Assembly: GCA_031263685.1 (NCBI GenBank)
Contig: JAISFI010000208.1
Span: forward strand, 1-38,371
Direction: 5' to 3'
DNA length: 38,371 nt
Source of the DNA: Dysgonamonadaceae bacterium
GTDB taxonomy: Bacteria > Bacteroidota > Bacteroidia > Bacteroidales > Azobacteroidaceae
The notes below the pieces were generated by a model. That model ran no database searches. It was not told where the DNA came from and was given only the letters and a program-made list of their open reading frames with translations. Positions 1 to 38,371 of the stretch are shown in pieces; the stretch's first letter is position 1; every line of letters begins with the position of its first letter. The position numbers were made by a program, and so were the translations under genes.

Positions 1-158
1 AGCGGTTTCGACGGGTCTTCGTAGATGTCTTTGACGCCGTTTTTGTTGAAGTCGATCCAGGTGTTTTTGTAGATTCCCTGTGTCGATTGGCCGACGGTCA
101 TCGTGGCTGCCAGGCAGCAGGATGAGATGCTTAAAAGGATACGTTTTGTTCGGTTCAT
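1..158 (-). CDS. GH3 glycoside hydrolase, N-terminal part (cut by window edge)
   Basis: Reading the minus strand from an ATG at 156-158 gives 52 codons, open to the window edge, so only the N-terminus is present. It begins with a signal peptide (MNRTKRILLS, then a hydrophobic stretch ending near TVGQS) and continues with TWIDFNKNGVKDIYEDPS. That phrase is the usual opening of secreted Bacteroidota GH3 beta-glucosidases/exo-hydrolases, just before the (beta/alpha)8 domain. GH3 enzymes release single sugars, often glucose or xylose, from non-reducing ends, usually in the periplasm. The gene points left like the HTCS-GH78-GH5-esterase series and may belong to the same locus, with the efflux and Abi genes lying between. 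The specificity cannot be read from 52 residues. The six-frame track does not list this ORF because it has no stop in the window. Confidence 0.75.
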   Translation of the reverse strand, partial: MNRTKRILLSISSCCLAATMTVGQSTQGIYKNTWIDFNKNGVKDIYEDPSKP

Positions 159-473
159 CTATATATTATTAGTTATTGTCAATTTATGCTGTTTCGTGCT
201 CGGTGCGGTTTGCGCTCGGCGCAATGTCCATGCCATGGCCGTCAGGTTAAGGGTTGTGGCGAGGATGCCATACCGGGCAGGGTGGCGTGGGTGTTGATTC
301 CCGATTCTCGATTCAATTGTAGAACTTATCATTTTTTTGACTGTTTTTTATTTTCTATCTGTTTTTGCCCTTCAAAGGAACGGCTATTTTTGCAAATAAA
401 ATAGAAGAATATTACCTTTATATGTAAGGATATTGCAAGATTTGCCGTTTTGGAGGGATTTTTACTATTCGAT

Positions 474-594
474 AGCCCGAAGGGCTTGATTTTCATAACC
501 GCGGGTTATCGACCCGCGGATCAACAGTCTCCCCTGCGATGCTGCCTGAAAGGCAGGATGTCGAGTACAGACAGTAGTCCTGCCTTTCAGGCAG
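474..594. repeat. Cluster of four short perfect hairpins
   Basis: Four hairpins lie within 121 bases: AGCCC/GGGCT (474-486), CCGCGGGT/ACCCGCGG (499-519), CTGCCT/AGGCAG (542-556) and CTGCCT/AGGCAG (580-594). The last two, with flanks, form a perfect 17-bp inverted pair (542-558 against 578-594). None is followed by a convincing T-tract in the direction of a neighbouring gene. Dense GC-rich palindromes of this style are common intergenic repeats in uncultured Bacteroidota, and a mobile or repeat-derived origin is likely. The rest of 159-743 holds no gene I can support. GCTCGGTGCG and GCGCTCGGCG motifs at about 200-222 resemble elements near 8310 and 16531. Confidence 0.6.
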
Positions 595-599
595 TCGCT

Positions 600-722
600 C
601 AGAAGAATGCGCGAGATCCTGCCCTCGCCGTAACCTCTTTCCATGTGTAACCGGAGGATTTCCTCCAAATACAACTCCTGTTTTCTTGTCTTTTTTTCAT
701 CTTTGACTCTTTTGTGAGTCAA
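600..722 (-). pseudogene. Possible truncated transposase/HTH fragment
   Basis: The minus-strand ORF 465-722 has a lysine-rich start followed by LYLEEILRLHMERGYGEGRI and SRIL. This resembles the first helix-turn-helix of transposase-like proteins in Bacteroidota (a helix, then a 'gyg..risril' recognition helix). The reading frame then runs straight into the hairpin cluster at 474-594 and loses any protein-like character. The only start is TTG at 720-722, beside a GACTC/GAGTC hairpin. I read it as a decayed insertion-sequence end rather than a working gene. It could also be a chance ORF. Confidence 0.3.
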
Positions 723-743
723 CTTTTTTCAAGGTAAGACATA

Positions 744-2351
744 TTAGTTATTCCTTATTGTTTTATCCATTTTCAATTGATGCTTTACAAATCTGCGTAT
801 CTTTCGGAAAGGAGGATGTATAGCAGACTTTGCATTGATCGAGCTTTCCTTTATCATAAATAGAAGTACACAAAACAATCCAATTAGAGCCAACCAACCA
901 TATATTTCTTTCATAGATACCATTATTGATTGTGTCTGTAAAATTCCATACAAATTATTAGTTGGTATGTTGGATGCTGATGTGTTAACATTATCCCATT
1001 CTAAAGATAGTAATATGCTATTTTTCTTAATCAATACTTTAAGAATACGAGTCAACAAGGCCGTACCTAAAACTCCACTAATGATAACACTAAAAAATGC
1101 TTGTATAGAAAGAGCCTGTGGAAAGTAATGAAAAGGGACACGAGCAAATAGACGAGTAAGTACTGTTAAAAAACAAATCCCAATAATTACATAGCCGAAA
1201 CCACGTAAAAAAATGGGCAGTAACAATGACAATTTACTCTGATCATAATCAATGGTAAAATAAAATATCATCAAGGAAAGAACAATTGTCGAAAAACCAA
1301 TTACAGTCAATCTTTTATAACTCCATTTACGTTTGGCAAAAGTAATGTATGTAAATAAACAGGCTGTAATAATCCCCAACAATACGATCCAATTGAGAGA
1401 GATTGTGTTTAATGAATCGTAGCCAAGTATTGATTCTACATAAATATGCTCTAAAAGATGAGATGGAGCCAAAAGAAAATTTATAACAAGGTATAAGGAT
1501 ATTGTTATATATACTTCCTTAAGTGTCCATATTTTATTGCTGAGATAGGGATGGCGAATAAAACTTGCCCGCCACACATTGAGAATCAACATGACAATAG
1601 TAGCAACAGCAGCCATCCTTATATACACAGACTGGAACCAATCGTAATGATCTCCGTAAAGACAGATAAAGGTTATACACAAAACAATTAAGCCCCAAAG
1701 CAAGCCTCCCAGCCAGTCGATTCCATAAAGAGGGAGCTTTTTCATGGATCGATAGTTGCGAAATAATATATGTGTAAGTAATATAACAAATCCCAATGAT
1801 GCGATAACTAACAAATGCATATATTCCCATTTGGCAAGGAAAGACATATAGATTGTAGCTAATCCTGATAATTGCATACTGCTTTGTACCAATAGATATA
1901 TAAAACAAAAGAACACCGACATATCCCGTTTAGGAGTAAGCCATAATTGTATTGTAGAATTGCATTCGAAGGTTGCCCACATCCGGAAAATACCTGCAAT
2001 AAAAGATACTGTAACCAACATAGGTACACTTGTTGTATACATAGAGATCAGATTGCTTATAATCAGAACAGTAGCGCAAGTTATTAATATTGTCCGGGAA
2101 CAGAAACGGAATTTCAGCCGAAACATAATGGTAAAAGTCAGAGCCATCCCTACCATCGAGGCATAACCCGCCATCATAATATCTTCCTGCATCAATGCCA
2201 AAGAGCCAACCATCTCACTGACAGCCGCCAAATATATTCCTCCGGATGACAATTGGATGATAATAACAAAAAATAAGACAATCCAAGGTTTCAACTTCTC
2301 TGGGACAAAGTCTCGGATAGCAGGGATAGAAAAAGAATTGCTATGATGCAT
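744..2351 (-). CDS. MFS drug exporter, DHA2/EmrB-type, 14 TM
   Basis: A 535-residue, very hydrophobic protein with about 14 predicted membrane segments, which is the size and layout of DHA2-family (EmrB-like) proton-driven exporters of the inner membrane. It ends in a basic cytoplasmic tail (FRKIRRFVKHQLK). It is the last gene of a three-gene operon: its ATG at 2349-2351 lies 3 nt after the stop of the EmrA-like adaptor gene, so the two are almost certainly translationally coupled. With the adaptor and the TolC-like channel it should form a tripartite pump moving a toxic compound from the cytoplasm or inner membrane to the outside. The substrate is unknown. Base composition is clearly AT-richer than the glycosidase genes downstream, hinting at separate ancestry. 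Confidence 0.85.
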   Translation of the reverse strand: MHHSNSFSIPAIRDFVPEKLKPWIVLFFVIIIQLSSGGIYLAAVSEMVGSLALMQEDIMMAGYASMVGMALTFTIMFRLKFRFCSRTILITCATVLIISNLISMYTTSVPMLVTVSFIAGIFRMWATFECNSTIQLWLTPKRDMSVFFCFIYLLVQSSMQLSGLATIYMSFLAKWEYMHLLVIASLGFVILLTHILFRNYRSMKKLPLYGIDWLGGLLWGLIVLCITFICLYGDHYDWFQSVYIRMAAVATIVMLILNVWRASFIRHPYLSNKIWTLKEVYITISLYLVINFLLAPSHLLEHIYVESILGYDSLNTISLNWIVLLGIITACLFTYITFAKRKWSYKRLTVIGFSTIVLSLMIFYFTIDYDQSKLSLLLPIFLRGFGYVIIGICFLTVLTRLFARVPFHYFPQALSIQAFFSVIISGVLGTALLTRILKVLIKKNSILLSLEWDNVNTSASNIPTNNLYGILQTQSIMVSMKEIYGWLALIGLFCVLLFMIKESSINAKSAIHPPFRKIRRFVKHQLKMDKTIRNN

Positions 2352-2354
2352 ATA

Positions 2355-3389
2355 TCAATAATTTACAATACATTCTGCATTCATACCTGCACGCAAACGT
2401 TTCGCATCCTCACTACTATTATCTTCAGACAATTCGATGTGTATAGGAATCCGTTGTTCCACCTTCACAAAATTACCCGCAGAATTATCCTGAGAGATAA
2501 GAGAGAAGCTTGAACCTGTTGCTTTGGAAATGGCTCTCACCTTTCCTTTAAATATTACACCGGGGATAGCATCTACTTCTATCTCTACATTTTGTCCTTC
2601 TTTAATGTTTGCAGTCTGTGTTTCTTTATAATTAGCTATTATCCATTTATCATTCTCATCAACTATATCTACGATCGTTTGTCCCGGTTGAATCAGCTGT
2701 CCCTCCTGAATATTTTTTCGTCCGGTTGTTCCATCACAAGGAGCTATAATGACAGTATACGACAGATTTAATTTAGCCAACTTCAATGCAGCTTCAGCCA
2801 ACTTTATTCCAGCATCGGTTTGCCCCAAGCGTTGGGTTTGTTCCTGTTTGGCAAGGCTTGTTGATTGCTTTTGGTGTAGCAATACTTCGTATCGAGCCTT
2901 CGATGCTTCATAATTGGTTTTAATGGCATCATATTGTTGTTTGGTAACAGCATCTTGTACTAACAGATTTTCGTATCGTTTATGCTCACGTTCAGCATTA
3001 TCCATACGCACTCTTGCCTCCTTTATAGCTGCATCAGAGACCATTATATTGTTTTGGATTGTAGAAATACTACTAACCATCGCTTTATTTCCCGACAAGG
3101 CATTTTGATAATCGGCTTCAGCTTGAGCCAAACGAAAACGTAATTCGGTATCTTCGATAATGGCCAAGGTATCCCCTTTTTTTACCGATTGATATTCTTC
3201 AAAATATATTTCCGACACAAATCCTTGTACACGAGAATTGACAGGAACAATCAATTGCTTGACTTGTGCATTATCTGTAAATTCCACTTTGCCTAAATGG
3301 ACGAAATGCGAGCATACCCATGTAATTCCTAATACGATTAATGTTCCTACAACTATATTATAAATCAGTTTTTTAGTTTTATTTTTCAT
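2355..3389 (-). CDS. HlyD/EmrA-family membrane fusion protein
   Basis: A 344-residue periplasmic adaptor. One N-terminal membrane anchor (about residues 8-28) is followed by a split lipoyl-like domain (GFVSEIYFEEYQSVKKGDTL, and IIAPCDGTTGRKNIQEGQL after the hairpin). Between the halves lies a long alpha-helical coiled-coil hairpin of about residues 75-205, rich in Q, A and E. A C-terminal beta-barrel containing KVEQRIPIHIEL closes the fold, the pattern of EmrA/HlyD_D23 adaptors. It bridges the EmrB-like pump and the outer-membrane channel encoded on either side. Spacing is tight: 22 nt after the TolC-like gene and 3 nt before the exporter gene. The start at 3389 gives the anchor immediately, as expected. 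Confidence 0.88.
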   Translation of the reverse strand: MKNKTKKLIYNIVVGTLIVLGITWVCSHFVHLGKVEFTDNAQVKQLIVPVNSRVQGFVSEIYFEEYQSVKKGDTLAIIEDTELRFRLAQAEADYQNALSGNKAMVSSISTIQNNIMVSDAAIKEARVRMDNAEREHKRYENLLVQDAVTKQQYDAIKTNYEASKARYEVLLHQKQSTSLAKQEQTQRLGQTDAGIKLAEAALKLAKLNLSYTVIIAPCDGTTGRKNIQEGQLIQPGQTIVDIVDENDKWIIANYKETQTANIKEGQNVEIEVDAIPGVIFKGKVRAISKATGSSFSLISQDNSAGNFVKVEQRIPIHIELSEDNSSEDAKRLRAGMNAECIVNY

Positions 3390-3411
3390 CTTGTTTTATT
3401 ATTTATTTCTT

Positions 3412-4725
3412 TTATAAATCTCCTGTTGCCTTCTTCAATTTGTAATAATTGAATAATATATTGATTCTCGCATTTGCTAATTGCAGTTCTGCACTCAGTT
3501 TCGAGTTGCTGGCATCCAACATATCTGTTATCAATACTAAATCATTTAAGTAACGATTATTTACAGTACTGTAATTCTGTGTTGCCAACTCAAGGCTTTT
3601 TATTTGAGTGTCATATATGGTAAAAGATTCTACAAAATGCACATGGGCAGCTTTAACCTCTGTTTGTACATTTTCTTTTAGTAATAATTCGTTTTCTATT
3701 GCTCTCTGTGTCGAAAATTTTGCTTGTTTTACTTTTTTACCAGATTTATAAATGGACGCTACATTGAATTTCACGGATACACCTACATACCAATAATTGA
3801 AATTTTTATTAATGGGGGGGACTTCTATTGTTATTGGTCCATCGAAATGATTTGCCGCAAATAGAGCTACGGAGGGCAGACGTTCCGATTTTATCAAAGC
3901 CTCATTTTTTTTCGATTGTTCTATCCCAAGCCGGGCTTGTTGTAGTGAAGGTAGGCTGTTTTGTGCAAGATGTTGCCTTTCTGAACTGTTTTGAATTGAG
4001 GGCAATTGTTCTGTCAGACTTTTGTCTATCTCTATTATTGTTTCTTTTGGCAACTGCAAAATGGTAACAAGTTGGTTATTGATTATTGTGATATGGTTTT
4101 CTGCCTGAAGCAGAGCCAATTCTAATGATTTTAGTTGCAACTCGTAACGGGTAATATCGTTTTTTATAGCTAGTCCTTCATTCTGTTTGGCTTTTATATC
4201 TGACAATAGCTTTTCGGTCTGATCTATGTTTTTAAGATAGACCTCTTTTTGATTGTATAGTTTATATATTTCTAAATAATTGCCAACTAATATGAAGCGT
4301 ATATCTTGCCTTATCTTTTCTTTATCCAATCGGGCTGATTGATGTTGTAATTTTGCAATTTCGATACTGCTCGATATTGCTCCTCCTGCATAAACAACCT
4401 GTGAGGCTTCTAACGCAAAATTATTACCCCAATGCGGCATTGGGGCTTTTTGTCCATTCGAAAAATCACGATCGGCAATCCATCCATTTCCAAGAAAACT
4501 ACCGGATAATGAAGCATCAATAGATGGTAATTTTGCATTTTGTGCCACTTTGACGGCTTGCTCGGCTTCTTTTTCGGCAATATCAAAAATCTGTATGCTA
4601 CGGCTGTTCGATTCTGCCAGTATAAACATATCTTCGATGCTCATTTTCCGAGTTTGTACATCTTGTCCCCAGAGTATAACAGGGCTAATCGCCAAGAAAG
4701 CGACTATAAGAATTTTTTTTATCAT
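3412..4725 (-). CDS. TolC-family outer-membrane efflux protein
   Basis: A 437-residue outer-membrane factor. A signal peptide (MIKKILIVAFLAISPVILWG, then QD) leads into two OEP-type repeats of long amphipathic helices, for example AEQAVKVAQNAKLPSIDASL and the C-terminal ATQNYSTVNNRYLNDLVLI segment typical of the family. It is the first gene of the efflux operon (TolC-EmrA-EmrB order) and forms the trimeric exit duct for the pump. The ATG at 4723-4725 follows a purine-rich stretch. The 145-nt region shared with the divergent AraC-type gene probably holds the operon promoter and the operator. The best minus-strand -7 candidate there, GACCTTTG near 4770, is one base off consensus. Confidence 0.88.
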   Translation of the reverse strand: MIKKILIVAFLAISPVILWGQDVQTRKMSIEDMFILAESNSRSIQIFDIAEKEAEQAVKVAQNAKLPSIDASLSGSFLGNGWIADRDFSNGQKAPMPHWGNNFALEASQVVYAGGAISSSIEIAKLQHQSARLDKEKIRQDIRFILVGNYLEIYKLYNQKEVYLKNIDQTEKLLSDIKAKQNEGLAIKNDITRYELQLKSLELALLQAENHITIINNQLVTILQLPKETIIEIDKSLTEQLPSIQNSSERQHLAQNSLPSLQQARLGIEQSKKNEALIKSERLPSVALFAANHFDGPITIEVPPINKNFNYWYVGVSVKFNVASIYKSGKKVKQAKFSTQRAIENELLLKENVQTEVKAAHVHFVESFTIYDTQIKSLELATQNYSTVNNRYLNDLVLITDMLDASNSKLSAELQLANARINILFNYYKLKKATGDL

Positions 4726-4819
4726 TTTTACTTGTTAATTAATATATAAACACATTTGAAATGCGGATGCAAAGGTCGTGAAATATGCCTTTTGTGATAG
4801 AATCCCAAAATGCAAAAAA

Positions 4820-4849
4820 TTGGTCTAATTTGAATATTTAGTATCTTTG
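4820..4849 (+). promoter_or_regulatory. Bacteroidota promoter for the AraC-type regulator
   Basis: TATCTTTG (4842-4849) matches the TAnnTTTG -7 box, and TTG at 4820-4822 lies 19 nt upstream, the canonical -33 spacing. The box overlaps the TTG codon (4847) where the ORF track starts this gene. That codon therefore cannot be the translation start, and the ATG at 4871 is chosen. Confidence 0.7.
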
Positions 4850-4870
4850 CACCCTACATTGACAATTGAA

Positions 4871-5770
4871 ATGGAAAATAAAATTTATATAAAAAATCTT
4901 GCTGATTTATTCTCGTGTAATGTAAAAACAGGAGATATAGAAAATAAAATCAAGTGTTTAACTATCGATAGCAAAGTCGTCAATTCGCAGTTTCCGTATC
5001 CAATGTATTTAAATGCTTTTGTTGGTATATTGGTTTTATCGGGAACAGCCAATGCAAATATTAACTATAAAAATTATTTTATTGAAGCTAATATGATTGT
5101 ACTTCTGACAGTATCGCATTTATTTAGTTTCAATAATTGTAGTGCTGATTTTAAATGCAGATGTTTATTTGTAAGTAAAGAGTTTATGGAGGATATGGAT
5201 GCGACAGATATGATTTACAGACGAATAAAGTATGGGGCAAGATTATATAGTCGTCCTGTTTTGAAGATAGAAAGCTCTACCGATGTAGCTTTATTGAACG
5301 AACGAATGATAGCGATTGATAAATCAATAGGGAATACCAATCACCATTTTCATAAAGAGATGATACTAAACAATCTGTTTGCTTTTTATCTTGACCTAAG
5401 TAATGTAATAGAGTCTAAAGCGAACAACAAGGATAATGACACAAACTTGTCTCAATATGAAAATATTATAAAATTATTTATCGAATTATTGGTTGCTAAC
5501 TACCGAAAAGAACATAAGGTTGAGTTTTATGCTTCTAAATTGAATATGACTCCACATTATTTAACATTTATAGTAAAGCGTATAACGGGGCAGACGGTGA
5601 CTGATTTTGTTTTTGAGATGTTATACAGTGAGGCTCGTAATTTGTTGACACATTCTCGATTGTCGATGCAGGAAATCGCTTTGCAACTCAATTTCTCGGA
5701 TCAATCTTCTTTTGGGAAGTTTTTTAAGAGAAAGGCCGGTATTTCTCCATTGGTTTTTAGAGGAAAATGA
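4871..5770 (+). CDS. AraC-family transcriptional regulator of the efflux operon
   Basis: A 299-residue regulator (from the ATG at 4871) with a variable N-terminal sensing region and a C-terminal AraC/XylS DNA-binding domain at about 200-297. Both helix-turn-helix units are visible: EFYASKLNMTPHYLTFIVKR, and IALQLNFSDQSSFGKFFKRK followed by the family signature ending GISPLVFR. It is divergent from the TolC-EmrA-EmrB operon with only 145 nt between, the usual place for a local activator or repressor. It probably tunes the pump in response to a compound bound by the N-terminal half. That ligand is not predictable. The gene shares the AT-rich composition of the efflux genes, so the four genes look like one unit. 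Short hairpins at 5777-5792 (TCCATC/GATGGA) and 5799-5820 (AACTCT/AGAGTT) follow the stop and may help end transcription. Confidence 0.85.
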   Translation: MENKIYIKNLADLFSCNVKTGDIENKIKCLTIDSKVVNSQFPYPMYLNAFVGILVLSGTANANINYKNYFIEANMIVLLTVSHLFSFNNCSADFKCRCLFVSKEFMEDMDATDMIYRRIKYGARLYSRPVLKIESSTDVALLNERMIAIDKSIGNTNHHFHKEMILNNLFAFYLDLSNVIESKANNKDNDTNLSQYENIIKLFIELLVANYRKEHKVEFYASKLNMTPHYLTFIVKRITGQTVTDFVFEMLYSEARNLLTHSRLSMQEIALQLNFSDQSSFGKFFKRKAGISPLVFRGK

Positions 5771-5981
5771 ATTATTTCCATCCAAAGATGGAGTTCCTAA
5801 CTCTACTCGCACAGAGAGTTGAGATAATTTAATAGTTTTAAACTTGATGCAATAAATGCTCTTTCCCAATCTGCAATATATCGCAAAAGATAAGCAGAAA
5901 CAGACTGCAAAATGTTGTCCATTCCTGCTAATTATAACTGTGTTTCAAGGGTATCCTTAGATCTGGCGCGGCTCGTTTTTT

Positions 5982-6012
5982 TTTGCAGATATGAAAAATG
6001 TTTGTATCTTTG
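5982..6012 (+). promoter_or_regulatory. Canonical promoter upstream of the Abi_2 gene
   Basis: TTTG (5982-5985), a 19-nt spacer and TATCTTTG (6005-6012) match the Bacteroidota sigma-ABfr consensus exactly. Transcription should begin near 6016-6019, giving a leader of roughly 55 nt that contains the second 16-bp repeat and its T-tract before the ATG at 6072. Confidence 0.75.
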
Positions 6013-6015
6013 CGC

Positions 6016-6065
6016 CAACAGTAGTCGTTGCCATCCCGTAAGATCTGGCGCGGCTCATTTTTTTT
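6016..6065 (+). ncRNA. Putative short leader RNA/attenuator of the Abi_2 gene
   Basis: This is inferred from the canonical promoter ending at 6012 and the T-run at 6058-6065. A transcript stopping at the T-run would be about 50 nt and would carry the repeated GC-rich 16-mer at its 3' end. Abi_2 (AbiF-like) HEPN genes have been reported to work with an upstream non-coding RNA, so this is the natural place to look. No covariance evidence is available here. Confidence 0.35.
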
Positions 6066-6071
6066 ATATAC

Positions 6072-6995
6072 ATGAACAAACCTGCATACACGATTGCCGA
6101 CCAGATTGCATTGCTCAAACAGCGCGGCATGATTTTCAGAGATGAAACACAAGCCTGCGACCGTCTGCAAAATATCAGCTACTACCGTCTTAAAGGTTAC
6201 TGGTGGGACATGAAAAGCGACAAGACGCTGCATTTGTTTCATCCGGGCGCCTGTTTCGAGGACGTGCTGGATCGTTACGATTTCGACCGCAAACTTCGTC
6301 AGATTCTTTTCGGCGGCATTGAACAGATAGAAATTGCCGTCCGCACCGGTTTGATTTACCATTTGTCCCTTGCCTATGGCGGGTTGTGGTACCTGGATCC
6401 CGAACTGTTTAACCGGGTAACCGTAAACATCAACGGCACAGACAAAACGGTGCATCTTTGGGTATTGAATGAATTGCAAAAGGAATTTGCCCGCAGTCAG
6501 GAGATTTTCATTAAAGACCATCAGCGCCGCTGTCCGGGACAACCTGCCGATGCATGGAAAATGCTGGAAGTCGCCTCCATGGGAACGCTGTCCAAACTTT
6601 ACAAGAACTTGAATACAAACTTGCCGGAACGAAGCATCATCGCCAACAAAATGGGCATCAACTCGCCGCATGTATTTTCCGGATGGCTGGAATCCATTGC
6701 CTATATCCGCAATATTATTGCCCATCATTCCCGGCTGTGGAGCCGTACGATGGTGAAACGTCCCGGCATGCAGTTGAACAATCCGCAGGGCGCGTGGTTC
6801 AGCCAGCCGCTCAGGCAGGGACAGATAGACAAGCCGTTTTCGACCATCTCCTGCATGGTGTATCTGTGCAGTTTCCTGAATCGGCCGCAGGATATGAAAC
6901 GCGAAATCATCGACCTTGTCAATGCTTATCCCCGCGTGCCTGTTTACAGATACGGCTTCTTCAACGGATGGCAAACTGAACCTCTTTGGAAATAA
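6072..6995 (+). CDS. Abi_2 family HEPN protein (AbiD/AbiF-like abortive infection)
   Basis: A 307-residue soluble protein with the hallmarks of Pfam Abi_2: an N-terminal QIALLKQRGM segment, YYRLKGYWW (about 36-44), IEQIEIAVRTGLIYHLSLAYGG in the middle, and RNIIAHHSRLWSR near residues 218-230. RNIIAH is the RxxxxH catalytic motif of HEPN ribonucleases. Family members cause growth arrest or abortive infection on phage attack, probably by cutting RNA, and are held inactive in healthy cells. The gene stands alone between the efflux/AraC block and the carbohydrate cluster. It follows a duplicated repeat and a perfect promoter, and a long palindrome follows it. The ATG at 6072 is the first one after the T-tract and gives the usual family N-terminus. 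The 365-aa antisense ORF (5928-7025) is a shadow. Confidence 0.85.
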   Translation: MNKPAYTIADQIALLKQRGMIFRDETQACDRLQNISYYRLKGYWWDMKSDKTLHLFHPGACFEDVLDRYDFDRKLRQILFGGIEQIEIAVRTGLIYHLSLAYGGLWYLDPELFNRVTVNINGTDKTVHLWVLNELQKEFARSQEIFIKDHQRRCPGQPADAWKMLEVASMGTLSKLYKNLNTNLPERSIIANKMGINSPHVFSGWLESIAYIRNIIAHHSRLWSRTMVKRPGMQLNNPQGAWFSQPLRQGQIDKPFSTISCMVYLCSFLNRPQDMKREIIDLVNAYPRVPVYRYGFFNGWQTEPLWK

Positions 6996-7008
6996 CATAT
7001 TTGCCCGG

Positions 7009-7108
7009 CAGGGCATGAATATCAATAGAAAAATGGTTCAAATCACAACGAAAACCTCATAGAGGTTTCATTAATTTGAACCGTTTTTCCATTGATATGT
7101 AAGCCCTG
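7009..7108. repeat. 100-bp imperfect palindrome with nested hairpin
   Basis: Arms 7009-7043 and 7074-7108 are reverse complements at 30 of 35 positions. The 30-nt centre holds a second perfect hairpin, AAACCTC/GAGGTTT (7052-7068). It lies in the gap between the convergent Abi_2 gene (ends 6995) and the serine hydrolase gene (ends 7117). It could end transcription from both sides or be a MITE-like element. No target-site duplication is obvious. Confidence 0.7.
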
Positions 7109-7116
7109 AAAGGCTA

Positions 7117-8256
7117 TCACTCCAACCCGTACAACTGCCGCACAGTCTGCTCAAACAGTTTAAACGTTTCGTGCTGCTTCGGGAAATCGCCCTGCACGAT
7201 GTACATTACAATCAGTCCGCTTTTCGGGTATATCTTCGTGTCGGAGCCTAAAGCGCCGCCGTGTCCCATGTAGCTGTCGCCGACGGCCCAGCCCAGACCG
7301 TTGCGGCTGCCGGGGTATATACCGGTCTGCGCTTCTCCCATTTGGCGTACGCTTTCTTCGCTGATGATTCGGCGGTTGCGGCAGATGCCTTTGGCGGCTA
7401 TCATCCGGTAGAATTTCAGTAAGTCGCGGGGCGTGCAGAAAATGCCGCCGCCGGCTTCCGCGTGCCGCCTGTTCCTGTCGTTCAGCGGATACTGCAGGTA
7501 GCCGATGGGGATTTCTTCCATCTTTCCCGCTTTTACCGTACAGGGAAGGATCAGTTTCGACAACTGTTTCCCGTCTGGAAAGAAGGTGGCGCTGCTCATT
7601 TCCAGCGGGTCGAAAATTCGCTTTTGCAGAAATGTTTCGTAGCTCATTCCCGAAACCCGCTCTACGATGGCGGCGGCGATGTTTATTCCCTGATTGGAGT
7701 ATTCATAACGTTCGCCCGGCTCAAAGAGCAGGGGTGTTATCGCGCTAACGTATATGCTGTTGACGAGCGATAGCTGGTCTATTTTGCCCGTCTGCTCCTG
7801 CACGCCGCCCAGAAACGTCATTCCGGAGGTGTGCGAAAGCAGATGGCGCAGGGTGACGGGCTTTACGGCCTTTTCCAGCACCTGAAAGCTTTCTTTTTTC
7901 AAGCTTCGAACCATCAGCCCCTTGAGTTCCGGGAGATAGCTTGTTACGGGTTCGTCCAGACTGAGCTTCCCCTCTTCGACGAGCATCATTACCGCTACGC
8001 CGGCAAAGGGCTTGCTTTGCGAAGCGATCCAGAAGAGTGCGTCGGGCGACATTTCTTTGCTGCCCGTTCCGCCGGCCATGCCCAGGTATTGCTCGTCGAG
8101 GATTTTATCGCCGTCGGCAATGATGTAAATCAGGCCGGGCAGTTCTCCCCGGTCGATCGGTTCCTGCATCGTGGAATGGAGCGTGCTGCCGGGGTCGGCA
8201 AGCGTTGCCTGAACGAAAAAGACGGTCAGGCAGAGTGAAATTACTGTTTTATTCAT
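7117..8256 (-). CDS. Serine hydrolase, class C beta-lactamase fold (esterase candidate)
   Basis: A 379-residue secreted protein in the beta-lactamase/D-alanyl-D-alanine carboxypeptidase-like family. The start is set at the ATG at 8254-8256 because it opens a clean signal peptide (MNKTVISLCLTVFFVQATLA); the 33 extra residues in the ORF track read through the intergenic hairpin. Catalytic motifs are present: S-x-x-K in IASQSKPF, Y-x-N in YEYSNQG, and HGG in GHGGALGSD in place of the KTG of true beta-lactamases. That pattern suits an EstB-like esterase or peptidase more than a resistance enzyme. It is the last gene of the leftward HTCS-GH78-GH5 series, 95 nt after GH5, so removal of acetyl or other ester groups from the polysaccharide is a reasonable role. 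A general peptidase cannot be excluded. Confidence 0.82.
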   Translation of the reverse strand: MNKTVISLCLTVFFVQATLADPGSTLHSTMQEPIDRGELPGLIYIIADGDKILDEQYLGMAGGTGSKEMSPDALFWIASQSKPFAGVAVMMLVEEGKLSLDEPVTSYLPELKGLMVRSLKKESFQVLEKAVKPVTLRHLLSHTSGMTFLGGVQEQTGKIDQLSLVNSIYVSAITPLLFEPGERYEYSNQGINIAAAIVERVSGMSYETFLQKRIFDPLEMSSATFFPDGKQLSKLILPCTVKAGKMEEIPIGYLQYPLNDRNRRHAEAGGGIFCTPRDLLKFYRMIAAKGICRNRRIISEESVRQMGEAQTGIYPGSRNGLGWAVGDSYMGHGGALGSDTKIYPKSGLIVMYIVQGDFPKQHETFKLFEQTVRQLYGLE

Positions 8257-8308
8257 GCGAAAATGGATGTTGATATATGGTTGTAAATTAATTGTTTTGG
8301 TTCGGTTT

Positions 8309-8341
8309 TCGCTCGGCGTAGCGTGAACGCCACGCCGAGCG
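8309..8341. repeat. GC-rich hairpin between GH5 and serine hydrolase genes
   Basis: TTCGCTCGGCGT and ACGCCGAGCGAA are perfect 12-bp inverted arms around a short centre that itself contains GCGTGAACGC. No T-run follows on the minus strand, so it is more likely an mRNA-stabilising or processing hairpin than a terminator. The same CGCTCGGCG/CGCCGAGCG arms bracket the tandem array at 16531-16761. Confidence 0.6.
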
Positions 8342-8351
8342 AAGGGATTCA

Positions 8352-11300
8352 TCATTTCACAACCAACTTTTGCGTCGTCGTCACGCCGTTGCGGGATGTT
8401 ATTTGCAGTAAATAACTTCCTTTGGCGTACCGGCTTACATCTACGCTGTGCTGCGTCGCACCCGGACGGGCGTCATAAACAGTTTGCCCAAGCAGATTCA
8501 CAATACGCACCTCTTGCAGGAGTGTTTCCGACTGGACATGCAGCGTTCCGGAAACCGGATTCGGCCAGGCGGAAACCGCAGCGCCGACCGTCAACTCGTC
8601 GATGCCGGTCGACTGGCCGTAATTGCGGATGTATTTCTCCATGATGGCCATCGTCGATTTCTCGGTAGCATAGTTGTCTTTCGGCTGAACGGTGAGGTGG
8701 TAGTTGTCGTAAAATGCGCCGCCGCACCAGTAGGTGGCCGTCATCTGATGTTGCTTCAGGTAGGAGAAGACGCTGTCGATGAGCACCATGTAACGCGGAT
8801 CGCCGCCCTCTGCGCCGTTGTAGGGCACGCCGAACTCGCCGATCATGCCGGTTTTGCCGTTGGCGGCGCACCAGTTGATGAACGGGTCGAGGCGGCCTTT
8901 GGTACGTGCGTCGAAGTTGTTGCCGACTTCGGAGTCGTAACTGCCTTGATACGTTCCCGAAGCATTCCCGTCGAAATAGCAGTGCGCCTGATAAATCAGT
9001 TTGTTTGCCGGGTCGGTCAGGTTTTTAAGCTCGTCGCTCACGCTTGCCCAGCCCGCTGCCGAAGCGTAGCTCCTTCCCTCGATTGAAATATACGCCTGCA
9101 TGTCCTTTTCGCGGATGGCGTTGATAGCCATTTGATAATTATTGAATAAAATATCCATGCTGAGGCTTTTCGGCTCGTTCATCAGGTCGTAGCCCCAGAT
9201 GTTGGAGCAGTCGGCAAAAGCGACCGCGAGCTTTGCCCACACGTCGGCGTAATGGGCGGCGGTGACAACAGGCTCGTCGTCACTGTACCAGCCGCCCCAC
9301 GCGTTTCCGAGCCAGTTGCGGTGGCCGGCCACGCCTATTTCGTAGAGCTTGCCGTCAACAGCCCGTTCGCAGTAGTCGTGCATGTCGAGCATCACCCACA
9401 TGCCGAGGCGTTCGGCTTCCTTGACAACCTTGTGCATCTCGGTGATGTCGTTCGTGGTGAGCGCGCCGTTAAATTCGCTCTGTACACGCGGCCAGCGGAA
9501 AGGCAGGCGAATCAGCTTGATGCCCTTGGCGTTGAAGTAGTACAGGTCTTCGTTTTTCGGATAGCGGTAATCGGTTCCATAACGGCCCGGATTGCTTCCT
9601 CCCGAACCCGAAGCAAGGTTGATGCCCAGCATCACGGTTTCGCGCGGCGGCAGACTTCCCGTACGGCTGTCCTGAATCGACTCGCCGGGCGTCGGCGTGT
9701 CGGAGCAGAGGGTGGCTACTGCCGTTCCGCTAACCGGCTCGCCTTTGTAGGCAAAAATATTGTCGATATACACGTTCATCGAAGAATAACCGACCAGGCG
9801 GGGGCGGAGCACATAAACGTTCGACAGGTCGAGCATGTCCTCGAAGTAGCAGAGCGGAATGGAGATGGACGTCCATTCGCCCGGCTTCATCTCGACGGAG
9901 GCAATCAGCTTGTCACTGTCGAGCTTGCCCTGGGGGTTGTGGTTGTCGTGCATGAAGAAGGTCATCGAGCAGGGCTTGTCGTTCACCAGTCCGCTGGCTA
10001 AGTAAGCGCTGATGTGCAGGTATTTCATATCGCTCAAATCCATAGTCGTGCTCGTTCTGTGTATTTTGAAAGGATAATCGTTCCAGCCGGTGAGCTTGAT
10101 GGTGCTGTTTCCCGAACCGGGAACGATTTCTACAAACTCGCGCTTCTGGTTGGCGTTTTGCCCGTAGTTCATTTTGGCAACGGCATAATCGTCTTCAAGC
10201 GTATAATTGCCAGAAATATCCCAGATGCCTAATTCATCCTGATAACCGGCTTCTTCAAGCTGTTCGCAGAAGATGGAAATCACATCGTCGACGTTGGCCG
10301 TAACGGTCGGAACGGTCGTTGGGGCGGGGAGTTCCGGTGGTATATCGGGATCCGGAGGCTGCACGCCCGGGCCGTCGCCCGTTTTGTAGGCGTAAATGTT
10401 ATCGACATACAGGAGGGTTCCCGGCGCGCCTTTCCCGCCGCGCCTCAGGCGGATGATGTTGATGTTGGATACGTCGAAAGCCGGATTCGTGGCCACGAAG
10501 CGCGTGAGCGCTATGTCGAAGCTGATCCAGCGTCCGTGCAGGTTCGCTTCGGTGATATTGAGCCAGATATTGGCGGATACGTGATTGCCTCCGCTCCAGT
10601 CGAAAATCAGGCCGAAGTCAAACTCGCCGATTCCCTTATCGCTGCCGGGCGAATAGATGTCGATATGCAGGCTGTCCATTCCCGTCAGGTTGCACGTGCC
10701 GAGCGAGATTTGCGCATGATTGTTGCTGTAAAGCGTATCGAGTTTCAGCAGCGATTCGGCAGGCGCACTTTCAAAGGGATAAATGATTTCCCTTGTGGGA
10801 GCCTTTACGGACAGCCAGTCGGCGTAATCCAGGATGAACTGCCCGCAGGGGTAAACATCGCTGAGGATGCCTCTCACGTTAGTTGGGTCGTGCCTTGGCA
10901 GAGGTGCGGGGATGTGTGGACGTTCGGATGTCAAATCTATGGCGTCACCGACTGTCATGGTTACGCGGTCGACGATGGTAACGGTGAGGCTGCCCGACTT
11001 CGTGTTGTCATAATCGGAAGTCGCGGTAACAGTCAGCGTGGCAGCCGTTTCATCGGCAGCCACCGTGAGCAGGCCTGTGCTGGAAAGCGTTGTTGCACTG
11101 CTTTCAGCGCCGCTGAGCGACCAGCTTACTTCCCTCGGCGGATTGTTTGCAACGGAAAATACAGCGCCGTACTGCGCCATCGCGCCGCGCTCTATCTGCG
11201 TCGCGCCGCTGACGCCGACGGATTTCACTACCGGCGAATGGTCGATGTGCTGCGAGGTATAAATGTACACGTTATCGACATACAGCTTTTGTCCGGGCGA

Positions 11301-12677
11301 ACCCTGCCCGCCGCGCCGCAGCCGCAGTATGAGGGCATATTCGCCCTGTACCAGGAATTTCGATATGGGAACTTCAAAGCTGATCCACTGTCCGTGCCGG
11401 TTTTCCTGGGTAATCCGGTACCAGACGTCGGCCTGTATCAACGCAGCGTTGTTCCAGTGGTTGTCTCCCACATAAAGAGCAAACTCAAATTCGCCGATTC
11501 CGTCGTTACCGCCGGGCGAATAGACGTCGATGTGGATGCTGTCCCGGTCGGTCATGGCCACTGCGCCCAGACTAATTTGCGCTACATTGTTGTTGACGAG
11601 CGAGTCGAGAAACAGGACATGATCTTCGGGGGCGTCGTCAAAGGGGGTGATGACTTCCTTGCGCGGCAGGGTGGTACCTGTCGGCAGCCAGTCGCTGTAG
11701 TCGGTGACAAACTGCCCGTTGTTGTTGTAATGATCGCTGAAAATGTTTTTTACATCTTCCTGAGCATGCACGGGCGTTGGCGCAGGCGTTGCCGGCGGGG
11801 TGATGAGGATGATTTTGCGGACGGCCGATTTCGTGTTGTCGTAAACGGACGTAGCCGTAAGTGTCAGGACAGCGGCCGTTTCGTCGGCAGCCACCGTGAG
11901 CAGACCGGCGGATGAAAGCGTGGTGGCGGGTTTGACTGCTCCGGCAAGCGACCATGTTACCGCCTGCGAGGGATAGTGTGCGCCGGTAACGGTTGCGCCG
12001 TACTGCGCCGTCGCGCCACGTTTTACCGCTCCTGTGCCGCCGATTGTTATCGCGTCGATCGTCGGCGTATGGTTGATGTATTCCGACTGATAGGCGTAAA
12101 TATTATCTACAAAGAGCAGGTTGCCCGGCGAACCCGCTCCGCCGCGCCGGATGGCAATTTGCGTAATCTGGTCGATCTGCATGTTGGCGGTGGCAGCAAA
12201 GCGCGTGATGGGCAGTTCGATTGCTATCCACTGTCCATGCTGTCCCAGATTGGTAATATTGAGCCAGATGCCGGCCTGCGCCCTTGTTCCGTTTGCCGAC
12301 AGGAGGGCGAAGTCAAATTCGCCGATTCCCGCGTTATCGGCGGGCGAGAAAATGTCGATATGCAGCGTGTCCATGGTGCGCCAGTCCTGCGCATCGAACG
12401 AAAACCACGCTTCCTTGTTTCCCGTACCGTTGGTGAGGTTTGAAATCTTTATCACTTTGTCGGTTGGGGCAGTCGCAAAGGGCTTTTCGACAGAGATTTG
12501 CGTAACAGAACCCGTGGCGTTGTACTGGATGTTTCCCACAGGGGTGTAAGGGTCGCTGAACAGTGCGGCAACCCGGTTCGCTGCGTGCGGCGGCGTAGGC
12601 GCGGGTGCGGATGGCTGGGCAAGTGCGCTTTGCATTGCCGCAAGCATTAAGAATAGAAAGAAAATCTGCTTTTTCAT
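8352..12677 (-). CDS. Multimodular secreted GH5 glycoside hydrolase (endo-beta-glucanase type)
   Basis: 1441 residues: signal peptide (1-20); module A (about 34-198); Ig/Big-like domain (205-293); module A (306-475); Ig-like (482-568); module A (600-765); a diverged module A (795-978); GH5 catalytic domain (about 1012-1350); type IX secretion sorting domain (about 1365-1441, SAWPNPVSG...QKLVVK). Each module A starts near an 'I/LFSD.Y' phrase and ends with RRGG..SPG..LYVDNIYAY, and is a probable carbohydrate-binding beta-sandwich. In GH5 the acid/base Glu is in YDLMNEPK (E1168) and the nucleophile in GMIGEFGVPY (E1281). It should cut a beta-linked backbone outside the cell or at the surface. 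The subfamily is not assigned. A processive xanthanase-type enzyme is possible given the GH88-GH92 neighbour, as is a plain endoglucanase or mannanase. It lies 76 nt downstream of GH78. Confidence 0.88.
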   Translation of the reverse strand: MKKQIFFLFLMLAAMQSALAQPSAPAPTPPHAANRVAALFSDPYTPVGNIQYNATGSVTQISVEKPFATAPTDKVIKISNLTNGTGNKEAWFSFDAQDWRTMDTLHIDIFSPADNAGIGEFDFALLSANGTRAQAGIWLNITNLGQHGQWIAIELPITRFAATANMQIDQITQIAIRRGGAGSPGNLLFVDNIYAYQSEYINHTPTIDAITIGGTGAVKRGATAQYGATVTGAHYPSQAVTWSLAGAVKPATTLSSAGLLTVAADETAAVLTLTATSVYDNTKSAVRKIILITPPATPAPTPVHAQEDVKNIFSDHYNNNGQFVTDYSDWLPTGTTLPRKEVITPFDDAPEDHVLFLDSLVNNNVAQISLGAVAMTDRDSIHIDVYSPGGNDGIGEFEFALYVGDNHWNNAALIQADVWYRITQENRHGQWISFEVPISKFLVQGEYALILRLRRGGQGSPGQKLYVDNVYIYTSQHIDHSPVVKSVGVSGATQIERGAMAQYGAVFSVANNPPREVSWSLSGAESSATTLSSTGLLTVAADETAATLTVTATSDYDNTKSGSLTVTIVDRVTMTVGDAIDLTSERPHIPAPLPRHDPTNVRGILSDVYPCGQFILDYADWLSVKAPTREIIYPFESAPAESLLKLDTLYSNNHAQISLGTCNLTGMDSLHIDIYSPGSDKGIGEFDFGLIFDWSGGNHVSANIWLNITEANLHGRWISFDIALTRFVATNPAFDVSNINIIRLRRGGKGAPGTLLYVDNIYAYKTGDGPGVQPPDPDIPPELPAPTTVPTVTANVDDVISIFCEQLEEAGYQDELGIWDISGNYTLEDDYAVAKMNYGQNANQKREFVEIVPGSGNSTIKLTGWNDYPFKIHRTSTTMDLSDMKYLHISAYLASGLVNDKPCSMTFFMHDNHNPQGKLDSDKLIASVEMKPGEWTSISIPLCYFEDMLDLSNVYVLRPRLVGYSSMNVYIDNIFAYKGEPVSGTAVATLCSDTPTPGESIQDSRTGSLPPRETVMLGINLASGSGGSNPGRYGTDYRYPKNEDLYYFNAKGIKLIRLPFRWPRVQSEFNGALTTNDITEMHKVVKEAERLGMWVMLDMHDYCERAVDGKLYEIGVAGHRNWLGNAWGGWYSDDEPVVTAAHYADVWAKLAVAFADCSNIWGYDLMNEPKSLSMDILFNNYQMAINAIREKDMQAYISIEGRSYASAAGWASVSDELKNLTDPANKLIYQAHCYFDGNASGTYQGSYDSEVGNNFDARTKGRLDPFINWCAANGKTGMIGEFGVPYNGAEGGDPRYMVLIDSVFSYLKQHQMTATYWCGGAFYDNYHLTVQPKDNYATEKSTMAIMEKYIRNYGQSTGIDELTVGAAVSAWPNPVSGTLHVQSETLLQEVRIVNLLGQTVYDARPGATQHSVDVSRYAKGSYLLQITSRNGVTTTQKLVVK

Positions 12678-12753
12678 ACGAAATAAATAATAAATGGTTA
12701 TAAATAATTACCTGAGTTCGATATTTGGTGCATGGACGTGCACGTTCTCCTCT

Positions 12754-15700
12754 TCATTTCACAAGCAGTTTTGCACGTTTAACCGTTTCGTTATTGCTGC
12801 GAAAGTCGAGGAGGTAGAGGCCGGGGTTGATGTTCAATGCCAGCCGGGAATGGCGGTCTGCCAGCGGATAGTCGGCGAGGCGGTTTCCCAGACTTGAATA
12901 GAGGGATAGCGACGCGTTTTCTGCCGGATAATCCGTATCAACGTGCAGGGTCTCGCCAGCGGCGATCGGATTGGGATAGAGGTGCATCGGACGGTTGTCC
13001 CTTACCGCTGCCATGCCCGTTTCGCTGCTTTCCCGGACGTCAAAGAGGTAGCTGCCCGACTGGAGTTCGAGGACAAACCGGTCGTCTTCTTCGGTAAACG
13101 AGGCGACGCCGTCGACGTTTTCGGCGGTGATGCCGTTTTGATAAACCCCCGTCCCGTCCCTGTATTTGGGAATGTAGAGCGTAGCCGTCGTATTGGCGGG
13201 AACGGTAAAGGAGTAGGTGAAATCGCCGTCCGGCGTTTCTTCCCACCGGCTTTTGATGGCGCCGCATGGGGAACCGAATACCGCATCTACTTTGGTAATG
13301 CGTTCATTAAACGGGAGGTTTCTGGTATCGGTCAGCGGACGAAGGATGAAATGCTTGAAGCCCGGATAGTTTTCATCGACCTCAATGCCGGCCATGTAGC
13401 GGTACATCCATTCCGAAACGGCGCCATAGGAGTAATGGTTGAAGGAATTCATCTTCGCATCGCCAAATCCGCCGGCGAGGGTGTAGGAGTTCCAGCGTTC
13501 CCAGATGGTAGTCGCACCCTGATCCACGCTGTACAGCCACGAGGGATCGTTGCGCTGCAGAAGGAGCGTGTAGGCCATGTCCGTAGCGCCGTTCTCGCTC
13601 AGTGTCTGGTTCAGGATGCCCGTGCCTACAAATCCGGTGCTCAGGCGGTTGCCGTTGGCTTTTATTTTATCGACGAGGCGGGCGATGATTTCCTGCTTTA
13701 TCGCAGGCGTGGCCGGGAGGTCGTTTTTCAAGGCCAGCAGGAATGCCGTCTGCGAAGTGACCGTTAACATTCCCGTGCCCGGATCGGTGTATCTTGTTTG
13801 AAATTCGGCCTTGATGTTGTCGTAGAGCGTTTGATACTTTGCCGCCTGCTGCGCGTAGGCATCTCCTTCGGAAACGCTCAGGGCTTTGGAGATTTTAGTC
13901 ATCAACTGCGCGACGTTGGCATAGTAGCAAACGCAGATGTAGCGGGTGTCGGTATTCTCGTAGGCCAGCCAGTCGCCGTATTGCGTATTGCCGCCGTTGT
14001 AGAGGTAATCGGCCGATTTCTGCGTCGCCAGCCAGTCCATGAAGCGCTCCATGGAGGCATAATGTTCGTTCAGGATTTCGCGGTCGCCATACATTAAATA
14101 GATGTTCCAGGGGACGATGATTCCGGCATCGGCCCAAGCTGTGGCGCCGTTGCCGTATTTATTGTTGTCGGGCACGACCGAGGGGTAGCTGCCGTTGGAG
14201 AGCTGACTGTCGCGCGCGTCTTTCGCCCACTTGTGGAAAAACGCGGCGACGTTGGCGTTGTAGGCGGCGGCGCGCGAAAAGATCTGCGTATCGCCCATCC
14301 ATCCCAGGCGCTCGTCGCGCTGCGGACAGTCGGTAGGAATGCTCAGGAAATTGCCCCGCTGTCCCCAGACGATATTGCTGTACAGTTTGTTGACCAGTTC
14401 GTTGCTGGTGGAGAGGGAGGCATATTCTTCGTTTACCGTGCCGACGACTTCGCCCTTTATCATTTCTATCTCAATATCGTCCGTAGCCGTCAGTTCGCAG
14501 TAGCGGAAGCCGAAAAAGGTCATCGACGGATGGTAGGTTTCGCCCTGCGCATCACCTTTCAGGATATAGTTCAGGGTAGCCTTCGCCGTGCGGAGGTTTT
14601 GCAGGTAGAGCGTTCCCTTCGCGCCGTCGTTCCGGCGCGAACCGGCGCCCGAATCGTTCAGCATTTCGGCAAAGCGTCCCTTCAGCTTTACACCCTGCGC
14701 GCCGCGTACACGGAATTTAATCCAGCCCACCATGTTTTGTCCGAAATCGTAAATGGCCGTCTCGCCTTTCCGGAGCGTGATGTTTTCATCGCCTTCAATT
14801 GTCCGAACCGTGTTGATTTCGCCATACGTGGCGCCGTTCGATTTGATTCCATTGTAAATGGTGATGCTTTCCGGCGACCGCTCCAGCGCGGGACGCACCT
14901 GCACCGGCGGCCCGATGAGGGCGAGGATGCTGCCCTTGAAATAGTCGTTGACCGTGGCCGCTGTCCATCCGGAGTCGTCGAAATCCGCACTTGTCCAGTT
15001 CGTTTCCTTCCGGGCGTCGTAGTTTTCGCCGTTATATATATCGGCCATGCGGAGGGCCGACCGGGTGGAGGTTTTCCAGTCTGCCGTCGTGGTGACGACC
15101 GTTTCGACGCTTCCATCCGTGTATTCTATCCGTATCTTGGCGATAAAGCCCGGCGACTGATTGCCGTATATGTTGCTGGAGATGGCGCCGGTGAACCATC
15201 CGGACGAGACTTGCGCGCCGACTGCGTTTTCGCCCTGTGTGAGCAAGTCCGTTACATCGGAGGTAGCATAGAAGACGGTTTTGCGGTAATCCGTCCATCC
15301 GGGCTTGAGTTCGTCGTACACCCGCGTTCCGTCGGGCTGGGGATTGCCCACTCGCTGGCCGTTGATAAAGAGGTCGTATATGCCCAGGGCGGACGAGTAG
15401 ATGCGGGCGGAACGGATGGCCTTCGCCGCCGTAAACGTTGTCCGAAACATCGGAATACCGTTGGAACTGTCGTCGAAGATGCAGGTTTCGCCGCTGGACG
15501 AGAAACTGTAGAGTTTGGAGTTTCCATCGACCGTTACCGTTTCGCCTTCACCAAAAAGATTGCTTCCGTTTTCAAAGTCTTCGGAGAGGAGGATTTCCGG
15601 CTCATTGTCCGTGTAATTGGTCAGGACGATGTTGTCCCAATAGGCTTTTTCGTTGACGCCGCCTGCATTATACGCCCTGAAGCCCAGTCCGGACGGTATC

Positions 15701-16476
15701 AGGCGGTTGTAGGTATCGGTATAGGTATCGATCAGAACATCATCGATATAGGTTTTGACGGTGTTTCCGGTGACGTCTATTTTGAGGTGGCGTTCATGGT
15801 CGATCAGGTCGGCCTTTGAATAGAACTGCCCGAACTTTGCATTGGATACCGAGAAGGATCCGTTGTAAAAGTGCCGCCGGAGCAGGGGTTCGCTCGCGTC
15901 GTCGTGCGTATTGATCGACCACATGTAGAAGAGCGACGTGCCGGCGGCGGAGAAGATGATCCCCGCGTTGTCGTTCAGGAGCGTAACATCGGCCTCGACC
16001 GTAAAGTGCGACCCGGCGACTGTCGGTTGCGGGGAGAGTTTCAGCCACTGGGCGCCGCTCCAGCCGGAGTTCAGCAGTCCGGTTTCAAAGAAAGCTTCTT
16101 CGCCGGACGGGATTTCCGTGTCGTTTTTATCCCAGGCCGAGACTTTCCAGTAGTAGCGCGTCGAGGGCGAAAGACCGGCGCCGGTGTATTTTACGCCCAC
16201 TGAAGCATCGGACGGGATTTTTCCCGAAGTCCAGACTTCGGTTGTTTTGTCGTTGGCCAGCAGCGTGATTTGATACGCCGTTTGGCGCTGTCCGGTTTCG
16301 GCATCGTCCATTTCCCAACTGAATTGCGGGTTTGCGGCATCTGTCCCGATGGGGTTTTTCATGTATTCCACACGAAGATTTCTGAGCGATGCGGCAGCCT
16401 GCAAAACAGGCGCTGCGGAAAGCATTATTCCACACAGGCACAGTGTTCGGAGCGATTTTGAATGTTGTAAAGTCAT
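12754..16476 (-). CDS. Secreted GH78 alpha-L-rhamnosidase
   Basis: 1240 residues, long for GH78. The order is: signal peptide (1-28); fibronectin-type domain (about 30-135); an inserted LamG/concanavalin-like domain (about 145-290, FTVEADVTLLNDNAGIIF through AYWDNIVLTNY); rhamnosidase N-terminal beta domain (about 350-515, containing IYDLFINGQRVG); core beta domain; (alpha/alpha)6 catalytic domain with the signature PTDCPQRDERLGWMGD near 714-729; C-terminal beta domain; and a type IX sorting domain (YPNPIAAGETL...KLLVK). The acidic residues expected for inverting hydrolysis of terminal alpha-L-rhamnose are in that signature. It is the first enzyme gene downstream of the HTCS gene, separated from it by a 23-bp tandem array, and probably shares a transcript with GH5 and the serine hydrolase. 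Secretion by type IX places it at the cell surface. Confidence 0.9.
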   Translation of the reverse strand: MTLQHSKSLRTLCLCGIMLSAAPVLQAAASLRNLRVEYMKNPIGTDAANPQFSWEMDDAETGQRQTAYQITLLANDKTTEVWTSGKIPSDASVGVKYTGAGLSPSTRYYWKVSAWDKNDTEIPSGEEAFFETGLLNSGWSGAQWLKLSPQPTVAGSHFTVEADVTLLNDNAGIIFSAAGTSLFYMWSINTHDDASEPLLRRHFYNGSFSVSNAKFGQFYSKADLIDHERHLKIDVTGNTVKTYIDDVLIDTYTDTYNRLIPSGLGFRAYNAGGVNEKAYWDNIVLTNYTDNEPEILLSEDFENGSNLFGEGETVTVDGNSKLYSFSSSGETCIFDDSSNGIPMFRTTFTAAKAIRSARIYSSALGIYDLFINGQRVGNPQPDGTRVYDELKPGWTDYRKTVFYATSDVTDLLTQGENAVGAQVSSGWFTGAISSNIYGNQSPGFIAKIRIEYTDGSVETVVTTTADWKTSTRSALRMADIYNGENYDARKETNWTSADFDDSGWTAATVNDYFKGSILALIGPPVQVRPALERSPESITIYNGIKSNGATYGEINTVRTIEGDENITLRKGETAIYDFGQNMVGWIKFRVRGAQGVKLKGRFAEMLNDSGAGSRRNDGAKGTLYLQNLRTAKATLNYILKGDAQGETYHPSMTFFGFRYCELTATDDIEIEMIKGEVVGTVNEEYASLSTSNELVNKLYSNIVWGQRGNFLSIPTDCPQRDERLGWMGDTQIFSRAAAYNANVAAFFHKWAKDARDSQLSNGSYPSVVPDNNKYGNGATAWADAGIIVPWNIYLMYGDREILNEHYASMERFMDWLATQKSADYLYNGGNTQYGDWLAYENTDTRYICVCYYANVAQLMTKISKALSVSEGDAYAQQAAKYQTLYDNIKAEFQTRYTDPGTGMLTVTSQTAFLLALKNDLPATPAIKQEIIARLVDKIKANGNRLSTGFVGTGILNQTLSENGATDMAYTLLLQRNDPSWLYSVDQGATTIWERWNSYTLAGGFGDAKMNSFNHYSYGAVSEWMYRYMAGIEVDENYPGFKHFILRPLTDTRNLPFNERITKVDAVFGSPCGAIKSRWEETPDGDFTYSFTVPANTTATLYIPKYRDGTGVYQNGITAENVDGVASFTEEDDRFVLELQSGSYLFDVRESSETGMAAVRDNRPMHLYPNPIAAGETLHVDTDYPAENASLSLYSSLGNRLADYPLADRHSRLALNINPGLYLLDFRSNNETVKRAKLLVK

Positions 16477-16530
16477 AATAATTGATTTTGTTTCTGTTTC
16501 TGATAAAGTACAGTATAATGTTTGATTTTA

Positions 16531-16761
16531 CGCTCGGCGCAGTTTCGATTGAACGAGCCTCGACGTCTCGATGAGACGAGCCTCGACGTCTTGATGAGAC
16601 GAGCCTCGACGTCTTGATGAGACGAGCCTCGACGTCTCGATTGAGTGAGCCTCGTTACAACGAAAGCGTGAGCCTCGTTACAACGAAAGCGTGAGCCTCA
16701 TTACAACGAAAGCGTGAGCCTCGTTACAACGACAGCGTGAGCCTCGATGCTACGCCGAGCG
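16531..16761. repeat. 23-bp tandem hairpin array framed by inverted arms
   Basis: GAGCCTC recurs nine times at exactly 23-bp steps (16555, 16578, 16601, 16624, 16647, 16670, 16693, 16716, 16739). The first four units continue CGACGTCTYGATGAGAC or a close variant, with a CGTCTY/GAGACG hairpin in which C to T change keeps a G-U pair. The next four continue RTTACAACGAMAGCGT with a GTT/AAC mini-hairpin. The whole array is enclosed by CGCTCGGCG (16531-16539) and CGCCGAGCG (16753-16761). It fills the gap between HTCS (stop at 16778) and GH78 (start at 16476), both leftward, so it would be transcribed as the GH78 leader or the HTCS 3' end. Confidence 0.85.
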
Positions 16762-16777
16762 CCGCCTTCCGGCGCCA

Positions 16778-19700
16778 TTATCCGTCCCGGACGCCTTTCT
16801 TCGTCCGGGAAGTTTCGCGGGGAACAACAGGTGCTGCCGGCGGCGGCGTTTTTGTACTGTTCGACAGCATGAAATCTTTCGGCAATATCCCGAAATGTTC
16901 GTAAAAGCATTTCGAAAAATAGGAAGGCGTTTCAAATCCTACCAGATAGCAGACTTCGTTGATCTTGTATTTTGTGGTCGCCAGCATCTGAGCGCCCTGA
17001 TTGAGCCGAATCAGCTTGATATAGTCGTTGGGCGTAATGCCCGTGATGTTTTTGATTTTCTTGTGGAGATTGGAGCGGCTGATGAAAAAGCGTTCGGAAA
17101 GGCTGTCGATGGTGAACTTGTCGTCCGACATGTTTTCGATGATGCAGGCGTTCAGCTTTTCTATAAATTCGCGGTTGTCGGGCTTTTCCATTTTCTGCTT
17201 GAAATAGTTCAGGGGCGACTGGATGAAATTGTTCCGGAGGTTGTTCCGGTTTTCGATGATGCTGTTGACCTGCGCCTTGAGCTGCTCGATGGAAAAAGGC
17301 TTTTCGAGATATACATCCGCGCCCTTTTTCAGTCCCTCGATTTTTGTCTGCGTATCCGTCTTGGCCGAAAGCAGGATGAGGGGGATGTGCGAATAGGCGA
17401 GGTTGGTCTTGATGGCGTTGCAGAGTTCCAGGCCGTCCATTTCCGGCATCAGGATGTCGGAGATAATGACGTCCAGGCTTTCTTTTTCGACGATTTCCAT
17501 GGCTTTCCGTCCGTTTTCGGCCTCCAGGATGATGTGGTTTTCGTTCAGGTTGGATACCAGGAAGGAGCGCAAATCCTTGTTGTCTTCCACGACCAGGATT
17601 TTCAGGCTCGAATCGCCCGCTTTTTCCTCGTCTGGCGGCTGCACCTGTGGAGCGTCGCCTTCCTCGCAGCTTGCGATCGGGAGTTTTAGCGTGAACACCG
17701 ATCCTTTGCCCGGTTCGGATTCGACGGCGATGCTTCCGTTGTGCTTTGCCGCCAGCGACTGCGAAAGCGACAGTCCCAGACCGGAACCGGTTTTCGGCAC
17801 ATTATCCTTGTCCGGTATCCGGAAAAAGGGTTCGAATATTTTGTTCCAGTACTGTTTATCCAGGCCTGCGCCGTCGTCCTTGACCGAGAGGGAGAGGTAC
17901 TTATCGTCGGCGCCGAGCCTGATTTCAATCCTTTCGCTCGCGTATTTGATGGCGTTGGAAACGAGGTTGCTGACAATCTTGTAGATGGCTTCCGAATCGA
18001 CAATGCTTTCTATGCGGTCGCTGCTCATGGAGAGAGACATGTCGATGTTGCTGAGCCGCGCGTTCTGGTGATACTGACTGTACACGTCCTGCACGATTTT
18101 CACGATGTTATGCTTCCTGAAGTTGAACAGGAACATGTTTTCCTCCACCTTCCGGAAGTCGAGCAGTTGGTTAATCAAATCCAGCAGGCGATTCACATTG
18201 ATGTCGATGATTTCCAGGTTGTTTCTCGTCTGCCGGCTGCCGTCGCCGGACAGGAGGATGTTCTCCAGCGGAGCGATGATCAGCGAGAGCGGCGTCCTGA
18301 TTTCGTGCGCGATGTTCGTAAAGAAATTGATTTTGGATTCGTAGGTTTCCTTTTCCTTTTCGGCTTTGTACTTGTAGAGCTTTTCCTGGTTTTTGGCGGC
18401 CAGTCGCCTGTTGTAGGCATATATCAAATAGGCTGCGACGCCGAGTGCGAGCGCGATGTAGAGGCATATCATATAGTTCTCGAACCAGAAAGGCGGCTTT
18501 ATCCGGATGGCGATGCTTGTGCCCGACTCGTTCCATACCCCGTCGTTGTTCGCTCCCTTCACCCGGAAAACGTAGTTTCCGGCGGGGATGTTCATGTAAT
18601 GGGCTTTCGTGTCGTTGCCCACGTCGTTCCAGTCGGCGTCGAAGCCCTCCAGCATGTATGCGTACCGGTTGTGGTCGGGCGACAGGTAGCTGAGCGCCAC
18701 AAAATCGAAGTTGAAAGAAGACTGGTTGTATTTCAGCGTGATTTCCTTCGTGTTGCCGATAGCCGCCTTCAGGGGCGACGACGCAGCGCCGGCAATCATC
18801 TCCCGGTTGGCAATCCGAAAGCCGGTAACGGTGACTGGAGGAACCTGCCGGTTGGTAGAAATCTCCTTGGGATTGAAGGATATAAACCCGTTCGTGCCGC
18901 CGAAGTACAGGTGATTGGCGGAGGTTTTCAGGGCGCTTTTGGGGTTGTAGCGGATTTTCCGCACGTCGCCGATGTATCCGAAGGTTTTGACGGTTTTCTG
19001 TTCCGTGTGGATACGCAGCAGGCCGCTGCTGGTTGTTACCCAGAGATAGCCCTCGTTGTCGTCGAGCATGGAATATATAATGTTGGACGACAGTCCCGAT
19101 TCTTCGCTCAGGAAGCGTTCAAAGCGGTTCTTTTCGGGATTGAACAGCAGCAGACCCTCGCCCTCCGTTCCCGCCCAGATGCGGAACCTGGAATCCTGGA
19201 AGATGCAGTTGATGTTGTTTGTCGGCAGCGATTCGGCGTCTTCGGCTTGATGACCGAAAGCGCTCCACTGGCCGTTTATGTCCAGGCGCAGCACGCCGTT
19301 GGCATGGGTGGCAAACCATACATTGCCCTTGTAGTCTTCTTCAATGTCCTTGATTGGCATACCGGCCAGGTGCGCTATCCGGCTCATTTTTCCGGTGAGC
19401 GGGTCGAAACTCCCGGCGCCTTCTTCCGAGCCTAACAGCAAGTATCCCTTCGAATGTTTGAAAAGGGTGGTGATGAAGTTGAAAGAATGAATGTCCGAAA
19501 CGCCGGCAACCTTTCCCGTCCGGGTGTTCAGGACGCTTAGCCCTCGTCCGTAGAGGCTGATGTACAGCCGGTCGTTGTCCGGCAGGAGATCCTGTATGTC
19601 GTGATAGCCCACGTCGTAGTGCGCCGCTTCAAAGCGTTTCGTGGCGGGATTGAAGAGCGACAGGCCGCCGTTGTAGGTACCCACCCAGATTTTCCCGCTC

Positions 19701-20767
19701 TTGTCTTCCGCGAAGCTGCTGATGATATTCTTTTTCGACGAATGGCCGGGCGTGCTGTAGTAATAAAAGAACTTGTTGATGGCCGGTGAAAAATAATTGA
19801 CGCCTCCGAAGTACGTTCCAATCCAGAAGGCGCCTTCCGTGTCGCGGATGATGGAGAAGATGGATTTGTCCGTCAGGTTGTCGAAATCGTTGTTCAGAAA
19901 CTCGAAGCTGTCCGACGTGCGGTTGAAGACAACAAGCCCCTTGTCGGAACCCATGATGAGTTCGCTGTCGGAATATTCCGTGATGGATTTGATGTTGAAA
20001 GCCTGCTGACTCATATAGCAGTTCAGTTTCCCGGTGCGGTAATTGTACCGGTACAGGCCGCTCGAGGCAGTTCCTATCCAGAGATTGTTTTCGGCGTCGC
20101 AATAAAGGCTGTACACCGTCTGGTCGGTGATGCCCAGCGTTTCCCGGCCATTCATCCGGGTAAAAGTCTCCTTTTTGGAATCGAAAAAGATCAGCCCCTC
20201 ACCGGCAGACGCGAGCCAGAAGTTTCCCGTATAGTCCTGCACAATGTTCCATATATAATTGGAGGGAATATCGCCGGGGTTGCCGCTGTTATAGTAGTGT
20301 TTCCTTACCGACAGATCGGTGTTGAGAACGTACAGCCCCTGCCCGTGACAGGCTATCCGGATACTTCCGTCCGGATCTTCCATGATGGCGTTGATGCTGG
20401 CATCGTCCTCCCGCGTTCTGCCGAGGTCGATGTGGCTGAACCGCTCCACATGCGTGTCGAAAAGGTAAAGCCCGTTTTTTGTGCCGACGAAAAACCGCTC
20501 CCTGGAATCTTCTTTCATGCAGTGAATGAAGTTGTTTCCGATGGAAGACGCGTCGTCTTGCCGTTTTTTGAAAACCTTGAACGACTTGCCGTCAAAGCGG
20601 TTGAGTCCGTCGCTTGTCCCGAACCAGATAAACCCCCTGCGATCCTGCATGACCGACCAGACACTGTTGTGCGACAGGCCGTCTTCGACCTGGTAACTTC
20701 TGAAGTAAAACGCTTCCACCGGAAGAATAAATACCTGCATCAGGATGATGAAAAAATACTGCTTCAT
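16778..20767 (-). CDS. Hybrid two-component system (HTCS) regulator
   Basis: 1329 residues from the ATG at 20765-20767. The 49 extra residues in the ORF track lie in the promoter and lack a signal. The order is: signal peptide (MKQYFFIILMQVFILPVEAF); a 14-bladed two-component-regulator beta-propeller pair (about 20-690, repeated 'D..G.IW.GT..GGL' blades); Y_Y_Y domain (about 700-760); one membrane helix (about 766-786, YMICLYIALALGVAAYLIYAY); HisKA with His about 820 in FTNIAHEIRTPL; HATPase ending SGLGLSLSQSLAAKHNG; receiver with Asp about 1103 in IISDILMPEMDGLE; and an AraC-type HTH (about 1220-1310). It binds a breakdown product in the periplasm and activates the local degradation genes. 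It is divergent from the GH88-GH92 gene and heads the leftward GH78-GH5-esterase set. Confidence 0.93.
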   Translation of the reverse strand: MKQYFFIILMQVFILPVEAFYFRSYQVEDGLSHNSVWSVMQDRRGFIWFGTSDGLNRFDGKSFKVFKKRQDDASSIGNNFIHCMKEDSRERFFVGTKNGLYLFDTHVERFSHIDLGRTREDDASINAIMEDPDGSIRIACHGQGLYVLNTDLSVRKHYYNSGNPGDIPSNYIWNIVQDYTGNFWLASAGEGLIFFDSKKETFTRMNGRETLGITDQTVYSLYCDAENNLWIGTASSGLYRYNYRTGKLNCYMSQQAFNIKSITEYSDSELIMGSDKGLVVFNRTSDSFEFLNNDFDNLTDKSIFSIIRDTEGAFWIGTYFGGVNYFSPAINKFFYYYSTPGHSSKKNIISSFAEDKSGKIWVGTYNGGLSLFNPATKRFEAAHYDVGYHDIQDLLPDNDRLYISLYGRGLSVLNTRTGKVAGVSDIHSFNFITTLFKHSKGYLLLGSEEGAGSFDPLTGKMSRIAHLAGMPIKDIEEDYKGNVWFATHANGVLRLDINGQWSAFGHQAEDAESLPTNNINCIFQDSRFRIWAGTEGEGLLLFNPEKNRFERFLSEESGLSSNIIYSMLDDNEGYLWVTTSSGLLRIHTEQKTVKTFGYIGDVRKIRYNPKSALKTSANHLYFGGTNGFISFNPKEISTNRQVPPVTVTGFRIANREMIAGAASSPLKAAIGNTKEITLKYNQSSFNFDFVALSYLSPDHNRYAYMLEGFDADWNDVGNDTKAHYMNIPAGNYVFRVKGANNDGVWNESGTSIAIRIKPPFWFENYMICLYIALALGVAAYLIYAYNRRLAAKNQEKLYKYKAEKEKETYESKINFFTNIAHEIRTPLSLIIAPLENILLSGDGSRQTRNNLEIIDINVNRLLDLINQLLDFRKVEENMFLFNFRKHNIVKIVQDVYSQYHQNARLSNIDMSLSMSSDRIESIVDSEAIYKIVSNLVSNAIKYASERIEIRLGADDKYLSLSVKDDGAGLDKQYWNKIFEPFFRIPDKDNVPKTGSGLGLSLSQSLAAKHNGSIAVESEPGKGSVFTLKLPIASCEEGDAPQVQPPDEEKAGDSSLKILVVEDNKDLRSFLVSNLNENHIILEAENGRKAMEIVEKESLDVIISDILMPEMDGLELCNAIKTNLAYSHIPLILLSAKTDTQTKIEGLKKGADVYLEKPFSIEQLKAQVNSIIENRNNLRNNFIQSPLNYFKQKMEKPDNREFIEKLNACIIENMSDDKFTIDSLSERFFISRSNLHKKIKNITGITPNDYIKLIRLNQGAQMLATTKYKINEVCYLVGFETPSYFSKCFYEHFGILPKDFMLSNSTKTPPPAAPVVPRETSRTKKGVRDG

Positions 20768-20819
20768 GGCATTCCATGTTTTAAAGTCCAAAATTATTAC
20801 ATAATGATTTTTTGCACTG

Positions 20820-20827
20820 CAAATATA
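20820..20827 (-). promoter_or_regulatory. -7 box candidate for the HTCS gene
   Basis: On the minus strand this reads TATATTTG, a full match to TAnnTTTG, 53 nt upstream of the ATG at 20767. No well-spaced -33 TTTG was found. Confidence 0.45.
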
Positions 20828-20839
20828 TTTCCAATATAT

Positions 20840-20880
20840 GCAAGAATATTGTAATGTTGGAAAAAAAAGAATATTCTTGC
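20840..20880. promoter_or_regulatory. 11-bp perfect inverted repeat, candidate operator
   Basis: GCAAGAATATT (20840-20850) and AATATTCTTGC (20870-20880) are perfect inverted arms separated by 19 nt, in the divergent region between the HTCS and GH88-GH92 genes. It sits between the -7 boxes of the two directions, so a regulator bound here could act on both. The HTCS AraC domain is the obvious candidate; this is inference. Confidence 0.5.
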
Positions 20881-20892
20881 CTATTTGTGAAA

Positions 20893-20931
20893 TATATTTG
20901 CATCCCTTTTGCATATATCGGCCTACATTTG
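20893..20931 (+). promoter_or_regulatory. -7 box candidates for the GH88-GH92 gene
   Basis: TATATTTG (20893-20900) and TACATTTG (20924-20931) both match TAnnTTTG, and the ATG is at 20969. TTTG at 20897-20900 is 23 nt upstream of the second box, slightly longer than the usual -33 spacing, as might be expected of an activator-dependent promoter. Three TTTGCAT copies occur between 20898 and 20935. The ORF-track TTG start at 20909 lies between the boxes and was not used. Confidence 0.5.
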
Positions 20932-20968
20932 CATGGTATATTTTTTCACGGACATTTTCACGGACATT

Positions 20969-23900
20969 ATGAGAAAGACGATAGCTTTTTTACTTACCCT
21001 TCTTTTATGTACGGCAACCGGCATCTGCCGGGCGCAAAGCGATGCAGGCACCGCAGGCATCACAGTCGATGCAGATGCACTGCTGGAATATTGCCGTCTG
21101 CAAACCCGTCAAACACTGCTGAAAACGGCGAACGACAGTTGCGCGCGTCCCCGCTGCATCAATCTGAAAGATACGGACTGGTACATGGTCAATATTTACG
21201 ACTGGACAAGCGGTTTCTGGCCGGGGATTTTGTGGTATAACTACGAAGCTGCGCCCGATGAGGGGATTCGGGAGATGGCCGTCCGCTATACGGAATGTCT
21301 CAGCCCGCTGACCAATCTGCAGCACGACTGCGACCACGACATCGGCTTTCAGGTGATGAGCAGTTTCGGTCATGCCTACCGGCAGACGAAGAACGAAGCA
21401 TACAGGACGAGGATTCTGGAAGGTGCGGAAAAGCTGTCGAGGCTCTACAATCCGACAGTAGGCACGATCCTGTCGTGGCCGGGCATGGTGCAGCGCATGG
21501 GATGGCCGCACAATACGATCCTGGACAATATGATGAACCTTGAAATACTGTTTTTCGCCTCCAAGAACGGCGGGAAACGCGAATGGTACGATATGGCGGT
21601 CAGCCACGCAAGAGTGACCATGGAAAATCAGTTCCGTCCCGACGGGACGAGCTACCATGTGGCCGTATATGATACGGTGACCGGAAAATTCATCAAGGGC
21701 GTGACCAATCAGGGATATGGCGACGAAACATTCTGGGCGCGCGGACAGGCATGGTCTGTCTATGGCTATACGATGGTCTACCGCGAAACCGGCGACGTCG
21801 AGTTTCTGCGCTTTGCCGAAAAGCTGGCCGATACTTACCTGCGCCGCCTGCCGGAAGACGGTGTGCCGTTCTGGGATTTTGACGACCCGGCTATTCCCAA
21901 CGCTCCCAAAGACGCTTCGGCTGCCGCTATCACGGCGTCGGCGCTGCTGGAACTGTCGCAACTGGAAGACGACCGGCAGAAGGCACGGAAATATGAAGCG
22001 GCTGCCGTCCGGATGCTCAACAGCCTGTCATCGGCCAGCTACCGGTGCAGCGACGGCAAGTCGGCTTTCCTCCTCCACAGCACGGGCAACTATCCCGGCG
22101 GATACGAAATAGATGCTTCCCTCATTTATGCGGATTACTATTATATTGAAGCCCTGGTGAGGTATAAGAAAATCAGGGACGGCAGAACGTCTCTGTCCGA
22201 CAAGGTGGATCTGTTTATGGGCGTGCAGGGCGCGAGCAATTGCGTCATCGGCCCTCAGTGGCCGCACGGTTCGGTCAATCCCGCTCCGCATACGCCCCGG
22301 GGACATCACGACGGATACGATCCCGGACAGCCCATTCGCGGATTTGCCCAGCTCCACGTGTCCGGCGCCGGCTGGGGACGCTACGGACAGTTGTTGCTGT
22401 CGCCGCAGACGGGATTCAACAGCAATGAGGACGGGCACGACTCGCCCAAGTCGGAAGAAGTGGCGACTCCTTATTATTATGCCGTCCATCTTGATCGCTA
22501 CGGGATTCGTACGGAGATAACGCCCACGCATCACTGCGCCCTGTACCGGATAACGTTCCCGCAGACCAGCCGTCAATCCAATGACGCAAATATACTGTTA
22601 GACCTCGCACACAATATTCCGCAGCATATTGCGCCGGAAATCAAAGGAAGATTCATCGGCGGAAACATCTCTTACGACAAGCGCGAAAACGCCCTGAGCG
22701 GCTGGGGGGAATATGCCGGCGGATTCGGCAGCGACCGGCCTTATAAAGTCTGGTTTTATATGCAGCCGGACGTTTCTCTCGATAAAGTGCGGATAAGCGA
22801 CCGGAAAAAGGGCGTTCTGTACGCCCGCCTGCAACTGCCCGAAAACGTCGGGACGGTGCGACTGGATGTGGGCGTGTCGTTTCAAAGCGTTGAAAATGCG
22901 CGGCGTTTCCTGGCTATGGAAGTGGCTCAAAAATCTTTCGATGAGGTGAAAAGTCAGGCGAAAGAGGCTTGGGAAAACGTGCTGTCTTCCATCGAAGTCA
23001 GGGGCGGAACGGACGAGGCACAGCGCCTGTTTTATACTACCCTCTATCACAGTTTCCTGATGCCGCGCGACCGTACCGGCGACAAGCCCGGCGAGATGTT
23101 TAACGATGGGAACGACAGCCGTCCTCACCTCGACGACCATTACTGCGTGTGGGATACCTGGCGGACGAAGTATCCGCTGATGACGCTGATTCAGGAGAGT
23201 TTCACGTCGAAGACTATTCAATCGTTCCTGAGCCGCTTTGCCGCCGACAGTATCTGCAATCCCACCTACACCTCGTCTTTGGAATGGGACTGGAAGCAGG
23301 GCGGCGACGATGTTGACAATATCATCGCCGACGCTTTTGCCAAGAAGGTGCCGGGTTTCGACCGTCAGGCGGCATACGAACTGCTTAAATATCATGCTTT
23401 CAATGCCCGCAATCATTCTTATTTACAATACGGATGGCTGCCGGAGACGGGGGAGCGGATGAGTTGCAGTTATACGATGGAGTATGCGTACAATGATTTC
23501 TGCGCCTCGCAGGTAGCCCGGTATATGCAGGATGCGCAAACGGCGGCGTTCCTGGCCGAACGTTCCGGCAAGTGGGAAAAGCTTTTCAATGCTCAGGCGG
23601 AAAGTCACGGGTTCAAAGGGTTTGTCCTGCCTCGAAGTGTGGATAATGAATGGGTGTCCATCGACCCTGCGAAGAAGTACGGCTCCTGGGAGTCTTATTT
23701 CTATGAAGGCAACTCGTGGGTGTACACGCTTTTCACGCCTCACCAATTTGACCGCCTGATTGACCTGTGCGGAGGGAAGAAGGCGATGACAGACCGCCTC
23801 GTCTATGGATTCGACAATGGCCTGATTGACATGGAAAACGAGCCGGGATTTCTGACGCCTTTCATCTTCATGCATTGCGGTCGTCCGGACTTGGCGGCGA

Positions 23901-24253
23901 AGTATGTGCGACGGATACGTGAAAATCATTTCTCGCTGTCTGCCGGATACCCCGACAACGAAGACAGCGGTGCGATGGGCGCCTGGTATGTGTTTACGTC
24001 CATCGGACTGTTCCCCAATGCGGGACAGGATTTTTATTATCTGCTGCCGCCGGCTTTTCCCGAAATAACGCTTACCCGCGAAAACGGCAAGCGCATCCGG
24101 ATAACGACGGAGAAATCATCGCCCGACGCGCAATACGTCGAATCGATCAGTCTCAACGGCCGGATACTGGACACGCCCCGGATACGGCACGAGGATATGG
24201 CCGATGGCGCAAACATTGTTTTCAAATTGACAACAGTAGACAAAAACAGTTGA
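20969..24253 (+). CDS. GH88-GH92 fusion: unsaturated glucuronyl hydrolase plus alpha-mannosidase
   Basis: 1094 residues in one uninterrupted frame, from the ATG at 20969, which opens a signal peptide (MRKTIAFLLTLLLCTATGICRA). Residues about 30-400 are GH88 unsaturated glucuronyl hydrolase: the two family aspartates appear as D124 in DHDIGFQVMSSFG and D186 in HNTILDNMMN. Residues about 410-1090 are a GH92-type domain of the 'GPQWPHGSVNPAPHTP' subgroup, with HVSGAGWGRYGQ, YEGNSWVYTLFTPHQ, MENEPG and GYPDNEDSGAMGAWYVF matching the conserved core. GH88 removes a 4,5-unsaturated uronate left by a polysaccharide lyase; GH92 then removes an alpha-linked mannose using calcium. No sorting domain is present, so it is probably periplasmic. 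It is divergent from the HTCS gene, and a secreted binding protein follows 50 nt later. Confidence 0.88.
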   Translation: MRKTIAFLLTLLLCTATGICRAQSDAGTAGITVDADALLEYCRLQTRQTLLKTANDSCARPRCINLKDTDWYMVNIYDWTSGFWPGILWYNYEAAPDEGIREMAVRYTECLSPLTNLQHDCDHDIGFQVMSSFGHAYRQTKNEAYRTRILEGAEKLSRLYNPTVGTILSWPGMVQRMGWPHNTILDNMMNLEILFFASKNGGKREWYDMAVSHARVTMENQFRPDGTSYHVAVYDTVTGKFIKGVTNQGYGDETFWARGQAWSVYGYTMVYRETGDVEFLRFAEKLADTYLRRLPEDGVPFWDFDDPAIPNAPKDASAAAITASALLELSQLEDDRQKARKYEAAAVRMLNSLSSASYRCSDGKSAFLLHSTGNYPGGYEIDASLIYADYYYIEALVRYKKIRDGRTSLSDKVDLFMGVQGASNCVIGPQWPHGSVNPAPHTPRGHHDGYDPGQPIRGFAQLHVSGAGWGRYGQLLLSPQTGFNSNEDGHDSPKSEEVATPYYYAVHLDRYGIRTEITPTHHCALYRITFPQTSRQSNDANILLDLAHNIPQHIAPEIKGRFIGGNISYDKRENALSGWGEYAGGFGSDRPYKVWFYMQPDVSLDKVRISDRKKGVLYARLQLPENVGTVRLDVGVSFQSVENARRFLAMEVAQKSFDEVKSQAKEAWENVLSSIEVRGGTDEAQRLFYTTLYHSFLMPRDRTGDKPGEMFNDGNDSRPHLDDHYCVWDTWRTKYPLMTLIQESFTSKTIQSFLSRFAADSICNPTYTSSLEWDWKQGGDDVDNIIADAFAKKVPGFDRQAAYELLKYHAFNARNHSYLQYGWLPETGERMSCSYTMEYAYNDFCASQVARYMQDAQTAAFLAERSGKWEKLFNAQAESHGFKGFVLPRSVDNEWVSIDPAKKYGSWESYFYEGNSWVYTLFTPHQFDRLIDLCGGKKAMTDRLVYGFDNGLIDMENEPGFLTPFIFMHCGRPDLAAKYVRRIRENHFSLSAGYPDNEDSGAMGAWYVFTSIGLFPNAGQDFYYLLPPAFPEITLTRENGKRIRITTEKSSPDAQYVESISLNGRILDTPRIRHEDMADGANIVFKLTTVDKNS

Positions 24254-24303
24254 ACGATGTTCGACTGCATATTTTTTTATTCACTAATTAATGTATTATT
24301 ATC

Positions 24304-25200
24304 ATGAAAAGATTTTTTCAATTTTTAGGTTTAGTGGGATTGTTATTCGCGTTTCAGTTTGCAAATGCTCAGAATCCCACTGTTAAAGCGCCGACGACAC
24401 CGTATCCGGCAGCAGATGTGTTGTCTTTCATTGAAGGCACGTATCCGGAATGGGCGACGTTGTCTAACTCTAACTGGGGGGAAACGGCTACCTGGGATTA
24501 TACTTCGGCAGGCACAGGCGACGATGTAAATTCTTGTCTCGTTATCAATGGTCTGAGCGGAAGCGGAGACCCGAACAAGAGATGGTTAGCCATCCGGTTT
24601 AACGGGAACGGCCCGATAAAGAATTATCAGTATGTGCATGTAGATGTTTATTGCAACGAGCCTACGTCGTTCAGGATCGGTTTTAACAGTTGGGCGCCTG
24701 ACCCCGGTGCCGAAGAGTATTTTCCGACCATCCAGCCGACGGATATGACGCCCGGCAAATGGTATTCCATCGAATATCCTTTGGGCGAGTTTATGGACAG
24801 GCCTACATGGGGAGCTGGACGCGACGCCCATCTGCTGCGTTTCGGAAATGTGCCTTCCGATGAGCCGGACATCGCTTATTCGGACGAGATTTATGTGGCC
24901 AATTTCTTTGTCTTCAACGGTCAGCCGCTACATCTGGATGGAACAGTTTCTTCTTCCCTGAAAGAGGTAACGGTCGATGATTTCACGATTTATCCGACGC
25001 TTGTTTCGGATGCTTTTAACTGGAAATCGTCGAAGGAAATCCGGGAGATAAGTGTCTATAATGTTACAGGACAGTTGCAGAAGCGTGTTGAAAACGTGAA
25101 GGATGCTGTTGATGTTTCCGGGTTGAGTGCCGGGACGTATGTGGTGTCTGTGCGGTTTGCTGATGGGACGAGTGGGGGGAGGAGGATTGTTAAGAATTAA
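24304..25200 (+). CDS. Secreted single-module glycan-binding-type protein with T9SS signal
   Basis: 298 residues: signal peptide (MKRFFQFLGLVGLLFAFQFANA); one beta-sandwich module (about 30-215) with the same layout as the four modules of the GH5 enzyme (PYPAADVLSFIEGTYPEW at its start, YQYVHVDVYCNEPTSFRIGF in the middle, IYVANFFVFNG at its end); and a type IX sorting domain (about 225-298, FTIYPTLVSDAFNW...GGRRIVKN). There is no catalytic domain. It is probably a surface or secreted sugar-binding protein for the substrate handled by this cluster, co-transcribed with the GH88-GH92 gene. The binding role is inferred from the shared module and the neighbours only. A 22-bp palindrome array follows immediately. 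Confidence 0.75.
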   Translation: MKRFFQFLGLVGLLFAFQFANAQNPTVKAPTTPYPAADVLSFIEGTYPEWATLSNSNWGETATWDYTSAGTGDDVNSCLVINGLSGSGDPNKRWLAIRFNGNGPIKNYQYVHVDVYCNEPTSFRIGFNSWAPDPGAEEYFPTIQPTDMTPGKWYSIEYPLGEFMDRPTWGAGRDAHLLRFGNVPSDEPDIAYSDEIYVANFFVFNGQPLHLDGTVSSSLKEVTVDDFTIYPTLVSDAFNWKSSKEIREISVYNVTGQLQKRVENVKDAVDVSGLSAGTYVVSVRFADGTSGGRRIVKN

Positions 25201-25392
25201 ACGCCTAATCCTACTGATTTATTGAAGTCTGAAAAATCAAGCTTGATCTTCTGTAATATCAAGCTTGATCTTCTCCAACATCAAGCTTGATCTTTTCCAA
25301 TATCAAGCTTGATTTCGCACAACTACAAGCTTCATTGCGAAATGTTGGAATAAATAAAATAAGACTAACAGCAACCTAAACGCCTAAGCCTA
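25198..25392. repeat. 22-bp-period array of ATCAAGCTTGAT palindromes with flanking direct repeats
   Basis: The perfect 12-bp palindrome ATCAAGCTTGAT occurs at 25236, 25258, 25280 and 25302, with a degenerate TACAAGCTTCAT at 25324, all exactly 22 bp apart. The 10-bp spacers are similar but not identical (CTTCTGTAAT, CTTCTCCAAC, CTTTTCCAAT). A 16-bp direct repeat TAAACGCCTAAKCCTA brackets the array at 25198-25213 and 25377-25392. The left copy includes the stop codon of the preceding gene. The array could be a stack of mRNA hairpins or a protein-binding array with palindromes on one DNA face. Confidence 0.85.
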
Positions 25393-25435
25393 AATTTTTT
25401 TCAACCTTACATACCCGAATAATCAAATAATATTA

Positions 25436-25443
25436 TACCTTTG
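25436..25443 (+). promoter_or_regulatory. -7 box of the DUF2185 gene
   Basis: TACCTTTG matches TAnnTTTG, 23 nt before the ATG at 25467. No clear -33 TTTG is present. Confidence 0.55.
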
Positions 25444-25466
25444 CGCCGCATCAAGATGCTTTACAC

Positions 25467-25802
25467 ATGGAAACTATAGAATTACAGCCTAAAGAAGACG
25501 TTCCCGAGGAGCGAACGCAGGAAGTTAAAAAGTACGCATTTGTCTCTAAACGTGCATTAGAAGCAGACCATATCGGTTATTGCTACCACGATTATCCCGA
25601 AACAAATATCGACAGTGGGTGGCGTTTCCTGTACGGAGATGAAGACGAAGATTATCTGGATAATCCAACCCACAGCGAAGCCGTCTACCCGGAAGATATG
25701 CTTTCTATCAATCCCGCGTTGGAAGTCATCCTGTCTTCCCCTGTCAACATGGAGTTTGAATGGGATCCCGATCAGGAGATGTATGTGGAAATAAACGCAT
25801 AG
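25467..25802 (+). CDS. DUF2185 domain protein
   Basis: A 111-residue acidic soluble protein matching DUF2185: YAFVSKRALEADHIGYCYHD, then DSGWRFLYGDEDEDYLDNP, and a C-terminal SPVNMEFEWDPDQEMYVEI. DUF2185 proteins are small, often found alone, and have been grouped with immunity proteins of polymorphic toxins; the molecular function is not established. No toxin gene is beside it. It has its own promoter and its 3' end overlaps that of the convergent HsdR-N gene by 31 bp, so the two mRNAs would be complementary at their tails. Confidence 0.75.
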   Translation: METIELQPKEDVPEERTQEVKKYAFVSKRALEADHIGYCYHDYPETNIDSGWRFLYGDEDEDYLDNPTHSEAVYPEDMLSINPALEVILSSPVNMEFEWDPDQEMYVEINA

Positions 25803-26236
25803 TCGGGGATTTCTTTCTCAAACCGGTAGGTGTTGTCTGCATAATTGATCAGACAACAAAAATGCTGTAGCCCGTTACTGACAATTAGCCAGGGCACCTG
25901 CAACACAATGTTGTAGCGGGAAATCTGGTCGAACGTTTGCTGTGTAATGGCAACGGTTGGCGATTTGTATTCGATGATAACCAGCGGTTTCAAATATCTG
26001 TCGTAAACAATCGTGTCACAACGCTTCTTGACGTTGGCGAGAGAGATACCCATCTCATTGGCCAGCAAGCTTTCCGGAAACGACTTGTATTCAATCAGAT
26101 AATTCACAAAATGTTGTCGAACATATTCTTCCGGCGTCAACCGTACATACTGTTTTCGCAGACGATCGAAGATATAATCCTTGCCATTTTGCTTTCTTGT
26201 TTTCGTTTCGAAAGAAGGCAAATTGAGTGCTGACAT
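25772..26236 (-). CDS. Stand-alone HsdR N-terminal (PD-(D/E)XK) nuclease-domain protein
   Basis: About 154 residues from the second ATG (26234-26236), which gives the usual family start SALNLPSFETKTR; the ORF-track start at 26257 adds seven residues. It matches the type I restriction HsdR_N_2 domain: YIFDRLRKQYVRLTPEEYVR, KRCDTIVYDR, VIIEYKSP and FDQISRYN. The D...ExK core of a PD-(D/E)XK nuclease is intact (D in RCDTI, EYK). There is no helicase part and no HsdM or HsdS gene nearby, so this is not a restriction system. Lone proteins of this kind are common in Bacteroidota and may act in DNA metabolism. It is divergent from the AMP nucleosidase gene. Confidence 0.8.
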   Translation of the reverse strand: MSALNLPSFETKTRKQNGKDYIFDRLRKQYVRLTPEEYVRQHFVNYLIEYKSFPESLLANEMGISLANVKKRCDTIVYDRYLKPLVIIEYKSPTVAITQQTFDQISRYNIVLQVPWLIVSNGLQHFCCLINYADNTYRFEKEIPDYAFISTYIS

Positions 26237-26290
26237 TTTAAAATGAAACGCTGACATTATTTATCTATTTAAGTTTACAAAAAAATTATC

Positions 26291-26298
26291 TACCTTTG
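26291..26298 (+). promoter_or_regulatory. -7 box of the nucleosidase-holA operon
   Basis: TACCTTTG matches TAnnTTTG, 32 nt upstream of the ATG at 26331. It probably drives nucleosidase and holA together. Confidence 0.55.
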
Positions 26299-26330
26299 TC
26301 TACGGTTTTCCGCTTCAAAATTACAGAAAA

Positions 26331-27107
26331 ATGAAGACAAAACAAGAAATTGTGAATAATTGGTTGCCGAGGTACACCCATCGGCCTTTAAAAGATTTTA
26401 CCCAACACATCTTATTAACGAATTTCAATAAGTATGTGCAACTCTTTGCCAATCATTATCAGGTGCCGGTTGAAGGTACTGATTCCAACATGCCGAACGC
26501 CAGCGCCGACGGCATTACCATCATCAACTTCGGAATGGGAAGCGCCAATGCAGCTACTATTATGGATTTGCTGAGCGCCGTAGCGCCCAAAGCCGTCCTG
26601 TTCTTGGGCAAATGCGGCGGTATAAAACATGAGAATGAGTTGGGCGATTACATCTTACCGATAGCTGCTATTCGCGGAGAAGGAACTTCAAACGATTATT
26701 TCCCTCCTGAAGTCCCTTCGCTACCTGCTTTCAATATCTTGCGTGCTGTATCCGGAAGAATCCGGGATGTAGGCCAGGATTACTGGACAGGCACCGTCTA
26801 CACCACCAATCGCCGTGTATGGGAATACGATGCGGATCTCAAAAATTACCTGATTCGTATCCGGGTAATGGGAGTAGATATGGAAACGGCAACCCTGTTT
26901 TCCGTTGGCTTTGCCAACCACATTCCAACGGGCGCTTTACTCCTGGTGAGCGACCAGCCAATGATTTCCGAAGGAATTAAAACAGAACAAAGCGACAAAA
27001 TAGTAACTTCCAAATTTGCAGAACAACACGTCCTCATCGGAATCAATTCCCTGCGGGCAATCATTGAAAACAATCAGACTGTAAAGCATTTACGATTCGA
27101 ATGGTAA
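26331..27107 (+). CDS. amn: AMP nucleosidase (PNP/UDP phosphorylase superfamily)
   Basis: A 258-residue cytoplasmic enzyme of the nucleoside phosphorylase fold, the short form usual in Bacteroidota, lacking the N-terminal domain of the enterobacterial Amn. Visible signatures are INFGMGSANAATIMDLL, VLFLGKCGGIKHENELGDY, the ribose-binding MGVDMETATLFSVG and the catalytic-loop SDQPMISEG. It would hydrolyse AMP to adenine and ribose 5-phosphate. The assignment to AMP nucleosidase rather than another purine nucleosidase rests on overall resemblance. holA begins 1 nt after its stop, so the pair is co-translated. Confidence 0.82.
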   Translation: MKTKQEIVNNWLPRYTHRPLKDFTQHILLTNFNKYVQLFANHYQVPVEGTDSNMPNASADGITIINFGMGSANAATIMDLLSAVAPKAVLFLGKCGGIKHENELGDYILPIAAIRGEGTSNDYFPPEVPSLPAFNILRAVSGRIRDVGQDYWTGTVYTTNRRVWEYDADLKNYLIRIRVMGVDMETATLFSVGFANHIPTGALLLVSDQPMISEGIKTEQSDKIVTSKFAEQHVLIGINSLRAIIENNQTVKHLRFEW

Positions 27108-27108
27108 T

Positions 27109-28131
27109 ATGGCAACACAAGAATTAACATACGAAGAAATACGCCGGAATATTCAACGCAAACAATTTGCCCCGATCTATTTCCTGCAAGGTGAAGAACC
27201 TTATTTTATTGACCGGTTAACGGACTTGCTCATCGAAAACGTGTTGGACGATTCGGAGCGGGATTTCAATCAAACCATTGTATACGGGTCGGAAACCGAT
27301 ATATATGCGGTAATGAACGCTGCCAAACGTTTTCCCATGATGGCTGCCCGTCAGTTGGTTGTTGTCAAGGAAGCCAAGAACCTGAAAAATATGGAGGAAT
27401 TGATACACTATGTACAGAGTCCGCAACAGGCAACAGTCTTAGTTGTCAATTACAAATATGCCACGTTAGACGGCCGCAAAAAATTATCCGGAGAAATCGC
27501 CCGGAAAGGTATCCTCTTTGAATCGAAAAAAATATACGAAAATAAAATACCGGCCTTCATCATTTCCTACTTACAGGAGCGAGAACTGTCGATTGATGGA
27601 AAATCCGCCCAAATATTGACCGATTTTTTGGGTACAAACCTGAGTAAACTGTCCAATGAATTGGACAAATTGGGCATTGCCTTGTCCGAAAGCGCTTCCA
27701 AACGCATCACCCCCGAATTGATAGAGCAACACATTGGCATCAGTAAAGATTTCAATAATTATGAACTGCAAACAGCTATTGCTTCGCGAGATGTTTTGAA
27801 AGCAAACAGAATCATTGAATATTTCAAACATAACTCCAAGAACAATCCTTTGATTGTTTCCTTGACGGTACTTTTTAATTTCTTTTCCAATCTGATGATT
27901 TGCCATTTTGAAACCAATAAATCCGACGCCAACCTGATGAGTAAATTAGGCTTGCGCTTCGCCTTTCAATTTTCCGATTATCAACGGGCAATGAAGACAT
28001 ACAATGCTTTCAAGACAATGGAAATCATCTCGCAAATCCGGCTATGCGATGCAAAAGCCAAAGGCGTTGACAATCCATCTACGCCGGACGATGAACTGTT
28101 AAAAGAATTGGCCTATAAAATAATGCATTGA
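27109..28131 (+). CDS. holA: DNA polymerase III subunit delta
   Basis: A 340-residue clamp-loader subunit. The N-terminal AAA-like domain starts with PIYFLQGEEPYFIDRLTD and contains RFPMMAARQLVVVKEAKNL, both typical of HolA. The C-terminal helical domain (about 230-335) contains NNPLIVSLTVLFNFFSNLM. It opens the beta sliding clamp during loading at the replication fork. It follows the nucleosidase gene directly and precedes xseB by 30 nt. Confidence 0.92.
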   Translation: MATQELTYEEIRRNIQRKQFAPIYFLQGEEPYFIDRLTDLLIENVLDDSERDFNQTIVYGSETDIYAVMNAAKRFPMMAARQLVVVKEAKNLKNMEELIHYVQSPQQATVLVVNYKYATLDGRKKLSGEIARKGILFESKKIYENKIPAFIISYLQERELSIDGKSAQILTDFLGTNLSKLSNELDKLGIALSESASKRITPELIEQHIGISKDFNNYELQTAIASRDVLKANRIIEYFKHNSKNNPLIVSLTVLFNFFSNLMICHFETNKSDANLMSKLGLRFAFQFSDYQRAMKTYNAFKTMEIISQIRLCDAKAKGVDNPSTPDDELLKELAYKIMH

Positions 28132-28161
28132 AAGAATGAACGAAAATAATACACTAAGAGC

Positions 28162-28365
28162 ATGAACGAAGGAGCAAAAAAAACAAACTACACTAAAGCT
28201 TACAACCGCTTACAGGAAATTTTACAACTGATTGAAAACGACAAACTCGACGTCGACGAACTCAGCGAAAAAATCAAAGAAGCAACATCCCTGCTGAAAA
28301 CCTGCAAAGAAAAACTCTTTATCGCCGACGAGGAAGTAAGAAAAGCATTGGAAGAATTAAAGTAA
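28162..28365 (+). CDS. xseB: Exodeoxyribonuclease VII small subunit
   Basis: 67 residues, the normal size for XseB, mostly two long helices: YTKAYNRLQEILQLIENDKL, DVDELSEKIKEATSLLKTC, then KEKLFIADEEVRKALEEL. These are the family's conserved parts. With XseA it forms the nuclease that degrades single-stranded DNA to oligonucleotides. XseA is not in the window. ispD follows within a few bases. Confidence 0.92.
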   Translation: MNEGAKKTNYTKAYNRLQEILQLIENDKLDVDELSEKIKEATSLLKTCKEKLFIADEEVRKALEELK

Positions 28366-28370
28366 ATGTG

Positions 28371-29066
28371 ATGCCTGCGAAAGAGAAAATCATCATCATC
28401 GTAGCCGGTGGAAAAGGAGAACGAATGGGCGCCAACATGCCCAAACAATTCCTCCCGTTGAACGGAAAACCCATCCTTATGCACACCATTGAAGCCTTCT
28501 ACACAAATAATCCGGCCATTCGAATCATCGTTGTTTTACCGGAAATGCAACAGGCATACTGGGCAGATTTGTGTATTGCGCACGGTTTCAACATCCGGCA
28601 TCGGGTGGTTTCTGGAGGAGAAACCCGTTACCATTCCGTAAAAAACGCCTTAGCGCTGATTTCGCCCGGTAGCATCGTTGGCATACACGATGGCGTCCGG
28701 CCATTGATTGATCAACAGGTTATCCGGCAATGCTTTCAGGCGGCGGAAACACATCCGGCCGTTATTCCCGTCATTCCCTTATCGGACAGCATCCGGGAAA
28801 TAGGCCAGACGGAACAGCAAAGCCGACCGGTCGACCGGCAACGATACCGTCTGGTACAAACTCCGCAAGTCTTTCAATCCGATATATTGCTCCAGGCCTA
28901 CGAAGCGCCCTACAACCCTCAATTTACCGACGACGCCTCCGTTGTAGGACAAATCAGTGACATTCACCTCGTAGCCGGCAACAAAGAAAATATCAAAATA
29001 ACGACCCGAGAAGACTTGATTATAGCAGAAGCCCTGCTTGCTCAACCTGCAAAATGCCGGACATGA
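28371..29066 (+). CDS. ispD: 2-C-methyl-D-erythritol 4-phosphate cytidylyltransferase
   Basis: 231 residues from the ATG at 28371 (the track uses an adjacent GTG at 28368). Nucleotidyltransferase motifs are clear: IVAGGKGERMGANMPKQFLP near the N-terminus, SGGETRYHSVKNAL, IHDGVRPLI, and QTPQVF. IspD joins CTP and methylerythritol 4-phosphate in the non-mevalonate isoprenoid pathway. The gene lies 5 nt after xseB and its 3' end overlaps recG by 13 nt, so the operon is tightly packed. Confidence 0.93.
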   Translation: MPAKEKIIIIVAGGKGERMGANMPKQFLPLNGKPILMHTIEAFYTNNPAIRIIVVLPEMQQAYWADLCIAHGFNIRHRVVSGGETRYHSVKNALALISPGSIVGIHDGVRPLIDQQVIRQCFQAAETHPAVIPVIPLSDSIREIGQTEQQSRPVDRQRYRLVQTPQVFQSDILLQAYEAPYNPQFTDDASVVGQISDIHLVAGNKENIKITTREDLIIAEALLAQPAKCRT

Positions 29067-31150
29067 ACACCCAAAATATCATGTACTTGCCCGGAGTAGG
29101 TCCCAAAAAAGCAGAAACGCTCAGGACAGAAATACAAGTTTCTTCGTGGGAAGACCTGCTATATTATTTTCCCTTCAAGTATGTAGATCGCAGCCGCATT
29201 TTTACCATCCGGGAAATTGACGGAAACATGCCCTACATCCAACTGAAAGGAAAAATCGAAGGATTTGAAACCATCGGAGCCGGAAGAACACGCCGGATAA
29301 AAGCCTGGTTCAGTGATGGAACGGGACGCATAGAATTGATCTGGTTTCAAAATCTGAAAGCAATCCCCAACCTGTACAAAACAGGTGTCGAATACATCCT
29401 CTTCGGCAAACCGGCACTCTTTGGAAACCATATCAATGTTGCCCATCCGGAACTCGACGCCGCAGAATCTTTCAATCAGAGAGAAGCCGGTCTGCAAGCA
29501 CACTACAATACTACCGAGAAAATGAAAAATAGCTTTTTACATTCCAAAGCTATTCAAAAAATCATCCAGCATATTTTCGGCCAACTCAATGGGAAAATAC
29601 CGGAAACCCTTCCAATAAGTATTCGGGAACGGGCGCGTCTGATAGATTTGGACACTGCCCTCCATAATATCCATTTTCCCCAATCTCCCAACCTGCTCCG
29701 GGAATCGCAATACCGCTTGAAATTTGAAGAACTTTTTTACATTCAACTCAATATACTTCGCGTCACCAGATACCGCCAGCATAAAAACGGTGGATTCATT
29801 TTCCATCAAGTTGGCAATTATTTTAACGACTTTTACAACAAAAATCTCCCTTTCCCTCTCACCAATGCGCAAAAAAAAGTTATCAGGGAAATTCGCCAAG
29901 ATACTGCTAAAGGATTACAAATGAATCGTTTGTTACAGGGAGACGTAGGAAGCGGGAAAACCTTAGTCGCCCTCATGTCCATGTTAATCGCCCTGGACAA
30001 CGGCTACCAGGCTGCCCTTATGGCGCCGACGGAAATCCTGGCGCATCAACATTACGAAACCCTTTCCGGCCTGCTTTTCGGCTTAAATATTGAATTGGTA
30101 TTACTTACCGGATCCACTCGGAAAAAAGATCGGGAAACCCTACTGCCCAAGCTGAAAGAAGGTAACACTCAAATCATCATCGGTACACATGCCTTGTTAG
30201 AACCCGACGTCGCTTTCAAAAACCTGGGACTGGTTGTCATTGATGAGCAACACCGCTTCGGCGTCGCCCAGCGCGCCCGCATGTGGAACAAAAACGCTAC
30301 TCCTCCGCACATATTGGTGATGACGGCCACCCCTATCCCCAGAACGCTGGCCATGACTTTATACGGCGATTTGGAAGTTTCCGTCATCGATGAATTACCG
30401 CCTGGACGGAAACCCGTCAAAACAATCCATCGTTACAGCGGCAAACGAACAAATCTCTACGAATCTGTCCGCAAGCAATTACAGGAAGGTCGACAAGTAT
30501 ACATTGTTTATCCACTGATAGAAGAAAGCGAAAAAGCAGACTTCAAAAACCTGACAGACGGCTTTGAACATACCCGGGAGATTTTCCCCGAATACACTGT
30601 TGGCATGGTACACGGGAAGATGAAACCGGCAGAAAAAGACGCCGAAATGAAACGTTTCATCAACGGAGAATCCCGCATATTAGTGGCAACCACCGTCATC
30701 GAAGTAGGCGTAAACGTTCCGAACGCATCCGTCATGATCATTGAAGACGCACAGCGATTCGGATTGGCTCAACTGCACCAGTTACGCGGAAGGGTAGGAC
30801 GGGGTGCCGATCAGTCTTTTTGCATCCTGCTCACCACTTATGAACTGTCCGAAAATACCCGTCGCCGGATGGAAATCATGACCGAAACAAACGATGGTTT
30901 CGTGATTGCCGAAGAAGACCTGAAACTGAGAGGCCCCGGAGATATTGACGGCACCCAGCAAAGCGGCGTCGCCTTTAACCTTAAAATTGCAGATATTGCC
31001 AAAGACGGACAAATCCTAAGTTTTGCCAGAGAATTGGCATACGAAATTTTGGAAGAAGATCCTTTATTGGAAAAATCCCAACATCAACTATTCGTACAGG
31101 AACTGAAGAAACGGGCGCAAGATCGCAATAGTTGGTTTATGATTAGTTAA
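29054..31150 (+). CDS. recG: ATP-dependent DNA helicase RecG
   Basis: 698 residues, the standard RecG length. An N-terminal helix-hairpin-helix-like start (YLPGVGPKKAETL) and wedge/OB domain (about 60-160) precede superfamily 2 helicase motifs: Walker A GDVGSGKTLVAL, DEAD-box type DEQHRFGVAQR, TATPIPRTL, and the motif VI stretch QLHQLRGRVGRG. It remodels stalled replication forks and Holliday junctions. It overlaps ispD by 13 nt. A second in-frame ATG at 29063 is an alternative start. The gene ends the housekeeping operon; a 310-nt gap follows. Confidence 0.95.
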   Translation: MPDMNTQNIMYLPGVGPKKAETLRTEIQVSSWEDLLYYFPFKYVDRSRIFTIREIDGNMPYIQLKGKIEGFETIGAGRTRRIKAWFSDGTGRIELIWFQNLKAIPNLYKTGVEYILFGKPALFGNHINVAHPELDAAESFNQREAGLQAHYNTTEKMKNSFLHSKAIQKIIQHIFGQLNGKIPETLPISIRERARLIDLDTALHNIHFPQSPNLLRESQYRLKFEELFYIQLNILRVTRYRQHKNGGFIFHQVGNYFNDFYNKNLPFPLTNAQKKVIREIRQDTAKGLQMNRLLQGDVGSGKTLVALMSMLIALDNGYQAALMAPTEILAHQHYETLSGLLFGLNIELVLLTGSTRKKDRETLLPKLKEGNTQIIIGTHALLEPDVAFKNLGLVVIDEQHRFGVAQRARMWNKNATPPHILVMTATPIPRTLAMTLYGDLEVSVIDELPPGRKPVKTIHRYSGKRTNLYESVRKQLQEGRQVYIVYPLIEESEKADFKNLTDGFEHTREIFPEYTVGMVHGKMKPAEKDAEMKRFINGESRILVATTVIEVGVNVPNASVMIIEDAQRFGLAQLHQLRGRVGRGADQSFCILLTTYELSENTRRRMEIMTETNDGFVIAEEDLKLRGPGDIDGTQQSGVAFNLKIADIAKDGQILSFARELAYEILEEDPLLEKSQHQLFVQELKKRAQDRNSWFMIS

Positions 31151-31206
31151 TTCTATAGTAGTTAAATAATGCAAATGCTCTATCGCCCCACATCCTGTAA
31201 ATATTG

Positions 31207-31228
31207 TTTTATGTTTTATAACATAAAA
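31207..31228. repeat. AT-rich perfect hairpin after recG
   Basis: TTTTATGTT/AACATAAAA arms with a TTAT loop, 56 nt after the recG stop. It has no GC and no T-tract, so I do not call it a terminator. The rest of 31151-31460 shows a second hairpin (ACAAGC/GCTTGT, 31406-31430) in the M23 gene leader and no gene. Confidence 0.4.
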
Positions 31229-31460
31229 TCAAATAATCGACTAACACACAGTTTTTTAAATGGGAAAAATCACAACATCTCCGGTTGGCCTGTTTTTTTT
31301 AACATTTTATTCTTTGTTTTTTGACGCATAAAAGTTTCCTTTGGTAGTCTTAAAAAAGAAATTACAGATTATTAACATTCCGTCAACTGGTTTTAGCGTG
31401 AGAAAACAAGCGCTCTCCTCGGTGGCTTGTAGAGATAATTTGAAAAAAGAAACTTGAATT

Positions 31461-32444
31461 ATGAAGCAAAAAAAGCAAACGGTTATACACTGTTGTAGGA
31501 TTATCGGAGCAAGCGTGTTCCTGTCATTTTTGTCGGCTAATGGGGCAATGGCGAATCAACCAAAGGAAGATCCCACCGAAAAAAAGACAAATACCCCGGC
31601 AACAGTAGTCGGCAAACATGTAGAAGAAGATCTGAAAATAGAAAAACCGAAACCACTGTTAACTGCCGATATCGCACCCTCCCAAAGAGAACTTAAAATT
31701 ATAGACTCCCTTTCATTCGAGCAGGAATTAGAAGTGGAAGAACTGCTCTTCCCTGCCGATGAAATATATCAGGGATGGAACAATGCAACAGTAAATCCTT
31801 ATAGCTCATTGTCGATGCCCGATTCATTTGTGGTTGATTTGCAGCATGTTACCATGCCAATTGATGCCGAAGCCATTCGAGTTACCTCGCCGTTTGGATT
31901 TCGCGGACGGAGGCCACATAAAGGTATTGATTTAAAGGTACAGGTGGGAGATACGATTAGGGCTGCCTGGGATGGAAAAATCAGAGTAAAACGTTTTGAA
32001 AAAAGAGGGTATGGAAATTTTCTGATACTCAGACATTCCAATGGACTGGAAACGGTGTACGGACATTTATCCAAGTTTTTAGTCGATATTGATCAAGTTG
32101 TTCAAGCCGGAGATCCCATTGCATTAGGAGGAAATACCGGTCGATCTACCGGACCGCATTTGCATTTTGAAACACGTTTCCTCGGAGCGCCAATTAATCC
32201 GGCTGAGATTTTCGACTTTAACAATAAGGTTACCCACGATGATGCCTATGTCTTTTATAAAGCCAAAATACTTAACAACAAATACACCGGCGCCGGTAAA
32301 ATCGCTTATCATCGCGTGAAATCGGGCGAGACGCTCAGCGCTATTGCCCGTAAATATGGCATGACTGTTGGCCAACTGTGCAGATTAAATAAAATCTCGC
32401 CAACGGTTATATTGCGGGAAGGCAAAGCGCTTAGATGCTCTTAA
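31461..32444 (+). CDS. Secreted M23 metallopeptidase with C-terminal LysM domain
   Basis: 327 residues. An N-terminal signal region (hydrophobic [18 protein letters not shown]) is followed by a charged linker to about 125, a peptidase M23 (LytM) domain (about 135-255) and a LysM peptidoglycan-binding domain at the C-terminus (about 282-326, [20 protein letters not shown]). The zinc ligands of M23 are present as HKGID and as GPHLHFE, with TVYGHLSK between. It probably cuts or senses peptidoglycan cross-links in the periplasm, during growth or division. It has a long (310 nt) upstream region with a hairpin 30 nt before the ATG, and engB follows within 30 nt. Confidence 0.9.
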
Positions 32445-32472
32445 AAATACGCGGGTATTCTTAAAAGTGTGC

Positions 32473-33078
32473 ATGGAAATCAAATCAGCAACATTTGTCA
32501 TCAGTAATTCCGACGTACGAAAATGTCCGGGAGACAGTCGTCCGGAATATGCTTTCATCGGACGTTCCAATGTAGGAAAGTCATCGCTTATCAACATGTT
32601 GACCAACAGAAAAGGCTTGGCTCTGACCTCATCAACGCCCGGAAAGACACAACTAATCAACCATTTTCTGATCAATGACCAATGGTATTTAGTCGATCTT
32701 CCCGGATACGGTCACGCCCAAAGGGGAAAAAAAGGACGGGAAAAAATCCGGGAAATCATCGAAGACTATGTTTTGGAAAGATTACAACTGACCAGCCTTT
32801 TTGTATTGCTCGATTGCAGGCATGAGCCACAAGCAATCGACTTGGAATTTATCTCCTGGCTGGGCGAAAACGAGGTTCCTTTTTCCATTATTTTTACCAA
32901 AACAGATAAAATCTCCGGATCCAAACTAATCGAAAATGTCGATAAATACAAAGCCAAACTGTTGGAAACGTGGGAAGAAATACCTCCGGTATTTTTCAGT
33001 TCTTCGGAACGGAAAAGAGGAAGAGATGAGATTTTGACCTATATTGACAATATCAACACTTCTTTAAAAGAAGGCTAA
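32473..33078 (+). CDS. engB: Ribosome biogenesis GTPase EngB/YsxC
   Basis: 201 residues from the ATG at 32473 (the track begins two codons earlier at a GTG). All GTPase motifs are present: G1 [10 protein letters not shown]2 in STPGKTQ, G3 DLPGYG, G4 TKTDK. The length and the start [12 protein letters not shown] are standard for the YihA/YsxC family. It acts in assembly of the large ribosomal subunit. It is 28 nt downstream of the M23 gene and probably cotranscribed with it. Confidence 0.94.
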
Positions 33079-33095
33079 ATTATAAGCATTTTTTT

Positions 33096-33103
33096 TACCT
33101 TTG
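33096..33103 (+). promoter_or_regulatory. -7 box almost touching the agmatine deiminase start codon
   Basis: TACCTTTG (33096-33103) matches TAnnTTTG and ends 5 nt before the ATG at 33109. Transcription from it would begin at or next to the A of the start codon, so the mRNA would be leaderless or nearly so. No downstream start fits the family's N-terminus. Confidence 0.5.
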
Positions 33104-33108
33104 TAGCC

Positions 33109-34158
33109 ATGAAATCAGTTCAACACCAAATTACACTTCCGGCAGAGTGGACTCCGCAAAGCGGTGTACAACTCACCTGGCCGCACTTGAACACGGATTG
33201 GAGAGACATCCTGGACGAAGTTATCCCTTGTTACTGCTGCATTGCAAAAGAAATCGTCAAACGGGAAAAATTGCTGGTCGTATGTCAAGATATAGCGGCT
33301 GTTAGTCAACAATTATTTGCCGATCCCGAAATAGCATCTTTTACCGACCGGATTATTTTCAGGGAAATACCTTCCAATGATACATGGGCAAGAGATCACG
33401 GGGCAATCGCTATCCGGGTGAATGGAAACCCCTATCTCTACGATTTTACATTCAACGGATGGGGATTGAAATTTGCCGCCAATCATGATAATCAAATCAC
33501 GAAACGATTATACGAACAAAAAACATTCCTTCCGGAAGTCGGTTATCAAGGAATGAAATACTGTGTCTTGGAAGGTGGAAGCATTGAATCTAATGGCGCC
33601 GGTACCATTTTGACGACTTCCCGTTGCCTGCTGTCTCCCAATCGCAATGATTATAAATTGAAGGCAGAAATACATGAACATCTTCAAATGATTTTTGATG
33701 CGGATAAAATTCTTTGGCTGAATCACGGCTATTTAGCTGGCGACGACACGGACAGCCACATAGATACATTAGCCCGCTTTTGTGATGAACAGACAATCGC
33801 TTACGTCCAATGCAATGATTCTCAGGACGAACATGCGGAAGAGTTGCAAAAAATGGAACAGGAATTACAGGCTTTCCGGCAACCGAATGGGCAGCCATAT
33901 ACACTCAAACCTTTGCCGATGGCCGATGTCGTGATGGATAGCGGCAATCGTCTTCCGGCAACTTACGCCAATTTCCTCATCATTAACGAAGCCATTCTCT
34001 TTCCTTGCTACGATTCTCCTAAAGATGAAATTGCCCAAAAAGTATTGCAACAACTCTTCCCCGACCGGGAAATTGTCGGGATAAATTGTTTGCCGTTAAT
34101 TAAACAGCACGGATCTTTACATTGTGTGACGATGCAATTTCCAGAGGGATTTATATAA
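33109..34158 (+). CDS. aguA: Agmatine deiminase (peptidyl-arginine deiminase family)
   Basis: A 349-residue cytoplasmic enzyme of Pfam PAD_porph. The N-terminus reads LPAEWTPQSGVQLTWPH as in the family. Active-site segments are NDTWARDHG, LEGGSIESNG, HGYLAGDDTDSHIDT, and the nucleophilic cysteine in SLHCVTMQ near the C-terminus. It converts agmatine to N-carbamoylputrescine and ammonia. The next gene encodes the enzyme for the following step, 28 nt downstream, so together they make putrescine from agmatine. No signal peptide is visible, which argues against the secreted Porphyromonas-type protein-citrullinating enzyme. Confidence 0.92.
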   Translation: MKSVQHQITLPAEWTPQSGVQLTWPHLNTDWRDILDEVIPCYCCIAKEIVKREKLLVVCQDIAAVSQQLFADPEIASFTDRIIFREIPSNDTWARDHGAIAIRVNGNPYLYDFTFNGWGLKFAANHDNQITKRLYEQKTFLPEVGYQGMKYCVLEGGSIESNGAGTILTTSRCLLSPNRNDYKLKAEIHEHLQMIFDADKILWLNHGYLAGDDTDSHIDTLARFCDEQTIAYVQCNDSQDEHAEELQKMEQELQAFRQPNGQPYTLKPLPMADVVMDSGNRLPATYANFLIINEAILFPCYDSPKDEIAQKVLQQLFPDREIVGINCLPLIKQHGSLHCVTMQFPEGFI

Positions 34159-34186
34159 AAAATAGCTTACTATAACGCACTGAATA

Positions 34187-35074
34187 ATGAAAAATTCTAT
34201 CCAAGTCGGCCTTGTCCAGCAATCCAATACAGCCGATGCTGCCGCGAATATCAACAAATTGCTTGAAAACATCAGAGATTGCGCCGCTCAGGGTGCACAA
34301 TTGATTGTTTTGCAAGAGCTTCACAATGAATTGTATTTTTGTCAGACAGAAGATGTACGGTTGTTTGATTTGGCGGAAACCATTCCCGGACAGTCAACCA
34401 AACTTTTTGGCTCTTTGGCAAAGGAATTGAAGGTCGTATTAGTCCTTTCCCTGTTTGAAAAACGCGCTCCGGGAATCTACCATAATACAGCCGTAGTAAT
34501 AGATGCCGATGGCAGTATTGCCGGCAAATACCGCAAAATGCACATACCGGATGATCCGGCCTATTACGAAAAATTTTATTTTACGCCGGGCGATTTAGGA
34601 TTTACTCCGATTCAGACTTCCATTGGTAAATTAGGCGTATTGATCTGCTGGGATCAGTGGTATCCGGAGGCAGCGCGCTTAATGTCCTTGGCCGGCGCCG
34701 AATTGCTGGTATATCCGACCGCTATCGGATGGGAATCTACTGACACTCCGGAAGAAAAGGAAAGGCAGAAAAACGCTTGGATCATTTCCCAGCAGGCACA
34801 TGCTATTGCAAATGGATTAAATGTTATCGCCGTCAATCGAGTAGGGTATGAACCCGATCCTTCGGGACAAACCGGAGGTATTCACTTTTGGGGCAACAGT
34901 TTTGTCGCTGGCCCTCAAGGTGAAATATTGGCAGAAATTTCTACCGACAAAGAAGAAAACACAGTCATTTCCATCGACTTGAAACGTTCGGAAGAAGTGC
35001 GCCGTTGGTGGCCGTTTTTCAGGGATCGCCGCATTGATGCATTTGAAGGCTTGGTGCAGAGGTTTAAGAACTAA
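34187..35074 (+). CDS. aguB: N-carbamoylputrescine amidohydrolase
   Basis: A 295-residue nitrilase-superfamily enzyme with the Glu-Lys-Cys triad visible: Glu in IVLQELHNELYF, Lys in GKYRKMHIPDDP, Cys in GVLICWDQWYPE. The FYFTPGDLGF and QTGGIHFWGNSFV segments are specific to the AguB group. It hydrolyses N-carbamoylputrescine to putrescine, CO2 and ammonia. It is the second gene of the agmatine operon. Its last codons (AAG AAC TAA) lie inside copy 1 of the ~145-bp direct repeat that begins at about 35064. Confidence 0.94.
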   Translation: MKNSIQVGLVQQSNTADAAANINKLLENIRDCAAQGAQLIVLQELHNELYFCQTEDVRLFDLAETIPGQSTKLFGSLAKELKVVLVLSLFEKRAPGIYHNTAVVIDADGSIAGKYRKMHIPDDPAYYEKFYFTPGDLGFTPIQTSIGKLGVLICWDQWYPEAARLMSLAGAELLVYPTAIGWESTDTPEEKERQKNAWIISQQAHAIANGLNVIAVNRVGYEPDPSGQTGGIHFWGNSFVAGPQGEILAEISTDKEENTVISIDLKRSEEVRRWWPFFRDRRIDAFEGLVQRFKN

Positions 35075-35216
35075 AAGTTAAAAACTAAAAACTAAAAATT
35101 GTGCAAAGCGCGGTAAACAGGCGCCAGCCAATTTTTAGTTCTCAACATATCTGCGCCCGGAAAAAAAGCGCCTGCGATCCGATGAGATTTTTGGGCGTTT
35201 TTTATGCCTTTTTATG
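35064..35216 (+). repeat. Structured ~150-bp direct repeat, copy 1
   Basis: Nearly identical to 38227-38371; copy 1 has one extra 7-nt CTAAAAA unit and a handful of substitutions. It holds a perfect 12-bp stem AACTAAAAATTG/CAATTTTTAGTT (35090-35101 with 35129-35140). In the loop, CAGGCGC (35118-35124) can pair with downstream GCGCCTG (35168-35174), giving a pseudoknot. A final stem CGCC/GGCG (35169-35172 with 35194-35197), extended by an A-run against a T-run, looks like an intrinsic terminator. The pseudoknot and terminator share bases, so they exclude each other. Confidence 0.8.
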
Positions 35217-35285
35217 TGTAGAAAAAAATGCAAAATAGAGTAAAGAAATGACGAAATACAGTAAAAAATACTTGTGTAAAAGACA

Positions 35286-35293
35286 TACATTTG
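35286..35293 (+). promoter_or_regulatory. -7 box of the 953-residue protein gene
   Basis: TACATTTG matches TAnnTTTG, 65 nt before the chosen ATG at 35359. No -33 TTTG at normal spacing. Confidence 0.45.
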
Positions 35294-35358
35294 TTCCTGA
35301 TTTATAAATGATTATATTGTATCGCTTTATTGTTAAATTTCTTAATTACTCAAGTTTT

Positions 35359-38220
35359 ATGAAGAAAAAAACTTTACTTTTCTTTTGCATGATGGCATGT
35401 CTAACTGCAATTAGTGCTGTGACGCCAATAGAAGCTGGAAGTATTAAAAACAATACACTCCAGGCAGCCGCGTCGACAACCGAATCTATCGCTGATGGAC
35501 TTATTACCGTAAGCGACGACAACACGGATATCTGGTACTACATCGAGGTACCATATTCAAGCCAAGTAACTCCTATAGGGAGCATCATCAATGACCATTC
35601 CGGACGAGGTTTTACGGTGCTGACTTCGAAAGGTGCTTCAACCAACGCCCAGTTTAATCCACTACTCCCCAATAGTTTGCGCAAGGTACAGCAGTGGAAA
35701 GTTGTTGCCAACGGTAGCGACAAATATTCCCTCGTGAACGGAGAAGGGAAATATTTTGGTAATTTGAGGGAAGTAAGCACTCTCGAAGAGGCTCTTCAAT
35801 TCACTGTAACCAAGATGAATAATTACTTTGTTAAACTTCTAAATAGTAGCAACATTGCTTTAGGAGCACATCCCAACTATACCGAAGCGCGATTTGACGG
35901 AAATCCTACAAATACGAACCTGAATCAAAACACCGGTCTTCCCGCCGACGGTAATCCTGGTTTGCGTACCCTGCGCTTTGTTCCGATAGCGGAGATTGAC
36001 GATAACTATCCTGTTATTGAAGCGCAAAACAGCGTTCCTGTAGATTGGTTTTTCATTACAAGTACTGATCCCGACAAAACTGCAACTCCCTGTCTGACAC
36101 TAAAGGCCGACGGGACTACTTTTGAATTGGCAGCGCAAGCAACCGGATCGGATGACTTAAAAAGGCAACTCTTTGGCTTTGTGAGTAACGATAATGGCGA
36201 AAAGACCAATATCATCTGCTTGGCTGATCCCACTAAAAGTATGGACGTATCCAGCAATAGCCTCACTTTGAGTGCAATGGGAACCAAATCGTGGATTTTG
36301 AGGCACGTGATTGCTCCTGCTAATAGCAACAAAATACAGGGGGTGATTCGCGATTCAAGAGGCACTGCTTCTGGTACTACTTCCGGAGGAGTCATTATAA
36401 CCAACGAACTAAAAACAGAGAATTGGAATTATAATTTTACCACTTATGATAACAAGTACACATGGTTTTACGAGCCAGCTCCGACTTACGACGTAACGCT
36501 TACCGAGTCGGACGAAAACATTAGCATTGTCAATCCTTCTGTGAATGCCGGCGAGACTGCTACCTGTCCGGTAAAATATGGCCATTCACTTACTTTCTCA
36601 TATGCGGTAAATGATTCTTATGCTCCCGAAGTAACCGTAAATGGCACTCTATACCTCACAGGTGTCGCTGAAGCCGGTAGCGGCTTTACAAAATACACGC
36701 TTACCGTGTCCAATATTACGGAAAATACGGCAATTGTATTATCGGCTGTTCCTGCGATTGCTGTTACTGTAACTGCAGATGAACACATAAGCATCATTTC
36801 GCCTACATTAGACATCAATGATCAATATCTTTCCATTTCCAGTTCTTTCATACAGTTAGAGATGGATGAAGGTTACACACCCCGTATAACGTCTGTAGTT
36901 AACGCCGATACTGTCGCTCCTGCGATTACATCGCTTGGCAGCAACCTTTACAATATATTGCTTACTCAGATAACGGATGATGCAATTATAGCAATAGCTG
37001 CCGATCCCATCGTGCTGGATGTTGAAGTAACCGCAGGAATCGGTATCAGTCTGCAGGAAGCTCCCATAAACGCAAAATATTTCACAGACTACAGTTTGTC
37101 TTTTGTGTTTACCGAAGGCTATCACCATCCCTATGTAAAAGTCAATGGAACGCTTTGGCCTGTTGTGGAAAACGATGGCGTTTGCACGATAACGCTCCCG
37201 GATGTAAGAGAAAACAAAAGTATCCGGGTGGAAGCATTTGCACCGTCTCTCCTGCCGGTAACGGAAGATACATACGTGCGTGGAGGTAATACTATCACCA
37301 TTTATGGAACTGAGAATCAACATACAAATTATAGTCAGGAAGGAGTATTGATGGTTAGACACAGTTCTGCCGATATATATGAATTGAGATCTTATCTTCG
37401 TTTTGATCCCACAGCCGAAATACGCGCTACACCGTACAATCAGGTACTATTGAGATTGGTTATGGCAGCTAATCCGGATAGAACGTCCGGTAATCAATAC
37501 TACCAGATAAAAACAGCGCCGGCAACTTTAGACGCTATCAATACCATGACTTGGGTAAGTAATGGAGAAACACGTGCGGAACTCAAAGGAGATTCCATCT
37601 CGGAATATATTCGGGCTGGCTTCGTTTCGGAAGGTTTTGTGCCGGGAAAAGTAATGGAAACGGATGTTACCGAATATATTTTGGAAAATCTCGCCGAAGA
37701 TTCCATCCGCATCCAATTGGCCGGAGTCCTTACAAGTAGTGATATGCTTATACAGTTTTATGCAAGAGAAAGTGGAAATATCGACTATGTTCCCGTATTG
37801 GTTTTCAATGCGCTTCCTTCATCAGTAGATTTGACCGCAGACAATAACATCATACTTGTACTTCCGACCGAATCCGGCTCAACTCAGGTAGATTGTGGCG
37901 CTTCTTATACTGTTCAATTTAAAGTACTCGCAGGATATTCTGCACAAGTAACCGTAGATGAACAAATTGTTGATGCAGGTAACCCTGATGAGAATGGTAT
38001 TTATACTGTGACAATAAACAATATTAAAGCAAACATCGCTGTCGAAATAGCAGCTATACCGGGTACCAGTACTGACTGGATCATCAGCAACGATCCCGTA
38101 ATAGAAGTACACTATTATAATTTACTGGGTCAAGAAATATATGAACCCAATACTACAGATATTTATATCACCAAAAAGATTTATGCTTCAAAACGTGTTG
38201 AAATATCTAAAAACAGATAA
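35359..38220 (+). CDS. Large secreted protein: lectin-like domain, beta-sandwich repeats and CBM96/DNRLRE-like domain
   Basis: 953 residues from the ATG at 35359, chosen because it opens a signal peptide (MKKKTLLFFCMMACLTAISA); the track start at 35308 adds 17 residues with no signal. Residues about 45-210 resemble a ricin-B-like beta-trefoil (QQWKVVANGSDKYSLVNGEG). Several Ig/InlB-B-like repeats follow, each of the form 'V.LT.D.NI.I..P....ITVN.I..N.AI...A', around 375-640 and again at 830-920. A DNRLRE/CBM96-like domain (about 640-825) starts TEDTYVRGGNTITIYGTENQ and contains YELRSYLRFDP. The C-terminus (VHYYNLLGQEIYEPNTTDIY) is a degenerate type IX-like tail. No catalytic motif was found. 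It is probably a surface-exposed polysaccharide binder or adhesin. It is bracketed by the two structured repeats. Confidence 0.7.
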   Translation: MKKKTLLFFCMMACLTAISAVTPIEAGSIKNNTLQAAASTTESIADGLITVSDDNTDIWYYIEVPYSSQVTPIGSIINDHSGRGFTVLTSKGASTNAQFNPLLPNSLRKVQQWKVVANGSDKYSLVNGEGKYFGNLREVSTLEEALQFTVTKMNNYFVKLLNSSNIALGAHPNYTEARFDGNPTNTNLNQNTGLPADGNPGLRTLRFVPIAEIDDNYPVIEAQNSVPVDWFFITSTDPDKTATPCLTLKADGTTFELAAQATGSDDLKRQLFGFVSNDNGEKTNIICLADPTKSMDVSSNSLTLSAMGTKSWILRHVIAPANSNKIQGVIRDSRGTASGTTSGGVIITNELKTENWNYNFTTYDNKYTWFYEPAPTYDVTLTESDENISIVNPSVNAGETATCPVKYGHSLTFSYAVNDSYAPEVTVNGTLYLTGVAEAGSGFTKYTLTVSNITENTAIVLSAVPAIAVTVTADEHISIISPTLDINDQYLSISSSFIQLEMDEGYTPRITSVVNADTVAPAITSLGSNLYNILLTQITDDAIIAIAADPIVLDVEVTAGIGISLQEAPINAKYFTDYSLSFVFTEGYHHPYVKVNGTLWPVVENDGVCTITLPDVRENKSIRVEAFAPSLLPVTEDTYVRGGNTITIYGTENQHTNYSQEGVLMVRHSSADIYELRSYLRFDPTAEIRATPYNQVLLRLVMAANPDRTSGNQYYQIKTAPATLDAINTMTWVSNGETRAELKGDSISEYIRAGFVSEGFVPGKVMETDVTEYILENLAEDSIRIQLAGVLTSSDMLIQFYARESGNIDYVPVLVFNALPSSVDLTADNNIILVLPTESGSTQVDCGASYTVQFKVLAGYSAQVTVDEQIVDAGNPDENGIYTVTINNIKANIAVEIAAIPGTSTDWIISNDPVIEVHYYNLLGQEIYEPNTTDIYITKKIYASKRVEISKNR

Positions 38221-38226
38221 ATTAAG

Positions 38227-38371
38227 TTAAGAACTAAAAGTTAAAAACTAAAAGTTGTGCAAAGCGCGGTAAACAGGCGACAGCCAATTATTAGTTCTCA
38301 ACATACCTGCGCCCGGAAAAAAAGCGCCTGCGATCCTATGAGATTTTGGGGCGTTTTTTTATGCCTTTTTA
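38227..38371 (+). repeat. Structured ~145-bp direct repeat, copy 2 (to window edge)
   Basis: Starts 6 nt after the stop of the 953-residue protein gene. The core stem (38246-38257 with 38285-38296) has one mismatch and one G-U pair relative to copy 1. The loop-to-downstream pairing CAGGCG/CGCCTG (38274-38279 with 38325-38330) is kept, and the GGGCG plus T-tract end is kept. The element is still matching copy 1 where the window ends. Confidence 0.8.

Follow-up and report, generated by a model that had tools for sequence, protein, structure and literature searches.

The 38,371-nucleotide stretch of DNA analysed here, from a Dysgonamonadaceae bacterium (hereafter, the window), very probably carries a compact unit in which an AbiF toxin gene is controlled by a single hairpin that serves both as terminator and as antitoxin, with read-through transcription making AbiF (Table 1). 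Judged by its sequence, the leader that forms this hairpin is a predicted antitoxin RNA of the AbiFr type and of a new class, one that the Rfam model RF03085 misses. An earlier, sequence-only reading of the same DNA had likened the layout to RNA-based toxin-antitoxin systems and had not recognised the specific repeat and its duplication as described; the layout proves to be of a kind already described, that of the type III-like AbiF/AbiFr systems, and what is new is the class of RNA. A conserved structured ncRNA lies directly upstream of the gene, as such systems have it, and the two are presumably co-transcribed.

Table 1. Features of the abiF unit and its upstream region, numbered from the first letter of the window.
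Feature	Position	Strand	Basis
Truncated duplicate of the ncRNA 3' end (16-mer + T8), no 5' partner strand	5959..5983	+	14 bits, E 3.2 to the covariance model
Bacteroidota-type promoter: TTTG (5982-5985), 19 nt, TATCTTTG (6005-6012)	5982..6012	+	Sequence; homology with relatives begins there
AbiFr-like ncRNA, class III; predicted antitoxin and intrinsic terminator	6017..6065	+	22 relatives with covariation; 70.4 bits to covariance model R1
Parts of the ncRNA: AACAG 6017-6021; 5' stem strand 6023-6033; loop 6034-6045; 3' strand 6046-6055; T8 6058-6065		+	
Second 16-mer, spanning the edge of the ncRNA loop and its 3' stem strand	6041..6056	+	
abiF (Abi_2/AbiD-F) HEPN toxin gene, 307 aa, R213-x4-H218	6072..6995	+	Pfam, PADLOC, 8VZ6 by sequence and fold

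The assignment of the gene to the Abi_2/AbiF-like HEPN proteins, made in the sequence-only reading, was borne out by its domain, its R-x4-H motif and its fold, all of which are directly supported. The open reading frame matches PF07751 (Abi_2) with an E-value of 3.2e-53 and 181 bits, against a curated cut-off of 25.6, and the AbiD entry of PADLOC with an E-value of 1.9e-67. The HEPN motif RNIIAH occupies residues 213-218 (R213-N-I-I-A-H218) and, across 21 aligned homologues, R213, N214, A217 and H218 are invariant. The sole solved relative, by sequence (E 4.9e-38) and by fold (E 7.7e-14 and TM 0.78 for an AlphaFold2 model with a pLDDT of 78.6), is PbAbiF, whose structure was solved in complex with its ncRNA (PDB 8VZ6; Zilberzwige-Tal et al. 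2025). PbAbiF has the AbiF HEPN homodimer fold, an ncRNA partner and the R-x4-H motif in common with the window protein, whereas identity between the two proteins is 27% and the 5-6-nt 3' bulge of the class I type is missing from the window's RNA. The pairing of AbiF with an ncRNA and its place in Cas13 ancestry, both mentioned in the sequence-only reading, are published (PMC12373285; PMC12737573, which reviews Zilberzwige-Tal et al. 2025).

Some neighbouring features of the genome are recorded here in their own right. The same genome holds a second Abi_2 gene on contig C326 (G000:C326, L027). Directly past abiF, at window positions 7009-7108, there is a large inverted repeat with 35-nt arms that are 86% complementary; positions 7000-7033 also match L003 2321-2354, and the repeat is perhaps a dispersed palindromic element. 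Further away, an Imm33 immunity-like gene and a gene for a 161-aa HsdR N-terminal-type protein (HSDR_N_2) overlap on opposite strands (25467-25802 and 25772-26257).

Upstream of abiF, the promoter sits, as had been proposed, between two copies of AGATCTGGCGCGGCTC, and its -7 element, TAnnTTTG, is found at the same place in most relatives. The predicted transcript, whose exact 5' end is a presumed position, is a hairpin of about 49 nt. Since its stem goes straight into U8, 6 nt before the ATG, the hairpin is a predicted terminator as well. Because the second 16-mer covers only the loop edge and the 3' strand, the sequence-only reading, which had proposed a short leader RNA ending in a T-tract ahead of the HEPN gene, saw no hairpin. 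Folded alone with RNAfold, the window hairpin gives a modest z-score (-1.84), so that the case for it depends on comparison.

That comparison supports the leader RNA directly. We retrieved 24 related genes and compared the DNA upstream of their starts, which revealed a conserved element directly before the ATG, made up of AACAG, a stem strand, the near-fixed loop CAUMCCRUNAGAWCUG, the complementary strand and a T-tract. The hairpin and T-tract are present in 22 relatives, and the 16-mer is identical in four of them (L003, L004, L005 and L007), so the conservation anticipated for the 16-mer and T-tract holds for the downstream copy. In the 23 sequences comprising the window and these 22 relatives, 99.0% of cells in the stem are standard pairs, whereas shifting the partners by 1-3 columns leaves 22-41%; in four pairs both sides have changed, and the covariation score of 0.305 compares with at most 0.057 for shifted partners. 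One relative, L016, has no recognisable leader within 128 nt upstream of its match.

Across 396 genomes of the phylum, a covariance model built for this hairpin (R1) found one further strong example, in G274, at 67.5 bits. At this locus (L032, G274:C45:310427-310489) the class III leader is intact and the abiF behind it is cut short after about 30 codons, giving a decayed unit in which the RNA has been kept. The same search returned L034, which resembles a decayed leader, and matches in G395 and G275 (L033, L035) that we judged to be due to chance.

The stretch that is shared with the five closest relatives has well-defined ends. Four of the five (L003, L004, L005 and L007) align with the window from 5981-5982 and the fifth, L006, from 6005; the alignments end at about 6991-7000, just past the stop codon, and the flanks differ. 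Since homology starts at the promoter and stops after the stop codon between differing flanks, the RNA and gene travel as one unit of about 1 kb, in which promoter, RNA and gene are inherited or transferred together.

The upstream copy of the 16-mer is a different matter. As had been noted, there are two copies of AGATCTGGCGCGGCTC with T-tracts: the 16-mer, one base and T8 occur at 5959-5983 and again at 6041-6065, at a spacing of 82, with 24 of 25 positions identical. It is highly improbable that the two copies act as antitoxins in tandem, or as a repeat with a regulatory role that matters to the unit, in the manner of the repeats of ToxI or of RCd22 with its two abiF motifs. The near-identity of the copies and the occurrence of tandem motifs in RCd22 (PMC12373285) are in keeping with such an arrangement, but copy 1 has no 5' strand, scores poorly against the model (Table 1), lies upstream of the promoter and outside the stretch shared with the closest relatives, and is absent from the relatives tested, none of which has a second copy above background while all keep the single hairpin. 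Where ToxIN-type systems have tandem antitoxin repeats, the window has one complete hairpin and a truncated second copy. Thus, of the RNA-controlled unit put forward in the sequence-only reading, the idea of RNA control is upheld by the conserved and covarying leader, while the part given to the duplication as a design element is not. Copy 1 is probably a non-functional relic of slippage or recombination. The base after its 16-mer is G, as in L005, where the neighbouring copy has A; this would fit descent from an older related leader, although a single base decides nothing. Two other views of the repeat were discarded: that copy 1 is a complete second ncRNA, given its missing 5' strand and low score, and that the 16-mer is a genomic repeat family, since no third copy with up to two mismatches was found in the 4.0-Mb genome (backwards control, 0).

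To place the window's RNA among its homologues, we compared the leaders of 80 Abi_2 loci and assigned them to classes by pattern. Class I, which is the Rfam abiF RNA (RF03085) or close to it, took in 12 loci by pattern, one of them (L060) misassigned and really a class II leader; class II, whose loop reads UUCCCRUNAGAACA and whose 3' bulge is 5-6 nt long, took in 30; and class III, that of the window, with a CAUMCC loop and no such bulge, took in 25. On folding, most class I and II hairpins leave 5-6 nucleotides of the 3' side unpaired between helices, whereas class III hairpins show at most a small symmetric mismatch in an almost continuous stem. RNA class and protein clade are directly seen to be inherited together: the leader classes follow the protein tree with 12 changes, against a mean of 32 for shuffled labels, with PbAbiF (8VZ6) grouping among class I leaders and two loci with a class II loop and no bulge (L037, L081) placed in the class III protein clade.

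The Rfam family does not extend to this class. RF03085, with a gathering score of 37 bits, detects class I-type leaders only; it gave no match to the window leader at E-values up to 10 and none at gathering among 19 class III loci, and a search of Rfam with the window and with the leader, again at E-values up to 10, returned nothing. The Rfam abiF architecture (a 6-bp stem, a 1x6 internal loop or 3' bulge, a 3-bp stem and an 11-nt loop) differs from that of class III, which is without the multi-nucleotide 3' bulge. The leader on C326 is related to that of the window (25.6 bits and E 0.007 with R1); it is a class II leader, so that two RNA classes coexist in this genome. A Phocaeicola plasmid, OY726013, has abiF RNAs both before and about 75 nt after its abiF match (L040, 1433-1469 and 2460-2519), the second with a longer loop.

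How the unit would work can be sketched by analogy with its characterised homologues. From a single promoter, a hairpin RNA of about 49 nt would be made; the hairpin, running into U8, would stop most transcription, and as a consequence the hairpin RNA would be produced in excess. Occasional read-through would yield the AbiF mRNA, with its start codon 6 nt past the U-tract. The hairpin RNA would bind the AbiF dimer and hold the HEPN RNase site off and, if the balance were lost through infection or another stress, AbiF would be freed, RNA cut and the cell arrested. The homologous leader of C. difficile, RCd22, arises when transcription terminates ahead of abiF; abiF expression is 17-fold higher once RCd22 is deleted, and RCd22 acting in trans neutralises AbiF (PMC12373285). 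From such homologues we infer the transcript ends, RNA-AbiF binding, inhibition, toxicity and defence role of the window unit, in which the hairpin would thus probably be antidote and transcription stop both. That the leader is an attenuator only, which holds AbiF expression down by termination and has no antitoxin role at the level of RNA and protein, we consider quite improbable: a stem leading directly into U8 would terminate unaided, but a terminator has no need of a fixed loop, and here the loop is near-invariant while stems vary freely across loci. The same loop also recurs in phage hairpins that are not followed by an abiF gene (see below), and homologous RNAs bind AbiF (PMC12373285, 8VZ6).

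The combined terminator and antitoxin that we favour has both parallels and differences among known systems. AbiFCd-RCd22 of the C. difficile prophage phi027 shares the order promoter, ncRNA, terminator and abiF, the abiF RNA motif and the HEPN toxin; in RCd22 the motif occurs twice and the terminator is a distinct element (PMC12373285), whereas in the window the motif occurs once and its stem doubles as the predicted terminator. RF03085 matches the phiC2 leader (37.6 bits), unlike that of the window. In the type III toxin-antitoxin systems ToxIN, TenpIN and CptIN, an RNA antitoxin is made in excess through termination before the toxin gene, as is predicted for the window, but the toxin fold and RNA are unrelated and the RNA consists of tandem repeats instead of a single hairpin. 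The review PMC12737573 assigns the inhibitory nucleotides of PbAbiF's RNA, C32 and U38, to a bulge that is single-stranded. Because the class III loop and the missing 3' bulge set the window's RNA apart from the experimentally tested RNAs, the inhibitory contact cannot match in detail.

Hairpins of the same kind also occur alone in phages. A scan of IMG/VR with the class III loop GCATACCRTAAGAWCTGC gave at least 120 stretches, against 2 for the reversed pattern, and patterns for class II and class I gave at least 19 and 48 loci; in all three classes, orphan AbiFr hairpins are thus common in viral contigs (viral loci L100-L266 and L296-L343). In a first, looser class III scan, 38 of 80 loci exceeded 30 bits with R1, the best reaching 62. 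Over 84 distinct flanks, which include two (L220 and L221) that came from the protein search and belong to AbiF genes, the median helix score was 7.05, compared with 3.5 for re-dealt partners. Eleven phage examples with a continuous stem have standard pairs in 121 of 121 cells, seven pairs changed on both sides and a covariation score of 0.602, against at most 0.129 when slid; some phage hairpins instead carry a 5-10-nt 3' bulge. The AbiF protein profile found no AbiF in any class III viral locus reached by pattern, in 18 of the 19 class II loci or in any of the 48 class I loci, and PF07751 was absent from all 98 whole viral records searched (0/50 and 0/48), which may be fragments; the hairpins are in this respect solitary defence RNAs with no effector gene, as in RNA-based anti-defence. 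For the window's own loop variant, CATCCCGTAAGAWCTGG (the CATCCC subclass), the viruses gave seven matches, none with a stem, and so no decoy for that subclass.

The contigs tested are phages, with portal, terminase, capsid, tail and DNA polymerase families, and are related to Flavobacterium, Cellulophaga and crAss-like phages. The orphan hairpins tend to lie near tRNA genes: 54 of 185 are within 500 nt of one, where about 18 would be expected at random positions in the same stretches (counts that include near-copies), and all 54 are on the strand of the tRNA gene. In a subgroup (L158, L165, L122, L163, L177 and L178) the hairpin follows a Bacteroidota promoter-like TAnnTTTG, together with a second conserved element, GGATAG..CC(C/T)TAGACC(G/A)AAAG, perhaps as part of a longer ncRNA. 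Other RNAs were seen nearby, namely a tmRNA match adjoining a phage tRNA array (L323, 5162-5265) and a Pseudomonadales-1 sRNA close to an orphan abiF RNA (L342, 1928-2087). One orphan (L336) belongs to an isolated phage, Acinetobacter phage Acj61, whose class I hairpin (NC_014661, about 77198-77234, minus strand; 58 bits to the Rfam abiF RNA) lies in the gap that separates a gene for a homing endonuclease from a hypothetical gene. BLAST searches of named phages with the consensus hairpin and with L165 gave no match, and R1 and the loop (up to one mismatch) gave weak matches, judged to be chance, or none in 14 named phages related to the viral contigs, including Flavobacterium phages immuto and elemo, Cellulophaga phi4:1 and huge phages. 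Lactococcal phage sk1, cited, according to a title listed in PMC12737573, for a DNA region conferring protection from AbiF on phage 712, has no abiF RNA match.

On balance we favour the view that solitary AbiFr hairpins of every class are widespread in phages and act as RNA decoys, keeping host AbiF inhibited during infection and commonly made from tRNA arrays, with the class III AbiFr/AbiF family among the targets. As candidate decoy antitoxins, the orphan hairpins would resemble pseudo-ToxI of phage PhiTE (PMC3475682) and the RNA anti-CRISPRs, or Racrs (PMC10651486), each a solitary copy of a defence RNA; wild-type PhiTE pseudo-ToxI has 1.5 repeats and is inactive, whereas the phage AbiFr hairpins are complete and their putative target is AbiF. 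A literature search, with Zilberzwige-Tal 2025 and Weinberg 2017 lying outside it, returned no report of AbiF decoy hairpins in phages. T-runs follow many of the phage hairpins, which are located at the ends of genes or within tRNA arrays, as would be expected if they were terminators or processing hairpins that happen to share the AbiFr loop, or regulators of a phage gene. We regard this as rather unlikely, however, given that in each of three classes the loop agrees with that of the matching AbiFr, that many class III phage hairpins keep the 5' AACAGUACC and 3' GGUC flanks, that 15 of 16 class I examples tested pass the Rfam abiF gathering score, and that the stem covaries freely around a fixed loop, a pattern indicative of selection for a contact through the loop.

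Cas13 is proposed to have descended from AbiF, and guide RNAs are thought to have their origin in the way an ncRNA holds AbiF off; a protein clade whose RNA lacks the 3' bulge provides a natural comparison for how ncRNAs control AbiF. If the decoy reading is true, AbiF defence meets a widespread RNA-based counter-defence, and the orphan hairpins would reveal the nucleotides that AbiF binds. Since the isolated phage Acj61 carries such a hairpin, the role of AbiF against phages is directly testable.
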